A DNA stretch of 64,000 bases. It comes from Microbacterium maritypicum MF109 (GTDB taxonomy: Bacteria > Actinomycetota > Actinomycetes > Actinomycetales > Microbacteriaceae). Where the stretch lies: the NCBI RefSeq assembly GCF_000455825.1, contig NZ_ATAO01000206.1:372001-436000 (forward strand), in the 5' to 3' direction. Below the pieces are notes generated by a model. The model was not told the DNA's origin. It saw only the letters and a program-made list of their open reading frames with translations, and ran no database searches. Positions 1-64,000 of the stretch are shown here, in pieces; position 1 is the first letter of the stretch; the number at the start of each line of letters is the position of its first letter. The position numbers were made by a program, and so were the translations under genes.

Positions 1-281
1 CGATCGTCGCCTACGAGTACAACCTCGCCGGGAACGGCAAGAGCGAGATCATCGGAACGGGTGGTCTCGTGAAGGTCGTCCGCCTCAAAGACGGCCCCGT
101 CATCGGTGTGCACCTGCTCGGCGACCGTGTCGGCGAGCTCATCACCGAGGGGCAGCTCGCCGTCGCCTGGGAGGCGCACCCGGAGGACATCGCTCCTCTG
201 ATCCACGCACACCCGACCCAGAGCGAGGCACTCGGCGAGGCCTTCCTCGCCCTGGCCGGCAAGCCCCTGCACGCCCTCTGA
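1..281 (+). CDS. lpdA: Dihydrolipoyl dehydrogenase (E3), C-terminal fragment
   Basis: Only the last ~93 residues are in the window; the reading frame is already open at base 3 and the start lies upstream. E3 reoxidises dihydrolipoyl groups on the E2 core of 2-oxoacid dehydrogenase complexes, using FAD and NAD+. The visible part is the C-terminal dimerisation domain. It carries the family's H-P-T-x-S-E active-site motif near the end (HAHPTQSEAL), where the His-Glu pair acts as acid/base across the dimer interface. The E2 gene follows 67 bp downstream on the same strand, the usual actinobacterial lpdA-E2 arrangement. The motif, length and neighbour make the identification firm. Confidence 0.95.
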   Translation, partial: IVAYEYNLAGNGKSEIIGTGGLVKVVRLKDGPVIGVHLLGDRVGELITEGQLAVAWEAHPEDIAPLIHAHPTQSEALGEAFLALAGKPLHAL

Positions 282-304
282 GCACCAACCGGTGCCCGAG
301 TCAC

Positions 305-310
305 TAAGCT
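305..310 (+). promoter_or_regulatory. Candidate -10 hexamer of an E2 promoter
   Basis: TAAGCT lies in the 67-bp gap between lpdA and the E2 gene, 38 bp before the E2 ATG. A purine-rich ribosome site (GAAGGAG) lies 9-15 nt before that ATG. This would give E2 its own transcript besides read-through from lpdA. No convincing -35 was recognised. Confidence 0.4.
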
Positions 311-348
311 AGACAAGCGTCATACAACTTCCTGAAGGAGACTCAGTC

Positions 349-2088
349 ATGAGCACATCCGTCGTCCTCCCCGCTCTCGGCGAGAGCGTCACAGAGGGTA
401 CGGTCACCCGCTGGCTCAAGCAGGTGGGAGACACCGTGCAGGCGGACGAGGGCCTGCTCGAGATCTCGACCGACAAGGTCGACACCGAGATCCCCTCCCC
501 CGTCAGCGGCGTGATCGAGGAGATCCTCGTGGCCGAGGACGAGACCGTCGAGGTCGGCGCGCTCCTCGCGCGCATCGGCGATGGCAGCGCCGCGGCTCCG
601 GCCGCAGATGCTCCCGCCGCCGCCGCACCCGCTGCGGAAGAAGCGCCAGCCGAGGCATCTCCCGCTGCCGAAGAGACCCCGGCTGCAGAGGCTCCGACCC
701 CCGCCGCAGAAGCACCGGCGCCCGCCGCTGAGTCCGCACCCGCCGCACCCGCCGGCGATGCGACAGACATCGTGCTTCCCGAACTGGGCGAGAGCGTCAC
801 CGAGGGAACCGTCACCCGCTGGCTGAAGCAGGTCGGCGACACCATCGCCGTCGACGAGGCCCTTCTGGAGATCTCCACCGACAAGGTCGACACCGAGATC
901 CCGTCGCCGGTCGCCGGCGTACTGCAGGAGATCGTGGCCGGCGAGGACGAGACCGTCGCCGTCGGCGCTGTGCTCGCACGTGTCGGTTCCGGAGCAGCGC
1001 CCGCTTCCGAGGCACCTGCTGCTCCGGCACCCGCTGCTGCTCCGGCACCTGCCGCTGCACCCGCCGCTGCTGCTCCGGCGCCTGCCGCTGCTTCGGCGCC
1101 TGCCGCTGCACCGGCCCCTGCCGCTGCTCCTGCTCCGGCGCCTGCCGCCGCTCAGCCCGCATCGAAGCTCGCGCTCCCCACCGAGAGCGACAACCTCTAT
1201 GTAACCCCGCTCGTACGCCGACTGGCGTCGCAGCAGGGCGTGGATCTGGCTTCCGTCACCGGAACCGGTGTGGGCGGTCGCATCCGCAAGGAAGACGTGC
1301 TGAAGGCTGCGGAGACCGCGAAGTCGGCACCCGCTGCGGCAGCGGCGGCCCCTGCTCCGCTCGAGGTCTCGCCTCTTCGTGGGACGACCCAGCCGATGTC
1401 GCGTCTGCGCAAGGTCCTCGCCAAGCGCGCTGTCGAGTCGATGCAGCAGACGGCACAGCTGACCACGGTCGTCGAGGTCGATGTCACGGCCCTCGCCGAC
1501 TACCGCGACAGCGTGAAGGCGTCGTTCCTCGAGAAGACGGGCGACAAGCTCTCCTTCCTGCCGTTCTTCGCTCTCGCCACGGCCGAGGCCCTGCAGGCGT
1601 TCCCGATCGTCAACGCGACGGTCGACGGTGAGAACATTGTCTACCCGGCCAGCGAGAACGTCTCGATCGCGGTCGACACCGAGCGGGGCCTGCTGACGCC
1701 GGTACTGCGTGACGCGGCGTCGAAGAACATCGCCCAGATCGCCCACGAGATCGCCGATCTTGCGGCACGGACCCGCGACAACAAGCTGAAGCCCGACGAG
1801 CTGGCCGGTGGAACGTTCACGCTGACCAACACCGGTTCGCGTGGTGCCCTGTTCGACACGCCGGTCGTGTTCTTGCCGCAGTCGGCGATCCTGGGCACCG
1901 GAACGGTCGTCAAGCGTCCGGGTCTCGTGAAGGTCGGAGGCACCGACGCGATCGCTGTCCGGTCGTACGTGTACCTCGCTCTCTCCTATGACCACCGCAT
2001 CATCGACGGTGCAGACGCCGCCCGCTTCCTGGGCGCCGTGAAGGCGCGACTCGAGTCGGCACAGTTCGCCGCTCAGCTCGGCGCCTGA
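349..2088 (+). CDS. sucB: Dihydrolipoamide acyltransferase (E2) with two lipoyl domains
   Basis: 579 residues. Two near-identical lipoyl domains come first (about 1-80 and 138-215), each with a D-K-V/T-D lipoylation loop (Lys43 and Lys179). They are joined by Ala/Pro-rich swinging linkers (about 81-135 and 216-275). A peripheral-subunit-binding domain follows (about 283-322), then the catalytic acyltransferase domain (about 340-579) with the active-site motif D-H-R-x-x-D-G (His549). The sequence is of the type annotated SucB_Actino. In actinobacteria this protein is the shared E2 that serves pyruvate dehydrogenase, while the 2-oxoglutarate enzyme has its own fused E2-like domain. That fits the presence of aceE at 30.6 kb in this window, so the symbol sucB reflects annotation habit more than substrate. 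Confidence 0.93.
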
Positions 2089-2099
2089 CGGGCGAAGAG

Positions 2100-3596
2100 T
2101 CATCCTGGCTGGTCCGCGACGTCGTAGACGTCGCGGACCAGCCATTTCTCTCCTGTGCGGATGAGCACGACGATCGTCTGATCCGAACTCTCGTCTTCCT
2201 CCCCGCCCTCTTCCCCCTCCGCGCCTCCCTCCCGACCTGCCGATGCGAGGCGCACCACCGCGACGTCGCCGTATTCATCCACCAGTTCCGCGGCCGAGGG
2301 CGGCAGCCCGTCGAGGGCCTTCATCACTCGCGCGGCGTCGCCGGACACCGCGTCTGCGCACGAGGTGTCTCCCGCGGCCCGACAATCCGCGATCGCGCGG
2401 AGGAGCGATGAGGCTGCCGCCACGGGATCGATGCCCGCGGCGGACTCCTCGGGCTCTGAGTCCTCAGGGTCGGAGTCCTCGCTCTCTTCCGGGGCACCGA
2501 TCACGGAAGGCGAGGCCGCCGGAGACGCATCGTCGGGCGACGACGATGCCCGCGCCTGACCACTGCCACCAGACAGGTCAGCGCCCTTACCCGACGCTTC
2601 TCCCTCCGGCAGCAGCAGTCCGCCGGCAAGCACAAGCGCCGCAGCCGCGCCCGCGACGAGCAGGGAACGTCGACGCAGCTTCCCGGTCTCAGCGGATCGC
2701 CCACGGCGTACGCTCTGGCGACCGGTTCGCGAAGCCTGCGTTCCTCTCATGCGATCCACACGCGCAAGAACCTCGCCGATCGATGAGCGCATCGCATCGC
2801 CGATCGCCTCCCGCGCGCGGCTTCCGCGACGCGACCCCCTACTCGGAGTCCGGTCCGCGCGCAGACGTCGCCCCCCTTCGTGAAGGCCAGAGACGTGCGG
2901 AACGACGGCACGGGCGACGTCCCGCGCTCGTTCCGCAGCATGGATCTCGCGTTCGAGCGGCTGCGGCGCGGCGACGTCGAGCATCGACTGCTCCCACGCC
3001 TCGGTGAGCCTGCGGGGCAGACGCGGCTGGGCGATGACCTTCCGCAGGGCCTCCTCGATCGCACCGGTCGCGCGTCTGAGCACTTTGTCCGAACTGCGCT
3101 CCGCCAGCTGTTCCAGGATCTCCACGGTCCCCGCCCTCGCGTCCGTGCCGTCCCCCAGCACGAACACCGGTCGCCCGCCATCCGTCAGCCACCATGCCCC
3201 GGTGCGCATGCCGTCGATGCCCTCTCCCAACTCGTCGAGTCCCCGCAGGAGACTGACGACGAGAGTGGTGGTTTCGCCCGGCGTGATGCCCCCTCCTCCC
3301 ACCGAACGGCGGCCCAGGAAGCTGCTCACACGCTCCGTGCACCACGAAAGCAACACGTCGTGCCCTCCCTGGCGCCGGACGACATCGATCGGCGCAGCGA
3401 TGTGTTCGGCGCCGGAGAAACCCCATCCCACCCACCCGCCGAGCGCCGCCGCGTCTACTCTCACGGCGACGCCGTCCCCGTTCGTGACGAGAGTGCCGGG
3501 GAAGGGCCCCTCCGTCGCATCGAGCGTTCTCACCACGCGATGCGCGCCCGGTACGAGCGGCCCGCCCCGGCCGTCGTCGATCGCGATGTCTTCCAT
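2100..3596 (-). CDS. Uncharacterised single-pass membrane protein
   Basis: 498 residues, family not recognised. The ATG is preceded by a GGAG ribosome site. Residues 1-210 are a soluble, probably cytoplasmic domain. Residues ~210-320 are basic and Arg-rich. One hydrophobic segment (about 324-345, LLVAGAAAALVLAGGLLLP) would cross the membrane. An acidic, Ser/Pro-rich linker follows (about 346-395, with repeats of S-E-D-S-D-P-E), then an external domain of ~100 residues ending in I-R-T-G-E-K-W-L-V-R-D. That ending resembles small ligand-sensing or SnoaL/DUF4878-like folds, but I cannot assign it. It is convergent with the E2 gene, and the E2 terminator lies inside its 3' end. A sensory or envelope role is only a guess from the topology. 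Confidence 0.7.
   Translation of the reverse strand: MEDIAIDDGRGGPLVPGAHRVVRTLDATEGPFPGTLVTNGDGVAVRVDAAALGGWVGWGFSGAEHIAAPIDVVRRQGGHDVLLSWCTERVSSFLGRRSVGGGGITPGETTTLVVSLLRGLDELGEGIDGMRTGAWWLTDGGRPVFVLGDGTDARAGTVEILEQLAERSSDKVLRRATGAIEEALRKVIAQPRLPRRLTEAWEQSMLDVAAPQPLEREIHAAERARDVARAVVPHVSGLHEGGRRLRADRTPSRGSRRGSRAREAIGDAMRSSIGEVLARVDRMRGTQASRTGRQSVRRGRSAETGKLRRRSLLVAGAAAALVLAGGLLLPEGEASGKGADLSGGSGQARASSSPDDASPAASPSVIGAPEESEDSDPEDSEPEESAAGIDPVAAASSLLRAIADCRAAGDTSCADAVSGDAARVMKALDGLPPSAAELVDEYGDVAVVRLASAGREGGAEGEEGGEEDESSDQTIVVLIRTGEKWLVRDVYDVADQPG
2106..2144 (+). terminator. Rho-independent terminator of the E2 gene, inside the 3' end of the convergent gene
   Basis: A perfect 18-bp stem (arms 2106-2123 and 2127-2144) with a 3-nt loop is followed by TTTCTCTCC. 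It starts 18 nt after the E2 stop. The whole hairpin is also the last codons of the minus-strand gene ending at 2100, so its symmetry shows up in that protein as a V-R-D-V-Y-D-V-A-D-Q tail. Confidence 0.8.
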
Positions 3597-3757
3597 TGCT
3601 CCATCACAGCGCAGACCTCAGCCCGATCCCGGTGCCCGGGGATGATCGCGACGGATTCCGCCGAATCCTCTGATGTGCAGGAGTGGTGGCGCCGGTCCCC
3701 TCCGCTTCGCGCGAACGCCGACATCAGGAGGCTCCGGGACTCGGTAGGCTGGTCCTC

Positions 3758-4468
3758 ATGGCAAAGCGTGCTCCTGAACCCGAAAAGCGTCCTGGGTTCT
3801 TCTCCCAGATCAAGTCCCTCTTCCGGTTCACACGTGAGGCATACTCCTGGTTGCCGTGGGCGCAGGCTGCCATCCTCATCGGCGGCGTGCTGCTCGGCCT
3901 CGTCGCCGGCTATCTCATCCCGCCCTTCCAGATCTGGACGCTCGTCCTCTGGGGGATCACCGGTCTCATGCTCGGCATCCTCGGTGCCCTGTTCCTGATG
4001 ACGCGCCTCTCGACCTCCGCCATGTACAGCAAGATCGACGGCATGCCCGGCGCCACCGGACACGTGCTCAGCACGAGCCTCGGGCGCAGCTGGCAGGCAT
4101 CCGAGACTCCCGTCGGCATCAACCCGAAGACCCAGGAGGCTGTGTACCGCACCATCGGGCGCGGAGGCATCGTCATCGTCGGTGAAGGTGCACGCGGCCG
4201 ATTGACGCGTCTCGTCAACGAGGAGCGCAGCAAGGCACAGCGTGTCGCGCACGGCGTCCCGGTCACCGTCCTCTACGTCGGTCACGGCGACGACGAGGTG
4301 GCGATCGCCGATCTCTCGAAGACGATCAAGAAGCTCCCGAAGGCGATCGACAAGGCCACGATGGCCGCCGTCATCCGCCGCGTGGACTCCGTCTCCCAGT
4401 CGCTGTCATCGCTGCCGATCCCGAAGGGCATCGACCCGACCAAGGTGCGCTCCCAGCGTCCTCGTTGA
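3758..4468 (+). CDS. DUF4191 family membrane protein
   Basis: 236 residues. The protein opens with a basic stretch (MAKRAPEPEKRPGFF), then two closely spaced transmembrane helices (about 33-55 and 62-85), then a soluble domain to the C-terminus. This matches the actinobacterial DUF4191 family, conserved and usually near lipoate or glutamine-synthetase genes; its function is unknown. The start is ATG 3758. A -10 hexamer TAGGCT (3745-3750) ends 7 nt before it and there is no ribosome site, so the message is probably leaderless. An upstream in-frame ATG at 3683 is less likely because it lies on the wrong side of that hexamer. Confidence 0.88.
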   Translation: MAKRAPEPEKRPGFFSQIKSLFRFTREAYSWLPWAQAAILIGGVLLGLVAGYLIPPFQIWTLVLWGITGLMLGILGALFLMTRLSTSAMYSKIDGMPGATGHVLSTSLGRSWQASETPVGINPKTQEAVYRTIGRGGIVIVGEGARGRLTRLVNEERSKAQRVAHGVPVTVLYVGHGDDEVAIADLSKTIKKLPKAIDKATMAAVIRRVDSVSQSLSSLPIPKGIDPTKVRSQRPR

Positions 4469-4490
4469 CTCTCCGCACCTCAGAAGCACC

Positions 4491-4526
4491 GAGCGCGGCC
4501 ATCCTCCTGCGAGGGTGGCCGCGCTC
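4491..4526 (+). terminator. Terminator after the DUF4191 gene
   Basis: A 16-bp stem with one G-T pair (arms 4491-4506 and 4511-4526) and a CTGC loop is followed by TCTTTC. It begins 22 nt after the stop. The convergent ligase gene ends at 4531, so it may serve both directions. Confidence 0.75.
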
Positions 4527-4530
4527 TCTT

Positions 4531-5718
4531 TCACTCGGAGAGAGGCTGTCGCGGCAGCCTGCGGACTTTGGCGCGCCGACGACGACGCTCAGGAACCATG
4601 GAGCGCATCTCGTCGAGCTTGCCGAAGCAGAACAGCCGGTCATCGGCTTCCAGGACGACGTGCTTGCGCGGGTTGGGAATGACACTGACTCCTCGGTGCA
4701 GCGTGAGGACCGTGATGTCGCGTTCCCAGAGCCCGGCCTCCCCCAGGGTCTTCCCGACGAGGTCGACCGCGCCGTGGACCATCAGCTCGGCGACGCCATA
4801 GCCCGTCGAGACGGTGAGACGCTGACGCACGTCGATCTCGGGGAAGGCGACCTGACCGGCGATGTAGTCGATGATGGCGCCGGCGACGTCGAGCTTGGTG
4901 GCCGTCTCGATGCCCTGCAGCCCGGGTGAGGAGTTGACCTCCATGACGAGCGGGCCGTCGTCCCCCTCGAGCATGTCGACACCGGCCACACGCAGGCCCA
5001 TGATCTGGGCCGAGCGCACGGCCGCACGCTCATAGACCGGATCGAGCTCGATGGCCTCGACCGATCCGCCACGGTGCACGTTGGATCGGAACTCGTCACC
5101 GGCCGCCGATCGTCGCATCGCCGCGACGACACGGTCACCGACGACCAGCGCCCGGATGTCGCGACCGCGGCTCTCCGAGATGAACTTCTGGATGAGCACG
5201 TTCTGCTTGGTGGAGTGCAGGGTCTCGATGATGGCCTCGGCGACCTTCACCTGAGGGGCGAGGATGACCCCGATCCCCTGTGTGCCTTCCAGGAGCTTGA
5301 TCACGACCGGAGCCCCGCCCACGCGTTCGATCGCCGGACGGACGTCGGCGCGGTTGCGCACGAACGCGGTCGGCGGCATCGCGATGTTGTGGCGCGAGAG
5401 GATCTGGTTCGCTCGCAGCTTGTCACGTGCGCTCGAGATCCCGTTCGCCGTGTTCGGCGTGTAGACGTCCATCTGCTCGAACTGGCGCACGACGGCCGTG
5501 CCGAAGTACGTGATCGAGTTCCCGATGCGCGGGAGGATCGCGTCGTAGTCGCTGAGCTGGCGACCCCGGTAATGCAGGTCCGGTTCCTCGGCGGTGAGAT
5601 CGATCGCGAAGCGCAGAGTGTTGAGCACCTTGACGTTGTGTCCGCGTTGAAGCGCGGCTGCACGCAGCCGCTGGGTGGAGTACGCCTGCGGCGCGCGGGA
5701 GAGCACTGCGATCTTCAC
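4531..5718 (-). CDS. rimK: RimK-family ATP-grasp ligase with C-terminal RCK_C-like domain
   Basis: 395 residues. The N-terminal ~95 residues form a RimK pre-ATP-grasp domain (MKIAVLSRAP, PRIGNSITYFG). The ATP-grasp domain (about 95-285) shows the glycine-rich loop K-L-L-E-G-T-Q-G-I-G-V, R-D-I-R-A-L-V-V-G and the metal-binding end E-V-N-S-S-P-G-L. RimK adds glutamate residues to ribosomal protein S6 in Escherichia coli, but the substrate here cannot be told. From ~296 to ~378 there is an extra domain (G-K-T-L-G-E-A-G-L-W-E-R-D...) that looks like the TrkA-C/RCK_C ligand-binding fold, not present in E. coli RimK. The start is GTG 5718, with AGGA 9-12 nt upstream. It is divergent, by only 20 bp, from a RimB-like protease gene. 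Confidence 0.88.
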   Translation of the reverse strand: MKIAVLSRAPQAYSTQRLRAAALQRGHNVKVLNTLRFAIDLTAEEPDLHYRGRQLSDYDAILPRIGNSITYFGTAVVRQFEQMDVYTPNTANGISSARDKLRANQILSRHNIAMPPTAFVRNRADVRPAIERVGGAPVVIKLLEGTQGIGVILAPQVKVAEAIIETLHSTKQNVLIQKFISESRGRDIRALVVGDRVVAAMRRSAAGDEFRSNVHRGGSVEAIELDPVYERAAVRSAQIMGLRVAGVDMLEGDDGPLVMEVNSSPGLQGIETATKLDVAGAIIDYIAGQVAFPEIDVRQRLTVSTGYGVAELMVHGAVDLVGKTLGEAGLWERDITVLTLHRGVSVIPNPRKHVVLEADDRLFCFGKLDEMRSMVPERRRRRAKVRRLPRQPLSE

Positions 5719-5738
5719 GGGGGATTTTTCCTGCCAGG

Positions 5739-6230
5739 ATGTATCAGGTGAGTAGGACTACCCCCCATTCAAACACCCTTACGGGGTGGCGAGAATGGGT
5801 GAGCCTGCCCGATCTCGGAGTGGACTGGCTGAAGGCCAAGATCGACACGGGTGCGCGCACGTCGTCTCTGCATGCTTTCGACATCGTGGAGTTCGAACAG
5901 GACGAACAGCCGTGGGTGCGGTTCAAAGTCAAGCCCTGGCAGGACAGCCAGGAGGACGCGGTCGTCGTCGAATGCCCGATCCATGATCGTCGTGCGGTGC
6001 GGAGCTCGTCCGGGCACGCCCAGGAACGCCTCGTGGTCGAGCTGCTGATCCGGCTGGTGGACCGCGAGGTGCTGGCTGAGGTCACCCTGAGCAACCGCGA
6101 CGAGATGGGCTTCCGGATGCTCATCGGCCGGGAGGCGCTGCGCCGCGGCTACGTGGTCGACCCCGCCCGCTCGTTCCTCGGCGGACGAGCCCCGCGCGAA
6201 GCACGTCGACGCAACCGCGGGCGAGACTGA
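5739..6230 (+). CDS. RimB-like retropepsin-fold protease (Pfam Zn_protease family)
   Basis: 163 residues, one domain. The family hallmark G-W-R-E-W-V-S-L-P is followed by the aspartic-protease triad K-I-D-T-G-A-R-T-S (about 33-41) and, near the end, M-L-I-G-R-E-A-L. The family was first named ATP-dependent zinc protease but has a retropepsin-like fold. In pseudomonads RimB removes or regulates glutamate tails added by RimK. The ligase gene is divergent 20 bp away here, which supports the pair acting on the same modification. ATG 5739 is used; a GTG three codons later (5748) is an alternative start. Confidence 0.82.
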   Translation: MYQVSRTTPHSNTLTGWREWVSLPDLGVDWLKAKIDTGARTSSLHAFDIVEFEQDEQPWVRFKVKPWQDSQEDAVVVECPIHDRRAVRSSSGHAQERLVVELLIRLVDREVLAEVTLSNRDEMGFRMLIGREALRRGYVVDPARSFLGGRAPREARRRNRGRD

Positions 6231-6247
6231 CGGCAGCCCGCCGCAGG

Positions 6248-6676
6248 TCAGGTGCGGATCAGAACCGTGCCGACGGCCTTGTCGTGGAGACCGCGCTGAT
6301 CGGCATCCCAGATCACCGCAGGCACGACGACCACGAGCAGAAGCGTGCGGACGATCGGCCGCCACAGACCGACCCAGCTCCCGTCCATGCGAGCAAGACG
6401 CATGCCGAGGATACGGTGTCCCGGGCTGCCGCCGGCGGTCGGGATGAAGACGATCTGCAACACGGCGAACACCAGCATCGGAGCGAACTGGCTCAGGCCG
6501 GCTTCCGTCGGCAGTGCGAACTGGTTGAATCCGAGGAATCCGGTCGCGATGATCGTCGCCGCGGTGTAGTCGATCAGGAGCGCTCCGATACGGCGTCCGG
6601 GACGGGCGATGCTCCCGGAGCCGGATTCGGGGAGTCCGAGTCGTTCACCGGGGTACGTGTTCACAGCATCCGTCAC
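6248..6676 (-). CDS. RDD family membrane protein
   Basis: 142 residues with a cytoplasmic N-terminus, the R-P-G-R-R-I-G-A-L-L-I-D-Y motif that names the RDD family, and three hydrophobic segments (about 30-52, 65-85 and 103-122). RDD proteins next to glnA are typical of actinobacteria, but their role is unknown. The start is GTG 6676; TAGGCT followed by 6 nt precedes it on the minus strand, so a leaderless message is likely. It is divergent from glnA1 and shares the GlnR-box region, so it could be nitrogen-regulated too. Confidence 0.88.
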   Translation of the reverse strand: MTDAVNTYPGERLGLPESGSGSIARPGRRIGALLIDYTAATIIATGFLGFNQFALPTEAGLSQFAPMLVFAVLQIVFIPTAGGSPGHRILGMRLARMDGSWVGLWRPIVRTLLLVVVVPAVIWDADQRGLHDKAVGTVLIRT

Positions 6677-6724
6677 TCCCCCAGCCTACCGAGCGCGAAA
6701 TGCCGCTCTGACGCCCTCGCGCCT

Positions 6725-6762
6725 GTAACACGCCCGAAACAAAGCGGATACCGTAGAGAAAT
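6725..6762 (+). promoter_or_regulatory. GlnR-type tandem operator upstream of glnA1
   Basis: Four 5-bp half-sites are evenly spaced by 6 bp: GTAAC (6725), GAAAC (6736), GATAC (6747) and GAAAT (6758). Actinobacterial GlnR recognises GTnAC-n6-GAAAC units, often in tandem; the first unit here is an exact match and the second is close. The box lies 62 bp before the glnA1 start. TACCGT at 6750-6755 may be the -10, which would put the second unit over the promoter core. The spacing and order make chance unlikely. Confidence 0.8.
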
Positions 6763-6823
6763 CCCCCGTCCGTACTCTGCAGAGTGGCCGTGAAGCCATC
6801 GATCCGCATTACAGGAGTCGTAC

Positions 6824-8248
6824 ATGTTCAAAGATTCGTCCGAGGTACTGAGCTACATCAAGGAGAACGACGTCAAGTTCCTTGACATCCGTTTCACCGA
6901 TCTCCCGGGTGTTCAGCAGCACTTCAACATTCCTGCATCGACGGTCGACGAGGCTTTCTTCACCGACGGCCAGCTGTTCGACGGCTCGTCGATCCGCGGC
7001 TTCGCGAGCATCCACGAGTCCGACATGCAGCTCATCCCCGACGTCACGACGGCGTACGTCGACCCGTTCCGCGAGGCGAGCACGCTCGTCATGCTGTTCG
7101 ACATCTACAACCCGCGCACCGGCGAGATCTACTCGAAGGACCCGCGTCAGGTCGCCAAGAAGGCCGAGAAGTACCTGACCTCGACCGGCATCGCCGACAC
7201 CGCCTTCTTCGCCCCCGAGGCCGAGTTCTACATCTTCGACGACGTCCGCTACAACGTCACGTCCAACTCCAGCTTCTACAGCGTCGACTCGGAAGAGGGC
7301 GCCTGGAACACCGGTCGCGAGGAAGAGGGCGGAAACCTCGGCAACAAGACCCCGTACAAGGGTGGGTACTTCCCGGTCAGCCCGGTCGACAAGACAGCCG
7401 ACCTGCGTGATGACATCACCCTCAAGCTGATCGACGCCGGGTTCATCCTCGAGCGCTCGCACCACGAGGTCGGCACCGGCGGCCAGCAGGAGATCAACTA
7501 CCGCTTCGACACGATGGTGCACGCGGCGGACGACATCCTCAAGTTCAAGTACATCGTCAAGAACACCGCCGAGGAGTGGGGCAAGGTCGCGACCTTCATG
7601 CCCAAGCCCCTCTACGGTGACAACGGCTCGGGCATGCACACCCACCAGTCGCTGTGGAGCGACGGCAAGCCGCTGTTCTACGACGAGGCCGGCTACGGTC
7701 AGCTCAGCGACATCGCGCGCTGGTACATCGGTGGCATCCTGGCGCACGCGCCGGCCCTGCTCGCCTTCACCAACCCGACCCTGAACAGCTACCACCGCCT
7801 GGTCAAGGGCTTCGAGGCTCCGGTGAACCTGGTCTACTCGGCCGGAAACCGCTCCGCCGCGATCCGCATCCCGATCACGGGCTCGAACCCCAAGGCAAAG
7901 CGCATCGAGTTCCGTGCCCCCGACGCCTCCGGCAACCCGTACCTCGCCTTCGCCGCGCAGCTGATGGCAGGACTCGACGGCATCAAGAACCGCATCGAGC
8001 CGCACGAGCCGGTCGACAAGGACCTCTACGAGCTTCCGCCCGAGGAGGCCAAGGACATCCCGCAGGTTCCGAACTCCCTGCTCGACTCGCTCGACGCGCT
8101 GGCGGCCGACCACCAGTTCCTCCTCGAGGGCGGCGTGTTCACCAAGGAGCTCATCGAGACCTGGATCTCCTACAAGTACGAGAACGAGATCCTGCCGATG
8201 GCGCAGCGTCCGCACCCGTTCGAGTACGAGCTGTACTTCGGCGTCTGA
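6824..8248 (+). CDS. glnA: Type I glutamine synthetase (GSI-beta)
   Basis: 474 residues, the normal length. The enzyme makes glutamine from glutamate, ammonia and ATP as a cytoplasmic dodecamer. Visible signatures are the N-terminal D-G-S-S-I-R-G-F loop, the catalytic H-H-E-V (about 211-214), the ATP-binding [14 protein letters not shown] segment and the adenylylation loop D-K-D-L-Y-E-L-P-P with Tyr402. The adenylylation Tyr implies control by GlnE, encoded at 13.2-16.2 kb. AGGAGT lies 8-13 nt before the ATG. A tandem GlnR-type box lies upstream and a strong terminator directly follows. Confidence 0.97.
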
Positions 8249-8265
8249 CGACAGCGGAGCATCAC

Positions 8266-8303
8266 GAAGAGCCCGTCCCCGCTTCTGCGGGGACGGGCTC
8301 TTC
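8266..8303 (+). terminator. Rho-independent terminator of glnA
   Basis: A perfect 17-bp GC-rich stem (8266-8282 with 8287-8303) has a TTCT loop and starts 17 nt after the glnA stop. The 3' arm ends in CTCTTCT. It can also work on the minus strand for the convergent gene ending at 8334. Confidence 0.85.
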
Positions 8304-8333
8304 TGCGGTGGGGGTGGCGGCGCGGGGCCTCAC

Positions 8334-9275
8334 TCAGATCGCTTCGGGCCGGGGCGCGACCCAGGTGCCGTCGAGCACGCACAGGCGCGGTCGGTAGAGG
8401 CGCAGTGTGTAGTTCCACCCCGGCATGACGACCAGCGCGTTCGTGAGGCCGGCAGGGTGCGCACCGAAGTGGATGGTGATCCCGCCGTCGTCGTCCGCGG
8501 TCGCCGTCAGGCTGTTGATACTGTTCACCCCGAGCTCGTTCTCCTCGAAATAGCCGGCGGCGTTGTAGAGCGAGACGGACCAGAAGGCGTCGACAGGAAC
8601 GTCCGTCAAACGCAGACGATAGTCCCCGACCGGCAGGCCCTCGTCAACGCTGATGTAGGTCGCCTCGTACTCGGGCAGACCACCCCATCCGCCGGCGACG
8701 CCCAGCAGGTGCATGACGGGATCCACTTCCTCCCTCGTGCCGAACGCACGATCGTAGGTCGAGACGCCGCGCCCGAGAGTGAGCAGAGCATCACGGGTCT
8801 CCGACTGCGACGGCTCGTCGTACTCAGGGAGCGGGAACTCCCCCGATCCGCCGCCCACGAGACGAAGTGCGTCCTGGAGGTGATTCACCTCGGCGATGTC
8901 TTCGGCGTCGTTCGGGTCGACGAGGATGCGGACCAGGACCGCCGCGTAGTCGGTTCCGACGGCTGCGCGTGTGAGCGCATGGTCGCCGGGCTCGCGTAAC
9001 AGGAACGGCGCGTAGTGATCCTGATTCACGACGAAGGCGGAGACGTAACGACCGCCCGTGTCGGGCAGCGTGAGCGTGACTCCTTCGCGCACATCGATGA
9101 CGGCACTGCTGTAGAGAGTGTCCCGGTTCTGCCGGATGATGGGCTGATCGTCGAGCGACTTCAGCCCTCGCGTGTGATTCCAGGTCCCGAGCGTGCTCCC
9201 GGCGGCGAGCCGGGAGAACATCAAGTCGGACTCGGCACGAGCGAAGTTGCGGACGTTCACCTTCGTGGCTGACAT
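8334..9275 (-). CDS. DUF1254/DUF1214 domain protein
   Basis: 313 residues with no signal peptide. The N-terminal part contains the DUF1254 pattern N-R-D-T-L-Y-S-S-A-V-I-D and the C-terminal part the DUF1214 pattern (D-A-F-W-S-V-S-L-Y-N, then N-W-L-P-like N-Y-T-L-R-L-Y-R-P). Family members are all-beta proteins of unknown biochemical role, common in actinobacteria. AAAGGAAC lies 8-15 nt before the ATG. It stands alone, convergent with glnA and divergent from the LuxR-type regulator across 200 bp. Confidence 0.82.
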   Translation of the reverse strand: MSATKVNVRNFARAESDLMFSRLAAGSTLGTWNHTRGLKSLDDQPIIRQNRDTLYSSAVIDVREGVTLTLPDTGGRYVSAFVVNQDHYAPFLLREPGDHALTRAAVGTDYAAVLVRILVDPNDAEDIAEVNHLQDALRLVGGGSGEFPLPEYDEPSQSETRDALLTLGRGVSTYDRAFGTREEVDPVMHLLGVAGGWGGLPEYEATYISVDEGLPVGDYRLRLTDVPVDAFWSVSLYNAAGYFEENELGVNSINSLTATADDDGGITIHFGAHPAGLTNALVVMPGWNYTLRLYRPRLCVLDGTWVAPRPEAI

Positions 9276-9475
9276 GTCGTTCCTTTCTCTCGCGGCACAG
9301 ACTCACCGCGAAGCATGGGTCGGGGTCGGATGCCCGGCCGTGACACGGTCCGGCAGCGCGGACCTCGTTGCGATTCTGTTCGCCCGATCGCTCTCCGGAC
9401 GCACGCGTCATCCTCATCGGATGAGATCTGCCTGCCCACCAACATCACGGATTCCCACGCCGATATCGTTGTCCC

Positions 9476-10951
9476 GTGATCGATGCCGTCCGCGAGGCCC
9501 TGTCTCCCAGCGATCCGGCACTCGCCCGCGCGGCGCTGCGCCGGAACTGGCTCCGTCTCATCCTCGAATCCCGCACCCGCGAACTCGAACAGCTCTGCCT
9601 CGCCCACCCCGAGCCGCACGACCCGCACGTCCTCCTCATCCGTGCCTGCTGCCGCGACCTCCTCGGCGATTCCCACGGTGCCACGTTCCTTCGCGGCCAA
9701 GGAATGCGCATCGCTGACGATGACTTCGTAGTCTGCTTCACCGAGCTCCTCCTCGCTGCCGACACCCTGACGAAGGCCACGGTCGCCGATCGCGCTCGAG
9801 AAGCTCTGACCGAGTGCGGGCCCGACGACGACTATCCCTCGGCGCTCTTCCTCCTCGGCTGGACGGAAGTGCGCCTCCGTCGCGACCTCTCCGGTGCCAT
9901 CGGCCTCCTGCGCTCAGCCTCAGACGAAGCCCGCTTGCGCGGCCGACCGGAGACCTACCGCCTGGCCCAGTCCAATCTCGCCTTCGCCTTGACCCACGCC
10001 GGTCTCTTCACCGCTGCCGAGCAGACGCTCGATGCGCTTCCCGTCTCGCGCGAGCCGTCGGACTGGGACATCTTCGAGGGCGGGCTCCCCCAGGCGAACC
10101 GCGGCACCATCGCATACTGGCGAGGCGACTACGACGAAGCGATCGCCCACCTCGAACAAGCAGTGGACGACGGCGCTCCCGGCAACAACTTCGAAGCCCT
10201 CGCTCGGCTGTACCTGGTCATGAGCATCATCGCGCTCAGGCGCGAAGACCGATACTTCGCCGCGGCCGGCCTGCTCCACGGGGTGAGCAAGGACGATAAG
10301 CACGGCATCCCCTGGGACACGCTGCGACGCGTGATCTCCGCACTGCTCGCGCACGCCGAGGGACACGACGACCGCGCTCGAACCATCGCGGCGCCGGCAC
10401 TCGCCCGCCCCGGTGCCGCCGTCGCCCACGCGGTGCTCGCGGAGCTCTATCGTGTCCTCGAAGAACCCGCGTCGGCTGCGCAGGCGCTGCGGCTGGCGAT
10501 ATCGGGCGCGCTGCCACGCTACGCGCGGGCGAGCACGCTCGTCACTGCAGCGGCCCTGCGCTCCACCGCAGGGCATGGAGCGGACGCGCACGAACAGCTC
10601 GACAGAGCCCTCGAATCCGCAGCCCCCGAGCGGATCCTCACTCCATTCCTCTCGGATGATCCGCTCATCGGCGATCTCCTGATCGCCCATGCCCACCGCG
10701 GATCCCGCCACGATGAGTTCCTCGGAACGATTCTCGAACGACGGGGAGAGCTGGCCCGACGACGGACGGGCGTCCTCACCCCGCGCGAGAGCGAAGTCCT
10801 CGCATACCTGCGCACGACGATGACCGCCGAAGAGATCTCCACGCGTCTGGGGGTCGCCTATCCCACCGTCAAGACCCACATCCGCTCCATCTATCGCAAG
10901 CTCGGCGTGACCTCGCGACGGGGGGCCGTCCTCACCGCCGACGCGAGGTGA
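9476..10951 (+). CDS. LuxR-type regulator with TPR-like middle
   Basis: 491 residues. A C-terminal HTH (about 425-485) shows L-T-P-R-E-S-E-V-L-A-Y-L and T-V-K-T-H-I-R-S-I-Y-R-K-L-G, the DNA-binding LuxR/GerE fold. The remaining ~420 residues are alanine-rich helical repeats of the TPR/MalT type. There is no clear AAA+ Walker A, so this is a MalT-like regulator lacking the ATPase. The start is GTG 9476; TATCGT (9464-9469) ends 6 nt before it, so it is probably leaderless. It sits divergent from the DUF1254 gene, its most obvious target, though no operator was recognised. Confidence 0.83.
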   Translation: MIDAVREALSPSDPALARAALRRNWLRLILESRTRELEQLCLAHPEPHDPHVLLIRACCRDLLGDSHGATFLRGQGMRIADDDFVVCFTELLLAADTLTKATVADRAREALTECGPDDDYPSALFLLGWTEVRLRRDLSGAIGLLRSASDEARLRGRPETYRLAQSNLAFALTHAGLFTAAEQTLDALPVSREPSDWDIFEGGLPQANRGTIAYWRGDYDEAIAHLEQAVDDGAPGNNFEALARLYLVMSIIALRREDRYFAAAGLLHGVSKDDKHGIPWDTLRRVISALLAHAEGHDDRARTIAAPALARPGAAVAHAVLAELYRVLEEPASAAQALRLAISGALPRYARASTLVTAAALRSTAGHGADAHEQLDRALESAAPERILTPFLSDDPLIGDLLIAHAHRGSRHDEFLGTILERRGELARRRTGVLTPRESEVLAYLRTTMTAEEISTRLGVAYPTVKTHIRSIYRKLGVTSRRGAVLTADAR

Positions 10952-11042
10952 GGAATCAGACGTCGCCACGCCGCGCCACCGGCTTGACCGCGCGGGATCC
11001 AGGGTGATCAACTGGTGAGTCTGACCATCGACCGGGGGAATC

Positions 11043-12191
11043 ATGCGCCGTAGAAGAGTGACCGCGAACACCGAGCTGCGCGCGTCGGCAGAGCCGCGTT
11101 CATCGCAGCCGTCGAATGCGGTCGCCGCATACGCCAGGACCAACCCGTTCATGTTCGGCCTGCTGGGCGCCCTCGGAGTCCTCGTGGCGCTGGGGATCGG
11201 CAGCATCGTCGGGCAGCTCGCGACCGTGCTCGTCTACATCGGCGTCGCCGTGTTCCTCGCACTCGGGCTCGATCCGATCGTCACCTTCATCGAGAAGAAG
11301 CTCCCCCGCCCCGCGGCCGTCACCATCGTGGTCGCCGCGGTCATCCTGGCGTTCGCCGGCGTCATCCTCGCGATCGTCCCGCTGCTCGTCGAGCAGATCA
11401 GCAACCTGATCAAAGACGGACCGCAGATGATCAAGGACTTCATGGCCAGCGACTGGTTCAAGGACGTCAGCGGTCAGTTCGGCTCGACGATCGACGACGC
11501 CGTGCAGGGCATCCTCGGCTTCGTGCAGGACCCCAACAACTTCCTCGACATCGGGGGTGGTGTGTTCGCCGTGGGCGCGGGTATCGCCGGCGGCTTCACC
11601 GGGATCACGATCGTCCTGATCCTGACGCTGTACTTCATGGCGTCCCTGCGCAGCATGAAGCACGTGGCCGCCCGCTTCGTGCCCGCCTACCAGCGCGACA
11701 CCTTCAGCGGCCTCCTCGAAGACGTCTCCGGCGCCGTGGGCCGCTACGTCATCGGCCAGGTGAGCCTCGCACTCATCAACGGCATCCTGAGCCTCATCTT
11801 CCTCAGCATCATCGGCGCCCCGGTTCCGGCCCTGCTCGCCCTGATCGCCTTCATCGGCTCGATGATCCCGCTGGTCGGCACGCTGACCGCGTCGATCATC
11901 AACTCGCTGATCTGCCTGTTCGTCTCTCCGCTGACCGCGCTGATCGCGATCATCTACTACCTCATCTACATGCAGATCGAGGCATACGTGCTGTCGCCGC
12001 GCATCATGAGCAAGGCCGTCGCCGTGCCGGGTGCGCTCGTCGTGATCGCCGCGGTGGCCGGCGCCGCGCTGGGCGGCATCCTGGGCGCCCTGGTCGCGAT
12101 CCCCGTGGCCGCAAGCATCATCATCATCATCCAGAAGGTGACGTTCCCCGCGCAGGACCGCAAGATCGTCCCCCCGCCCGTCACCCGCTGA
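11043..12191 (+). CDS. AI-2E (PerM-type) family transporter
   Basis: 382 residues. After a polar N-terminus (about 1-35) there are paired hydrophobic helices at 38-58, 60-78 and 95-120, a soluble extracellular-like segment (about 125-180), then five helices to ~360 with the family-typical V-G-T-L-T-A-S-I-I-N and Y-Y-L-I-Y-M-Q-I-E-A-Y-V-L-S-P-R-I-M. This matches the AI-2E transporter family, which includes TqsA-like and Na+/H+ exchange proteins; the substrate cannot be inferred. The ATG is used. No neighbour gives a functional clue. Confidence 0.87.
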   Translation: MRRRRVTANTELRASAEPRSSQPSNAVAAYARTNPFMFGLLGALGVLVALGIGSIVGQLATVLVYIGVAVFLALGLDPIVTFIEKKLPRPAAVTIVVAAVILAFAGVILAIVPLLVEQISNLIKDGPQMIKDFMASDWFKDVSGQFGSTIDDAVQGILGFVQDPNNFLDIGGGVFAVGAGIAGGFTGITIVLILTLYFMASLRSMKHVAARFVPAYQRDTFSGLLEDVSGAVGRYVIGQVSLALINGILSLIFLSIIGAPVPALLALIAFIGSMIPLVGTLTASIINSLICLFVSPLTALIAIIYYLIYMQIEAYVLSPRIMSKAVAVPGALVVIAAVAGAALGGILGALVAIPVAASIIIIIQKVTFPAQDRKIVPPPVTR

Positions 12192-12218
12192 CACGGGGAC
12201 GGGACGGGGCGTTCGACC

Positions 12219-13139
12219 TCAGCGGACCAGGAGGGCGCCCGGCTCGACGCGCACGTCGAACGCGGTGACCTCGCCCATCTCCTCCCCGTCGATCTCGAAC
12301 ACGAGGGGCGTCTTCAGCTCGACCGAGATGCTCTCGACCGGAAGGTGGCGGGCGGACTCGGTGCTCACGGCCTCGTCGGTGGCACCGAAGAGACGGCGGA
12401 TGCCGTTGTCCCAGACGAAGGAACGGAGCGTGTCGAGCCACTGCAGCGCACCGTCCGCGCTGATCATGAGCACGTCGAGCTTGCCGTCGTCGAGCACCGC
12501 ATCGGGAAGCAGCCGGATGCCGCCCTGCACCATCCCGCAGTTGCCGATGAGCATGGTGTGTCCCCGCACGGCCACGGCCTTCTCCCCGTCGATCGCCAAA
12601 GTGATGTCGGTCATCTCGGTGCCGGCGAGTGCGCGGCCCATCGCCTCCACGTAGGCCAGCCAGCCGGCCTTGGACTTGAGGTCGTCGTCGGTCTCCACCA
12701 GCATCTGCGCATCGACGCCGAAGCCGACCATCACGGCGAAGGCGTGCTCGGTGCCGTCGTACGAGACCCAGCCGAGGTCGATCCGACGGGGCTCGGCGTC
12801 GCGCACGCGCTCCAACGCCGCCTTCACGTTGTTCAGCGGAACCTCGAGGTTGCGCGCAAGCAGGTTGCCGGTCCCCTGCGGCACGATCCCCAGTGCTGTG
12901 TCAGACCCCGCCAGGGACTCCGCGACGGCGCGTACAGTGCCATCGCCGCCGACGGCGATCACGATGTCGCGGCCGTCTTCGCGGGCCTCACGAGCCATGC
13001 CCCGGCCCGGGTCCTCCGGAGTCGTCTCCCACCAACGGATATCGTACCGAGCGTCGAACACGCCGCTCACGGCGGTCTGCAGGACCTCCTGCTCGACCTT
13101 CGAAGGGTTCCAGACGATGCCGATACGTGCGTGGGTCAT
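12219..13139 (-). CDS. Diacylglycerol/lipid kinase family protein (DagK/YegS-type)
   Basis: 306 residues. The N-terminal catalytic domain shows I-V-W-N-P-S-K, then V-A-V-G-G-D-G-T-V-R-A-V-A (the GGDGT nucleotide-binding motif), then G-I-V-P-Q-G-T-G-N-L-L-A-R-N. The C-terminal half is the beta-sandwich of the lipid-kinase family, ending F-E-I-D-G-E-E-M. It probably phosphorylates diacylglycerol or a related lipid at the membrane face. The start is ATG 13139: a -10-like CAAGCT ends 6 nt before it (leaderless pattern). A GTG at 13157 is the alternative. It is convergent with the AI-2E gene and lies 50 bp downstream of glnE. Confidence 0.88.
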   Translation of the reverse strand: MTHARIGIVWNPSKVEQEVLQTAVSGVFDARYDIRWWETTPEDPGRGMAREAREDGRDIVIAVGGDGTVRAVAESLAGSDTALGIVPQGTGNLLARNLEVPLNNVKAALERVRDAEPRRIDLGWVSYDGTEHAFAVMVGFGVDAQMLVETDDDLKSKAGWLAYVEAMGRALAGTEMTDITLAIDGEKAVAVRGHTMLIGNCGMVQGGIRLLPDAVLDDGKLDVLMISADGALQWLDTLRSFVWDNGIRRLFGATDEAVSTESARHLPVESISVELKTPLVFEIDGEEMGEVTAFDVRVEPGALLVR

Positions 13140-13189
13140 ATCGTCAGCTTGGGACACCTCGCCCGATACCGCAAACTCAGGGCGCGGAC

Positions 13190-16165
13190 TCAGCCGTAGA
13201 AGAGCTGCTCGAAGGTCTTCCGTGCGCGTCGGGTGACCCCGAGGTAGTCCTCTTCGAGCTCGGTCGCCGATCGATCGGGGTAGCCCAGGAGCCTGCCGAT
13301 CGCGTCGAGCTGCCGACGATCCGCCGGCAGGACATCACTGGTCTGCCCCGTGAGCAGGGTGATCGCAGAGCGGAGACGGCTGGACAGGAGCCAGGCTTCG
13401 CGAAGGCGCAGCGCGTCTTCCTCGGAGACGAGATCAGCCGCGACGGCAGCCTCGAGGGCACCGAGCGTCGACGTCGTGCGCAACCCGGGAACCGCGTGCG
13501 CATGCTGCAGCTGCAGCAGCTGCACCAGCCACTCCACGTCGCTGAGCGAGCCGGGACCGAGTTTCAGGTGACGCCGCGGATCGGCGCCCTGCGGCAGCCG
13601 CTCCCCCTCGACCCTGGCCTTGATCCGCTTGATCTCACGTGTGCCCTGCAGATCGACGGACTCCGGATAGCGGATCGTGTCGGCCAGGGCGGTGAACCGC
13701 GTGATCAGCTTCGCGCTCCCGGCGACGCCGCGGGCGCGGAGCAGGGCCTGCGCCTCCCAGGACAGCGACCAGCGTCGGTAGTACTCCGTGTACGCCTCGA
13801 TGGAGCGGACGACGGGCCCGTTGCGTCCCTCCGGTCGGAGGTCGGCATCGAGGTCGAGCGGAAGGCGGTGATCGGTCAGATGCTCCCGCAGGCCCGCCAC
13901 GATCTGCGTCGCCAGCTTCTGAGCCCGCTGCGGATCGACGCCGTTCGCGTCGTACACGTAGAGGATGTCGGCGTCGGACCCGAAGCCGAGCTCGGCGCCA
14001 CCGAACCGTCCCATCGCGATGACGGCGAAGTCCAACGCCTCGTCTTCGAGCGGGACCACCTCGCGGATCACCGCGCGCAGGGCGGCTTGGATCGTGGCCT
14101 CGGTGATCTCGGTGAGTGCGGTGGCCACCTCTTCGATGGTGAGGACATCGAGGACTGCTCCCATGGCAGTGCGCAGGAGTTCACGCCGTCGCAGCGCCCT
14201 GACGGCGCGCAGCGCATCGCCGATGGACTCATGACGCGTCTGTATCGCACGAGCCTCCTCGTCGAGCGCTGCCGCGCCCCGAGGGCGCAGACGCCCCGCG
14301 CTGTCCAACCATGCCACGGATTCGGGGATCCACTCCAGGAGCTCCCCGACGTAGCGTGAGGATGACAACAGGCGGGTGAGACTCTCGGCGGCCCCTGAGG
14401 AGTCCCGCAGCATCCGCAGGAACCAGGGAGTGTCCCCGAGTCGCTCGCTGATGCGCCGGAATGCGAGGAGCGCATAGTCGGGGTCGCTGCCGTCCGCGAA
14501 CCACCGCACCATGATGGGCATCAGGTGGCGTTGGATCGTCGCCTTGCGGCTCAGTCCGCTCGTGAGGGCGCCGATGTGCCGGAGAGCTCCCGCCGGGTCA
14601 CGGAACCCGATCGCCGCCAGGCGGTCGTGCGCCTGGGCTGCGGAGAGCGTGCGCTCCTCCTCCGGCAGCCCGGCGACGGCGCTGAGCAGCGGCCGGTAGA
14701 ACAGGCGGGTGTGGATCTCGCGCACCTCGCGCCGCACGCTCTCCCAGCGCGCCCACACGCCCTCGCCGCTCTCGGCCAGTCCGGTGCCTCGCGCCAGGAT
14801 CCGAAGACCGGCAGGAGTGCGCGGCATCAGATGCGTGCGGCTGAGCTCCCTGAGCTGGAGGCGGTGCTCCATGAGCCGCAGCAGACGATAGTCGTCGGCG
14901 AACGCGGCTGCATCGACGCGCCCGATGTAGCCGCCCTCGACGAGTGCGTCGAGACTCTCGAGGGTTCCACGCGTGCGCAGCGATTCGTCGGTGAGACCGT
15001 GGACCAGCTGCAGCAGCTGCACCGTGAACTCGATGTCTCGCAGACCGCCGGCTCCGAGCTTCAGCTGATACGGCGCATCCTCGGGATCGATGTGCTCCAT
15101 CACGCGCTCCCGCATGCGCTGCACGCTTTCCACGAAGTCCTGTCGCGCCGCGCTCGACCAGATCTTCGGCTGAACCGCGGCGATGTACTCGGCCCCGAGC
15201 TCGGAGTCTCCCGCGATCGGACGGGCCTTGAGCAGCGCCTGGAACTCCCAGCTCTTCGCCCAGCGGTCGTAGTAGGCGAGGTGCGACGCGAGCGAGCGGA
15301 CCAGTGCACCCTGCTTGCCTTCGGGGCGGAGAGCGGCGTCCACCTCCCACAGCGGCGGCTCCACCTCGATGGCGTCGAGGTTGCGCATGGTCTCGCGCGC
15401 GAGTCGCGTGGCGATATCGATCGCCCGCGCCTCCGAGAGGATCTCTTCGTCGCCACTCCCGCCGACGAAGATCACGTCGACGTCGCTGACGTAGTTCAGC
15501 TCGCGAGCCCCGGCCTTGCCCATCCCGATGACGGCCAGACGCGTCGCGGCCACTTCCGCACGGCCCATCGATCCCTGCAGTCTGGTCCTGGCGACGGCGA
15601 GCGACGCCTCGAGGGCGGCACCCGCGATGTCCGCCAGCGCCGCCGACACGGGTCCGACGATCGACTCCGGGTGAGGATGCGAGAGATCATAGGCGGCGAT
15701 AGCGGCGAGATGCCGACGATACGCGATTCTGATCGCGACGACCGCATCCTCGTCGCCCGACTGCGCGAAGCCGTCTTCCGCGCCCACCGCAGCCAGCAGG
15801 CGCTCCTGCAGCTCCGCCGACGAGGGCAGCCCGACGATCGGCCCTTCCAGGACCGAGAGCTGATCCGGGTGGCGGAAGAAGAACTCGGCGAACCCTTCCG
15901 ACGCGCCGAACACCCGCCACACCCGCCGACGCGTCTCCTCGTCGAGCAGCAGCCGCCGCAACGGCTCCTCGTCGCGGCGCGCCACCCGCAGGAGTCCGCG
16001 CACGGCTGCATCGGGGTCGGCGGCGTCGGCCGCCTCGAGCAGGACCGAGCGCGGCTGATCCAGAATGGCCGCCAGCTCAGCGAGGGAGGCCGCGGCTTCA
16101 CTCAACTCGGAGAAGCCGAGCCTCGCCAGCGCGGAGAGGGAGACCGAATCGTCAGGACGCGCCAT
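13190..16165 (-). CDS. glnE: Bifunctional glutamine synthetase adenylyltransferase / adenylyl-removing enzyme
   Basis: 991 residues, full length. The enzyme has two nucleotidyltransferase halves. The N-terminal adenylyl-removing half has G-M-G-K-A-G-A-R-E-L-N-Y-V-S-D-V-D (about 210-235). The C-terminal adenylylating half has G-R-F-G-G-A-E-L-G-F-G-S-D-A-D (about 715-740). Each is followed by a helical GlnD-PII-like region with L-K-L-G-x-G-G/S-L-x-D-x-E. It controls GSI activity by modifying the Tyr of GlnA1 (Tyr402 in this window). It is read from ATG 16165, 9 nt after the glnA2 stop, so the two are cotranscribed. Confidence 0.96.
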   Translation of the reverse strand: MARPDDSVSLSALARLGFSELSEAAASLAELAAILDQPRSVLLEAADAADPDAAVRGLLRVARRDEEPLRRLLLDEETRRRVWRVFGASEGFAEFFFRHPDQLSVLEGPIVGLPSSAELQERLLAAVGAEDGFAQSGDEDAVVAIRIAYRRHLAAIAAYDLSHPHPESIVGPVSAALADIAGAALEASLAVARTRLQGSMGRAEVAATRLAVIGMGKAGARELNYVSDVDVIFVGGSGDEEILSEARAIDIATRLARETMRNLDAIEVEPPLWEVDAALRPEGKQGALVRSLASHLAYYDRWAKSWEFQALLKARPIAGDSELGAEYIAAVQPKIWSSAARQDFVESVQRMRERVMEHIDPEDAPYQLKLGAGGLRDIEFTVQLLQLVHGLTDESLRTRGTLESLDALVEGGYIGRVDAAAFADDYRLLRLMEHRLQLRELSRTHLMPRTPAGLRILARGTGLAESGEGVWARWESVRREVREIHTRLFYRPLLSAVAGLPEEERTLSAAQAHDRLAAIGFRDPAGALRHIGALTSGLSRKATIQRHLMPIMVRWFADGSDPDYALLAFRRISERLGDTPWFLRMLRDSSGAAESLTRLLSSSRYVGELLEWIPESVAWLDSAGRLRPRGAAALDEEARAIQTRHESIGDALRAVRALRRRELLRTAMGAVLDVLTIEEVATALTEITEATIQAALRAVIREVVPLEDEALDFAVIAMGRFGGAELGFGSDADILYVYDANGVDPQRAQKLATQIVAGLREHLTDHRLPLDLDADLRPEGRNGPVVRSIEAYTEYYRRWSLSWEAQALLRARGVAGSAKLITRFTALADTIRYPESVDLQGTREIKRIKARVEGERLPQGADPRRHLKLGPGSLSDVEWLVQLLQLQHAHAVPGLRTTSTLGALEAAVAADLVSEEDALRLREAWLLSSRLRSAITLLTGQTSDVLPADRRQLDAIGRLLGYPDRSATELEEDYLGVTRRARKTFEQLFYG

Positions 16166-16174
16166 CTGTGCGGA

Positions 16175-17512
16175 TCAGAGCAGTTCGAGATTGCTCTTCA
16201 GCTCGAACGGGGTGACCTGACCTCGGTAGGCCTCCCATTCCTTGCGCTTGTTGAGCAGCACGTAGTTGAAGACCTGCTCGCCCAGCGTCTCCGCGACGAG
16301 CTCGGATGCCTCCATGTACTCCAGGGCATGGTCGAGACTCGCCGGCAGCGCCTCATAGCCCAGTGCACGCCGCTCGGCGTCGCTCAGCGACCACACGTTG
16401 TTCTCGGCCTCGGGCGGGAGATCGTATCCCTCCTCGATGCCTTTGAGCCCCGCTGCGAGCAGGAGTGCGTACGCGAGATACGGGTTCGACGCCGAATCGA
16501 TGCCCCGGTACTCCACGCGGGACGACTGGCTCTTGTTGGGCTTGTACATCGGCACGCGGACGAGAGCGGAGCGGTTGGCGTGGCCCCAGGTCACGAAGCT
16601 CGGCGCCTCGTCGCCGCCCCACAGGCGCTTGTACGAGTTGACGAACTGGTTGGTGACTGCAGAGATCTCGTTCGCATGACGGAGCAGGCCCGCGATGAAG
16701 TGCCGCCCTGTCTTCGACAGCTGGTACTTGGCGCCTTCTTCGTAGAAGGCGTTCTGGTCGCCTTCGAACAGCGACATGTGCGTGTGCATCCCGCTGCCGG
16801 GCTGGTCGCTGAGGGGCTTCGGCATGAACGTCGCATAGACGCCCTGCTCGATCGCCACCTCCTTGATCACCGTGCGGAAGGTCATGATGTTGTCGGCTGT
16901 CGTGAGTGCGTCCGCGTAACGGAGATCGATCTCGTTCTGCCCGGGGCCGCCTTCATGGTGGCTGAACTCCACGGAGATGCCGAGGTCTTCCAGCATCCGC
17001 ACCGAGCGGCGGCGGAAGTCGTGTGCCGTGCCACCGGGAACATTGTCGAAGTATCCGGCCGAGTCCACGGGCACGGGGCCGTCGGGACCGAACGAGGAGG
17101 ACTTCAGCAGATAGAACTCGATCTCCGGATGCGTGTAGAACGTGAATCCGGCGTCCGCGGCCTTCGCGAGCGTGCGCTTGAGCACGTGACGCGGGTCGGC
17201 GACGGCCGGCTGCCCGTCGGGCGTCGTCAGGTCGCAGAACATGCGCGCGGTCGGGTCGATCTCCCCGCGCCAGGGCAGCGTCTGGAACGTCGTCGGATCG
17301 GGCTGCGCGAGCAGATCGGATTCGTAGGTGCGTGTCAGCCCCTCGATCGCCGAACCGTCGAACCCGATGCCCTCCGCGAAGGCGCCCTCGACCTCGGCCG
17401 GCGCGATGGCCACCGACTTGAGCGTGCCGATCACGTCCGTGAACCACAGCCGCACGAACTTGACGCCGCGCTCCTCGATGGTCCGGAGGACGAAGTCCCT
17501 CTGCTTGTCCAT
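16175..17512 (-). CDS. glnA2: Second glutamine synthetase, short GSI (GlnA2 type)
   Basis: 445 residues, about 30 shorter than GlnA1. Core motifs are intact: D-V-I-G, G-F-D-G-S-A-I-E-G, E-F-S-H-H-E-G-G-P-G-Q-N-E and K-P-L-S-D-Q-P-G-S-G-M-H-T-H. The loop matching the adenylylation region reads E-E-G-Y-D-L-P-P-E-A-E-N-N-V-W, so a Tyr is present, but its register relative to GlnA1 Tyr402 is uncertain. In actinobacteria GlnA2 accompanies glnE, is usually dispensable, and may be a GSI-alpha-like or gamma-glutamylpolyamine-type enzyme. The ATG starts 2 nt after the upstream small gene's stop, so 17739-13190 reads as one operon. Confidence 0.93.
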   Translation of the reverse strand: MDKQRDFVLRTIEERGVKFVRLWFTDVIGTLKSVAIAPAEVEGAFAEGIGFDGSAIEGLTRTYESDLLAQPDPTTFQTLPWRGEIDPTARMFCDLTTPDGQPAVADPRHVLKRTLAKAADAGFTFYTHPEIEFYLLKSSSFGPDGPVPVDSAGYFDNVPGGTAHDFRRRSVRMLEDLGISVEFSHHEGGPGQNEIDLRYADALTTADNIMTFRTVIKEVAIEQGVYATFMPKPLSDQPGSGMHTHMSLFEGDQNAFYEEGAKYQLSKTGRHFIAGLLRHANEISAVTNQFVNSYKRLWGGDEAPSFVTWGHANRSALVRVPMYKPNKSQSSRVEYRGIDSASNPYLAYALLLAAGLKGIEEGYDLPPEAENNVWSLSDAERRALGYEALPASLDHALEYMEASELVAETLGEQVFNYVLLNKRKEWEAYRGQVTPFELKSNLELL

Positions 17513-17514
17513 GG

Positions 17515-17739
17515 CTACTCTGCGCCCTGGCCCTTTGCGTCGCCCTTGACATCCCAGCCCTGCTCGACGGCCTCTTCCTCGGCCCAGGCGCGCGAACGCT
17601 CCTTGACGACCTCGGGCGCGCGGCGGGCCTCGGCCTCCGTGTCGAACGGACCGATGCGGTCGATGGAGGGCGAGATCATGCCGAACTCGATCTCGCCGGT
17701 CGTGGAGTTGTACCAGTACTTGTGGTCGCCGTCAGACAT
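17515..17739 (-). CDS. Small conserved protein (SPOR-like annotation), first gene of the glnA2-glnE operon
   Basis: 74 residues, hydrophilic: H-K-Y-W-Y-N-S-T-T-G-E-I-E-F-G near the start, then G-P-F-D-T-E-A-E-A-R-R-A-P and a charged helix. Homologues in Microbacteriaceae are commonly labelled SPOR domain proteins; the G-P-F-x-T-x-x-E-A motif supports that loosely. ATG 17739 is chosen over 17766 because AAGGGG lies 5-10 nt before it. Only 2 nt separate it from glnA2. The biochemical role is unknown. Confidence 0.8.
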   Translation of the reverse strand: MSDGDHKYWYNSTTGEIEFGMISPSIDRIGPFDTEAEARRAPEVVKERSRAWAEEEAVEQGWDVKGDAKGQGAE

Positions 17740-17794
17740 GTCTGCCCCTTCTTCACGTGATGTCATCGATCCTACTGGCGCGCACCGCGGTCGC

Positions 17795-17800
17795 TAAGCT
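17795..17800 (+). promoter_or_regulatory. -10 hexamer of a leaderless ppgK promoter
   Basis: TAAGCT ends 7 nt before the ppgK ATG and there is no ribosome site, so transcription should begin at or next to the A of the start codon. Confidence 0.6.
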
Positions 17801-17807
17801 ATCGCCC

Positions 17808-18554
17808 ATGGCAAAAGCGATCGGCGTCGACATCGGCGGCACGGGTATCAAAGCAGGAATCGTCGACCTCGAGCACGGAATCATGGCATCCGACCGGGTG
17901 CGGGTCCCCACTCCCGAGGGCGCATCGCCGCAGGATGTGCTCAACGCCGTGCAGACCGTTCTGAAGACGCTCGACGTCCACGACTCCACCCTTCCGCTCG
18001 GTGTCGCCTTCCCGGCGATCGTCAAGCGCGGCAAGACCCTCTCCGCGGCGAACGTCTCGAAGGAGTGGATCGACTTCGACGCGGAGCGGTTCTTCCGGGA
18101 CGGCCTCGGCCGCAACATCGTCTTCGTCAACGACGCCGATGCCGCCGGCGTCGCGGAGGCCCGCCACGGAGCCGCCAGGGACGTGCGCGGCTTCACCCTT
18201 CTGACGACCCTCGGCACCGGTATCGGATCGGCTTTCCTCTACGACGGTGTGCTGCTGCCGAACACCGAACTCGGGCACCTGAACTTCCGTGAGTACGAGT
18301 CGGTCGAGACGTACGCCGCGACCTCGGCGCGCGAGCGCGAGAACCTCACCTGGGCCGAGTGGGCCGAGCGCCTGCAGGCGTTCTACTCGCACATCGAGTT
18401 CCTGTTCAGCCCCGACCTGTTCGTGGTCGGTGGCGGCGTGTCGAAGAATGCGGGCGACTTCCTCCCGCTTCTCGATCTCAAGACCCCGATCGTCCCGGCG
18501 ATCCACCGCAACAACTCCGGCATCATCGGTGCGGCGTCCCTGGCCGGGGACTGA
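17808..18554 (+). CDS. ppgK: Polyphosphate glucokinase (ROK family)
   Basis: 248 residues. It phosphorylates glucose with polyphosphate (and usually ATP). The ROK-type phosphate loop A-I-G-V-D-I-G-G-T-G-I-K-A-G is at residues 4-17, the catalytic V-N-D-A-D-A-A-G near 106, and T-L-G-T-G-I-G-S-A lies ahead of the substrate loop E-L-G-H-L. The length and motifs fit actinobacterial PpgK rather than GlkA. ATG 17808 is chosen over 17757 because the -10 hexamer lies between them. Confidence 0.92.
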   Translation: MAKAIGVDIGGTGIKAGIVDLEHGIMASDRVRVPTPEGASPQDVLNAVQTVLKTLDVHDSTLPLGVAFPAIVKRGKTLSAANVSKEWIDFDAERFFRDGLGRNIVFVNDADAAGVAEARHGAARDVRGFTLLTTLGTGIGSAFLYDGVLLPNTELGHLNFREYESVETYAATSARERENLTWAEWAERLQAFYSHIEFLFSPDLFVVGGGVSKNAGDFLPLLDLKTPIVPAIHRNNSGIIGAASLAGD

Positions 18555-18574
18555 TCGCCACGACACCGGACACC

Positions 18575-18612
18575 CGAAGGCCCCGCTGACTCTGCAGTCA
18601 TCGGGGCCTTCG
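18575..18612 (+). terminator. Terminator of ppgK
   Basis: An 11-bp GC-rich stem (18575-18585 with 18602-18612), with a second short TGAC/GTCA stem inside the loop, is followed by TTCGCCTT. It starts 21 nt after the stop. Confidence 0.7.
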
Positions 18613-18817
18613 TTCGCCTTCGGGGACGATCAGCCGCTGGATGGTGGACCCCCTGGCGGTCTTCGGTGGGCAGATCCACCCCCCGCGAGCCTCGCGGAGG
18701 TCACCGAATCCTCGTGCACCCACCGGGGGTGGGTCGACCAAGTCCGGTGAGGTGAATGGCCCGACTCATACGGGCGACGTCCCGCCTCTCGTCCGGGGGC
18801 AAAACGCCCGCGGCCGG

Positions 18818-19396
18818 TCAGCGCTGCGGCGGCAGGACGAACGTGGTCTCGTACGCGTGCACCTCGCCGTTCACATCCCCCACACTCGTGATCGTGTACG
18901 GGCTGAGGTTCAGCGTGTCACCGGCGTAGAGCGGGGTCAGGTACGTCTGGTTCGTGGGGTCGACAGAGTGCAGGCTCCCGCGACGAACCGCGTTCAGGGC
19001 TTCGTACGAGTACGGGCCGAGACAAAGCCGTTCGAGGATCGCATCCTTGTAGTCGCCCGACGCGACCAGGTACGACGCGAGCGAGCCGTCATCCGCGGAC
19101 ACGACGGTCCCATTCGCTCCTGCGCGCGATCCCAGGTCGACCATGCCGTCGTACAGACCGACGTCCAGCGGCTCGCCGTTGGAGATCGTCCCATCTCCGC
19201 CTGGCCGCCGGCACTGGGGTGTGGCCGCGGGGACCGGGTCGGCGCCCGACGTCGGCTGGATGCTCGGTGCCAGGGTGGGCTGAGCCTCGGCAGGTGACTC
19301 GACGGCTCCCGGGGTCGGCGCGCCACAGCCGGTGAGCGCTGCGGTGGACAAGCCGAGGAGAAGCGCCGTGGTCGCGGCGGGCGTGCGGTACGACAT
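18818..19396 (-). CDS. Putative lipoprotein of unknown function
   Basis: 192 residues. A short basic start and hydrophobic stretch lead to the lipobox L-T-G-C (Cys24), so it should be exported and lipid-anchored. A Pro/Ala/Thr-rich linker (about 25-60) is followed by a compact domain of ~130 residues that I do not recognise (L-D-V-G-L-Y-D-G-M-V-D-L...). It has two more Cys (C62 and C125, approximate), which may pair outside the cell. The start is ATG 19396; TAGCGT ends 6 nt before it, the leaderless pattern. It lies between ppgK and rnpB. Confidence 0.78.
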   Translation of the reverse strand: MSYRTPAATTALLLGLSTAALTGCGAPTPGAVESPAEAQPTLAPSIQPTSGADPVPAATPQCRRPGGDGTISNGEPLDVGLYDGMVDLGSRAGANGTVVSADDGSLASYLVASGDYKDAILERLCLGPYSYEALNAVRRGSLHSVDPTNQTYLTPLYAGDTLNLSPYTITSVGDVNGEVHAYETTFVLPPQR

Positions 19397-19517
19397 GAAC
19401 GAACGCTACAGGGTAGCCGGCATACGAACCAGCAGCGAACGCCGAGCGTGTCACTGCGAGGTCCCCACGCGCCACCTCGACGTACAGAATCGAAATGAAC
19501 TTGATTAGATCGTGAAT

Positions 19518-19880
19518 GCGAATGGGCCGACCTGTACGCCGGGTTCTGTTCCGGGGTTCTTCGCCCCTTCGACGGCCATCTCTCTCGGCGACACGTTGCC
19601 GTGGCACTCTAGCGGTCTACCCGAGGACTCGGCGAGCCGCGTCAACATCCTCTGTCTGACCTTGCTCCGGACGAGGTTTACCTGGCGGGCCATGTCACCA
19701 TGGCCCCCGGTGGTCTCTTACACCACCCTTTCACCCTTACCCCTTGCGGGGCGGTCTACTCTCTGTGGCACTTTCTCGCGGATTGCTCCGGGTGGGCGTT
19801 ACCCACCGTCCTGCCCTGAGGAGCCCGGACGTTCCTCGGTGCGGTCACCCGCAACGCGGCCGTCCAGTCGACCCATTCGC
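19518..19880 (-). ncRNA. rnpB: RNase P RNA (bacterial type A)
   Basis: The catalytic RNA of RNase P, which trims tRNA 5' leaders, is read on the minus strand. The P1 ends pair exactly: GCGAATGGG (19872-19880) opens the RNA and CCCATTCGC (19518-19526 read on the minus strand) closes it. Between them are conserved elements in order: GGACGGCCGCG, GAGGAACGTCCGGGCTCC, the AGGGTGAAAGGGTGGTGTAAGAGACC block, GGTAAACCTCGTC and AGAACCCGGCGTACAGGTCGG-like sequence near the 3' end. The length of ~363 nt is typical of actinobacteria. A -10 (TAGACT, minus strand, 19892-19887) lies 6 nt before the 5' end. Confidence 0.95.
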
Positions 19881-19886
19881 GCCTCC

Positions 19887-19892
19887 AGTCTA
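19887..19892 (-). promoter_or_regulatory. -10 hexamer of rnpB
   Basis: TAGACT on the minus strand, 6 nt upstream of the start of the P1 helix. The promoter would overlap the very end of the polymerase gene (stop at 19919). No clear -35 was seen. Confidence 0.55.
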
Positions 19893-19918
19893 CGTTCTCC
19901 GGATCCCCCGGCCTGCGA

Positions 19919-21619
19919 CTACTTCTCCGCCGACTCCGCGATGCGCAGGTCGAGGGGCACATCGATCGGGAAAGAGCCGAACAGTCTCGTCGTCGCGGTG
20001 GCCGCTGCCTCTCGCACGGCCTCCGCGGCGGCCTCGGCATGTTCGAGCGGAACATGCAGGATCACCTCGTCGTGCAGGAAGAACGCGAGGTGCGGCGCGC
20101 GTGCGAACGGACCGGATGCCGCAGCCTCGGCGAACACCTCGGGGATCTGCTGCAGCCGATGACGGATCTCCGCCAACCAGATCAAGGACCACTCGGCAGC
20201 CGTGCCCTGCACCACGAAGTTCCGGGTGAACCGCCCCCAGTCGCGTGCTCTGCGTCGCGCGAGAGCCACGACCGCCGGGTCGGCGTCCGCGTCGGTCGCT
20301 TCCGACTGCAGCCGCATCCACTCCACCGATGGCCGCGGGGAGGATCGGCCGAGCCAGGTCGACACGATGCCACCGTCCTCTCCCGTGCGCGCTGCGGCAT
20401 CGACGAGCGCCATCGCGCGCGGGTACACCTTGCGCAGGCGCGGAACCAGCCGGCCGCTGTCGCCCGTCGTGGCTCCGTACATCGCTCCGAGAACCGCGTA
20501 CTTCGCCTCCTCTCGGGTCGCGACCGCACCGGAGGCGACGACTCCGGCGTAGAGATCACTCCCCCGGGCGGCCCGGGCCATCGCCTCATCGGCCGCCATC
20601 GCGGCGAGCATCCGGGGTTCCAACTGCGCGACGTCCGCCACGACCAGAGTCCATCCGGGATCCGCCCGCACTGCGGGGCGCAGGCTCCTCGGCAGCTGGA
20701 GCGCCCCACCGCCGGCCGAGGCCCAGCGCCCGGTGACGACGCCACCCGGGATGTACACCGGACGGAATCGTCCCTCGTGCACCCACTCCGCAAGCCATGC
20801 CCAGCCGTTCGCGCTGAGCAGTCTCGAGAGCTTCTTGTACGCGAGCAGCGGTTCGACCACGGGATGATCGTGCTCTGCAAGCTCCCACCGACTCGTGGAC
20901 TCCACCTGGATGCCGACGCGATGCAGCGCCCGAAGCAGCTTCTGCTGGCTGTCGAGGTGGAGCGAGGAGTCACCGAGGAGCTCACGCACCCGATCGCCGA
21001 GCTCGACCATGCGGCTCGGCACTCCCCCGGCGACCGGACGCGTCCCCAGGGCGTCGGTCAGGATCGCATCGTGCACGCCCGCGTCCCAGGGCAACCCTGC
21101 GACCCGCATCTCCTCGGCGATCAGGCCACCCGCCGATTCGGCGGCGCACAGCAGTGTGAGACGTCCGTCCGGTGCCGCAGCGATCACGTCGCGCTGCGCC
21201 CGGTACTGATCGAGCGTCACGGCGACCGCATCGTCATCGACGACATCGTCGAACACGTCGAACAGCGATGGGACCGCTGCGGCCGGTTCGCGTCGCTCCC
21301 AATCGGGCGATGCCGGGAGCGGGCTCGGAACCGACGAGGTGTCCCGCAGGATGGCGTGGCACAGGACCAGATCATGGCTGCGCGTGATCCGAACTCCGTG
21401 GCGTAGGAGAAGCGCATAGGTTTCCGCGGCGGAGCGCATGATCCATCGCGGAGCATCGGAATCCTCGACCGAACGAACCCACGCGGCGAGATCATCGGCG
21501 CGCAGAAACGTGCGGTCCTGCTCTCGGTCTTTCCCGTCGAGTTCGATCGCCGCGTACTCCCGCGGCCCGACGGAGATCAGCACGATGCGTCTCTCGACGC
21601 GCGACGCCGGTGTCGTCAT
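19919..21619 (-). CDS. PolA-like DNA polymerase (annotated bifunctional 3'-5' exonuclease/DNA polymerase)
   Basis: 566 residues, shorter than full PolA because the 5' nuclease is absent. Family-A polymerase motifs are intact. Motif A is V-V-A-D-V-A-Q-L-E-P-R. The O-helix region K-Y-A-V-L-G-A-M-Y-G-A lies downstream. Motif C is F-L-H-D-E-V. The N-terminal ~230 residues occupy the place of the 3'-5' exonuclease, but I do not see the usual D-x-E, D and D catalytic set clearly, so proofreading may be lost. ATG 21619 follows the zinc-ribbon gene by 22 nt, suggesting an operon. Its role is probably repair or lesion synthesis as a second family-A enzyme, which is inference. Confidence 0.87.
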   Translation of the reverse strand: MTTPASRVERRIVLISVGPREYAAIELDGKDREQDRTFLRADDLAAWVRSVEDSDAPRWIMRSAAETYALLLRHGVRITRSHDLVLCHAILRDTSSVPSPLPASPDWERREPAAAVPSLFDVFDDVVDDDAVAVTLDQYRAQRDVIAAAPDGRLTLLCAAESAGGLIAEEMRVAGLPWDAGVHDAILTDALGTRPVAGGVPSRMVELGDRVRELLGDSSLHLDSQQKLLRALHRVGIQVESTSRWELAEHDHPVVEPLLAYKKLSRLLSANGWAWLAEWVHEGRFRPVYIPGGVVTGRWASAGGGALQLPRSLRPAVRADPGWTLVVADVAQLEPRMLAAMAADEAMARAARGSDLYAGVVASGAVATREEAKYAVLGAMYGATTGDSGRLVPRLRKVYPRAMALVDAAARTGEDGGIVSTWLGRSSPRPSVEWMRLQSEATDADADPAVVALARRRARDWGRFTRNFVVQGTAAEWSLIWLAEIRHRLQQIPEVFAEAAASGPFARAPHLAFFLHDEVILHVPLEHAEAAAEAVREAAATATTRLFGSFPIDVPLDLRIAESAEK

Positions 21620-21641
21620 CGCCGGCGCGCGCAGGCGCCGC

Positions 21642-22376
21642 TCATGCGAGCCCGGACTCCTCGGTGCGCACGAGGATGCAGCCGCACTCGGGACATGAGA
21701 CGACGAGGTCGTCGGCCGCGCGACGGATGTCATTCAGGTCGGTGCTGGGGAGCAGGATGCGGCAGCCTTCGCAGGTGCCGCGAGTGAGCAGCGCGGCGCC
21801 CGCGCTGTTCGCGGCACGGCGTGCGTACTCGGCCAGCAGCTCCGGCGCCACGCCTTCCGCAACGGCAGCCCGATCGCGGGCGAGTTGTGCACCGAGCTCG
21901 GTGGCCGCGGCGACATCCGCCTTCGCCTGCGCCGTCAGCGCGGCACCCTCCGCCGTCGTGGTGTCGAGAAGTGCCTGCTGGGCGGCGAGGGCGGCTTCCG
22001 CTTCCTCGAGCCGTCCCATCACATCGAGTTCGGCGTCCTCGAGGTCGCTCTGCCGGCGGGCGAGGCTCGCCAATTCGTGCTCGAGCGCCTGCGCGTCCTT
22101 GGAGTTCGTCGATGCGGCGAGCCGCTCCGCGTCGCGATTCCGTCGTGCCTCGACGACGGCGACATCGGATTCCAGGCGCTTCAGCTCAGTGCGCACATCG
22201 TCGCGGGTGCCGGCGAGCGCGGTCAGCTCGCGGAGCTGCTCCTGGCGGATCGCGACGAGCTCGGTGATCCGCCCCGCCTGGCTCGGCTTCGTTCGTGCAC
22301 GCTCGGTCTGCGCGATGCGCCGATCGAGGTCGGCGATGTCGAGCAGGGTGCGCTGGTTCTCGGGGCTGGCGTTCAC
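21642..22376 (-). CDS. Coiled-coil protein with C4 zinc ribbon (CT398-like)
   Basis: 244 residues. A long heptad-rich helical hairpin (about 15-175) is followed by a zinc ribbon (about 190-240) with two C-x2-C pairs, C-E-G-C and C-P-E-C. Homologues such as CT398 are structural proteins of unknown role, in some bacteria linked to transcription or secretion. GTG 22376 is preferred over GTG 22400: TAGATT ends 7 nt before it and the N-terminus V-N-A-S-P-E-N-Q matches the family start as I recall it. It lies upstream of the PolA-like gene with a 22-nt gap. Confidence 0.86.
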   Translation of the reverse strand: MNASPENQRTLLDIADLDRRIAQTERARTKPSQAGRITELVAIRQEQLRELTALAGTRDDVRTELKRLESDVAVVEARRNRDAERLAASTNSKDAQALEHELASLARRQSDLEDAELDVMGRLEEAEAALAAQQALLDTTTAEGAALTAQAKADVAAATELGAQLARDRAAVAEGVAPELLAEYARRAANSAGAALLTRGTCEGCRILLPSTDLNDIRRAADDLVVSCPECGCILVRTEESGLA

Positions 22377-22412
22377 GCTCTCAAATCTAGTCGCTGTCAC
22401 GACATCCGCCCA

Positions 22413-22835
22413 TCAGTGCACGTCGCCGTCGACGTAGTACCAGTGACGGTCCTCCCGCACGAAGCGGCTGCGTTCGTGCAACGAGCCCCTCACTGCTCCC
22501 TGACGCCAGAGCGCCTCGAACTCCACCACGCCGTCGCGGTCGAAGGGGCCTCCGGCCACGCGATCGATGAGGACCAGCCGCCGCCACTCGAGGTCGGGCT
22601 CGAAATCGATCATCTCCGGCCTCGTCGTCGGATGCCAGCTGCGCAGAAGGTGCGCCGCGTGCTGAACGACGAAGGCCGTGTAACGCGAACGCATCAGACG
22701 CTCCGCCGTCGGAGCAGCGGCTCCATCGAGAATCGGGCGGCAGCACGCGCCGAACGTGTCCCCGGACGAGCACGGGCAGCGTGACCCGTCGTCGATCACG
22801 ACGTCATCCGGCGCCATCTCCGCCTCCGTTGTCAT
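22413..22835 (-). CDS. YchJ family protein with SEC-C zinc motif
   Basis: 140 residues. The N-terminal SEC-C motif C-P-C-x8-C-C is at about 20-31, followed by the YchJ domain: A-E-R-L-M-R-S-R-Y-T-A-F-V, then T-x-R-P and the W-x-x-L-x-I/L segment, ending in W-Y-Y-V-D-G-D. Family members are small zinc-binding NTF2-like proteins without a known reaction. The start is ATG 22835; TACGCT ends 6 nt before it on the minus strand, within a palindromic hexamer pair shared with the divergent reductase. Confidence 0.88.
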   Translation of the reverse strand: MTTEAEMAPDDVVIDDGSRCPCSSGDTFGACCRPILDGAAAPTAERLMRSRYTAFVVQHAAHLLRSWHPTTRPEMIDFEPDLEWRRLVLIDRVAGGPFDRDGVVEFEALWRQGAVRGSLHERSRFVREDRHWYYVDGDVH

Positions 22836-22841
22836 CCCCTC

Positions 22842-22851
22842 AGCGTACGCT
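22842..22851. promoter_or_regulatory. Self-complementary -10 shared by two divergent genes
   Basis: AGCGTACGCT is its own complement, so TACGCT reads on both strands. On the minus strand it ends 6 nt before the YchJ ATG (leaderless). On the plus strand it lies 26 nt before the aldo/keto reductase GTG, which has an AAGGAG ribosome site. The two promoters cannot be occupied at once. Confidence 0.55.
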
Positions 22852-22877
22852 CGACGAAAAGGCCAAGAAGGAGCATC

Positions 22878-23726
22878 GTGACCACTCAGCCCGTCGTCCC
22901 CTCGTTCACCGCCCACAACGGGTTCGCCCTCCCGGCCATCGGCCTCGGCACCTACGGACTCCACGGCGATGTCGGGGCGGAAGCCGTCAGCGGCGGCATC
23001 GACGCGGGCTACCGCCTGGTCGACACGGCGTTCAACTATGAGAACGAGGGCTCGGTCGGGCGCGGGGTCGCCGCCTCGGAGGTCGATCGCTCCGAGATCA
23101 TCGTGACCACCAAGCTCCCCGGCCGCCATCATCCCTCGGCGAAGGCGCGCACGAGCATCGAGGAGAGTCGCTCCCGGCTCGGTCTCGACGTCACGGATCT
23201 GCACCTCGTCCACTGGCCCAACCCCATTCAGGACGAGTACGTCCAGGCCTGGACCGCGCTCGTCGACGCCCAGGCCCGCGGTGTCGTCCGGCAGATCGGC
23301 GTCTCGAACTTCCTCCCGGAGCACCTGGAGCGCATCGAGCAGGAGACCGGGGTGCGGCCCGTCGTCAACCAGATCGAGGTGCATCCGTACTTCCCGCAGG
23401 AGGAGCAGCTCGCCTACCACCGAGAGCACGGCATCCTCACCGAGGCATGGAGCCCGCTGGGTCGCGCGAAAGAGCTCTTCGACGAACGGGTGATCCACGA
23501 CATCGCCGCGGCCCGTGGCATCACGACCGCGCAGACGGTCCTCGCGTGGCACGTCGCCCGCGGCACGGTGTCGATCCCGAAGGCGTCGTCGCTCGCACAC
23601 CAGGTGGCGAACCTCGCGGCGGCGGAGATCGTGCTCGACGACGCCGAGGTCGCGGCGATCACCGCGCTGGGTCGCGCGGACGGACGCCTCTTCGACGCCG
23701 ACCCGCGAACCCACGAGGAGTCCTGA
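22878..23726 (+). CDS. Aldo/keto reductase
   Basis: 282 residues, a single TIM-barrel. Catalytic residues of the AKR superfamily are visible: D-T-A-F-N-Y (Asp and Tyr, about 51-56), Lys in V-T-T-K-L-P-G, and His in L-V-H-W-P. NADPH-binding motifs I-G-V-S-N-F and the C-terminal S-I-P-K are present. It reduces aldehydes or ketones, probably like the 2,5-diketogluconate/YvgN group (AKR5), but the substrate is not predictable. The GTG start has AAGGAG 6-11 nt upstream. Confidence 0.92.
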   Translation: MTTQPVVPSFTAHNGFALPAIGLGTYGLHGDVGAEAVSGGIDAGYRLVDTAFNYENEGSVGRGVAASEVDRSEIIVTTKLPGRHHPSAKARTSIEESRSRLGLDVTDLHLVHWPNPIQDEYVQAWTALVDAQARGVVRQIGVSNFLPEHLERIEQETGVRPVVNQIEVHPYFPQEEQLAYHREHGILTEAWSPLGRAKELFDERVIHDIAAARGITTAQTVLAWHVARGTVSIPKASSLAHQVANLAAAEIVLDDAEVAAITALGRADGRLFDADPRTHEES

Positions 23727-23738
23727 GGCAGGCTCGCG

Positions 23739-24575
23739 TCAGACCTTCTGCGTGCCGAGCACCCTCAGGAACTCGAGCTTGCTCGCCGATTCGCTTCCGG
23801 GTGCGGCGGTGAGAACGATCAACGCGTGCGATTCATCCTCGGTGAAGAGCGCCTGACAGTCCACCTCGATCTCGCCCAGTTCCGGATGCACCATCACCTT
23901 GTGCTGCTCGAACCGACGGCTCACCACGTGGGCGTCCCACAGCTCGACGAACTCCGGGCTCCGGGCGGTCAGCTCTGCGACGATCTCCCCGGCGCGGGAT
24001 CGGGGGCCCATCACGCCGTGCGCGGAACGCAGCGACCCGACCAGGGCGCGGGCCTGTCGCGGGTGATCGGCCTCGCGATACCGACGCCGTTCGACGTCGG
24101 GATACGCGAACCAGCGGTAGATGCCGCTGCGGTCGAGCCCGGTGAGTGCACTCGCATCGCCCACGAGCGCGCGGGACGCATCGTTCTGCACCAACACTTC
24201 ATCGAGGACGGAGACGACGAAGGCCGGGGTGTCGTGCAGTCGGTCGAGCACGCGGAGGATGCCGGGGCGTACGTACTCCGTGATGTGTGCACGATCGGGG
24301 GCACTGTGGCCGCAGAGCCGGAAGAGGTAGTCGCGCTCGTCCTCGGTCAGGCGCAGAGCCCGGGCCAGCGCGGCGAGGATCTGCACGCTCGGCTGCGGAC
24401 CACGCCGCTGCTCCAGACGCGCGTAGTAATCGGTCGACATGGTCGCCAACTGCGCCACCTCCTCCCTGCGCAGTCCCGAGGTGCGTCGTCGCGGCCCCGC
24501 CGGGAGCCCGACGTCGACGGGCCTCAGCGCCTCCCGCCGACGGAGGAGGAATTCGGCCAGCGCATCACGATCCAC
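23739..24575 (-). CDS. XRE-type regulator with MmyB-like ligand-binding domain
   Basis: 278 residues. The N-terminal HTH (about 10-75) has L-R-R-R-E-A-L-R-P and R-R-T-S-G-L-R-R-E-E-V-A-Q-L-A, the hallmark of this group. The C-terminal domain (about 105-270) is the MmyB-like PAS/ligand fold, with W-F-A-Y-P and H-P-E-L-G-E-I-E. Members commonly control a divergent SDR gene, as here. GTG 24575 is the best start in frame. Its weak ribosome site (AGGGG directly before) is unusual. The perfect inverted repeat at 24608-24628 in the shared 100-bp gap is a likely binding site. Confidence 0.87.
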   Translation of the reverse strand: MDRDALAEFLLRRREALRPVDVGLPAGPRRRTSGLRREEVAQLATMSTDYYARLEQRRGPQPSVQILAALARALRLTEDERDYLFRLCGHSAPDRAHITEYVRPGILRVLDRLHDTPAFVVSVLDEVLVQNDASRALVGDASALTGLDRSGIYRWFAYPDVERRRYREADHPRQARALVGSLRSAHGVMGPRSRAGEIVAELTARSPEFVELWDAHVVSRRFEQHKVMVHPELGEIEVDCQALFTEDESHALIVLTAAPGSESASKLEFLRVLGTQKV

Positions 24576-24607
24576 CCCTGAAGTATCCCCCGCTGTCGAC
24601 CCCGGTT

Positions 24608-24628
24608 CCAGGGATCCCCGATCCCTGG
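24608..24628. promoter_or_regulatory. Perfect inverted repeat, probable operator of the XRE/SDR pair
   Basis: Arms CCAGGGATC and GATCCCTGG (9 bp each) flank a CCC centre. The repeat lies 33 bp beyond the regulator's start and 47 bp before the SDR start. Two CTGGATG repeats follow (starting 24625 and 24640). Position and symmetry fit autoregulation plus repression of the SDR gene. Confidence 0.65.
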
Positions 24629-24675
24629 ATGTCCGCTCTCTGGATGGACGGTGCCAGGAAGCCGAGGCTGGTTGC

Positions 24676-25440
24676 ATGAACATCAGCGGAAACACCATCT
24701 TCATCCCGGGAGCGACGAGCGGTATCGGCCTCGCCCTCGCGCTGCGCCTGCACGATCGGGGCAACACCGTGATCGTGGGCGGACGCCGCGAGGACCGCCT
24801 CGCGGCCATCGCGACCGCGCACCCCGGCATCCACACGATCCGCATCGACACTGCCGACGCGCGCAGCATCGAGGCCGCTGCCCGTACTGTGCTCGCCGAG
24901 CACCCTGATCTCAATGTGCTCATCACCATGGCCGGCGTCATGCGGGCAGAGGACTGGACGACCCCGTCGGGCTTCCTCGCCACCGCCGAGGAGACGGTGA
25001 CCACGAACGTCCTCGGACCCATCCGGCTCATCGCCGCTTTCATCGATCACCTGGGCGCGCAGCCGGATGCGACGATCATGACGGTCTCCTCCGGGCTCGC
25101 GTTCGCCCCGCTCCGGGTGACCCCGACCTACAACGCCAGCAAGGCCGCCATCCACATGCTCAGCGAGTCTCTGCGCCTGCAGCTCGAGAGGAGCAGCGTG
25201 TCGGTGCTCGAGCTGGAGCCGCCGGCCGTGCGCACGCCGCTCATGCCCGGGCACGAGGAAAACGAGTCGGCGATGCCGCTCGACGAGTTCATCGACGAGG
25301 TCATGATGCTGATCGAATCGCAGCCGGACGCCACCGAGATCCAGGTCGAGCGGGTCAAGTTCCTCCGCTACGGCGAAGCCCGCGGCGACTACGACCAGGT
25401 CGTCGCGACGCTGAATCGCTCCGACCCGCACGGTCGCTGA
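24676..25440 (+). CDS. Short-chain dehydrogenase/reductase
   Basis: 254 residues, a classical Rossmann SDR. The NADP-binding T-G-x3-G-x-G appears as G-A-T-S-G-I-G-L-A (about 12-20), with the basic pair G-R-R at ~38 favouring NADPH. Catalytic Ser is in V-S-S-G, then Y-N-A-S-K (Tyr and Lys). It resembles the DltE-like subgroup, whose substrate is unknown. The start is ATG 24676, in a gap with the divergent XRE gene and its operator. Confidence 0.9.
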   Translation: MNISGNTIFIPGATSGIGLALALRLHDRGNTVIVGGRREDRLAAIATAHPGIHTIRIDTADARSIEAAARTVLAEHPDLNVLITMAGVMRAEDWTTPSGFLATAEETVTTNVLGPIRLIAAFIDHLGAQPDATIMTVSSGLAFAPLRVTPTYNASKAAIHMLSESLRLQLERSSVSVLELEPPAVRTPLMPGHEENESAMPLDEFIDEVMMLIESQPDATEIQVERVKFLRYGEARGDYDQVVATLNRSDPHGR

Positions 25441-25443
25441 GAA

Positions 25444-25477
25444 CTGAGGGCGTCGGCCTCCGAGCCGGCGCCCTCAG
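25444..25477. terminator. Bidirectional terminator between SDR and ldh
   Basis: A 14-bp stem with one G-T pair (25444-25457 with 25464-25477) and a 6-nt loop sits between convergent genes. Its right arm overlaps the ldh stop codon. Confidence 0.65.
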
Positions 25478-26427
25478 GGACGCAGGGTGGCAGCCGCGGC
25501 GGTGAGGGCGTCGGCGGACTGACGCAGCAACGCCAGCTCACCGTCGGAGAACGATGTGTTCCGGATCGGCACGGCACCCGCCGCGCTCACGATCGACGGC
25601 ACCGAGAGGGCGACACCGTCGAGCCCGTGGAAGTCGCGCAGCACCGTGCTCACCGGCATCACCGCATGCTCGTCGCTCAGGATCGCCTCGACGATGCGCG
25701 CGCTCGACAGGCCGATCGCATAGTTCGTGGCCCCCTTGCCCTGGATGACCTTGTACGCGGCGTCACGCACGTCGACCGCGATCTCCTGCAGCTCGTCGAG
25801 CGTGAAGCGCGGGTGCCCCGGCGTCTCCCACTCCAGGATCGGCACGGTGCCGATCGTCGCGCGGGACCAGAGCGGGAATTCGGTGTCGCCGTGCTCGCCG
25901 ATGATGTGGGCGTGCACGCTGGCGGTCGACACTCCGGCGCGCTCACCGAGCTTCCACCGCAGCCTCGACGTGTCGAGCACGGTTCCCGAGGCGAAGATCC
26001 GCTCCGGCGGAAGCCCCGTCTCCTCCTGTGCGATCACCGTCAGCACGTCGCAGGGATTCGTGACGATCACGTAGATGGCGTTCGGTGCGACTTCGAGGAG
26101 ATCGGGCATCATGCGGCGGATGATGCCCGCGTTGACCTCAGCGAGCTCGATGCGGGTCTGGCCGGGCTTCTGCTTGGCCCCGGCCGTGATCACCACGACG
26201 TGCGAACCGGCCGCGACGGAGATGTCGCTGCCGCCGATGATGTCGCTGGAGCCCGTGAACTGCGTGCCGTGGGCCAGGTCGAGCACCTCGGCCTCGACCT
26301 TTTCGGTCGCGATGTCATACAGCGCGACGTGCCGGGCAGAGCCACGGATCAGTGCCGCATAGGCGACACTAGATCCCACGCTTCCCGCACCGACGACCGT
26401 GAGCTTCGAGTTCTCGATGATCTCCAT
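25474..26427 (-). CDS. ldh: L-lactate dehydrogenase
   Basis: 317 residues. The NAD-binding V-V-G-A-G-S-V-G-S-S is at ~11. The substrate-loop Q-K-P-G-Q-T-R carries Gln and Arg as in LDH rather than malate dehydrogenase. The catalytic pair is D-T-S-R-L-R and I-G-E-H-G-D-T-E (His). It interconverts pyruvate and lactate. ATG 26427 is used; the upstream GTG/ATG positions are less likely. It is convergent with the SDR and 73 bp upstream lies the epimerase end. Confidence 0.93.
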   Translation of the reverse strand: MEIIENSKLTVVGAGSVGSSVAYAALIRGSARHVALYDIATEKVEAEVLDLAHGTQFTGSSDIIGGSDISVAAGSHVVVITAGAKQKPGQTRIELAEVNAGIIRRMMPDLLEVAPNAIYVIVTNPCDVLTVIAQEETGLPPERIFASGTVLDTSRLRWKLGERAGVSTASVHAHIIGEHGDTEFPLWSRATIGTVPILEWETPGHPRFTLDELQEIAVDVRDAAYKVIQGKGATNYAIGLSSARIVEAILSDEHAVMPVSTVLRDFHGLDGVALSVPSIVSAAGAVPIRNTSFSDGELALLRQSADALTAAAATLRP

Positions 26428-26501
26428 GCGCACAGTCTTGCAGTGCGGCACCCCGATCCGGGAGGGGTCTCACCGGAAGAATGCCGTCCCACTCGACGAC
26501 G

Positions 26502-27389
26502 TCACAGCGCGGCGGCGACAGCCTCCGCCGCAGTCGCGTGTGTGAACCGGAATCCGGACCGCTCCAGTACCTGCGGACGGACATCGGCGTCGGGGAGCAA
26601 CAGCGATTCCGCAGCGTCCCCGAGAGCCCAGCGCAGCGCCCAGGCCGGCGCGGGCAGCCAGAACGGCCGATGCATCCGCGCGGCGAGCGCACGACCGATG
26701 TCGTTCGCGGAGGCCGGAGTGGGTCCGGTGAGGTTCACCGGACCCACGATCTTGGCGTCCACGATGTGGCGGATCGCCCGCACCTCGTCATCGAGCGAGA
26801 TCCACGGCCAGATCTGCGTGCCGCGGCCCAACGGCCCGGAGACGCCGAATCGGGTCAGTTGGATGAGGGGCTTGAGGACTCCGCGTCTGTGCACCACCGG
26901 CGCGGTACGGAGCAGGGCGACCCGGGTGTGGTCTTCCGCGCGTCGCGCTTCGGCTTCCCACCGCACGGTCAGATCGGCCAGGAAGGTCTGCCCTGCGGCC
27001 GAGTCCTCGGTGAGGATCTCACCGGGGGCGGAGCCGTAGTACCCGACGGCGGATGCCGAGACGAGCGCCGGGGCGTCGGAGCGCAGTGCCCGAAGCGCGG
27101 TGGTCAGGGTACGCGTCGCCTGGAGCCGCGAGTCGACGAGCTCCCGACGATAGCCGCGTGTCCAGGGCAGCCGTCCCACGCTGGCTCCGCCGAGGGCGAC
27201 GACCGCGTCTGCGCCCGTCAGAACCTCGGGGTCGAGTGCGCTCTCCCCCGGCGCCCATTGCGCCTCGTCCTCCGATCGCGGGATCCGACGGACCAGAGCG
27301 GTGACTTCGATCCCATCCGCGCGGAGCGATGCGGCGAGTGCGGTGCCGATGAGGCCCGATGCCCCGCTGATGACGATACGTCCCGCCAT
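26502..27389 (-). CDS. TIGR01777 family NAD-dependent epimerase
   Basis: 295 residues. The Rossmann start I-V-I-S-G-A-S-G-L-I-G-T is at residues 5-16, followed by S-A-V-G-Y-Y-G (Ser and Tyr of the active site) and the C-terminal DUF1731 segment (P-A-P-A-W-A-L-R-W...G-F-R-F). The E. coli relative is YfcH; the substrate is unknown. An AGGGGAG ribosome site lies 10-16 nt before the ATG. Confidence 0.9.
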   Translation of the reverse strand: MAGRIVISGASGLIGTALAASLRADGIEVTALVRRIPRSEDEAQWAPGESALDPEVLTGADAVVALGGASVGRLPWTRGYRRELVDSRLQATRTLTTALRALRSDAPALVSASAVGYYGSAPGEILTEDSAAGQTFLADLTVRWEAEARRAEDHTRVALLRTAPVVHRRGVLKPLIQLTRFGVSGPLGRGTQIWPWISLDDEVRAIRHIVDAKIVGPVNLTGPTPASANDIGRALAARMHRPFWLPAPAWALRWALGDAAESLLLPDADVRPQVLERSGFRFTHATAAEAVAAAL

Positions 27390-27471
27390 GTGTGAAAACT
27401 CCCCTGTCCGATCGCCGAATCGTGTCGTGCGGTCCAGCGTACGCGCCGCCTCGCTCCCCGGAGGTCAGGTC

Positions 27472-28029
27472 TCAGCGGGCCCGCCGATAGTGCGTCGCGA
27501 TGACCCCGCTGCGAAGCGGTGTGGCGGAGATCAGCTCGAGACGGCGTGTTCCTGGCAGTCCGTCCTGATAGAGGGTCGGGCCGTGACCCACGATCCGGGG
27601 GTGCACGAGGAACCGGTACTCGTCGATCAGGTCCAGGCGATCGAGCGCGCTCGCCAGCATCCCGCTGCCGAGCAGGACACCATCGGGGGTGTCGTCCTTG
27701 AGTCTCTGTACGCTCGTGCGCAGGTCTCCGACGAGACGATGGCTGTGGGCCCAGGGGAAGTCCTCGCGCGTGGACGAGACCACATACTTCGGCTTCGCGT
27801 CCAGCGCGACCGCCCAGTCGTACAGCGCGCGTGGAGCGTCCACCTCGCCGCGGGCGACCGCCGGCCAGGCGTCCTCCATCATCTCGTAGGTGGTCCGGCC
27901 CCAGAGCATCGCACCGGATTCCTGCAGCAGTCGCGTGAAGTGGGCGTGGGTCTCGTCGTCGGCGATCCCCTCACGATGATCGACGCAGCCGTCGAGGGTG
28001 ACGTTGATGCTGAAGGTCAGAAGTCCCAT
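27472..28029 (-). CDS. Dihydrofolate reductase family protein (RibD C-terminal-like)
   Basis: 185 residues. It begins with the family pattern S-I-N-V-T-L-D-G-C-V-D-H and has G-R-T-T-Y-E-M-M, K-Y-V-V-S-S-T and L-G-S-G-M-L-A-S-A-L. These are RibD_C/DfrA-fold proteins, NADPH-dependent reductases of mostly unknown substrate, not housekeeping DHFR. ATG 28029 is used; TATGCT ends 6 nt before it on the minus strand, so it is probably leaderless. Confidence 0.87.
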   Translation of the reverse strand: MGLLTFSINVTLDGCVDHREGIADDETHAHFTRLLQESGAMLWGRTTYEMMEDAWPAVARGEVDAPRALYDWAVALDAKPKYVVSSTREDFPWAHSHRLVGDLRTSVQRLKDDTPDGVLLGSGMLASALDRLDLIDEYRFLVHPRIVGHGPTLYQDGLPGTRRLELISATPLRSGVIATHYRRAR

Positions 28030-28104
28030 GCGGGGAGCATAGGTCTGCGGCGAGGCGACCGCCAGGGGCTTTCGGACGGTCGCCTCGCCGCTCATAGGCT
28101 GCCT

Positions 28105-29535
28105 TCACCCGCCCTTCGTGCCTCGCGAACGCGTGACGCCGATGACCGTGTCGAGGATCACGAAGCCGAGGAGTGTCCATCCGACGAGCGGAAGCCAGAA
28201 GCCGATGAGAACGGCGGCGACTCCCACCGCTCCGATCCCCCACCACGGTGCCGTCGGCAGCACGCGGCGGGGTGGGGGCCCGACGACGGGGCCCGTGACA
28301 CGCGGCGGCCTCCGTTTCCACCACAGGAGATAGCCGAGCACGACCATCGCGGCGAGTCCGACCGCGACGACGAACAGCACGAGCTGGTTGACGAGTCCGA
28401 ACATGACCCCCATGTGCAGGTTGATCCCCCAGCTGGCGAGCTTCGCCGCGAGCGGGAGGTCCGCGAAGTCGATCCGGTCGACGACCTGCATGGTGATCCC
28501 GTTGATCGCGAGGGAGTCGCCTTCCGTGGGGAAGCTGCTCTTGATCTCGCGGATCGCCCATGCCGTGCCGGGCTCTGTCGGCGGTCTGATCTCGACCTGC
28601 CCCGTGTTGACGTTCTCTTCTTGCGCGATCGCGAGGATCGCGTCGAAGGTAGCAGGATTGGCGGCGCCGGTCGGTGCGGTCATCGCGCCGTTGTGGCCGG
28701 CGTGCTCGTCCGCTGACGCGGTGCCGCCGTCGAGGCTGGTGTCGATCGAGGGCGTGCCCCAGTCGAGTGCGGCGCGAAGGCTGCTGACGTTGTTCCCGGC
28801 ATACTGCGACCAGGTGATTCCGGTGGCGGAGAGGAAGAGCGCACCGAGGATGACCCAGATCCCGATGCTCGTGTGCCAGCCCAGCATCCCGCGGTAACCC
28901 TTGTGGGCGAGGTTCGGGCGAAGGAGGTCCCTCTTCACCCGAGACTTCCGGATGCGGACGATCCACAGCCCCAGACCCGCCACGACCACGATCCCGAGCC
29001 AGGAGGCGGCGAGTTCGCTGTAGAGACGTCCGGCGTCTCCCAGGTGGAGGTTGCGGTGGAGATTGCTGATCCAGGTGCGGAGCGGCGTCGCGCCGCTGGT
29101 GCCGTAGACGACCAGATCGCCGCGGATCTCTCCGGTTCCGGGATCGACGAACACGGCCCTGGATTCGCTCGGTCCCAGCCCGTCCTCGGCGTACATGATC
29201 CGTGTGGTGTCGCCGGGTTCGGGTGCGGGCCGCACAGCGAGGAGTCCGGAGGGGTCGCCACGGTAGTCGGCGGCGGCCTCGATCTGCTCCGCGAGGGTGA
29301 GTGATGTCTGCGTGTCGGGTGCACGCAACTGCTCCGCGTAGACGGCCTGTTCCAACTGCGGGGTCAGCGCGTACAGGGCGCCGCTGACGGCAGCGATGAG
29401 GATGAACGGCCCGACGAGGATGCCCGCGTAGAAGTGCAGACGGAGCAGCAGAGGGACGAACCATCCGCGTCGACGGGACGTGGCGGGTGGGGAGGGCGGG
29501 GAGTGTGGGGCGGATTCGGACGATGTGAGGGTCAT
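28105..29535 (-). CDS. PepSY-associated transmembrane protein
   Basis: 476 residues with four main transmembrane helices (about 26-55, 182-202, 222-245 and 375-405) and two more at ~430-470. The first helix region L-R-L-H-F-Y-A-G carries the His found in the family; a second cluster is H-R-N-L-H-L-G-D-A-G-R. The large loops after helices 1 and 3 are PepSY-like and extracellular. The family is linked to iron-siderophore reduction (FhuF/PiuB-like) and to copper/haem handling, which is inference. A GGAGAG ribosome site lies upstream of the ATG. The downstream partner in the same orientation is the membrane protein ending at 29702. Confidence 0.87.
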   Translation of the reverse strand: MTLTSSESAPHSPPSPPATSRRRGWFVPLLLRLHFYAGILVGPFILIAAVSGALYALTPQLEQAVYAEQLRAPDTQTSLTLAEQIEAAADYRGDPSGLLAVRPAPEPGDTTRIMYAEDGLGPSESRAVFVDPGTGEIRGDLVVYGTSGATPLRTWISNLHRNLHLGDAGRLYSELAASWLGIVVVAGLGLWIVRIRKSRVKRDLLRPNLAHKGYRGMLGWHTSIGIWVILGALFLSATGITWSQYAGNNVSSLRAALDWGTPSIDTSLDGGTASADEHAGHNGAMTAPTGAANPATFDAILAIAQEENVNTGQVEIRPPTEPGTAWAIREIKSSFPTEGDSLAINGITMQVVDRIDFADLPLAAKLASWGINLHMGVMFGLVNQLVLFVVAVGLAAMVVLGYLLWWKRRPPRVTGPVVGPPPRRVLPTAPWWGIGAVGVAAVLIGFWLPLVGWTLLGFVILDTVIGVTRSRGTKGG

Positions 29536-29701
29536 GGTGGTGCTCTCCGGATGTGAGGGGTCGCCGATGGATCGTCGTGCACACCCGGGAGAAGGGAATG
29601 CCCCGGGCGCAGACGGACGACACCGACGGTCGTTCAGGAGGCTCTGGGCGCGCGTGGCGCCCAGAGCGGGAACACACCGGCCGCAGACGAGCCGGTGCGG
29701 A

Positions 29702-30307
29702 TCAGCTCACGCCGTGTGCCGGCGGAGCCCGCCCCCGCAGACTCGCGAGTGTCGACGACTCACGCAGACGACGACCACGCGGCGAGACGCCCGGTTCGCG
29801 CAGGTCGAGCATCGCGGGGGCGCCCAACGCCGCTGCCACCCGACGACGCACCCAGAGGACCACCCGAATCGCGAGGTCTCGCAGCGCGAGCAGCATCCGC
29901 TCACCGCGATGCGCGGCGGCGACCGTCACGATCGCCGCCGACAGGTGTCCGATCCACATGGTCCCGTCGGCGACGACCAACTCCGTCGTGCCGGAAGCAC
30001 CGGGCAGAACCATGGCAGTGCCGTGTACGTGACCGAGGGACCGCCCCGAGGGCTCGATCGTCCCCAGGACGAACAGGAGGTGGAACAGGAGTTGGCTGAT
30101 CGCGATGGAGATGCTCGATCGGATCACCGAGAGCTTCCGGCCCGCGAGGAGCACGCAGACCATGAGGGAGAAGATCCAGGGCACCAGGATGCCCAACGGG
30201 CCCGGCATCTGTCCGCCGCCGGTCACGTGGCCGGCCAGCGCCGCGAACGTCGCGAGCGACGCCGAGGAGAACCCACGCACGAGTGCGCTCTTCCTCGACG
30301 GGGTCAT
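29702..30307 (-). CDS. Conserved membrane protein
   Basis: 201 residues with four hydrophobic helices (about 12-30, 37-58, 65-88 and 118-135) and an Arg-rich cytoplasmic tail. It has L-F-H-L-L-F-V-L and M-W-I-G-H-L-S-A, both with buried His, as seen in small proteins encoded beside PepSY and copper-resistance genes. I do not recognise a named family. It lies 166 bp before the PepSY gene and probably in the same unit. Its ribosome site (AGGATGGGA) is in the 3' arm of the hairpin at 30312-30342. Confidence 0.72.
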   Translation of the reverse strand: MTPSRKSALVRGFSSASLATFAALAGHVTGGGQMPGPLGILVPWIFSLMVCVLLAGRKLSVIRSSISIAISQLLFHLLFVLGTIEPSGRSLGHVHGTAMVLPGASGTTELVVADGTMWIGHLSAAIVTVAAAHRGERMLLALRDLAIRVVLWVRRRVAAALGAPAMLDLREPGVSPRGRRLRESSTLASLRGRAPPAHGVS

Positions 30308-30311
30308 GTTC

Positions 30312-30342
30312 CCATCCTGTCATCGCCGCGGCGACAGGATGG
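30312..30342 (-). terminator. Hairpin after tRNA-Val that also covers the next gene's ribosome site
   Basis: A perfect 10-bp inverted repeat (30312-30321 with 30333-30342) continues with an inner GCC/GGC stem. Read on the minus strand it starts 16 nt after the tRNA 3' end. No T-run follows, so it may be a weak terminator or tRNA-processing element. It includes AGGATGG, the ribosome site for the gene starting at 30307. Confidence 0.5.
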
Positions 30343-30358
30343 AGCTCGCGATCTGGGG

Positions 30359-30431
30359 TGGGCCCTGCCGGGATCGAACCGACGACATCCACGGTGTAAA
30401 CGTGGCGCTCTACCAGCTGAGCTAAAGGCCC
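30359..30431 (-). tRNA. tRNA-Val, anticodon UAC
   Basis: 73 nt with the discriminator A. The acceptor GGGCCTT pairs with AGGGCCC (one G-T). The D-arm is GCTC-AGCTGGTA-GAGC. The anticodon arm CCACG-TTTACAC-CGTGG gives UAC, valine. The T-arm is GTCGG-TTCGATC-CCGGC. CCA is not encoded. A minus-strand -10 TAGACT lies at 30447-30442, 11 nt before the 5' end. Confidence 0.97.
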
Positions 30432-30584
30432 TGGTGTCGTCAGTCTATCGGGAGCCCGATGCGCACCCGTGTCGTAGAAGAGGGATAGGCTGAATCCGGC
30501 GCGCGTTGTGCACAGCTGACAAGGCTGCCCGTGTCGCTTCCCGTTTCCTTGGCATGACCTGCCAGCTTGACGAAAGGTTCCCCC

Positions 30585-33311
30585 GTGACCGTGCACGACC
30601 AGGATCCGTACTCCCAGGGCCCCCTCGACAGCGATCCGGAGGAGACCGGCGAGTGGCAGCAGTCCCTCGATGAGCTGGTGGATGCCAAGGGCCACGGCCG
30701 CGGCCGCGAGATCATGCTCAGCCTGCTCAAGCGCTCGAAGGAGCTGCACCTGGGCGTGCCGATGGTCCCGACGACGGACTACATCAACACCATCGCCTCG
30801 GAGAACGAGCCCGAGTTCCCCGGCGACGAAGAGGTCGAGCGTCGCTACCGTGCATGGATCCGCTGGAACGCCGCGATCACCGTGCACCGCGCGCAGCGCC
30901 CCGGCATCGGCGTCGGCGGACACATCTCGACGTATGCGTCGTCGGCCGCGCTGTACGAGGTCGGCTTCAACCACTTCTTCAAGGGTGCCGACAACCCCGG
31001 CGGCGCCGACCAGATCTTCATCCAGGGTCATGCCTCGCCCGGCACCTACGCCCGCTCGTACCTCGAGGGACGTCTGAGCGAAGACCAGCTCGACGGCTTC
31101 CGCCAGGAGAAGTCGCACGCCCCGAACGGCATCCCGTCGTACCCGCATCCGCGTCTGATGCCGGAGTACTGGCAGTTCCCGACCGTGTCGATGGGGCTCG
31201 GGCCGATCAACGCCATCTACCAGGCGATGTCGAACAAGTACCTCGAGAACCGCGGCATCAAGGACACCTCGCAGTCGCACGTCTGGGCTTTCCTCGGCGA
31301 CGGCGAGATGGACGAGGTCGAGAGCCGCGGCCAGCTGCAGGTCGCCGCCAACGAGGGCCTCGACAACCTCACCTTCATCGTCAACTGCAACCTGCAGCGC
31401 CTCGACGGCCCGGTCCGCGGCAACGGCAAGATCATCCAGGAGCTCGAGTCGTTCTTCCGCGGTGCGGGCTGGAACGTCATCAAGGTCGTCTGGGGTCGCG
31501 AATGGGACGACCTGCTCGCCCGCGACACCGAGGGCGCACTGCTCAACCTGATGAACGTCACCCCCGACGGCGACTACCAGACGTACAAGGCCGAGTCCGG
31601 CGCTTACGTGCGCGAGCACTTCTTCGGACGCGACGAGCGCGCCGCGGCCCTCGTCAAGGACTACTCCGACGAGGACATCTGGAACCTCAAGCGCGGTGGC
31701 CACGACTACCGCAAGGTCTACGCCGCGTTCAAGGCAGCGACCGAGCACAAGGGCAAGCCCACCGTCATCCTCGCGAAGACCGTCAAGGGCTACGGCCTCG
31801 GTCCGCACTTCGAGGGCCGCAACGCGACCCACCAGATGAAGAAGATGACGCTGGACAATCTCAAGACGTTCCGCGACGCGATGCACATCCCGATCACGGA
31901 TGCGCAGCTCGAGGAGAACCCCTACCTGCCCCCGTACTACAACCCGGGCCCCCAGGACGAGACGATCCAGTACATGCTCGAGCGTCGTCAGGCTCTCGGC
32001 GGCTACCTGCCGGAGCGCCGTTCCACCCACGTCGGACTGTCGCTGCCGGACGACTCGGCGTACGCCCTGCCCAAGAAGGGCTCCGGCACGCAGGAGATCG
32101 CCACGACCATGGCGTTCGTCCGCCTGCTGAAGGACCTGCTGCGCTCGAAGGACTTCGGCCACCGCATCGTCCCGATCATCCCGGACGAGGCCCGCACGTT
32201 CGGAATGGACGCCTACTTCCCGTCGGCGAAGATCTACAACCCCAACGGCCAGCACTACACGTCGGTCGACCGCGAGCTCCTCCTCGCCTACAAGGAGAGC
32301 CCGCAGGGCCAGATCGTGCACGTCGGCATCAACGAGGCGGGTGCCCTCGCGGCGTTCACCGCGGCCGGCACCTCCTACGCCACGCACGGCGAGCCGCTGA
32401 TCCCGATCTACCTCTTCTACTCGATGTTCGGATTCCAGCGCACCGGCGACGCCCAGTGGGCGGCCGGCGACCAGATGGCCCGCGGGTTCATCATGGGCGC
32501 CACGGCAGGTCGCACCACCCTCACGGGTGAGGGCCTGCAGCATGCAGACGGCCACTCGCACCTGCTCGCCGCCACGAACCCGGCGACGGTCTCGTACGAC
32601 CCGGCCTACGGCTACGAGATCGCGCACATCATGCGCTCCGGTCTCGAGCGCATGTACGGCGGCAACCACGAAGACCCCAACGTCATGTACTACATCACGC
32701 TCTACAACGAGCCGATGGTCATGCCGGCGGAGCCGGAGAACGTGGACGTCGACGGCATCGTGCGCGGCATCCACCGCGTTTCGGTCGGCGAGGGCGAGGG
32801 CCCCCGCGCCCAGCTCTTCGCGTCGGGCGTCGGTCTTCCCTGGGCACTCGAGGCTCAGCAGCTGCTGAAGAACGACTGGGGTGTGATCGCCGACGTCTGG
32901 TCGGTCACGTCCTGGACCGAGCTTCGCCGCGACGGCCTCGCCGCCGACGAGCACAACTTCCTGCACCCGGAGGAAGAGCCCCGCACCGCGTACCTCACCC
33001 AGAAGCTGCAGGGTGCCGAGGGTCCGGTCGTCGCGGTCAGCGACTTCATGCACGCTGTGCAGGACCAGATCCGCCCGTGGGTGCCGAACCGCTTCGCCAC
33101 GCTCGGTGCCGACGGCTTCGGCTTCTCCGACACGCGGGCCGCGGCTCGTCGCTTCTTCAAGATCGACGGCCCGTCGATCGTCGTCCGCACGCTGCAGTCG
33201 CTCGCCGAAGACGGGGTCGTCGACCGTTCTCTCGCCGCGCAGGCCATCCAGAAGTACAGCCTGCACGATGTGAACGCCGGAACCAGCGGCAACGCGGGCG
33301 GCGAAAGCTGA
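30585..33311 (+). CDS. aceE: Pyruvate dehydrogenase E1 component (homodimeric type)
   Basis: 908 residues, the long single-chain E1 of actinobacteria and gammaproteobacteria. It oxidatively decarboxylates pyruvate with thiamine diphosphate and transfers the acetyl group to E2. The ThDP-binding motif G-D-G-E-M-D-E-V-E...N-C-N is at about 241-275, with [10 protein letters not shown] and the C-terminal transketolase-like domain (G-F-Q-R-T-G-D). The start is GTG 30585, with GAAAGG 8-13 nt upstream; the TTG at 30567 is less likely. Its E2 and E3 partners are at the left end of the window. A -10-like TAGGCT lies at 30486-30491. The FasR-like regulator and fab genes follow. Confidence 0.96.
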
Positions 33312-33318
33312 GCCCTCG

Positions 33319-34539
33319 GTGACAGGTTCTCCTCCTTCCGGCATGGACAAGGCCGCGACGCTCACCTGGCTGCGCCGGATCTCCGGTGACATCGCCTCGG
33401 TGACGATCAAGCGCCTGGAGGACACCCTCCCGTGGTACGCCGATATGCCACCAGCCCGCCGCTCTGCGGTCGGGCTGGTGGCCCAGGCGGGCATCACGTC
33501 GTTCATCCAGTGGTACGAAGACCCCACCTCCACCCCGTGGATCGCGGCCGACATCTTCGCCGCGGCCCCGCGTGAACTCCTGCGCAGCGTCAGCCTCCAG
33601 CAGACCCTGCAGCTGATCCGCGTGACGGTCGAGGTCACCGAGGAGCGCGTCGCCGGGCGGGGAAACGATCTCCGCGAAGCGATCCTGCTCTACTCGCGTG
33701 ATGTCGCCTTCGCGGCGGCCGACGTGTACGCCAGGGCTGCGGAGGCCCGCGGCCTGTGGGATGCGCGCCTGGAGGCGCTCGTCGTCGACTCGATCCTCAC
33801 GGGCGAGGCCGACGAAGAGCTCCCGAGCCGGATCGCCGCGCTCGGATGGCACGGTCACGGGGAGGTCGCCGTCCTCGTCGGCACCACGCCTCCCCAGTTC
33901 GACGTCGATCTGGTCCGCCGTACGGCGAGGAAGCTCGCTGTCGACGTGCTCATCGGCGTGCAGGGCTCCCGACTCGTCCTGGTGCTCGGACGCGCCCGAG
34001 TCGAGGGGCACGAAGTCGAAGAGGAAGAGCTCGGCTTCCAAGAGATCGCCTCCCGCCTCGAGCCGTCCTTCGGCCCGGGATACGTCGTACTCGGCCCCGA
34101 GGTCGCTGCCCTCGTGGACGCGAGCCAGAGCGCACGCGCCGCGCTCGCGGGGTTCGCCGTCGCCCGTGCATGGCGCGGTGCTCCCCGTCCCGTCGAAGCC
34201 GATGACCTGCTCCCGGAACGGGCACTCGCCGGAGACCCGTTGGCGAAGCAGACCCTGATCGAGCGCATCTTCCGCCCCTTGCAGGCGCACTCCACCGATC
34301 TGGTGACGACCCTGTGGAGCTACCTCGACAACGGGCGCTCCCTCGAAGCCACAGCACGCGAGCTGTTCGTGCACCCCAACACTGTGCGCTATCGCCTGAA
34401 GCGCGTGAGCGAGGTCATCGGCTGGGACGCCACCGGCCCCCGTGAGGCTCTCATCCTGCAGACCGCGCTGATCCTCGGTTCGATCGGTGCGGCGGATCAG
34501 GTGCGGCGGCGGCCACCGCTTCGACGTCCGCAGCGCTGA
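33319..34539 (+). CDS. fasR: PucR/CdaR-type regulator, FasR-like
   Basis: 406 residues. The C-terminal HTH (about 350-385) reads L-E-A-T-A-R-E-L-F-V-H-P-N-T-V-R-Y-R-L, the PucR signature. The central region (about 160-290) is a CdaR GGDEF-like domain and the N-terminus is helical. In streptomycetes and mycobacteria FasR controls fatty-acid synthase genes in response to long-chain acyl-CoA. Here it sits directly upstream of fabD-fabH-acpP-fabF, which supports that role. GTG 33319 is 7 nt after aceE; ATG 33343 is an alternative start. Confidence 0.88.
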   Translation: MTGSPPSGMDKAATLTWLRRISGDIASVTIKRLEDTLPWYADMPPARRSAVGLVAQAGITSFIQWYEDPTSTPWIAADIFAAAPRELLRSVSLQQTLQLIRVTVEVTEERVAGRGNDLREAILLYSRDVAFAAADVYARAAEARGLWDARLEALVVDSILTGEADEELPSRIAALGWHGHGEVAVLVGTTPPQFDVDLVRRTARKLAVDVLIGVQGSRLVLVLGRARVEGHEVEEEELGFQEIASRLEPSFGPGYVVLGPEVAALVDASQSARAALAGFAVARAWRGAPRPVEADDLLPERALAGDPLAKQTLIERIFRPLQAHSTDLVTTLWSYLDNGRSLEATARELFVHPNTVRYRLKRVSEVIGWDATGPREALILQTALILGSIGAADQVRRRPPLRRPQR

Positions 34540-34561
34540 GCGCGCCCTTCTGTACACCACA

Positions 34562-34586
34562 CACAAGGGTTTTTCCGAATCTTGTG
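34562..34586. promoter_or_regulatory. Inverted repeat upstream of fabD, possible FasR site
   Basis: CACAAG and CTTGTG (6-bp arms) are separated by 13 bp in the 92-bp gap between fasR and fabD. This is where FasR binds in other actinobacteria. Identity of the bound protein is inferred only from position. Confidence 0.35.
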
Positions 34587-34631
34587 ATGGATCATCCACC
34601 GATCTCCGGCAATCGTTGGCAGACTGGGTGG

Positions 34632-35552
34632 GTGATTGTCGTTGTATGCCCAGGTCAGGGCTCGCAGACCCCCGGATTCCTCGCCCCTTGGCTCGAGCTC
34701 GACGGGGTGGCCGAGCGCCTCGCCTCGTACTCCGACGCCGCGGAGGTCGATCTGCACGAACACGGCACGGTGTCCGACGCCGACACGATCCGTGACACGC
34801 GTGTCGCGCAACCGCTGATCGTCGCCGCGTCGTTGATCGCCGGTGACGCCTTGACGCAGCGCGCCGGTCGTCGCGCCGACGGCATCGCCGGCCACTCGGT
34901 CGGAGAGATCGCGGCACTCGTCGGCAGCGACGTGATCGACGCCGACACCGGCATGCGCCTAGTGGGCATCCGCGGCCGTGCGATGGCCGACGCTGCAGCA
35001 CAGGAGCAGACCGGGATGAGCGCCGTGCTCGGCGGCGACGAAGACGCCCTTCTGGCGCGCCTCGCCGAGCTCGACCTCTCCCCCGCCAACTACAACGGCG
35101 GCGGACAGATCGTCGTCGCCGGCGCCCTCCCGGCTCTCGCCGCTCTCGCGGAGGAACCCCTCAAGGGCACCCGCGTGGTCCCGCTGCAGGTTGCCGGAGC
35201 CTTCCACACGCGGTACATGGCGTCCGCCGTCGCCGCTCTCCGCGACGCGGTGGCCGACGTCACCCCCGCGAACCCCGACATCACTCTCTGGACCAACCGT
35301 GACGGCTCCGTCGTCGCGGACGGGGCCCAGGCGCTGAGCTTCCTCGTCGACCAGGTCTCGTCGCCGGTGCGCTGGGACCTCTGCATGCAGTCCTTCGCGG
35401 ACGCCGGCGTGACCGGGGTCATCGAGCTCGCCCCCGCCGGCGCCCTGGTCGGCCTCGCCAAGCGCGGCCTCCGCGGTATCCCGACCGTCGCCGTGAAGAC
35501 TCCCGAAGACCTCGATGCGGCCGTCGCGCTGCTGAATGGAGAAGCCGCATGA
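34632..35552 (+). CDS. fabD: Malonyl-CoA:ACP transacylase
   Basis: 306 residues. Catalytic Ser is in G-H-S-V-G-E-I (Ser89), with G-Q-G-S-Q near the start, A-F-H-T (catalytic His) and P-V-R-W. It loads malonyl groups onto ACP. GTG 34632 is chosen over ATG 34584: homologues begin at V-I-V-V-V-C-P-G-Q-G and the -10-like CAGACT (34620-34625) ends 6 nt before it. It overlaps fabH by 4 bp (ATGA). Confidence 0.95.
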   Translation: MIVVVCPGQGSQTPGFLAPWLELDGVAERLASYSDAAEVDLHEHGTVSDADTIRDTRVAQPLIVAASLIAGDALTQRAGRRADGIAGHSVGEIAALVGSDVIDADTGMRLVGIRGRAMADAAAQEQTGMSAVLGGDEDALLARLAELDLSPANYNGGGQIVVAGALPALAALAEEPLKGTRVVPLQVAGAFHTRYMASAVAALRDAVADVTPANPDITLWTNRDGSVVADGAQALSFLVDQVSSPVRWDLCMQSFADAGVTGVIELAPAGALVGLAKRGLRGIPTVAVKTPEDLDAAVALLNGEAA

Positions 35553-36550
35553 GTGCCACCCTCGCCCAGGTGACCGGCCCGGCATACACGCGCATCTACT
35601 CCTACGGCGCAGCCCGCGGCGAGAACGCCGTGCCGAACGAAGACCTGGTGGGTCCGATCGACTCCAGCGACGAGTGGATCCGCCAGCGCACGGGCATCAT
35701 CACCCGCGCGCGAGCCGACAAGGGGACGGACGCGATCGACCTCGCGACCACGGCGGCGGCCGAGGCGATCGAGAAGTCGGGTGTCCCGGCGGACCAGGTC
35801 GATCTGGTGATCGTCGCGACCATCAGCAACCCCAAGCAGACCCCGTCCGTCTCGGCGATCGTGGCCGACCGTGTGGGGGCGAACCCCGCGGCGGCCTACG
35901 ACATCAACGCTGCCTGCGCCGGCTTCGCCTATGCGATCGCTCAGGCCGATGCGCTGATCAAGGCCGGCGCTGCGCGCTACGCACTGGTGATCGGCACCGA
36001 GAAGCTGTCCGACGTCGTCGATCCGACCGACCGCAGCATCTCCTTCCTCCTCGGCGACGGTGCGGGCGCTGCGCTCATCGGCCCGAGTGACACGCCGGGC
36101 ATCGCTCCCGCGGTCTGGGGCTCCGACGGCTCGAAGGCCGACGCGGTAGGCATGAACGGCACACTCACCGACTTCCGCGACGGCGTGGTGCCGTGGCCGA
36201 CCCTCCGCCAGGAGGGCCCGACGGTCTTCCGCTGGGCAGTCTGGGAGATGGCCAAGGTCGCACGCGAGGCGCTGGACAAAGCGGGCGTCGAGCCCTCCGA
36301 CATCGCCGCGTTCATCCCGCACCAGGCCAACATGCGCATCATCGACGAGTTCGCCAAGCAGCTGAAGCTGCCCGACACCACGGTGATCGCGCGCGATATC
36401 GAGACGACGGGCAACACCTCCGCCGCCTCCATCCCGCTGGCCAGCCACCGCCTGATGGCCGAACACCCCGAGCTGTCGGGCGGTCTCGCCCTGCAGATCG
36501 GCTTCGGTGCCGGTCTCGTGTTCGCCGCACAGGTCGTCGTCCTTCCCTGA
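35549..36550 (+). CDS. fabH: 3-oxoacyl-ACP synthase III
   Basis: 333 residues. The catalytic triad is visible: Cys123 in N-A-A-C-A-G-F, His in P-H-Q-A-N-M-R and Asn in G-N-T-S-A-A-S. It starts fatty-acid chains from acyl-CoA and malonyl-ACP; in actinobacteria the primers are often branched acyl-CoAs. Translation is coupled to fabD by the ATGA overlap. Confidence 0.96.
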   Translation: MSATLAQVTGPAYTRIYSYGAARGENAVPNEDLVGPIDSSDEWIRQRTGIITRARADKGTDAIDLATTAAAEAIEKSGVPADQVDLVIVATISNPKQTPSVSAIVADRVGANPAAAYDINAACAGFAYAIAQADALIKAGAARYALVIGTEKLSDVVDPTDRSISFLLGDGAGAALIGPSDTPGIAPAVWGSDGSKADAVGMNGTLTDFRDGVVPWPTLRQEGPTVFRWAVWEMAKVAREALDKAGVEPSDIAAFIPHQANMRIIDEFAKQLKLPDTTVIARDIETTGNTSAASIPLASHRLMAEHPELSGGLALQIGFGAGLVFAAQVVVLP

Positions 36551-36568
36551 GAATGCGCTGACCTTCCC

Positions 36569-36574
36569 TAGACT
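36569..36574 (+). promoter_or_regulatory. Internal -10 hexamer in front of acpP
   Basis: TAGACT lies in the 68-bp gap between fabH and acpP, 44 nt before the acpP ATG, with an AAAGAGGAAG ribosome site between. A CTGAGA at 36547-36552 is a possible -35. It would give acpP an extra, operon-internal transcript. Confidence 0.5.
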
Positions 36575-36618
36575 GTTCCACGGTTCCGAAAACAACCCGC
36601 AAGAAAGAGGAAGACCAC

Positions 36619-36867
36619 ATGGCTTTCACCAACGATGAGGTCCTCGCCGGCCTCGCAGAGCTCATCACCGACGAGACCGGCATCAACGCTTCCGAGGTCG
36701 CCCTCGAGAAGTCGTTCACGGACGACCTCGACATCGACTCCATCTCGATGATGACGATCGTCGTCAACGCCGAGGAGAAGTTCGGCGTCACCATCCCCGA
36801 CGACGAGGTCAAGAACCTGAAGACCGTCGGCGACGCCGTCAGCTTCATCGTCGCGGGCCAGGAGTAA
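36619..36867 (+). CDS. acpP: Acyl carrier protein
   Basis: 82 residues, acidic. The phosphopantetheine site is Ser41 in D-L-D-I-D-S-I-S-M-M, with the Met-Met pair typical of actinobacterial ACP. It carries the growing fatty acid between FabD, FabH and FabF. A strong ribosome site (AGAGGAAG) precedes the ATG. Its own promoter and the hairpin behind it suggest high, separate expression. Confidence 0.97.
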   Translation: MAFTNDEVLAGLAELITDETGINASEVALEKSFTDDLDIDSISMMTIVVNAEEKFGVTIPDDEVKNLKTVGDAVSFIVAGQE

Positions 36868-36874
36868 TCCCGGC

Positions 36875-36912
36875 AGGATGCCACTCCCGCGCCTCGCGGG
36901 GAGTGGCATCCT
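36875..36912 (+). terminator. Terminator-like hairpin between acpP and fabF
   Basis: Arms AGGATGCCACTCCC-GCG (36875-36891) and CGC-GGGGAGTGGCATCCT (36895-36912, approximate) pair with a single-base bulge. No T-run follows, so it probably acts as a partial terminator or RNA-end stabiliser for acpP rather than a full stop. Confidence 0.6.
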
Positions 36913-36963
36913 CCGCCTGCCCTCTCACCCGTTCGACTTCGTTTCGACAAGGAACCACACCTC

Positions 36964-38202
36964 ATGACCAAGCGCATCGTCGTCACCGGCATCGGCGCCA
37001 CTTCCGCCATCGGCGGCACGGCCCCGGAGAACTGGACGAACCTGCTGGCCGGCATGTCCGGCACTCGCACGCTCGAACACGACTGGGTACAGCAGTACGA
37101 GCTGCCCGTCACCTTCGCCGCCGAGGCGATTGTCCGCCCTGAAGAGGTGCTCCCCCGCCACGAGGCCAAGCGCCTCGACCCCTCGTCGCAGTTCGCGCTG
37201 ATCGCCGCACGCGAGGCCTGGGAGGACGCCGGTTCTCCCGAGGTCGCCCCCGAGCGCCTCGGCGTCGACTTCGCCACCGGCATCGGCGGCCTCTGGACGC
37301 TTCTGGACGCCTGGGACACCCTCCGTGAGAAGGGCCCGCGCCGGGTCATGCCTCTCACCGTTCCGATGCTCATGCCGAATGCCGCTGCCGGAAACCTGTC
37401 GCTGCAGTTCCACGCCCGCGCTTACGCGCAGACCGTGGTCAGCGCGTGCGCCTCCAGCACCGAATCGATCATCCACGCTTTCCATCACCTGCAGGACGGG
37501 CTCGCGGACGTCGTGATCGCCGGCGGCACGGAATCCGCGATCCATCCGATCACGATGGCCTCCTTCGCCTCCGCGCAGGCCCTCTCGCGCCGGAACGACG
37601 ACCCCGCCCATGCCTCGCGTCCCGGCGCGATCGACCGTGACGGCTTCGTCATGGGCGAGGGCGCAGCCGCGCTGATCCTCGAGACCGAGGAGCACGCCAA
37701 GGCCCGCGGCGCCAAGATCTACGGCTATGTGCTGGGTGGCGGCGTCACCGCAGACGCCTATCACATCACCGGCAACGACCCTGAGGGCAACGGCGCGGCC
37801 CGTGCCGTCACGCAGGCGCTTGAGGAGGCCGGGGTCACGGCCGACCAGGTCACGCACATCAACGCGCACGCGACATCGACGCCGGTCGGCGACCCCAACG
37901 AGTACGTGGCACTCAAGAAGGTCTTCGGAGACCGGATCGACGAGATCCCTGTCTCCGCGACGAAGGCATCGACCGGGCACCTTCTCGGTGGCACCGGTGC
38001 GCTCGAGGCGATCTTCTCCCTCCTCGCGCTGCGCGACCGTGTCGCCCCGCCGACGATCAACATGACGGAGCCCGACCCGGCCGTCCCGTTCCGCCTCTCC
38101 GGCGAAGCCACGCCCCTCGGAGACGGTCCGCAGGTCGCGATCAGCAACTCGTTCGGATTCGGCGGTCACAACGCGGTCCTCGTGGTCGCCAGCGCCGACT
38201 GA
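36964..38202 (+). CDS. fabF: 3-oxoacyl-ACP synthase II
   Basis: 412 residues. Cys162 in V-S-A-C-A-S-S is the nucleophile; the two histidines are in N-A-H-A-T-S-T-P and G-H-L-L-G-G-T-G. It elongates acyl-ACP by two carbons. The ATG follows acpP by 96 bp, including the hairpin, and the gene is closed by the terminator at 38217. Confidence 0.96.
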   Translation: MTKRIVVTGIGATSAIGGTAPENWTNLLAGMSGTRTLEHDWVQQYELPVTFAAEAIVRPEEVLPRHEAKRLDPSSQFALIAAREAWEDAGSPEVAPERLGVDFATGIGGLWTLLDAWDTLREKGPRRVMPLTVPMLMPNAAAGNLSLQFHARAYAQTVVSACASSTESIIHAFHHLQDGLADVVIAGGTESAIHPITMASFASAQALSRRNDDPAHASRPGAIDRDGFVMGEGAAALILETEEHAKARGAKIYGYVLGGGVTADAYHITGNDPEGNGAARAVTQALEEAGVTADQVTHINAHATSTPVGDPNEYVALKKVFGDRIDEIPVSATKASTGHLLGGTGALEAIFSLLALRDRVAPPTINMTEPDPAVPFRLSGEATPLGDGPQVAISNSFGFGGHNAVLVVASAD

Positions 38203-38216
38203 CACGCCACAACGAT

Positions 38217-38246
38217 GAGCGGCCCTCGGGATTCCGAGGGCCGCTC
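38217..38246 (+). terminator. Terminator of the fab operon
   Basis: A perfect 13-bp stem (38217-38229 with 38234-38246) with a GATT loop is followed by TTCTC. It starts 15 nt after the fabF stop. Confidence 0.85.
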
Positions 38247-38340
38247 TTCTCATCGGCATGAGGATCACACGGAAGCATGAGCATCCGCCGGTACTCGATC
38301 ACGCAAGCGTGCACAGGTCATGCAGGTCCTCGGTGTTCCG

Positions 38341-39006
38341 TCAGGAGGTGCGGAGGCTCCCGAGCTTCTGCGATCGGGCCCCGCGCATCCGGGTGATGCG
38401 CGGGAGGAACCAGCCGATCAGCGGGCCGACACCGAAGGCGAAGAGCACGGTGCCGACGCCGACGGGGCCGCCCAGCAGGAAGCCCACGAGCAGCACGCTC
38501 CCTTCGATCAGTGTGCGCACCAGCCACACCGCCCATCCGGTTCGACGGACGAGCCCCGTCATCAGGCCGTCACGAGGGCCGGGGCCGAAGTCGGCGGCGA
38601 TGTAGAGGCCGGTCGCGAAGGACAGCAGAAGCAGCCCGAAGACGAACATCGGAGCGCCGATCCACACCGAGGACGGTTGCGGGATCAGGGCGAGCGCGAG
38701 ATCCGCACTCGGACCGACGAGCAGGGCATTCAACACGGTGCCCAGCCCCACGCGTTGGCGCAACGGAATCCACAGCAGAAGGACGATGATCGAGACCAGC
38801 ACGGTCATGACGCCGTAGCCGAGGCCGGTCTGCGCGGCGAGACCGAGAGCCAGCACGTCCCAGGGAGCGACGCCGATGCCTCCCCGCACCATGAACCCGA
38901 GCGCGACGCCGTAGAGGAACAGACCGGCGAGCAGCTGCACGAGCCTCTCGACGAGGTCGCGCCGACTGGTCGCCGTCACGGGGAGGAGCACAGAACGCAG
39001 GAACAT
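38341..39006 (-). CDS. YczE/YyaS/YitT family membrane protein
   Basis: 221 residues with about five to six helices (20-42, 50-68, 78-98, 110-132, 150-170 and 175-195, approximate). The family motif G-I-G-V-A-P-W-D-V follows the first helix and D-F-G-P-G-P-R-D-G-L-M-T-G is at the fourth. The function is unknown; homologues are encoded divergently from YczR-type MocR regulators, exactly as here. The ATG has GGAGGG directly upstream. Confidence 0.85.
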   Translation of the reverse strand: MFLRSVLLPVTATSRRDLVERLVQLLAGLFLYGVALGFMVRGGIGVAPWDVLALGLAAQTGLGYGVMTVLVSIIVLLLWIPLRQRVGLGTVLNALLVGPSADLALALIPQPSSVWIGAPMFVFGLLLLSFATGLYIAADFGPGPRDGLMTGLVRRTGWAVWLVRTLIEGSVLLVGFLLGGPVGVGTVLFAFGVGPLIGWFLPRITRMRGARSQKLGSLRTS

Positions 39007-39054
39007 CCCTCCACTCTGGCCCCCGATCCGCCTTTCGAGGCGAAGCCACTCGCC

Positions 39055-39087
39055 GCAAAGTGGTCTGCATAGATCAGGCCACTTTGC
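39055..39087. promoter_or_regulatory. Inverted repeat between YczE and MocR genes, probable YczR operator
   Basis: The 9-bp arms GCAAAGTGG and CCACTTTGC are perfect; extending to 12 bp leaves one mismatch. The spacer is 15 bp (9 bp for the longer arms). The right arm ends 14 nt before the regulator's start. MocR regulators bind sites of this size in divergent gaps. Confidence 0.7.
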
Positions 39088-39101
39088 GTCATGCTGGACG
39101 T

Positions 39102-40505
39102 ATGGGATCACGACTCGTCGAACAGCTCGGAGCGCACAACGTGGCCGGCGCCACGGCGTCGGGGCTCGCGGACCGGATCAGGGCACTGATCCTCGACGGC
39201 CGACTCACCGTCGGCGAGCGTCTGCCGAGTGAGCGTGCACTCGCCGTCGAGCTGCGCCGTTCCCGTTCGACGGTCACCCGCGCCTACGGCGTGCTGGAGA
39301 CCGACGGCTACGTCTCACGTCTGCACGGCGGAAGCACGCGTGTCACGCTCCCCAACGGCCACACCGCTCCGGGCGCGGAGGCCGACGACGACTCCATCGA
39401 CCTGTCGATCGCGTCGATGGACTCGACCCCGGGCCTGTACGACGCGACGGTGCGCTCGCTGCCCCGCCTCGCGGCGCTGCGCGGCACCAGCGGATACTCG
39501 CTGCGTGGACTTCCCGAGCTGCGAGAAGCCGTCGCGCAGCGGTTCCGTGATCGCGGCGCTCCGACGTCGGCCGACGAGATCATCATCACCTCCGGTGCTC
39601 TCAACGCGGTGAACCTGATCCTCACGGCGATCGGGCGGCGCGGTGAGCGAGCCCTGGTCGAGCAGCCGACGTTCCCTCACGCTCTCGAGGCGCTGAACCG
39701 CCACGGGTACCGGCTTCTCCCCACGCCGGTGGACGCCGACGGGTGGGACACGCGGCATCTGAACGAGACGCTGATGAGCTCCCGGCCTCATGTCGCGTAT
39801 CTCATCCCCGACTTCCACAATCCGACCGGCGCGACCCTCCCCGACGACGAGCGGCCGCGCATCGTGACCACCGCGCGCAACGTGGGCACTCACCTCATCG
39901 TCGACGAGACGACGACCGAGCTCGACATCGACCGGGGCTGGGCACCGATTCCCATGGCCGCGGGCGGCCCCAACGTGATCACCGTCGGATCGATGTCGAA
40001 GATCGCATGGGGCGGGATGCGCATCGGCTGGGTCCGCGCGGAGCGTTCCGTCATCGCGCGGCTGCTCGCGGTGCGCCCCTCGTTCGAACTCGGTACGGCG
40101 CTGCTCGAGCAGTGCATCGCCGTCGAGCTGCTCTCCGACATGCCGGCGCTCAGCGCGCACGTCCGCCGGCGCCTGCGCGCGGGTCGTGGGGCGGTTGAGG
40201 CGGGTGTGGCCGGTATCCCCGGGTTCCGGATGCCGCCGACGCCCGGAGGCCTCTCCGCGTGGATCGACATCGGCGCGCCACTGTCCACCTCGCTCTCCCT
40301 CGCCGCGCGCGAGCGGCGCCTCGTTCTTCCGCCCGGCCCCCGCTTCACGACGGGCGGCGTGCTCGAGCGCCGGGTGCGCATCCCGATCACGCTCCCACCC
40401 GAGCGGATGGCGGAGGCGATGCGGCGGTTGACCCTCGCCTGGGGAGACGTGCGCGAGGGAAGCGCATCGCGCACTGCGGAACTCCAACACTCCGCGGTCA
40501 TCTGA
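39102..40505 (+). CDS. MocR-type regulator (GntR HTH fused to aminotransferase-like domain), YczR group
   Basis: 467 residues. The N-terminal winged helix (about 10-75) has L-P-S-E-R-A-L-A-V-E-L and R-S-T-V-T-R-A-Y-G-V-L-E. The remaining ~350 residues form a fold-type I aminotransferase domain, with D-F-H-N-P-T-G and the PLP-lysine region S-M-S-K-I-A-W-G-G-M-R-I-G-W. In such proteins PLP is a sensor rather than a catalyst. ATG 39102 is used; a -10-like CATGCT ends 6 nt before it. The divergent YczE gene is the expected target. Confidence 0.9.
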   Translation: MGSRLVEQLGAHNVAGATASGLADRIRALILDGRLTVGERLPSERALAVELRRSRSTVTRAYGVLETDGYVSRLHGGSTRVTLPNGHTAPGAEADDDSIDLSIASMDSTPGLYDATVRSLPRLAALRGTSGYSLRGLPELREAVAQRFRDRGAPTSADEIIITSGALNAVNLILTAIGRRGERALVEQPTFPHALEALNRHGYRLLPTPVDADGWDTRHLNETLMSSRPHVAYLIPDFHNPTGATLPDDERPRIVTTARNVGTHLIVDETTTELDIDRGWAPIPMAAGGPNVITVGSMSKIAWGGMRIGWVRAERSVIARLLAVRPSFELGTALLEQCIAVELLSDMPALSAHVRRRLRAGRGAVEAGVAGIPGFRMPPTPGGLSAWIDIGAPLSTSLSLAARERRLVLPPGPRFTTGGVLERRVRIPITLPPERMAEAMRRLTLAWGDVREGSASRTAELQHSAVI

Positions 40506-40518
40506 TCCGGATGACGAA

Positions 40519-40546
40519 GACGCCGCCCCGTTCCCGGGGCGGCGTC
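40519..40546 (+). terminator. Terminator of the MocR gene
   Basis: A perfect 12-bp stem (40519-40530 with 40535-40546) with a TTCC loop starts 14 nt after the stop. It may also face the convergent DUF3145 gene. Confidence 0.7.
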
Positions 40547-40643
40547 CTCATCGTGCGGAGCGGGGATACGTCTTCTCAGCGTCCGGGATGACTCACCGGC
40601 ATCCGATACTCACGCCTCCCCCGTTCCGGTCTGTGGTGTCGGC

Positions 40644-41147
40644 TCAGCCGACCTTGTGGAGCCAGACGACCCTGGCATCGTCGCTGGCATGGCGGAAGGG
40701 CTCGAGCTCCTCGTCCCAGGCGGAGCCGAGGGCGATGTCGAGCTCGCGCTGCAGCTCGACCGCGCTCCCGGCGGCGATCTCCATCGCATAGCGGATGCGG
40801 TCTTCACCGATCACGATGTTGCCGGCGGCATCGGTCTGGGCGTAGTGGATGCCGAGATCGGGCGTATGCAGCCAACGGCCGCCGTCGCTGCGGGGCGTCG
40901 GGTCCTCGGTCACCTCGAAACGGAGGTGCTCCCAGCCGCGAATGGAGGTCGCGAGAGCCGCTCCGGTGCCGACAGGGCCGTCCCAGTAGAACTCCGCGCG
41001 TCGTGCGCCGTCCAGGACGGGCTGCTCGGTCCAGTCGAAGTTCACCGCACGCCCGATAGCGCGACCCACCGCCCATTCGAGGTGCGGGCAGAGCGCGCGA
41101 GGCGCAGAGTGGATGAACACCACTCCGCGTGCGTAAGCCGTCGCCAT
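40644..41147 (-). CDS. DUF3145 family protein
   Basis: 167 residues, cytoplasmic. It begins A-R-G-V-V-F-I-H-S-A-P-R-A-L-C-P-H-L-E-W-A-V, the diagnostic start of DUF3145, and contains Y-W-D-G-P-V-G-T-G-A and W-E-H-L-R-F-E-V-T-E-D. It is confined to actinobacteria and often lies near fab genes. A role has not been established to my knowledge. A GGAGAG ribosome site lies before the ATG. Confidence 0.9.
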   Translation of the reverse strand: MATAYARGVVFIHSAPRALCPHLEWAVGRAIGRAVNFDWTEQPVLDGARRAEFYWDGPVGTGAALATSIRGWEHLRFEVTEDPTPRSDGGRWLHTPDLGIHYAQTDAAGNIVIGEDRIRYAMEIAAGSAVELQRELDIALGSAWDEELEPFRHASDDARVVWLHKVG

Positions 41148-41269
41148 GATCTCTCCGTTTCATCAGGTGCGTCTTCCCCAACGACCTGAACCACGAAGTG
41201 GCGAGAATATGCGGTTGTGCGCCCATTCTCGCCGAGATCCACAGAAATCACAAGCATGTCATTCCATGA

Positions 41270-41302
41270 CGAAGGCCCCGGTCACGGGGACCGGGGCCTT
41301 CG
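41270..41302 (-). terminator. Terminator of the oxygenase-like gene
   Basis: A perfect 14-bp stem (41270-41283 with 41289-41302) with a 5-nt loop lies 30 nt after the stop of the minus-strand gene ending at 41333. The AT-rich TCATGGAATG follows on that strand. Confidence 0.75.
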
Positions 41303-41332
41303 GACCGCAATCGGTCGTAGATCTGACGAGGA

Positions 41333-42106
41333 TCAGGCCTCGCTCATGGCCTGCTTGACCTGCTGGCCCTTGGCGGCGTAGTACGCCGCACGAGCGGCGT
41401 CCTTGCGCGCCTGCTCGGCATAGCCGAACTCCAGCGTCTCCTGGTCGACCTCGTAGTTGGGCACATCGTCGGTGCCGTGGTACTTCTCGATGTAGGCATC
41501 GAGCTCCGGGCCCGAGGTCCACGAGGTGATGAGGCAGTAGCGCGGCTCCGTGCCGTTGTGCGTGGCCGCGTGCCAGAGGCGCTGCGTGTCGACGATGAGC
41601 TGCGCACCGGCCGGAAGGGCGATGCGGTACTCGATGCTGGGGTCGGTGCGGTTCTCGCGCAGGACGAAGTAGCTGTCCTTGTCGTCCGTCAGATTGAAGA
41701 AGCCGCGGACCACCCAGCCCGTGCCGTCCGGGTTCAGACGGTTGTTGTCATCCTGGTGCAGGTTGTAGAGGCAGTCGCCGTACGGGGTCGGCTGCAGCTC
41801 GATCACGCGGCAGCGGCCGACGTTGGCACCCGGCTCCTGCGCGCGGCGCGTCAGGTTCGGGGCCTTCTCGGTCTGCGAGTCGATCCAGACGCCATCCTTG
41901 TCGGTGCGCGGCGGCTTGTGGTTCCAGAAGCCGTTGCACTCGATGTCACCGAAGGCACTGGCGAGAGGGGCGAAGCGGGTGTCACCCGACGACTTCCAGT
42001 CGTTGTACTCGATGTCGAGCCATTCCTTGGGGTCGAGCTCCTGGTTGTAGCTGTCGAGGACGACGAATCCCTTTTCCTCGAGGGCAGCGGACTTGATGTA
42101 ACCCAT
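41333..42106 (-). CDS. Uncharacterised protein with Fe(II)/2-oxoglutarate oxygenase residue set
   Basis: 257 residues with no signal peptide. I do not recognise a named family. The facial triad and 2OG anchor can be read: His117 and Asp119 in L-H-Q-D-D, His179 in L-W-H-A-A-T-H, and Arg189 in E-P-R-Y-C-L-I-T-S-W. The spacings (62 from first to second His, 10 from His to Arg) are close to those I recall for prolyl hydroxylase PHD2. The middle region (V-V-R-G-F-F-N-L-T, F-V-L-R-E) fits strands of a double-stranded beta-helix. The C-terminal ~50 residues are a charged helix. GAAAGGAAC lies 12-20 nt before the ATG. The promoter region overlaps a partial DtxR/IdeR-like box. The substrate is unknown; a GmrSD-like nuclease gene is divergent 176 bp away. 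Confidence 0.72.
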   Translation of the reverse strand: MGYIKSAALEEKGFVVLDSYNQELDPKEWLDIEYNDWKSSGDTRFAPLASAFGDIECNGFWNHKPPRTDKDGVWIDSQTEKAPNLTRRAQEPGANVGRCRVIELQPTPYGDCLYNLHQDDNNRLNPDGTGWVVRGFFNLTDDKDSYFVLRENRTDPSIEYRIALPAGAQLIVDTQRLWHAATHNGTEPRYCLITSWTSGPELDAYIEKYHGTDDVPNYEVDQETLEFGYAEQARKDAARAAYYAAKGQQVKQAMSEA

Positions 42107-42153
42107 GATCGAGTCATGTTCCTTTCATCGGGGGCCAGCACGTTTTAACAGGC

Positions 42154-42172
42154 CCTGATAAGGCAAGCCTAA
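42154..42172. promoter_or_regulatory. Candidate iron-regulator (DtxR/IdeR) box over the oxygenase promoter
   Basis: Read on the minus strand, the 19 bp match TWAGGTWAGSCTWACCTWA at 13 positions; the half AAGGCAAGCCTAA is the stronger. It covers a -10-like TAGGCT (minus strand, 42171-42166). Since TAGGCT itself supplies part of the match, the call is tentative. Confidence 0.35.
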
Positions 42173-42218
42173 CAGCGTGGTCCGGGAGCCCTTCGGAGGT
42201 CGGCCGTGCATAACCGAA

Positions 42219-42224
42219 TAGACT
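42219..42224 (+). promoter_or_regulatory. Candidate -10 of the DUF262 gene
   Basis: TAGACT lies 58 nt before the ATG. The leader carries a GGGAGGACGAG ribosome site 10-20 nt before the start. Confidence 0.4.
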
Positions 42225-42282
42225 GATCGGGGCGCCCGGCGAGTCCTCGGCGCCCGTCGCTACGGGAGGACGAGACACCAGC

Positions 42283-44286
42283 ATGAGCACCGCGACCAAC
42301 GTCGAGGCGACAGCAGTCAACACGATCGAATGGCTCGCGGCAGGGAGCACGACCATCGTCGTCCCCGTGTATCAGCGGCAGTACCGGTGGGACATCGGCG
42401 GCTGCGAACGTCTCCTCTCCGACATCCGCGCGGTCGCCGGCGAAGACGATGCCCACCGTCACTTCATCGGCTCGATCCTGTCCGCCGAAGACGGCTCCGC
42501 AGCCGACTCCGACCTGATCCTCATCGACGGCCAACAGCGCATCACCACTCTCATGCTGCTGGTGGCCGCCCTGCATCATGCGATCCGCGATACCGACAGC
42601 GCCATGGCCGCAGCGCTCGAACGCGTGCTGGTGCGCTCCGACACTCCGGACCGCACCAAGCTGCGCCCGCACGATGCCTGGGCCGACCTGTACGAGTCCG
42701 TGGTCCTGGATCGACGCGATGACGCCGACCGAGAGTCGCGCTTCGACGACAACTACGCCTTCTTCCGCAGCCAGATCCACGTCGACGAGGTTCCGGCCAT
42801 CTGGCGCGGGCTGCAGAAGCTCGAGCACGTGTCGATCACCCTCGGCGCGCAGGCGAACGCACAGCAGATCTTCGAGAGCCTGAACTCGACGGGCGAGCCG
42901 CTGCGCGACCACGAGCTCATCCACAACTACATCCTGATGGGGCTCAGCCACGCGGAACAGGTCGACGTCGAGGCCCGGTTCTGGGTTCCGATAGAACGGC
43001 ACACCGGCGAGGCGATCGGTGCCTTCTGGCGGCACTACCTCGTACTCGTCACCGGACGCGAGGTCGCCGCGAACGGCGAGCACGGCGTGTACAGCGCCTT
43101 CCGGCAGTCGTTCCCGCGCGTCGACGTCGACCATCTGCAGGCGGACGCGGCCGAGTGGCGGCACTACGCCGAGATCTACGGCACCCTGCTGGATCCGTCG
43201 CGGGAGCAGGACCCGGAGATCGCGCGGCAGCTGCGCCACGTCAACACGTTCGGCCGCTCCTCTTACCCGCTCGTGATGAGCGCTTACAGCGATCATCTGC
43301 GCGGCGTGATCGACCGCGCAGAGTTCGTCGAGACGTTGGAGTGGTTGCAGGCCCTCTCCCTCCGCCGCGCCCTCGTGAACCTGCCCGCGGAGAGACTCGT
43401 CGCCAGACTGTGCCGAGCGCGCCGCGACGGTCGCGATGCGCTCGCCCGGGCGTTCGCGCGCATCACGCCCTCCGACGAGCGCGTCAGTGCGGTCGTGAAG
43501 TACAGCGAGCTCCCCCACCCCGCGTATGTGCTGGGACGGCTCGAAGGTGTCGACGACGTCGACGACTTCGACGTCGAGCACATCGTCCCGACCGTACCCG
43601 GAGATGCGTGGTCGGGCGACGGGGAGCGATCGTGGATCGACTATTCCGAAGACGAGCAGAACAGCCACCGTGCCCTCGCTCCGACCCTCGGCAATCTGAC
43701 CCTGCTCGAGCAGTCGCTGACGGAGCGGGTGTTCGGTGCCTCCTTCCCCGTCAAGCGCTCGGAAGCCTACGCGCACAGCTCCGTGCCGGCCACGCGCGAT
43801 CTCACCGACCTCGGCTCCTGGAACACGGCGGCGATCACCCGCCGCACGATCGCGCTCACAGCCGACCTCATCCGCATCTGGGCGCGCCCCGCGCTGCCGG
43901 AGATCGATGACGACGGCCTGACGCCGATCCTCGATGCGGTCCGTCGCCGCGGATGGCCGACGGGCTGGGAGCGGGAGTTCGATTACGTCGAGTATCGCGG
44001 TGAACGATGGGAGGTTCCCGACGTCAAGTATCTGTTCAATCGGGTCTTCCGTCGCGCCTGGACCGACACGAGAGAGGCCGCCCTGGCGTACTGCGCCGCG
44101 CACGGCGGTCCGATCTACCAGGACATGGCCTGGAAGGGGCAGTGGGATGAGCTCGACGAGGGTCATTTCCTCTACATGGGCTGGGATTCCAACTACATGA
44201 TGACCGCGGTGCAGGGCGTGCTCGAGGAGTCGGGCATCGCCTCGGAGGTCTTCGTCAAGTACTCCTATATCGGAAATGTGATGTGA
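42283..44286 (+). CDS. DUF262-DUF1524 protein (GmrSD-like type IV restriction candidate)
   Basis: 667 residues. The N-terminal DUF262 (ParB-like nucleotidase) has V-P-V-Y-Q-R-Q-Y-R-W (28-37) and I-D-G-Q-Q-R-I-T-T-L (about 81-90). The C-terminal DUF1524 His-Me nuclease has D-V-E-H-I-V-P (about 430) and N-L-T-L-L-E-Q-S-L, then F-P-V-K-R-S-E-A-Y. GmrS and GmrD of E. coli cut glucosylated-cytosine DNA and are NTP-dependent; this fused form is typical. After the nuclease is an extra ~100 residues (565-667: W-E-V-P-D-V-K-Y-L-F-N-R-V-F ... M-A-W-K-G-Q-W) that I cannot place. Base composition matches the surroundings. It overlaps the following hydrolase gene by 4 bp. Confidence 0.88.
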   Translation: MSTATNVEATAVNTIEWLAAGSTTIVVPVYQRQYRWDIGGCERLLSDIRAVAGEDDAHRHFIGSILSAEDGSAADSDLILIDGQQRITTLMLLVAALHHAIRDTDSAMAAALERVLVRSDTPDRTKLRPHDAWADLYESVVLDRRDDADRESRFDDNYAFFRSQIHVDEVPAIWRGLQKLEHVSITLGAQANAQQIFESLNSTGEPLRDHELIHNYILMGLSHAEQVDVEARFWVPIERHTGEAIGAFWRHYLVLVTGREVAANGEHGVYSAFRQSFPRVDVDHLQADAAEWRHYAEIYGTLLDPSREQDPEIARQLRHVNTFGRSSYPLVMSAYSDHLRGVIDRAEFVETLEWLQALSLRRALVNLPAERLVARLCRARRDGRDALARAFARITPSDERVSAVVKYSELPHPAYVLGRLEGVDDVDDFDVEHIVPTVPGDAWSGDGERSWIDYSEDEQNSHRALAPTLGNLTLLEQSLTERVFGASFPVKRSEAYAHSSVPATRDLTDLGSWNTAAITRRTIALTADLIRIWARPALPEIDDDGLTPILDAVRRRGWPTGWEREFDYVEYRGERWEVPDVKYLFNRVFRRAWTDTREAALAYCAAHGGPIYQDMAWKGQWDELDEGHFLYMGWDSNYMMTAVQGVLEESGIASEVFVKYSYIGNVM

Positions 44287-45536
44287 ACATGAGCACCATC
44301 GTCCGCACGCTGCAGGATCTGACCGTCGAAGAGCACACGCTCACCGTCCCGCTGGTCTGGGGCGATCCGGCCGATCACCGCACCATCGAGATCTTCGCCC
44401 GCGTGGTCACCCGCGAAGGCGGCGACGCCCTCCCCTACCTGGTCTTCCTCCAGGGCGGGCCCGGGCATGAGGCTCCGCGCCCCTTCCACTCCTCGACATC
44501 GCCAGCCTGGCTCGACGAGGCCCTCGCCCACTATCGCCTGGTGCTTCTCGACCAGAGAGGGACCGGTCGGTCCACTCCTGTGGGCGACGGCGACCTCGAG
44601 CGCGGCTCGGCCGCCGTCGCCGAGCACCTCACGCATCTGCGCGCCGACGCGATCGTGCGCGACTGCGAGGCCGTGCGCGAGCACCTGGGCGCCACCACCT
44701 GGAGCGTGCTCGGACAGTCGTTCGGCGGCTTCACGACCTTGGCGTACCTCTCCACCGATGCCTCCTCCCTCGAGGACGTCTTCATCACCGGAGGCCTCAG
44801 CGCCGTGGGGCGGCACCCTGACGACGTGTATGCGCTCTGCTACGACAAGATGCGCGACGCCTCGGAACGCTACTACCGCCGTTTCCCAGAGCACCGCGAT
44901 GTGATGCGACGGCTCGTCGAGCTGGCGGATGCCGGCGACATCGTCCTGCCCGACGGAGAAGTCGTCTCCCGCTCACGCCTCCGATCTGTGGGATCGGCAC
45001 TCGGCACCGACGATGGCTGGCAGACCCTGTGGTCGATTCTGGAGCGCGATCCCTCCTCAAACGCCTTCCGATACGACCTGATGCACGCGATGCCCTACGA
45101 CGGCCGCAACCCGCTGTACTTCGCCTTCCACGAATCGAGCTACGCGGACGGGCACGCGACCCGGTGGTCGGCCGAGCGCACCGAGCCCACGGACTTCCGC
45201 GACGACCCCACGCTGTTCACAGGTGAGCACATCCGGCGCGAGTGGGCCGAGACGGTGCCCGCGTTCCGGCCATGGCGCGAGGTCGCCCTCGAGCTCGCCG
45301 AGTTCGAGTGGCCGAGCATCTACGACGCGGCCGCGATCGCCGGGTCGGAGGCGACCGGTGCGGCCGCGGTCTACGTCAACGACGTCTACGTGCCATATGA
45401 GTTCTCTCTCGAGACGGCGAAGCTCATCCCGGGGGTGCAGCTCTGGCAGACGAGTGAGCACGAGCACAACGGGCTGCGTTCGGGACCGGTGCTGTCGCGC
45501 CTCATCGACCTCGCGCACGGTCGCCGCATCCGCTGA
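44283..45536 (+). CDS. Alpha/beta hydrolase, proline iminopeptidase-like (S33)
   Basis: 417 residues. Oxyanion segment L-Q-G-G-P-G-H-E (about 60-67), L-L-D-Q-R-G-T-G-R-S, nucleophile Ser in G-Q-S-F-G-G (about 145), and a late H-E-H-N-G-L-R-S for the catalytic His are visible. These are the S33 peptidase signatures. It normally removes N-terminal Pro or other residues from peptides. The GTG overlaps the DUF262 stop (GTGA), suggesting translational coupling; ATG 44289 is an alternative. Whether it works with the nuclease is unknown. Confidence 0.88.
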   Translation: MNMSTIVRTLQDLTVEEHTLTVPLVWGDPADHRTIEIFARVVTREGGDALPYLVFLQGGPGHEAPRPFHSSTSPAWLDEALAHYRLVLLDQRGTGRSTPVGDGDLERGSAAVAEHLTHLRADAIVRDCEAVREHLGATTWSVLGQSFGGFTTLAYLSTDASSLEDVFITGGLSAVGRHPDDVYALCYDKMRDASERYYRRFPEHRDVMRRLVELADAGDIVLPDGEVVSRSRLRSVGSALGTDDGWQTLWSILERDPSSNAFRYDLMHAMPYDGRNPLYFAFHESSYADGHATRWSAERTEPTDFRDDPTLFTGEHIRREWAETVPAFRPWREVALELAEFEWPSIYDAAAIAGSEATGAAAVYVNDVYVPYEFSLETAKLIPGVQLWQTSEHEHNGLRSGPVLSRLIDLAHGRRIR

Positions 45537-45592
45537 ACATCTCCTCCCGAAGGAGGATGCTCTCGCTCCACCCGACGCCTACTCTGGAGCAC

Positions 45593-45874
45593 ATGGAACA
45601 GGGAGTGGGCGTGCTCGTCACGGTCGGAGTGCTGCTGCTCCTGGTCTCGGCGGTGATCGTCGTGATCGCCTTCGGCTTCTCGAGGGTGCCGATCGAGAAG
45701 AAGTACGAGACCAGTGGAGGGGGACTCGGCGGCGCATTCGACGCCGTCTGGTCTCCGTCTGCGCACGAGGCGGGTATCGAACGCGACCGCCAGACGCAGC
45801 GGACGGCCCCGGCACCATCGCCGGGGGATCCTCCAGACACGATCGACGACGGCCGGATCCGACTCGACCTCTGA
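45593..45874 (+). CDS. Small single-pass membrane protein
   Basis: 93 residues: one helix (about 6-28, V-L-V-T-V-G-V-L-L-L-L-V-S-A-V-I-V), then a soluble tail with Gly-rich and Pro-rich stretches. No family recognised. ATG 45593 is chosen because TACTCT ends 7 nt before it (leaderless pattern); ATG 45557 would lie upstream of that hexamer. Confidence 0.65.
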   Translation: MEQGVGVLVTVGVLLLLVSAVIVVIAFGFSRVPIEKKYETSGGGLGGAFDAVWSPSAHEAGIERDRQTQRTAPAPSPGDPPDTIDDGRIRLDL

Positions 45875-45917
45875 GGTTTCGGGCACGGCCGCGAACGCAG
45901 CGGCCGGGGAACGAAGA

Positions 45918-45948
45918 AAGCCCCACGCTCCGAGGAGCATGGGGCCTT
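45918..45948. terminator. Bidirectional terminator between the small membrane gene and rpmE2
   Basis: Arms AAGCCCCACGCTCC (45918-45931) and GGAGCATGGGGCCTT (45934-45948) pair with one mismatch. Read on the minus strand it ends in GGGGCTTTCTTC, a good rpmE2 terminator. Confidence 0.75.
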
Positions 45949-45963
45949 GTTCGTTGGCGATCG

Positions 45964-46221
45964 TTACTTGGACGAGCCGCCGAAGCCCTTGAAGCGCTGG
46001 TTGAACTTCTCGACGCGGCCGGCCGAGTCCATGATGCGCTGCTTACCCGTGTAGAACGGGTGCGAAGCCGAGGAGATCTCGACGTCGATGACGGGGTACT
46101 CCACGCCGTCCAGCTCGATGGTCTTGTCGCTCGACACGGTCGAACGGGTGAGGAACGTCTCGCCCGAACCGAGGTCGCGGAACACGACAGCCTTGTACTC
46201 GGGGTGAATGTCAGTCTTCAT
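45964..46221 (-). CDS. rpmE2: Ribosomal protein bL31, type B (zinc-independent)
   Basis: 85 residues. It starts M-K-T-D-I-H-P-E-Y and has [10 protein letters not shown] and K-F-N-Q-R-F, with no Cys, so it is the C-minus paralogue. In many bacteria this form replaces the zinc-bound L31 under zinc limitation. I see no Zur-like palindrome upstream; a minus-strand TAGAAT (46299-46294) is a likely -10 at the far end of the leader. An AAGGAAT ribosome site precedes the ATG. Confidence 0.95.
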
Positions 46222-46312
46222 GGGATTCCTTAGTTGCTGCCCTGGATTGTGCCAGGGACGAGGGAAGTCTGCGGTGCAGAGAGCACCAAGGGTCGATTCT
46301 ATCAGACCCGGA

Positions 46313-47098
46313 TCAGGATGCTGCGCGGGCGGCGTAGCGGCCGTCCTCGCCGCTGAGCACGATCGGCATGCCGAACGTGTCGCTGAGAGCCTCGGCCGTG
46401 AGCGTCTCCGCGATCGGGCCCGCCGCGACCACGGCACCGTCCCGGATCAGCATCACGTGGGTGAATCCCACGGGGATCTCCTCCACGTGGTGCGTCACCA
46501 TCAGCATGGCCGGGGTGGTCGGCGAGGACGCGTACCCGCTGAGGAGCGCGAGGAGCTCTTCACGAGAGCCGAGATCGAGCGAAGCCGTGGGCTCGTCGAG
46601 AAGCAGGAGCTCGGGGTCCGTCATGACGGCACGCGCGATCTGGACCCTCTTCTGCTCGCCGTCGCTGAGGGTGCCGAAGGTGCGGTCGGCCAGATGGTCG
46701 AGACGCCAGTCGCCGAGGACGCGGAGCGCGCGGCGCTCGTCGATGGCCTCATAGCTCTCGTTCCAGCGGCCGAGCACGGAGTACGCCGCCGTGAGCACGG
46801 TGTTGAGAACCGTCTCGTCCCGGGGCACACGCTTGGCCATGGCCGACGAGGCGAAGCCGATGCGCGGGCGCACCTCGAACACGTCGGTGCGGCCGAGGGT
46901 CTCCCCCAGCACCGTCACCGTTCCCGACGTCGGGTGCATGAGAGTGTCGGCCAGCTGCAGGAGCGTGGTCTTTCCCGCGCCGTTCGGGCCGAGGATCACC
47001 CATCGTTGATCGTCGTCGACCTTCCAGGTCACGTGATCGATGATGTTGCGCCCCTCACGGCGCACGACGACGTCGGTGAATTCCAGAGCGCTCGGCAT
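46313..47098 (-). CDS. ABC transporter ATP-binding protein
   Basis: 261 residues. Walker A is G-P-N-G-A-G-K-T-T (about 36-44), the signature [14 protein letters not shown], and Walker [13 protein letters not shown]. The order resembles ModF/iron-type ATPases with a lone gene. No permease gene is adjacent, so the cargo is unknown. It ends 92 bp before rpmE2 and begins 18 bp after glgA. Confidence 0.9.
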
Positions 47099-47115
47099 GC
47101 CTTCAGCCTATCGGC

Positions 47116-48300
47116 TCAGGCGGTCAGCTCCGCGTAGAGCGCGCGCGTCGTCTCGGCGATCGCCGCCCAGCTGAACTCCTCGCGCGCCCGCTCCCGTCCG
47201 GCCTCGCCGTACGCGCGTGCCCGATCCTGATCCATCGCCACCTCCGTGAGCACGGCGGCCAGATCCGCGACGTAGCGGTCAGGGTCCACCGGCGTGCCGG
47301 TGCCGTCCTGAACCTGCTCGATCGGGACGAGACGCCCGGTCACACCGTCGGCGACGACCTCAGGGATCCCACCGGTCGCGGTCCCGACGACCGCCGCCCC
47401 GCACGCCATCGCCTCCAGGTTCACGATCCCGAGGGGCTCGTAGACGGACGGGCAGACGAACGTCGTCGCGGCCGTCAGGACCGTCGACAGCTCGTCGCGC
47501 GGCAGCATCCGCTCGATCCAGATCACCCCGTCCCGCTCCTGCTGGAGCAGCCGGACGCCTTCTTGGACCTCCGCCATGATCTCCGGCGTGTCCGGCGCTC
47601 CGGCGCAGAGCACCAGCTGCACCTCTGGCGGCAGCAGACGCGCGGCCTGCAGGAGAAACGGCAGCCCCTTCTGCCGCGTGATGCGACCGACGAAGACGAC
47701 CGACGGTCGAGCAGGGTCCATTCCGATCGATCGCAGGAACTGGTCGTCGCGTACCGGACGCCAGCGTTCGACGTCGATCCCGTTGTGGATCACCCGCACC
47801 TTCGCCGGGTCTACCTGCGGGTAACTGCGCAGGATGTCGGCACGCATCCCCGCGCTCACAGCGATCACCGCTGCGGCGTTCTCATAGGCCAGGCGCTCGA
47901 TCCCACTGGAGACGGCGTAGCCGCCGCCGAGCTGCTCCGCCTTCCATGGTCGAAGGGGTTCGAGGCTGTGCGCCGTGAGCACGTGGGGGATGCCGTGCAG
48001 CTGCGAGGCGAGATGCCCGGCGAAGTTCGCGTACCAGGTGTGGCTGTGCACCAGATCGGCCTCGGCGATAGCCGACACGATCTCCAGATCCGTGCCAAGC
48101 GTCTGCAGAGCGGCGTTCGCCCCGGCGAGCTCTGCGGGCGTGCGGTAAGCGAAGGTGCCCGCCTCGTCACGGGGTGCGCCGAACGCACGGACCCGCACGT
48201 CGACGTGCTCCCTGAGGGCCGCGACGAGCTCGGCGACGTGCACGCCGGCACCGCCGTAGACCTCCGGCGGGTACTCCTTCGTGATCATTTCAACTCGCAT
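47116..48300 (-). CDS. glgA: Glycogen synthase (actinobacterial GT4 type)
   Basis: 394 residues. It begins with E-Y-P-P-E-V-Y-G-G-A-G-V-H, the donor-binding start of this GlgA group, and has V-F-V-G-R-I-T-R-Q-K-G and the E-x7-E motif in C-P-S-V-Y-E-P-L-G-I-V-N-L-E. In mycobacteria the homologue (GlgM) makes maltose-1-phosphate from ADP-glucose, so true glycogen synthase activity is not certain. The start is ATG 48300; TAGCGT ends 6 nt before it. It is divergent from glgC by 46 bp. Confidence 0.93.
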   Translation of the reverse strand: MRVEMITKEYPPEVYGGAGVHVAELVAALREHVDVRVRAFGAPRDEAGTFAYRTPAELAGANAALQTLGTDLEIVSAIAEADLVHSHTWYANFAGHLASQLHGIPHVLTAHSLEPLRPWKAEQLGGGYAVSSGIERLAYENAAAVIAVSAGMRADILRSYPQVDPAKVRVIHNGIDVERWRPVRDDQFLRSIGMDPARPSVVFVGRITRQKGLPFLLQAARLLPPEVQLVLCAGAPDTPEIMAEVQEGVRLLQQERDGVIWIERMLPRDELSTVLTAATTFVCPSVYEPLGIVNLEAMACGAAVVGTATGGIPEVVADGVTGRLVPIEQVQDGTGTPVDPDRYVADLAAVLTEVAMDQDRARAYGEAGRERAREEFSWAAIAETTRALYAELTA

Positions 48301-48346
48301 GTCTGAACGCTAGTACAGCGACGATGATGGCATCTATGGTGGAGCC

Positions 48347-49588
48347 ATGTCCGCTCCAAAGAAGGTCTTCGGGATCATCCTCGCCGGCGGCGAGGGCAAG
48401 CGCCTCATGCCTCTCACGGCCGATAGAGCGAAACCCGCAGTGCCCTTCGGCGGACAGTACAGACTCATCGACTTCGCGATCTCGAACCTCATCAACTCCG
48501 GGTTGCGGCAGATCGTGGTGCTGACGCAGTACAAGTCGCACAGCCTCGACCGACACATCTCGCAGACCTGGCGGATGTCGGCGCTCCTCGACTCCTACGT
48601 GACCTCCGTGCCGGCCCAGCAGCGCCTCGGCAAACGGTGGTTCTCGGGCTCCGCCGACGCGATCCTGCAGAGCATGAACCTCATCAACGACGAGAAGCCC
48701 GACATCGTCGTCGTGATCGGCGCCGACCACGTGTACCGGATGGACTTCCGCCAGATGCTCGAGGCGCACATCGAGTCCGGTGCCAAGGCGACCGTCGCCG
48801 GCATCCGCCAGCCGCTCGCGCTCGCGTCGCAGTTCGGCGTGATCGACGCCGACGCGGAGTCCGGACGGATCAAGCAGTTCCTCGAGAAGCCGACCGACAT
48901 CGCGGGCCTCGAGGATTCGCCCCACGAGGTCCTCGCCTCGATGGGCAACTACATCTTCGACGCCGACGCGCTGATCGCCGCCGTCGAGGCCGACGGGGAG
49001 TCTCCCGTGTCCGGGCACGACATGGGGGGCGACATCGTCCCCTACTTCGTCGAGCGCGGCGAGGCCGGCTACTACGACATGAAGCAGAACGAGGTCCCCG
49101 GTTCTTCTCCACGCGACCGGTCGTACTGGCGGGACGTGGGAACGATCGACTCGTTCTTCGACGCGCACCGGGACCTCATCTCGACGCTTCCCGTCTTCAA
49201 CCTCTACAACATGGAGTGGCCGATCCACTCGCAGGCCGTCAACTCCCCGCCGGCGAAGTTCGTCAGGGACTCGGTCGGACGGATCGGCAATGCGATCGAC
49301 TCGATCGTCTCCCTCGGCTCGGTGCTGTCCGGAACGCACCTGGAACGCAGCGTGGTCGGTCCGTGGACACTCGCCGGAGGAGGATCGACCATCACCGACT
49401 CGGTCGTGTTCGACCACGTGCACGTCGGCCAGGGGGCACGCATCCACCGGGCGATCCTCGACAAGAACGTGGTGCTGGCTGATGGAGCGACGGTCGGTGT
49501 GGACCGTGAACGCGACCTGGCGCGCGGCTTCACCGTCACGGAGTCCGGCATCACCGTCGTGGGCAAGGGCATCTTCATCGACCGCTGA
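48347..49588 (+). CDS. glgC: ADP-glucose pyrophosphorylase
   Basis: 413 residues. The nucleotidyltransferase start is [12 protein letters not shown], followed by [18 protein letters not shown] and the effector/substrate region R-D-V-G-T-I-D-S-F. The C-terminal left-handed beta-helix follows. It makes ADP-glucose for GlgA. ATG 48347 has TATGGT ending 6 nt before it, and a GGAG in the same gap. The divergent 46-bp gap with glgA holds both promoters. Confidence 0.95.
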
Positions 49589-49637
49589 GCACGTCACGCC
49601 GCACACCGACCACTCGAGCGATCGCTAGGCTCGACGG

Positions 49638-50273
49638 GTGACCAGCGCGCGCTTCCTCGTCGTCCTCGATGCCGATTCCACCCTCATCCGCAACGAGGTG
49701 ATCGAATTGCTCGCCGACGAAGCCGGGCGGCGTGCCGAGGTGCAGGCCGCCACCGAAGCGGCGATGCGCGGTGAGGTCGACTTCTCGACGAGCCTGCGCT
49801 CGCGGGTCGCGGCTCTGAAAGGTGTACCGGTGTCGGCCTTCGAGCGCGTCCGCGCGCGCATCGAGCCCACGCCCGGCGTGCGAGAGCTGACTGCGGCCGT
49901 CCACGACCGCGGCGGGGTGGTGGGCGTCGTCTCCGGAGGATTCCACGAGATCCTCGACAGCGTCGCGCCGGCCCTCGGCGTCGATCGCTGGCGAGCCAAC
50001 CGTCTCGACGCCGCAGAAGGCGTGCTGTCCGGCCTGGTAGACGGTGACATCGTCGACGGCGCGGCGAAGGCATTGTCTCTCCGGGAGTGGGCGGCGGAAC
50101 TCGGGGTCGCTCCCCGGGCGACCATCGCGATCGGCGACGGTGCGAACGACCTGCCGATGATGGCGGTCGCCGGTCTCGGTCTCGCCTTCAACGCGAAGCC
50201 CGCCGTTCGGGAGGCCGCGAGCCTCGTCATCGGCCCGCAGGACTTGGCGGAGGTCATCGCCCTGCTGCCGTAA
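49638..50273 (+). CDS. serB: Phosphoserine phosphatase
   Basis: 211 residues, the short HAD form without ACT domains. The nucleophile motif D-A-D-S-T (Asp11 and Asp13) is followed by V-S-G-G-F, K-A-L-S-L and G-D-G-A-N-D-L-P-M. It performs the last step of serine synthesis. The start is GTG 49638; TAGGCT (49626-49631) ends 6 nt before it, so it is probably leaderless. Confidence 0.94.
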   Translation: MTSARFLVVLDADSTLIRNEVIELLADEAGRRAEVQAATEAAMRGEVDFSTSLRSRVAALKGVPVSAFERVRARIEPTPGVRELTAAVHDRGGVVGVVSGGFHEILDSVAPALGVDRWRANRLDAAEGVLSGLVDGDIVDGAAKALSLREWAAELGVAPRATIAIGDGANDLPMMAVAGLGLAFNAKPAVREAASLVIGPQDLAEVIALLP

Positions 50274-50318
50274 GGGAACGCTGTGGTGAAAGTCCGACGC
50301 CACCGCTAGCGTCAGCTC

Positions 50319-51014
50319 ATGGACATCATCCTCATCCCGGGACTCTGGCTCGATGCGTCCAGTTGGGAAGAGGTGATCCCTGCCCTCGAACAGGCCGGGC
50401 ATCGCGCACATCCCCTCACCCTCCCCGGCCTCGGCGCGCCCGCCGCCATCTCCGCGGGGATCGGCATCGCCGAATGGATCGACGCCGCCGTCCATGCCGT
50501 GGACGCCCTGCAGGGAGAGATCGTGGTGGTGGGTCACAGCGGCGGGGGCAACGTGGCATGGGGCGTCGCCGATGCCCGCCCCGAGCGCCTGAAACGAGTC
50601 GTCTTCGTCGATACCGTGCCGCCCCCTCCCGGGAGCGGCATCAGCGAGTTCGAGATCGTGGACGGGGTCGTGCCCTTCCCCGGTTGGGGCTTCTTCCCGG
50701 ACGAGGACGTGAGCGACCTCGACGACGCGACCCGAGCGCGTACGACTCGCCTCACCCGCAGCGTTCCCGCGAGGGTGCCGACCGACGGCATCGTCCTGGA
50801 GAACCGCTCACGCCATCGAGTTCCGGTGACGCTGCTGATGGCTGGCCTCGATCAGGCCACGTTCGACGAGATGATCGACCAGTGGGGTGCGTACGCCGAC
50901 GAATACCGGTCGATCGATGACGCCGAGGTCCTGCGCATCGGCTCCGGCCATTGGCCGCAGTTCTCCGTGCCCGAACGGCTCGGTGCGCTGATCAACGCGG
51001 CGACCGCGCGCTGA
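50319..51014 (+). CDS. Alpha/beta hydrolase
   Basis: 231 residues, small. The nucleophile is Ser in V-V-G-H-S-G-G-G-N (about 71); the N-terminal I-L-I-P-G-L-W-L-D is the usual oxyanion strand, and late G-S-G-H-W-P supplies the His. Resembles the EstC/MenH-like group. The start is ATG; TAGCGT (50307-50312) ends 6 nt before it. It is convergent with fabG. Confidence 0.88.
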   Translation: MDIILIPGLWLDASSWEEVIPALEQAGHRAHPLTLPGLGAPAAISAGIGIAEWIDAAVHAVDALQGEIVVVGHSGGGNVAWGVADARPERLKRVVFVDTVPPPPGSGISEFEIVDGVVPFPGWGFFPDEDVSDLDDATRARTTRLTRSVPARVPTDGIVLENRSRHRVPVTLLMAGLDQATFDEMIDQWGAYADEYRSIDDAEVLRIGSGHWPQFSVPERLGALINAATAR

Positions 51015-51029
51015 ACACCGGTCTCGGGG

Positions 51030-51740
51030 TCAGTGCCCCATTCCGAGGCCGCCATCGACGGGGATGACCGCGCCCGAGACGTACCCGGCGTCGTCACCCG
51101 CGAGCCATGTCACCACACCCGCGACCTCATCGGGTGTGGCGAAGCGTGCGGCCGGGATGCTCGCCTTGTACTGCTTCTGGGTCTCTTCGGGGAGCTCGGC
51201 GGTCATGTCGGTCTCGATGAATCCGGGAGCGACGACGTTGGCGGTGATCCCGCGCGCGCCGAGCTCACGGGTGATCGATCGCGCGAAGCCGACCAGGGCG
51301 CTCTTCGACGCCGAGTAGTTGGCCTGGCCTGCGGAGCCGTAGAGTCCGACGACGCTCGAGATCAGGATGATGCGGCCGAAGCGTGCCCGGAGCATGCCCT
51401 TTGAGGCACGCTTGACGACGCGGAACGTGCCTCCCAGATTCGTCGCGACCACGCTGTCGAAGTCGTCTTCACTCATGCGCATCAGCAGGGTGTCCTTGGT
51501 GATGCCCGCATTCGCGACGACGATCTCCACCGGTCCCAACTGCTGCTCCACCTCGGTGAACGCCGCATCGAGCGCGGCCGCATCCGTGACATCCGCCCGG
51601 ACCGTGAGAGTCCCCTCCGGCCCCTCGCCGCTGCGAGCGGTGACCGCGACGCGGTATCCGTCCCGCACGAAACGCTCCGCGATCGCGCGGCCGATACCGC
51701 GGTTTCCGCCGGTGACGAGGACGACGCGCTCAGCGCTCAT
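51030..51740 (-). CDS. fabG: 3-oxoacyl-ACP reductase
   Basis: 236 residues, a classical SDR: T-G-G-N-R-G-I-G-R-A for NADP, N-A-G-I-T near 81, then Ser in I-S-S-V, Y-S-A-S-K and the C-terminal P-G-F-I-E-T-D-M. It reduces 3-oxoacyl-ACP. It stands apart from the fab operon at 34.6-38.2 kb. AGGAG lies 9-13 nt before ATG 51740, which fixes that start. Confidence 0.93.
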   Translation of the reverse strand: MSAERVVLVTGGNRGIGRAIAERFVRDGYRVAVTARSGEGPEGTLTVRADVTDAAALDAAFTEVEQQLGPVEIVVANAGITKDTLLMRMSEDDFDSVVATNLGGTFRVVKRASKGMLRARFGRIILISSVVGLYGSAGQANYSASKSALVGFARSITRELGARGITANVVAPGFIETDMTAELPEETQKQYKASIPAARFATPDEVAGVVTWLAGDDAGYVSGAVIPVDGGLGMGH

Positions 51741-51800
51741 GGGGACACTCCTGCTCTGGCCGGTGGCACGGGTTCCCGAGCCGTCATCGATCCTACCGAC

Positions 51801-51920
51801 GATGCCGGGTCGATCCTCGGCTCCGCGATAATCGCGATCGGCGCGTTCCCCCTCATCGGCGTCTTCATCGGCTTCCTGTTCGTCGGAGCGCTCAGCCTGC
51901 CCGTCGTCTTCTCGCGCTGA
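51801..51920 (+). other. Orphan transmembrane-coding segment without a start codon
   Basis: A plus-strand frame codes for a 38-residue hydrophobic stretch (S-I-L-G-S-A-I-I-A-I-G-A-F-P-L-I-G-V-F then I-G-F-L-F-V-G-A-L) and ends in TGA at 51920. No ATG, GTG or TTG opens this frame; an upstream GTG (51763) is in another frame, so either a frameshift or an unusual start would be needed. The strand opposite is the region upstream of fabG. Confidence 0.35.
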
Positions 51921-51975
51921 ACCGCCTCCGAACCGGCACGCCGAATGCCCGGTACCGGCGTAGGCTTGAGACATC

Positions 51976-52323
51976 GTGAAGAACGCGCGTCAAGTCCCGG
52001 CCGTCACCTCACTGCCGCAGTCTCCGCGGGATGAGGCAGACCATCGTGTGCGCCGTTATGTCCTGACGATGTCCATCCGCATCGCGTGCTTCGCTCTGAT
52101 GGTGCTGGTCCAGCCGTACGGTTGGTACACCTGGGTTTTCGGGATCTCCGCCGCCGTGCTGCCGTACATCGCCGTGGTCTTCGCCAACGCGGGCAGCGAC
52201 AGCACCGAGACCGGTGCCGAGTCGCCGGTTCAGGAGCTGTCCGCCCCGGCGCCCGCACCGATCGAGAGCCAGCCCGCGACACCACCGGTGTTCACGATCC
52301 ACGAAGGCCCGAAGGACCGATGA
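51976..52323 (+). CDS. DUF3099 family membrane protein
   Basis: 115 residues with two helices (about 32-50 and 53-72). Family pattern R-R-Y-V-L-T-M-S-I-R-I-A-C-F and Y-T-W-V-F-G-I-S-A-A-V-L-P-Y-I-A-V-V-F-A-N. The tail is Pro/Ala-rich. GTG 51976 is used; TAGGCT lies at 51961-51966. Its last bases overlap the next gene (ATGA). Confidence 0.87.
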   Translation: MKNARQVPAVTSLPQSPRDEADHRVRRYVLTMSIRIACFALMVLVQPYGWYTWVFGISAAVLPYIAVVFANAGSDSTETGAESPVQELSAPAPAPIESQPATPPVFTIHEGPKDR

Positions 52324-52514
52324 CAGACCTCGAATGCTCGCGTGCCGGCTGCCGGAGCGCGGCGACCAGACAGGTCGTATGGCGCAACCCCCGCATCCAT
52401 GCCGCCGATCGGGAGAAGATCTGGTTGGCGTGCGATGAGCACGTCGCCTACCTCCGGGACTATCTGGCAGCACGTGACTTCCCTGTCAGTGTTCGGGATG
52501 GGATCCCCGCATGA
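52320..52514 (+). CDS. Small zinc-finger-like protein
   Basis: 64 residues. Two metal-ligand pairs are visible: C-S-R-A-G-C near the start and C-D-E-H further on, spaced as in a treble-clef or HIT-type finger. Similar proteins are sometimes mislabelled acetone carboxylase. It is wedged between DUF3099 and SURF1 with 4-bp overlaps on each side, so it is translationally coupled to both. Confidence 0.75.
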   Translation: MTDLECSRAGCRSAATRQVVWRNPRIHAADREKIWLACDEHVAYLRDYLAARDFPVSVRDGIPA

Positions 52515-53323
52515 GCGGACGTCTGACCCGATGGGCCGTCTACGTGCTCATCGCGATCGGTTTCGCGGTCGCGTGCGTCTTCCTGTCGAACTGGCAGTTC
52601 GAGCGCAACGAGACCAGAGCCGCGCAGATCGAGCTCGTTGAAGAGAACTACGACGCGAAGCCTGTTCCCCTCTCCGACCTCATCGGAGAAGACGGTGCCC
52701 TCGATCCCTCCGACGAGTGGCGACCGGTGATCCTGCAGGGCGAATACCTCGCCGACCAGCAGCTCCTGGTGCGCAACCGCCCGCACGGCGGGACGAGCGC
52801 CTTCGAGGTGCTCGTGCCGTTCCGCGACGTCGATGGTCGCATCTTCATCGTCGATCGCGGCTGGGTGCCGCCGGGTGACGGGGACGCGCCGGATTCGGTG
52901 CCAGCACCGCCGGAGGGCGAAGCCGAGGTCACCGTGCGTCTTCGCCCGGGTGAGCAGGTTCCGGCATCGGGCCGTGGCGCGCCCGAAGGTCAGGTGCCGA
53001 CCATCAATCTGCCGACCATCGCCGATCTCGTCGACGGTGACGTGATCACCGGAGCCTACGGACGGATGATCAGCGAGGACCCGGCCGGCGCAGGGACGCT
53101 GGGGGGATTCGACTCCCCCACCGACGATCCGGGTCCGCACCTGTCCTATGCCATCCAGTGGATTCTCTTCGCGCTGATGGGCTTCATCTTCATCGGATAC
53201 ATCATCCGGACGGAGATCGTGAAGCACCGCGAGGAGGTCGAGGGAGTCCAAGCCCCCGTCAAGAAGTCGCGCCGCAAGGACCACGACGCCGACGTCGAGG
53301 ACGAACTGCTCGACGTACGGTGA
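52511..53323 (+). CDS. SURF1 family cytochrome-oxidase assembly protein
   Basis: 270 residues. An N-terminal helix (about 8-27) and a C-terminal helix (about 215-238) frame an external domain with W-Q-F-E-R-N, then R-N-R-P-H-G-G and V-D-R-G-W-V-P, the SURF1 signature. It helps insert haem a into the cytochrome aa3 oxidase. Third gene of the ATGA-linked set starting at 51976. Confidence 0.92.
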   Translation: MSGRLTRWAVYVLIAIGFAVACVFLSNWQFERNETRAAQIELVEENYDAKPVPLSDLIGEDGALDPSDEWRPVILQGEYLADQQLLVRNRPHGGTSAFEVLVPFRDVDGRIFIVDRGWVPPGDGDAPDSVPAPPEGEAEVTVRLRPGEQVPASGRGAPEGQVPTINLPTIADLVDGDVITGAYGRMISEDPAGAGTLGGFDSPTDDPGPHLSYAIQWILFALMGFIFIGYIIRTEIVKHREEVEGVQAPVKKSRRKDHDADVEDELLDVR

Positions 53324-53327
53324 CTCT

Positions 53328-53777
53328 TCAGCCGGTGCTCGCTCGGTCCGACCATGGCATCGGGCGCTCCGGTAGCCGCGAGCTGTCGTCCGGAAGGTGC
53401 GGCAGTTCCTCGCCGCCGGCGCGGAGACAGAGCCAGCGCAGTTCGCCCGGACTGTCCGGTCGCGCCCGCCACGTGCGAGCGACGCCCTGACCGACGCGGA
53501 TCACGGTACCGGGGCCGACCTCCACCACATCGTCGTCCAGCCCCATCTGCCCTCGCCCTCCGAGGAACACGTAGACCTCTTCGATCTTCCGGTGCACGTG
53601 CCAGTAGCCGGCCTCTTCGCCCGGCTCCAACGCGTTCGCGGTCATCCCGATGTACTGCATCGTCAGCTCATGGTCGACGACGCGACGCCCGTCGCGCGAT
53701 CGTGCGGCATCGAAGCCACCATGGTGGGTGCGCCACTCGTCGAGCGACCCGATCTCGAGCACCTGATAACCGCTCAT
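53328..53777 (-). CDS. Cupin domain protein
   Basis: 149 residues with a single cupin. The metal motif is Y-W-H-V-H-R-K-I-E-E-V (H-x-H-x4-E) followed by G-R-G-Q-M and V-G-P-G-T-V-I-R-V. Probably a small isomerase or sensor; the substrate is unknown. It overlaps the PNPOx gene by 4 bp (ATGA). Confidence 0.85.
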   Translation of the reverse strand: MSGYQVLEIGSLDEWRTHHGGFDAARSRDGRRVVDHELTMQYIGMTANALEPGEEAGYWHVHRKIEEVYVFLGGRGQMGLDDDVVEVGPGTVIRVGQGVARTWRARPDSPGELRWLCLRAGGEELPHLPDDSSRLPERPMPWSDRASTG

Positions 53778-54397
53778 GTCCGCTCCCCTGCGCCTCTATA
53801 TCTCGCCACACCGGCGGCCTCGCCCGTCACGCTGCGGCTCCAGCCGCCCTCCGCGCGCTGAAAGACGATCCGGCTGTGGTTCCGGTCCGCCGATCCCTGC
53901 CAGAACTCGACCCGCGCCGGGACGATCCTCCAGAGCACCCATTCCCCCGGCGCGACACCGCGACGAGCGTCAGCCGACCGCGCGGCGAGATCTGCGGCGC
54001 TCTCCACCTCGGACGCTTCCTGGATCATTCCCCGGACCCGCACGGCCCGTCGGAGCGGCTGCCACCAGAAGTTCAACGCCGCGGCAGGGCGTGCGGCGAT
54101 CTGCTCGCCCTTGCGGGACGAGCGCGTCCCGGCGAACGCCCATCCTCGCGCGTCGACGCCCTTGAGGATCAGTGTCCTCGCATCCGGCACGCCGTCATCG
54201 TCGACCGTCGCCAGGGTCGCCGCGTGCGGTTCCGCGACCCCGCTCTCGGCGGCCTCTCCGATCCAATCGACGAATAACGGCACGGGATCTTCGGGAAGCC
54301 CTGCGAGATCGAGCGGCGGCGCGACCCCGGTGAGGGAAGGCTGCGCACGCAACCAGTCGCTGATGTCTGACGAGGACGGGGGATGCGCGAACGGCAT
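53774..54397 (-). CDS. Pyridoxamine 5'-phosphate oxidase-like flavoprotein
   Basis: 207 residues. PNPOx features are V-D-D-D-G-V-P-D-A-R-T-L-I-L-K-G, T-R-S-S-R-K-G-E-Q-I, A-L-N-F-W-W and a C-terminal segment W-R-I-V-P-A-R-V-E-F-W-Q-G. The last matches the PdxH C-terminal dimer domain, though a key R-x-H site (found as S-A-D-R-N-H-S-R) is shifted. Function as true PdxH is plausible but not certain. It ends overlapping the cupin gene. Confidence 0.82.
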   Translation of the reverse strand: MPFAHPPSSSDISDWLRAQPSLTGVAPPLDLAGLPEDPVPLFVDWIGEAAESGVAEPHAATLATVDDDGVPDARTLILKGVDARGWAFAGTRSSRKGEQIAARPAAALNFWWQPLRRAVRVRGMIQEASEVESAADLAARSADARRGVAPGEWVLWRIVPARVEFWQGSADRNHSRIVFQRAEGGWSRSVTGEAAGVARYRGAGERT

Positions 54398-54441
54398 GCT
54401 CTCGACTATGCCATGGGTCCGCCCCGGGCAGGGCCGAGTGG

Positions 54442-55110
54442 TCAGGCGAGTTCGGCGGAGGCGGAACCCACCGGGAGCGGCCCCAGGAGGTCGATCAGCT
54501 CGCCGAGCGTCGAGACCCGGCGGGTGTCTCCTGCCCACTTCTGGTGCCCGCCGTCGAAATGGACGAACTCCGCGCCGAGATCGTCCGCGATCTCTCGATC
54601 GTGATTGGTGTCGCCGACGACGAGCACATCATGCGCAGCCATCCCGGATGTCGCCAGCCATCGCGAGATCACATCGTGCTTGGAGGCGCGGAAGGGATCG
54701 TCGATCGACAGCACCGCTTCGAACGCCTCGCCCAGGTCGTGCGGGGCCATCTGCCGAGCGAGGGCATCCGGAAGAGTCGCCGAAGCGAGGACCTGGCGGA
54801 TCCCTCGCTCACGGAGCACCGCGAGCGTGGCCCGCACGTCGGAGTGGAGCGGCGCCTCGCCGACGCGCTGGGCGAGCAGGTCGAGATACGTGGTTGCGGC
54901 CGACAGGAATCGGTCGTCCCCGAGTCCGACCGAGCGGTAGAAGTCCCGGATCGGGAAGCGGAAGACGGATCGGTACGCGTGCTCGTCGGCGAGCGGTTCG
55001 AGCGCGTGCTCCTCGAGCACGGCGTTCATGACCTGACGGCAGATCTCGGCATCGTCGAGCAGCGTGCCGTTCCAGTCCCAGCAGATCGCGCGGATGTGCC
55101 CCAGCCCCAT
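54442..55110 (-). CDS. HAD-superfamily hydrolase
   Basis: 222 residues. The nucleophile motif is D-W-N-G-T-L-L-D-D (about 10-18), then A-S-A-T and the late G-D-T-N-H-D, with a helical cap between. D-W-N replaces the usual D-x-D, giving a possibly weaker acid; relatives of phosphoglycolate phosphatase share it. ATG 55110 is chosen because TATCGT ends 7 nt before it; GTG 55140 is an alternative. Confidence 0.83.
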   Translation of the reverse strand: MGLGHIRAICWDWNGTLLDDAEICRQVMNAVLEEHALEPLADEHAYRSVFRFPIRDFYRSVGLGDDRFLSAATTYLDLLAQRVGEAPLHSDVRATLAVLRERGIRQVLASATLPDALARQMAPHDLGEAFEAVLSIDDPFRASKHDVISRWLATSGMAAHDVLVVGDTNHDREIADDLGAEFVHFDGGHQKWAGDTRRVSTLGELIDLLGPLPVGSASAELA

Positions 55111-55152
55111 GTCCGTCACGATATCCCGGGCCGCCGACACGGAACCGACCCC

Positions 55153-56751
55153 CTAGGCGAGCTCGATGAGGTCCTGGTACTCCTGGCTCCAGATGTCCTC
55201 GACCCCGTCCGGCAGGATCAGCACACGTTCGGGGTTGAGTGACTGCACGGCACCGGGGTCGTGCGAGACGAGCACGACTGCGCCCTCGTAGTGCGCGAGC
55301 GCACCGAGGATCTCCTCGCGCGAGGCAGGATCGAGGTTGTTGGTCGGCTCATCGAGCAGCAGCAGGTTCGCCGACGACACGACCAGCGTCGCGAGCGACA
55401 GACGGGTCTTCTCACCACCGGAGAGGACGCCGGCGGGCTTGAGCACGTCGTCACCCGTGAACAGGAACGACCCGAGCACCTTGCGCGCTTCGGTCTCCGT
55501 GATGTGCGGAGCGGCCGAGACCATGTTCTCGAGCACCGAGCGGTTCACGTTGAGGTTCTCGTGCTCCTGCGCGTAGTAGCCGACCTTGAGGCCGTGCCCC
55601 GGCTCGAGCTGTCCCGTATCGGGCTGGTCGACGCCGGCGAGCATCCGCAGCAGTGTGGTCTTTCCTGCACCGTTGAGTCCGAGCACGACGACCTTCGAAC
55701 CGCGATCGATCGCCAGGTCGACGTCGGTGAAGATCTCGAGCGAGCCGTACGACTTCGAGAGGCCGGAGGCCATCATCGGCGTCTTACCGCAAGGGGCGGG
55801 CTTCGGGAAGCGCAGCTTCGCCACCCGGTCCTCCTGACGCACCTCGTCCAGTCCGGCAAGCAGCTTCTCGGCGCGCGCGATCATCTGGTGCGCAGCAGCG
55901 GCCTTCGAAGCCTTCGCACCGAAGCGGGCGGCCTGCAGCTGCAGGGTCGTCGCCTTCTTCTCGGCGTTCGCGCGTTCCTTCTTGCGACGCTCCTCATCAG
56001 CCACCCGCTGACGCAGGTAGTTCTTCCAGTTCATGTTGTATGTGTCGATGATCTGGCGGTTCGCGTCGAGGTAGAACACCCGGTTGACGGTCTCGCCGAC
56101 GAGCTCCACATCGTGACTGATCACGATCAGCCCGCCCTTGTAGCCCTTGAGGAACTCGCGCAACCACACGACGCTGTCGGCGTCGAGGTGGTTGGTCGGC
56201 TCGTCGAGGATCATCGTCTGCGCGTCGGAGAAGAGGATGCGCGCGAGTTCGATCCGACGGCGTTGACCGCCGGACAGCGTCGACAGCGGCTGGTCGAGGA
56301 TACGGTCGGGAAGCGACAGGTTGTTGGCGATGGACGCGGCTTCGGCTTCGGCCGCGTAGCCGCCCTGCGCCTCGAACTGCTCGGTGAGTCGGGCGTAGCG
56401 CTTCATGGCCTTGTCGGCCACCGCGGGGTCGTCGGAACCCATGGCGAGGGCCGCCTCGGTCATGCCGAGGTTGAGCTGACCGAGCCCGCGGGCATCGAGG
56501 ATGCGCGTACGCGCGAGGTCTTCGGGATTGCCCGAACGAGGGTCCTGCGGCAGGTAGCCGAGTTCCCCGGAGCGGGTGACGCTTCCGCCCGACGGGAGCA
56601 CGTCACCGGCGAGCACCTTGGTGAGCGTGGTCTTCCCGGCCCCGTTGCGGCCGACGAGTCCGATCTTGTCTCCGTCGGCGACGCGGAACGAGACGTTCTC
56701 CATCAGCAGGCGCGCGCCAACGCGGATCTCGAGGTCGTGCACGGCAAGCAC
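55153..56751 (-). CDS. ABC-F family ATPase
   Basis: 532 residues with two ATPase domains. The first has G-R-N-G-A-G-K-T-T and L-S-G-G-Q-R-R-R-I-E-L-A-R with D-E-P-T-N-H-L-D; the second G-L-N-G-A-G-K-T-T and L-S-G-G-E-K-T-R with D-E-P-T-N-N-L-D. Between them is the charged linker (about 245-310) of the ABC-F group. These act on the ribosome as translation factors; some protect from antibiotics, but this one looks like the widespread housekeeping type (EttA/Uup-like). GTG 56751 gives the usual V-L-A-V-H-D-L-E-I start. Confidence 0.93.
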   Translation of the reverse strand: MLAVHDLEIRVGARLLMENVSFRVADGDKIGLVGRNGAGKTTLTKVLAGDVLPSGGSVTRSGELGYLPQDPRSGNPEDLARTRILDARGLGQLNLGMTEAALAMGSDDPAVADKAMKRYARLTEQFEAQGGYAAEAEAASIANNLSLPDRILDQPLSTLSGGQRRRIELARILFSDAQTMILDEPTNHLDADSVVWLREFLKGYKGGLIVISHDVELVGETVNRVFYLDANRQIIDTYNMNWKNYLRQRVADEERRKKERANAEKKATTLQLQAARFGAKASKAAAAHQMIARAEKLLAGLDEVRQEDRVAKLRFPKPAPCGKTPMMASGLSKSYGSLEIFTDVDLAIDRGSKVVVLGLNGAGKTTLLRMLAGVDQPDTGQLEPGHGLKVGYYAQEHENLNVNRSVLENMVSAAPHITETEARKVLGSFLFTGDDVLKPAGVLSGGEKTRLSLATLVVSSANLLLLDEPTNNLDPASREEILGALAHYEGAVVLVSHDPGAVQSLNPERVLILPDGVEDIWSQEYQDLIELA

Positions 56752-56913
56752 AGCGGACGTCCGTTCTTTCGGGGAGGTTGTCGGCCGATCGGCCAGCCTC
56801 CCAGTATAAGCGGCGTCGCCGGGAGTCGCGCTCAGCAAGATCACTCCGAAGGGTGAGGGTCCCGATACTCGAGAGGGATGCCCGGCTCGGGGTCCGCTGC
56901 ATAACGTACGGGA

Positions 56914-57531
56914 GTGGACATCCTCAACGAGCTCATCATGCAGGCGATCGCCTCACCCTGGCTGTACCTGGTCCTGTTCGCCGTCACCGTCATCGACGGC
57001 TTCTTCCCCCCGGTTCCCAGCGAGACCGTGCTCGTCGCCGCGGCGGCGGTCACCGCCTCCACCGGCGAGGGAAACCTGGTGCTCCTCGGGCTCGTCGCCG
57101 CGATCGGTGCGGCGATCGGAGACAATCTCGCCTTCGTCATCGGGCGAGCGGTGGGCACGACGAGGTTCGCGTGGATGCGACGCCCCCGGGTGGCGGCGGC
57201 ATTCGCTCACGCCCAGCGCGCACTCGACCGTCGGAGCGCGACGCTCATCCTCGGCGCCCGCTACATCCCGGTCGGTCGGGTCGCCGTCAACATGAGCGCG
57301 GGCGCTCTCCACTTCCCCTGGCGGCGCTTCCTCCCCTTGAGCCTCATCGCCGGGGTCAGCTGGAGCGTGTTCAGCCTCGCGATCGGTCTGCTCGCCGGCG
57401 CCTGGATCAAAGACCAGCCCCTGCTCAGCGCCGGGCTCGGCATCGTCATCGCCCTCGTCATCGGGTTCGTGATCGACCGGATCGCCGCGGCCCGTCGCCG
57501 CCGTGCGCCGGCGCCCCAGCTGGCAGGATGA
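56914..57531 (+). CDS. DedA family membrane protein
   Basis: 205 residues with about five helices. The family motif F-x-P-x-x-P-S-E (here G-F-F-P-P-V-P-S-E-T) lies at the end of the first helix; G-A-R-Y-I-P-V-G-R and N-M-S-A-G are near 115. DedA proteins are thought to flip undecaprenyl phosphate or phospholipids. The GTG start has TAACGT (56902-56907) ending 6 nt before it. Confidence 0.92.
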   Translation: MDILNELIMQAIASPWLYLVLFAVTVIDGFFPPVPSETVLVAAAAVTASTGEGNLVLLGLVAAIGAAIGDNLAFVIGRAVGTTRFAWMRRPRVAAAFAHAQRALDRRSATLILGARYIPVGRVAVNMSAGALHFPWRRFLPLSLIAGVSWSVFSLAIGLLAGAWIKDQPLLSAGLGIVIALVIGFVIDRIAAARRRRAPAPQLAG

Positions 57532-58799
57532 CAGTCATGGCACGACGCCGGGAGCGCACACCGCTCCGCCAACGGATCAACCGCCGCACCTCCGCCCTCG
57601 TGGCGCTGGGTGCGGCGGTCGTGGCGCTGTACGCGGTGATCGTCCCGCTGCAGACCCTCCTGTACGGCACACCGCTGCCGCTGTCGTTCATCCTCGGAGC
57701 TGTGCTGTGCGCTTCGCCGCTCCTCGCGATCTCACGTCCTCGCTGGGCTCTCATCCTGTTCACGGCGAGTGCGTTCACCCTGCCGCTCACGGTCGTGCCG
57801 GAGCTGGCGATCCAGTCTCCCTGGCCGTGGTCCGTTCCGGCACTCCTCGTCTTCGTCCTCTTCGTCGGCGTCGTCACTTTCCTCCATGGGACGAGGATCG
57901 GAGCCTTCGCCCTGATCCTCGGGGCGATCGCCTCGCTTCTCGCCCCCGTGCTCCGGCCCGACATGGTCGCCCTCCCGGCGTCATCCGCCAGTGCGACCGC
58001 CGACCTGATCGTCACGACTGCAGTCGCCTCCGCGATGTTCCTCATCGCAGCGCTGATAGCCGGGCGGGTCCGCGTCGCCGCCGAGCTGACGCGCGAGAAG
58101 GAGCACAGCGCGCTCGAGGAGGCCAGGCGCGCGCTCGTCGAAGAGCGCACACGGATCGCCAGGGAGCTGCACGACGTCGTCGCCCACAGCATGTCGGTGA
58201 TCCAGGTGCAGGCCTCGACGGCCAAGTATCGGATTCCCGAGCTCGGCACCGCCGCCATCACGGAGTTCGACGACATCGCCGCCACCGCCCGGACCTCGCT
58301 CACGGAGATGCGACGCATGCTCGGGGTGCTCCGCACCGAAGACCAGAGCGCCGAACTGGCCCCGCAGCAAGGCGTCGACGACATCCCCGCCCTTGTCGAC
58401 AGCATCCGCCGCGCCGGTGTCGACGTCGGACTCGTCCTCGAAGGAACCGAAACCGCCTCCGCCACACCTGCTGTCCAGATCGCCGCCTTCCGCATCGTGC
58501 AGGAGGCATTGAGCAACGCCGTGCGACACGCACCCGGTGCACGCATCGCTGTGCGCGTGCGCGCAGAGGCGCCCAGCATCCACATCCAGGTGCACAACGA
58601 CGCACCGCCGCACCGCGCCGAGAGTCACGGCACCGGTTACGGGCTCCGGGGCATGCGGGAGCGCGCCGAGATCCTCGGCGGCAGTCTCTCCGCCGGCCCC
58701 GCGTCCGACGGAGGATGGGATGTCGACGCCGTCCTCCCCCTCGACGCCGCCCCGGCCAGCACGCCTTCATCCCCTTCCCCTGACAAGGAGAGCCTGTGA
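57528..58799 (+). CDS. Sensor histidine kinase (DesK/NarX-type, HisKA_3)
   Basis: 423 residues with about five to six membrane helices (about 22-45, 48-65, 68-90, 95-120 and 150-180). The phosphate-accepting His215 is in E-L-H-D-V-V-A-H, and the ATPase domain has N-A-V-R-H-A and G-L-R-G-M-R-E-R. It overlaps DedA and its response regulator by 4 bp (ATGA and GTGA), so the three are cotranscribed. The signal is unknown. Confidence 0.92.
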   Translation: MTVMARRRERTPLRQRINRRTSALVALGAAVVALYAVIVPLQTLLYGTPLPLSFILGAVLCASPLLAISRPRWALILFTASAFTLPLTVVPELAIQSPWPWSVPALLVFVLFVGVVTFLHGTRIGAFALILGAIASLLAPVLRPDMVALPASSASATADLIVTTAVASAMFLIAALIAGRVRVAAELTREKEHSALEEARRALVEERTRIARELHDVVAHSMSVIQVQASTAKYRIPELGTAAITEFDDIAATARTSLTEMRRMLGVLRTEDQSAELAPQQGVDDIPALVDSIRRAGVDVGLVLEGTETASATPAVQIAAFRIVQEALSNAVRHAPGARIAVRVRAEAPSIHIQVHNDAPPHRAESHGTGYGLRGMRERAEILGGSLSAGPASDGGWDVDAVLPLDAAPASTPSSPSPDKESL

Positions 58800-59467
58800 C
58801 CATCAGCGTCCTCATCGCCGACGACCAGGCCATGGTTCGAGCAGGGTTCGCCGCGCTCCTCGACGCCCATGACGGCATCCGCGTGACCGGGCAGGCGGCG
58901 AACGGTGCGGAAGCGGTCACCCTCGCCGCGCGTCTCGATCCCGATGTGATCCTCATGGATGTGCGCATGCCGGAGCTCGACGGGATCGAGGCCACGAGGC
59001 GCATCCTCGGCCCCTCCTATCCGGCCGCGCACGTACCTCGAATCCTGATGCTCACCACATTCGACATCGACGACTACGTGTACGACGCGCTCGAGGCCGG
59101 CGCCAGCGGCTTCCTGCTGAAGGATGCTCTACCGGAGGAGCTCGTGCACGCGGTTCGGGTCGTCGCGGACGGCGATGCGCTGCTCGCGCCCAGCGTGACG
59201 CGCCGCATGATCGAGCAGTTCGCCGGCCGCCGCCCCCGCGCACCGCGCTCGGCGACGGCTCTCGCCGAGCTCACGGATCGCGAGCGCGAGGTGCTCGTGC
59301 TCATCGGTCGAGGTCGTTCTAACACCGAGATCGCCGCCGATCTCTTCATCGCAGAGCAGACCGTCAAGACGCATGTCGGCAAGGTGCTCGCCAAACTGAG
59401 CCTGCGAGACCGCGTGCACGCCGTGATCCTCGCGTACGACACCGGACTCGTCGAACCGTCGTCCTGA
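58796..59467 (+). CDS. NarL-type response regulator
   Basis: 223 residues. The receiver domain has D-D-Q near the start, the phosphorylation site Asp55 in I-L-M-D-V-R-M-P, and Lys in L-L-K-D-A. A LuxR-type HTH (about 160-215) follows with L-T-D-R-E-R-E-V-L-V-L-I and T-V-K-T-H-V-G-K-V-L-A-K-L. Partner of the kinase just upstream. Confidence 0.94.
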   Translation: MTISVLIADDQAMVRAGFAALLDAHDGIRVTGQAANGAEAVTLAARLDPDVILMDVRMPELDGIEATRRILGPSYPAAHVPRILMLTTFDIDDYVYDALEAGASGFLLKDALPEELVHAVRVVADGDALLAPSVTRRMIEQFAGRRPRAPRSATALAELTDREREVLVLIGRGRSNTEIAADLFIAEQTVKTHVGKVLAKLSLRDRVHAVILAYDTGLVEPSS

Positions 59468-59531
59468 CTCACCCCGTCGTAGGGGGTCGTGACGGCACCC
59501 ACGGGTGATGCCCTCGCCGGCACCACCTCCA

Positions 59532-59537
59532 TAGTCT
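59532..59537 (+). promoter_or_regulatory. Candidate -10 of the acyltransferase gene
   Basis: TAGTCT lies 28 nt before the ATG, with GAGGAGG as ribosome site 5-14 nt before the start. Confidence 0.4.
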
Positions 59538-59565
59538 CCTGGAACACCGCTTCCGAGGAGGACTC

Positions 59566-60891
59566 ATGGCCATCGTCCAGGCACCGCGCGCCGTCAGCAC
59601 CACAGCTCCCCCACGCGCATCCCGCGACACCGGGATCGACTTCCTCCGGGCCCTCTGCGTCCTCGGGGTCGTGCTCCTGCACGCCATCATGGTCGGCGTC
59701 ACCGTGACCGATTCCGGACCGGTCTTCGCCAATGCCAGCGACGGGACCGGATGGATCGCGCCGCTCAGCTGGTTCCTCCAGGTGATGCCCCTGTTCTTCG
59801 TCATCGGAGGGTTCTCGGGTCTGCTGGCCTACCGGCGGATGCATCAGCGCGGAGGCACGGCCATCGGCTTCGTCGCCGGCCGTGTGCATCGACTGCTGCG
59901 TCCGGCGATCTTCACGATCGCGGTCATCGCACTCGCACTCGCGCTGCTCACGGTCTTCGGCGTTCCCGCCGACCTCATCGCGACGGCGGGATTCCGATAC
60001 GGGCAGCCGCTCTGGTTCCTGGGCGTCTTCCTGCTCTGTCAGGCTCTGCTCCCTCTTCTCGCCTCCGCCCATGAACGCGCACCGCTGCGCACGATCGGCG
60101 CGCTGGTGCTCGCCTCGATCACCGTCGACGTGCTGCGCACAGCCACCGGCATCGACGGGCTGGGGTTCCTGAACCTCGCTTTCGTGTGGATGACCCTCCA
60201 GCAGCTCGGGTTCTTCCTGGCCGACGGCAGCATCGACCGCCTCGCCAGGCGCGTACGCGCCACCGCCGGGATCACGGCCCTCCTTCTGCTCGTCGCGACC
60301 TTCGCCTTCGGCATCTACTCCCCCGACCTCATCGCGAACATCAACCCGCCGACCGCGGCGCTCCTCCTCGTCGGAGTTGCGCACACCAGCCTGCTGTCAC
60401 TGCACCGCGAGCGTCTCGAACGGTTCAGCCGTCGGCCGCGGGTCGCCGCGTTCACCGCCTTCGTGACGGTGCGCACCATGACGATCTACCTCTGGCACAT
60501 GCCGGTACTGCTCCTGATGGCCGGTGTCACCGCAGTGTACGCACTCGTCGCCGGAGCCAGCCTGCCGGCGTTGGACAGCGCGGGATGGTGGGCCGGGCGT
60601 CCCCTCTGGCTGGCGACGGCTCTCGCTCTCACCGCTCTCGTCGCCGTCGCCTTCACGCGATTCGAGTCGCAGCCCGCGCCCTCGGCGACGACCTCGATGC
60701 ACCGCATCGTCATCGGAACCTTGAGCGGTCTGGTCGGGATCGTGCTCCTTCTGGTGCTCGGCACCTCGGTATCGACCGCGCTGATCGCGATCGCGCTGAT
60801 CGGCGCCGCGCTGCGACTCTCGTCGCTGTCGGCTTCTCAGCGACCGACACAGCGAGCACGAGTCGCAGTCAACGCGCCAGTGCCGGCCTGA
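59566..60891 (+). CDS. Acyltransferase 3 family membrane protein
   Basis: 441 residues with about ten helices. It opens with D-F-L-R-A-L-C-V-L-G-V-V-L-L-H-A, the family start with the essential His, and has the helix-2 segment F-F-V-I-G-G-F-S-G. It acylates a surface sugar or lipid of unknown identity. It lies 98 bp after the two-component genes and is a possible target of them. Its stop is 1 bp from the convergent ECF gene's. Confidence 0.88.
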   Translation: MAIVQAPRAVSTTAPPRASRDTGIDFLRALCVLGVVLLHAIMVGVTVTDSGPVFANASDGTGWIAPLSWFLQVMPLFFVIGGFSGLLAYRRMHQRGGTAIGFVAGRVHRLLRPAIFTIAVIALALALLTVFGVPADLIATAGFRYGQPLWFLGVFLLCQALLPLLASAHERAPLRTIGALVLASITVDVLRTATGIDGLGFLNLAFVWMTLQQLGFFLADGSIDRLARRVRATAGITALLLLVATFAFGIYSPDLIANINPPTAALLLVGVAHTSLLSLHRERLERFSRRPRVAAFTAFVTVRTMTIYLWHMPVLLLMAGVTAVYALVAGASLPALDSAGWWAGRPLWLATALALTALVAVAFTRFESQPAPSATTSMHRIVIGTLSGLVGIVLLLVLGTSVSTALIAIALIGAALRLSSLSASQRPTQRARVAVNAPVPA

Positions 60892-60892
60892 G

Positions 60893-61486
60893 TCAGACGA
60901 TGCCCCGGGCCGCCAGCGCTTCGCCGACGTCATCCGCGTGCCGCAATGCGAGCACCAGCAGCGGCACGACGGTGCGGATCCCCAGGCGCACATCGCGGGC
61001 CTGCTCGGCTTCGCGCACGCGTGCGGCGAACCCGGCGATCACCGGGACTGTCGTGAGGGTGAGCGATATCGTCAGCGCCACCGCCTCCGGATCGACCCGC
61101 ATGCTGCGAAGCGGACGGAGGAGACGATGGAGCACCGCGAGAAGGTCCGACATCCGAGTGGTCAGGGTCAGCAGGCTCGCCAGGAGGAGCACCGCCACGA
61201 CCCTCCCTGTGCTGATCCACGCGGCGACGGGCGACACGAAGATGAGCAGCGCCGCGGCGAGGACGAGGACGATCCAGCGCAGACGCCAGGCCTCCGTGAC
61301 GAGCACACGGAACGGCAGTCCGCTCAGGCCGTACAGCCCCACGACGATCGCGAGCGAGACGCCGATGCTCAGCGAGTCGTGCGGATACAGCGAGAGCACG
61401 AGGGCGCCGACAGCCAGGGCCGCGAGTTTGAAGCCTGCCGGCGCTCGATGGATGAGCCCCGTTCCCGGACGGTAGAGCGGGATCAT
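60893..61486 (-). CDS. ECF transporter transmembrane component (BioN/EcfT-type)
   Basis: 197 residues, small EcfT. About five helices; the coupling-region motifs A-R-G (ending ...L-A-A-R-G-I-V) and the C-terminal A-x-x-A-R-x-V-R-E-A-E-Q-A-R-D are present. It joins an S-component to the ATPase. ATG 61486 overlaps the ATPase stop (ATGA). GTG 61492 is an alternative. The substrate is probably biotin, from gene order and the TetR operators, but no S-component gene is adjacent. Confidence 0.83.
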   Translation of the reverse strand: MIPLYRPGTGLIHRAPAGFKLAALAVGALVLSLYPHDSLSIGVSLAIVVGLYGLSGLPFRVLVTEAWRLRWIVLVLAAALLIFVSPVAAWISTGRVVAVLLLASLLTLTTRMSDLLAVLHRLLRPLRSMRVDPEAVALTISLTLTTVPVIAGFAARVREAEQARDVRLGIRTVVPLLVLALRHADDVGEALAARGIV

Positions 61487-62181
61487 GCGCACGCCCGCCG
61501 GTAGGCGTCGATCACGCGCGCCGGCTCACCGGAGGCGGCGATCCTCCCGTCCTCGAAGAGCAGCGCGGCGTCGCAGCGGGCAGCGAGGTCGAGGTCGTGC
61601 GTGACCACCACCACCTGCGCCTGCTGTGCGAGCAGGAGGTCGCCGATGCGGCGGGCGTTCCGTAGATCCAGCAGCGTGGTCGGCTCGTCGGCGACGATCA
61701 CGCGCGGTTGCGCGATGAGCACCGACGCCAGCGCGAGCATCTGCTTCTGCCCACCGGACAGCATCGATGCCGGGACCTCGGCGTGCGCGCCCAGTCCGTT
61801 CGTCTCGAGGGTCTCCTGGACGCGCGCGGCCACTTCCGCCTTCGGGCGACCGCGCAACGACAGCGCGAGATCCTCGGCCGGTGTCGGCATGAGGATCTGC
61901 GCATCCGGATTGGTGAAGACGAAGCCCACGAGGCGGCGCACCGCTGCACGCTCCTGCACGGTGTCATGTCCGTGCACACGCACGGTGCCGCTGTGGGGTG
62001 TGACGAGTCCGTTCAGCAGCCTCGCGAACGTCGACTTCCCCGAACCGTTCGCCCCGATCACGGCGATCGTGGAAGCCGTGAGCTCGACGCTGATGTCATG
62101 CAGCACCGAACGTCCGTCGAGTTGCACCGACACCCGCTCGAGCGTGATCGGAGCCCCGGCGACCTGAGGGCACCCCATCAT
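61483..62181 (-). CDS. ECF transporter ATPase (BioM/EcfA-type)
   Basis: 232 residues. Walker A is G-A-N-G-S-G-K-S-T, Q-loop T-N-P-D-A-Q-I, signature L-S-G-G-Q-K-Q, Walker B V-I-V-A-D-E-P-T-T-L-L-D. The F-T-N-P-D-x-Q segment is typical of ECF ATPases. A single ATPase gene, rather than two, matches BioM. ATG 62181 or 62178 starts it. The 62-bp gap to the divergent TetR gene holds two palindromes. Confidence 0.88.
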   Translation of the reverse strand: MMGCPQVAGAPITLERVSVQLDGRSVLHDISVELTASTIAVIGANGSGKSTFARLLNGLVTPHSGTVRVHGHDTVQERAAVRRLVGFVFTNPDAQILMPTPAEDLALSLRGRPKAEVAARVQETLETNGLGAHAEVPASMLSGGQKQMLALASVLIAQPRVIVADEPTTLLDLRNARRIGDLLLAQQAQVVVVTHDLDLAARCDAALLFEDGRIAASGEPARVIDAYRRACA

Positions 62182-62202
62182 CTGATCTCCCCGTCACGGT
62201 CC

Positions 62203-62215
62203 TGAACACTGTTCA
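62203..62215. promoter_or_regulatory. Palindromic operator 1 in the TetR/ECF gap
   Basis: TGAACA-C-TGTTCA is a perfect 13-bp inverted repeat. It resembles TGAAC-N3-GTTAC, the motif I recall for the TetR-type biotin regulator BioQ of Corynebacterium. Its centre is 15 bp from that of operator 2. Confidence 0.65.
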
Positions 62216-62217
62216 CC

Positions 62218-62230
62218 TGAACGTCGTTCA
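62218..62230. promoter_or_regulatory. Palindromic operator 2 in the TetR/ECF gap
   Basis: TGAACG-T-CGTTCA is a second perfect 13-bp repeat, ending 1 bp before the -10 (62232-62237) of the regulator. Binding here should block that promoter. Confidence 0.65.
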
Positions 62231-62231
62231 C

Positions 62232-62237
62232 TATAAT
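62232..62237 (+). promoter_or_regulatory. Consensus -10 of the leaderless TetR gene
   Basis: TATAAT, an exact consensus, ends 6 nt before the ATG at 62244, so transcription should begin at the start codon. The -35 region (about 62210-62215) lies in operator 1. Confidence 0.65.
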
Positions 62238-62243
62238 CGGAGC

Positions 62244-62828
62244 ATGAGTCCCGAGCACAATCCGGCACGTCACGACCGCGACAGCGTGGCCAGGCGCGCT
62301 CTCGCCCTGCTCGACGAGGTGGGACTCGCCGATCTCTCGATGCGGCGCATCGCCGCCGGGCTCGACGTGCAACCCAGCGCGCTCTACTGGCACTTCGCGA
62401 GCAAGCAGGAGCTGCTGGCCGAACTCGCCGACCGGATCACCGCATCGATCCCTCACGGGAGCACCGACGTCCTCACGACCGCGCGCGGCATCCGCGACGC
62501 ACTCTTCGCCTACCGTGACGGCGCCGAACTGGTCCTCAGCACCTATGCGCTCCAACTCGGCTCGTCGCAGGCGCAGACCGCGCTGACCGATGCGCTCCGC
62601 GCGCAGGGAGCCCCCGATGCGGATGACCGTGGAGCCGCGATCCTGCATTTCGTGCTCGGACACGCAACGCTCGTCCAACAGCGCATGCATGCCGACAGCC
62701 ACGGCGCTCTGCCCGACGCCGGCGCTCTCGACGTCACCGCCGGACTCGATGGCGTGTTCGACCTCGGGGTCACCGCCCTCGCGGGAGACCTCAGCGCGCC
62801 GGCGACTCCGCCGCGTGCCCGAGCCTGA
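62244..62828 (+). CDS. TetR-type regulator, possible BioQ-like biotin regulator
   Basis: 194 residues. The HTH (about 10-60) has L-S-M-R-R-I-A-A-G-L-D-V-Q-P-S-A-L-Y-W-H-F and S-K-Q-E-L-L; the C-terminal ~130 residues are a TetR_C ligand domain. Two palindromes of BioQ-like sequence overlap its promoter and lie between it and the ECF genes, so it probably represses itself and them. It ends inside the convergent MFS gene (38-bp overlap). Confidence 0.83.
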   Translation: MSPEHNPARHDRDSVARRALALLDEVGLADLSMRRIAAGLDVQPSALYWHFASKQELLAELADRITASIPHGSTDVLTTARGIRDALFAYRDGAELVLSTYALQLGSSQAQTALTDALRAQGAPDADDRGAAILHFVLGHATLVQQRMHADSHGALPDAGALDVTAGLDGVFDLGVTALAGDLSAPATPPRARA

Positions 62829-64000
62829 GCCCGGGTACGACAGCCAACGCGACGAGAGCGATACAGAACGCGAAGACCGCGCTGAACGCCCCGGCCTCGC
62901 CGCCGAGCGTCGCGACACCGAGACCGGCGAGTGCGATGGCGACGGCTGATCCGGCCGCGTCCGATATCGACAACGCGGAGGAGTTGAACCCCTGATTGGT
63001 CTCGTCCGAGTAGGCCAGGGTCAGGACGGTGAGGCGTGGATAGAGCAGTCCCATCCCGCCGCCGGCGAATGCCCAGCCCACCACCACGACGGCCGCCGAG
63101 ACGTCGAACACGGCGGCGGTGAGCACGCACAGCATCGCGACCAGGAGTGACCCCAGGCTGATCGTCGTGATGCGGTGATTGCCGAGTCTCTCGCCGAACC
63201 GCCCCTGCAGGGCCGAGGCACCCGCCCACGCGAGGGCCGCGAGCATGAGGGCGACGCCCGCCCAGGTCGCGCTGAAGTCGAACTTCTTCATCAGCAGATA
63301 GGGGATGTAGGCCTCCGCAGCGAAGAAGGCTCCCGCCACGATTCCTCGCATGAGCACCACGCTGGGAAGCCCCAGCCCTGCCCGCAAGGTACGCCGCGGC
63401 AGGAGTGGCAGTACGGCGAAGCCGATCGCCAGCACGGCGCCGAGCGCCACCGGCCATCTGATCGAGGGGGTCATCTCGGCGGAGAAGCCGACGACGACGG
63501 CGAGGACCGCGACGACGACCGCGAGCAACAGGCGGACGATGAGCGTACGGCGATCCTGCGGCTCGCCACGCCCGAGGTCGACCCCACGGAGGCGGACGGC
63601 GATCATCAGGAACGCCGCAGCGGTGAGCACGGCCACGCCCAAGAAGGCCCAGCGCCAATCGAGATACTCGGCGACAGCGCCCGCCAGAAACGGACCGACC
63701 ATGGACGGCACGACCCACGCCGCGGCGAAGGCGGCGAAGATCCGACCGTGCAGATGGGGCGGATACAAGCGTGCGACCACGACGTACAGTGCGACCGTCT
63801 GCCCTCCCGTCCCGAGCCCCTGGACGAGGCGTCCGACCAGGAACTGATGCATCGTGACGGCGAAGCCCGAGAGGAGCAGACCGATGATGAAGAGCGTCAC
63901 CGCGACGTAGAGGGCGCCGCGGGGGCCGCGGGCATCTGACCAGGCTCCGGTCGCGACCATGCCGATCACGCTCGTCGCGAGGGTTCCCGCGAAGGCCACG
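62791..64000 (-). CDS. MFS transporter, 5' end outside the window
   Basis: At least 402 residues are visible, with about eleven helices and the loop motif G-x-W-S-D-A-R-G-P-R-G after the second visible helix (MFS motif A). A GTG at 63999 exists but is probably internal, since the first helix or two would be missing; the true start is beyond base 64000. The likely role is efflux or uptake of a small molecule; no substrate is indicated. Its last 38 bp overlap the TetR gene tail to tail. Confidence 0.87.
   Translation of the reverse strand, partial: VAFAGTLATSVIGMVATGAWSDARGPRGALYVAVTLFIIGLLLSGFAVTMHQFLVGRLVQGLGTGGQTVALYVVVARLYPPHLHGRIFAAFAAAWVVPSMVGPFLAGAVAEYLDWRWAFLGVAVLTAAAFLMIAVRLRGVDLGRGEPQDRRTLIVRLLLAVVVAVLAVVVGFSAEMTPSIRWPVALGAVLAIGFAVLPLLPRRTLRAGLGLPSVVLMRGIVAGAFFAAEAYIPYLLMKKFDFSATWAGVALMLAALAWAGASALQGRFGERLGNHRITTISLGSLLVAMLCVLTAAVFDVSAAVVVVGWAFAGGGMGLLYPRLTVLTLAYSDETNQGFNSSALSISDAAGSAVAIALAGLGVATLGGEAGAFSAVFAFCIALVALAVVPGLRLGHAAESPAR

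Follow-up and report, generated by a model that had tools for sequence, protein, structure and literature searches.

The minus-strand open reading frame at positions 41,333–42,106 of the window (the whole 64,000-nucleotide stretch of Microbacterium maritypicum MF109 DNA analyzed here) is a real gene, as the first-pass annotation had called it, and encodes, from an ATG start, a 257-residue protein that its conservation and its profile similarity to PF05118 mark as Fe(II)/2-oxoglutarate (2OG) oxygenase-like. The four residues expected of such an enzyme are invariant across its family, its catalytic region is remotely homologous to one branch of the PF05118 hydroxylases, and a DtxR/IdeR-type iron box, conserved in orthologs, lies upstream of it. 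We consider it likely, as a whole, that this is a working, divergent PF05118-related Fe(II)/2OG oxygenase that acts on a small carboxylate substrate and is under iron control by DtxR. The iron regulation is a new finding, missed by the first-pass annotation, whose observation is otherwise partly confirmed and whose interpretation is partly supported.

A Solitary Gene and Its Relatives

The protein consists of a core (approximately residues 1–213) and a C-terminal tail of approximately 45 residues; this extra tail is a feature of the proteins of the window's family, the Microbacteriaceae, and is absent in the relatives from other classes that we compared. All 257 residues are 100% identical in named Microbacterium oxydans genomes (tblastn). 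The gene had been described as single-copy in the window; elsewhere in the host genome, on a different contig, there is a paralog of 60% identity. The window copy is solitary, with a DUF3145 gene on one side (40,644–41,147, adjoining downstream) and a divergent gene for a GmrSD-type restriction-like protein on the other (42,283–44,286). In the twenty neighborhoods that we inspected by eye, those of distant members included, the flanking genes look like housekeeping genes, and neither an operon with this gene nor siderophore-synthesis genes were seen.

A scan of species genomes returned 392 stretches that encode a relative, of which 80 were kept. Within the Microbacteriaceae, 51 of 249 genomes carry one; a phylum-wide draw found a relative in 19 of 396 genomes (three from the window's genus and 16 from other classes), and in the class of one distant relative 28 of 100 genomes were positive. 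Two scans of viral contigs and a search of a plasmid collection found no relative. Rows for 17 mycobacteriophage records (tblastn, E 0.4–0.6) were set aside as chance matches, lying mainly, in the one record inspected, within an annotated ribonucleotide reductase gene. Several alignments were built: A1 from 24 chosen sequences, A2 from the window sequence and 70 of the 80 scan loci, A3 from the window sequence and 47 of those loci, and A5, from which the fragment L189 and also L186 are omitted. All nine Microbacteriaceae rows of a 42-row tree form a single clade (100/100) on a long stem, with a long-branch warning from the program.

Invariant Residues Across the Family

His117, Asp119, His179 and Arg189, on which the first-pass annotation had built its case, are placed as it described, with spacings of 62 and 10 residues. 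Counted from the CDS start, the codons of the predicted HxD pair of Fe(II) ligands, His117-Gln118-Asp119, occupy 41,750–41,758 (minus strand, as are all codons given here), with H117 and D119 invariant; that of His179, the predicted third Fe(II) ligand, likewise invariant and aligned with the distal His of the PF05118 protein L159, lies at 41,570–41,572; and that of Arg189, the predicted anchor of the 2OG C5 carboxylate, lies at 41,540–41,542. Arg189 is invariant and stands ten residues beyond the distal His, as R168 does beyond H158 in proline 3-hydroxylase (in an excerpt of PMC9968057).

The motif alone is weak evidence and not unusual: when ORFs with an ATG start and a length of 150 aa or more were scanned in all frames of the window, 19 of 107, the present gene among them, fit the loose pattern H.D-x45-75-H-x8-10-R, many of the ORFs being antisense frames. 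The oxygenase reading carries weight because the residues are conserved in relatives, not because the motif is present. All four are unchanged in every family member that was retrieved, 129 of 129 (80 from the species-genome scan and 49 from three further scans, a set that includes the gene itself and many near-copies) and in 38 of 38 members of a divergent set with relatives down to approximately 40–60% identity, so that a check for homologues lacking them found none in either set. The 38 sequences share 36 invariant columns; of the five histidines of the query, H117 and H179 alone are invariant, and further invariant columns are R98, R100, D119, D120, N121, N122, R123, R134, R176 and R189. 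Two sequence hallmarks of an Fe(II)/2OG oxygenase, the HxD/E...H triad and a basic residue for 2OG after the distal His, are therefore conserved in the homologues.

Remote Homology to Proline and AspH-Type Hydroxylases

The first-pass annotation placed the protein in no named family, and at curated thresholds this holds: the window protein has zero matches in Pfam, NCBIfam, PHROGs or PDB, even at E 10, and the PHROG matches of single members are scattered over nine families (best E 0.029). At the profile level it does not hold. The Pfam family most often touched by members is PF05118 (Asp_Arg_Hydrox), in four of 24 and six of 18 members, always sub-threshold and over the motif region; other touches were to HTH_91 in two of 18 members (E 0.013) and to SoxY in one (0.26). 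The best PF05118 score is E 0.0023 and 18.2 bits against a curated cut-off of 22.6 bits, and because no scanned member reaches that cut-off, we do not count the family as a curated member of PF05118.

Profile-to-profile comparison (hhalign) of the family alignments gave 85–91% with an AspH/P4H-like branch of PF05118, whether against four proteins (L158, L159, L212 and L213), three of them or all ten of a comparison set from the same phylum (ten of 12 loci, the fragments L211 and L215 being omitted). The controls reached at most 1.4%: an LpxO-like PF05118 group gave 0.7%, a seven-member PF13640 alignment 1.4% (best single PF13640 member 1.0%), a reversed alignment 0.13% and three column shuffles 0.04–0.12%. 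A first family alignment had given 77% and 90%, its controls standing at 1.5%, with 0.24% when reversed and 0.04–0.12% when shuffled. The signal needs a profile, because among single PF05118 proteins L159 (52.8%) and L213 (32.8%) stand out and the other eight score 2.6% or less. In the L159 profile alignment H117, D119, H179 and R189 lie opposite H, D, H and R, which, together with the invariance of these residues, supports the Fe(II)/2OG oxygenase reading of the first-pass annotation.

PDB searches with the query or the family profiles returned no credible direct relative; family-profile matches to calmodulin and to an antifreeze protein (E at least 0.14) were dismissed as chance. The four-protein PF05118 branch, searched in the same database, finds L-proline cis-4-hydroxylase (E 8.9e-10), proline 3-hydroxylase 1e5r (entered as “PROLINE OXIDASE,” 1.4e-6), a “Beta-hydroxylase” (7v4f, 2.7e-6) and aspartyl/asparaginyl beta-hydroxylase (0.019 to 0.64). 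Because the family profile matches this branch, whose own profile finds proline hydroxylases in PDB, we read the window protein as remotely related to the free-proline/AspH-type hydroxylases, in a family of its own. Of the two possibilities first raised, an undescribed hydroxylase or a demethylase, the former fits the nearest enzymes by profile, the PF05118 hydroxylases, and nothing that we found favors a nucleic-acid demethylase. Among the matches listed by a search of open-access literature (titles and the starts of abstracts), none describes this family, and none describes a 2OG oxygenase under DtxR control.

The comparison with proline hydroxylases also bears on the substrate. According to the same excerpt, cis-P3H binds Fe through H107, D109 and H158, holds the C5 carboxylate of 2OG with R168 and H124, and holds the carboxylate of its substrate with R95, R97 and R122 (PMC9968057). 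In remote, chained alignments (family to PF05118 branch to 1e5r), invariant R100 falls at the position of R95 and invariant R134 at that of R122; R97 is opposite I102, and E112 has no Glu counterpart, although R97 and E112 in proline 3-hydroxylase also contact or adjoin the substrate. Residue 124 of 1e5r reads Phe and is opposite F136 here (Trp in most distant members). Because R100 and R134 appear to sit where proline 3-hydroxylase grips the substrate carboxylate, the enzyme probably hydroxylates a small molecule resembling a carboxylate or an amino acid.

Two AlphaFold models of Microbacterium-type sequences are of low confidence (mean pLDDT 42.3 and 44.5) and show seven or eight strands in the stretch from residue 96 to residue 197. 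HppE leads the Foldseek list obtained from a low-confidence model, which also includes GGCX, cupin-type isomerases, HEPD and FTO, with proline 3-hydroxylase at rank 40 and PHD2 at rank 43; all rows have E 0.0012 or worse and none reaches 0.001. The VIA rows have Z of 7.7 or less, short of 8, and the absence of proline hydroxylases among the best 50 of them is no evidence against such a relationship. Double-stranded beta-helix or cupin rows top both lists, from models of mean pLDDT below 45; the models would thus agree with a double-stranded beta-helix without establishing it.

An Iron Box Upstream of the Gene

The promoter that had been ascribed to the gene was not borne out, since a simple sigma-70 scan finds none; upstream there is instead an iron-box-like site over a −10-like TAGGCT (42,166–42,171). 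This DtxR/IdeR-type iron box, TTAGGCTTGCCTTA (42,159–42,172, minus strand), was recognized by pattern scan, by its conservation in orthologs and by its agreement with a site in Corynebacterium glutamicum. It is the window's sole site with at most one mismatch to TTAGGNNNNCCTWA, both strands being counted (shuffles average 0.26 matches, and seven of 100 reach two). An excerpt of PMC1382209 gives the C. glutamicum DtxR consensus as TTAGGTTAG(G/C)CTAACCTAA and the relative expression of cg3156 in a dtxR mutant as +304 by RT-PCR; the reverse complement of the window 14-mer lies letter for letter inside the DtxR site of cg3156 given there. Of 110 orthologs, 107 retain at least eight of the ten palindrome positions, against an average of 6.4 when the upstream DNA is shuffled; the lowest score belongs to a locus (L055) that starts inside the box. 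One hallmark of a DtxR regulon, a TTAGG....CCTAA-type palindrome conserved at the promoter, is present.

The box also marks other genes. In the 4-Mb host genome TTAGGNTNNCCTWA occurs five times and its reversed pattern not at all: before the present gene, before the paralog, between genes for siderophore-binding-type and siderophore-interacting-type proteins, and at two other sites (assigned by eye). Both copies of the family in this genome therefore have a box, accounting for two of the five. When 13 genomes of the genus were scanned, the pattern turned up 37 times and its reverse twice, and nine of the 32 boxes that were examined face a member of the present oxygenase family. Others face genes for heme oxygenase, siderophore-interacting protein, FecCD and Peripla_BP_2 (mostly by eye); Pfam bore this out for two Peripla_BP_2 proteins and for a single example each of heme oxygenase, siderophore-interacting protein and FecCD, and gave no match for one further co-boxed secreted protein.

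The natural reading is that an iron-loaded regulator represses the present gene, because the box overlaps the −10-like TAGGCT, and the gene is probably made when iron is short, because the same DNA switch fronts iron-scavenging genes. Two DtxR-type regulators encoded in the host genome score above the PF01325 cut-off, and one of them could be a manganese regulator. The box is kept in two of three paralog promoters (L152 is without it) and in one of 35 distant members, and its absence from the other 34 would make iron control a trait of the lineage. The single distant member with an iron-box-like site (L185) has TTAGGTACTCCTTA at −119 upstream, which may be chance.

Two side observations concern boxes elsewhere. 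At five paralog loci (L156, and also L133, L134, L229 and L231), one iron box is common to the paralog and a divergent gene of approximately 350 aa; the copy of that gene that we tested has no Pfam or PDB match, and it is possibly a second unnamed member of the iron response. At seven loci from several genomes of the genus (L157, L230, L233, L240, L250, L251 and L254), iron boxes were also seen by eye between a trpD-like gene and one resembling cytochrome c oxidase subunit III, a hint that the respiratory chain may be under iron control.

Between the box and the start codon, perhaps in the 5′ UTR, lies a conserved leader stem-loop, GGGCC-TGTTAAAACGTGCT-GGCCC (42,132–42,155, minus strand). In 55 distinct leaders, 98.2% of the cells are paired, and four of the five pairs have changed on both sides (nine cells). 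The covariation score was reached by none of 500 shuffles, a control that kinship of the sequences can inflate, and single-sequence folding is mildly better than that of shuffles (z −0.7 to −2.0). Searched for in 39 genomes of the genus, the exact loop pattern was found once in each of 18, and all 18 matches stand directly before the present gene; no Rfam family comes close to its gathering score on the leader. The stem-loop could act as an RNA element or, alternatively, be a second palindromic operator. A Shine-Dalgarno-like AAAGGA (42,120–42,125, minus strand), recognized by its sequence, lies 13 nt from the ATG, and the start codon falls within a small CATGA/TCATG hairpin (42,104–42,118, predicted RNA fold) of which similar palindromes occur in many orthologs. 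Downstream of the CDS there is a perfect, terminator-like 14-nt inverted repeat with a 5-nt loop (41,270–41,302); as regards the terminator claimed in the first-pass annotation, no T-run follows this repeat when read in the direction of the gene, and it is absent from the results of the terminator scan.

Interpretation and Alternatives

If the reading of the gene as a DtxR-controlled, PF05118-related oxygenase is right, H117, D119 and H179 would hold Fe(II) and R189 would hold 2-oxoglutarate, while R100 and R134 would grip the carboxylate of a small amino-acid-like substrate, the product being hydroxylated. In iron-replete cells iron-loaded DtxR would sit on the −10 and repress the gene; in iron-poor cells the enzyme would be made alongside heme oxygenase and the siderophore-uptake genes. 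Its most likely role, which we suggest tentatively, would be the production or modification of a small metabolite that binds metal or spares iron. A bolder version, which we think improbable as it stands, is that this is a Microbacteriaceae iron-starvation hydroxylase for a small amino-acid-derived metal-binding compound, with no peptide-synthetase cluster adjoining, that the family came under DtxR in this lineage only, and that the private 5′ leader RNA exerts a second level of control.

A narrower form of our favored explanation, possible although we rather doubt it, is that the protein is a functional analogue of PiuC/YbiX, an iron-repressed 2OG oxygenase that arose by convergence and aids the use of siderophores or related compounds. 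PiuC is presumably a member of PF13640 (2OG-FeII_Oxy_3), and comparison with seven such proteins gave the family no profile similarity (1.4%); nor was a transporter gene seen adjoining the present one. The analogy draws its strength from regulation, since the same box fronts the family and genes for siderophore uptake and heme use, and since PiuC is itself a 2OG-type hydroxylase, reported to be a direct Fur target in Pseudomonas (excerpts of PMC9561280 and PMC11878004).

We find it hard to favor the idea that the enzyme is a protein hydroxylase, like AspH or the ribosomal oxygenases, making an iron- or oxygen-responsive modification of a cellular protein. AspH, a protein hydroxylase, does fall within the matched PF05118 group and is found by the profile of that group, and the Microbacteriaceae C-terminal tail, helical in the low-confidence model, could bind a protein. 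AspH is not known to possess the Asp iron ligand, however, whereas D119 is invariant here; the best-scoring solved relatives are free-proline hydroxylases, of whose carboxylate-holding arginines two are apparently kept; and no partner gene was seen adjoining.

It is unlikely that the family consists of non-oxygenase cupin/double-stranded beta-helix proteins (an isomerase, an epoxidase or a metal sensor) that have retained a metal site. In its favor, the likeness of the low-confidence model to HppE, HEPD, phosphoglucose isomerase and cupins is about as close as that to 2OG oxygenases, or closer. Against it stand R189, invariant and placed ten residues after the distal His, where the matched family has its 2OG anchor, and the profile similarity, which singles out one branch of the PF05118 hydroxylases. 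A chance motif in an unrelated protein, an idea encouraged by the loose motif count in the window and by the want of a curated family, was already disfavored and is very improbable given the invariance of the residues across divergent relatives and the controlled profile similarity.

The interpretation of the gene as an iron-controlled oxygenase has several consequences. A single species-genome scan yields hundreds of stretches encoding a relative (the 392 above), yet Pfam, NCBIfam and PHROGs miss the window protein; the iron box is its first functional handle, linking iron limitation in Gram-positive bacteria of the environment to an oxygenase that depends on Fe(II), and the conserved arginines narrow the candidate substrates to small carboxylates. 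If the bolder version above is true, the iron regulator of the genus would have, among its most regular targets, an enzyme that itself requires Fe(II) and possibly serves as an iron gauge.

Comparison With Known Systems

The first-pass annotation had taken PHD2, with its His313/Asp315, His374 and Arg383, as the point of reference. Motif and spacing do agree at the level of the superfamily, and PHD2 appears in the Foldseek list from the low-confidence model at the rank given above, but it is absent from the matches listed by the PDB sequence and profile searches; the proline-hydroxylase/AspH-like enzymes are nearer by profile, and we dropped PHD2 as a model in favor of that branch. With PF05118 as a family the relationship is closer but uneven: members touch its catalytic region and the profiles agree strongly with one branch, whereas members fall below the curated cut-off and the LpxO-like group is dissimilar.

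Among the solved proline hydroxylases, 4p7w (L-proline cis-4-hydroxylase) and 1e5r/1e5s (proline 3-hydroxylase type II) have no direct sequence match to the present protein. By the chained alignments it shares with 1e5r the HxD...H...R set, the final spacing of 10 and a Gly-then-Asp segment ahead of the distal His, but the gap from first to distal His is 62 residues here (H117 to H179) as against 51, and a conserved N-terminal part (W37, G41, G59-F60-W61 and D69) lies outside the matched region. We know of no proline hydroxylase under DtxR control.

For iron control of a 2OG oxygenase, PiuC is the Gram-negative precedent. As we propose for the present gene, PiuC/YbiX, which is of PKHD type, joins a 2OG oxygenase to a master iron repressor; it is tied to siderophore functions (excerpts of PMC9561280 and PMC11878004). 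The two differ in that PiuC/YbiX belongs to another sequence family by the PF13640 comparison, that it is Gram-negative and answers to Fur rather than DtxR, and that the PiuC gene adjoins piuA whereas the present gene is solitary.
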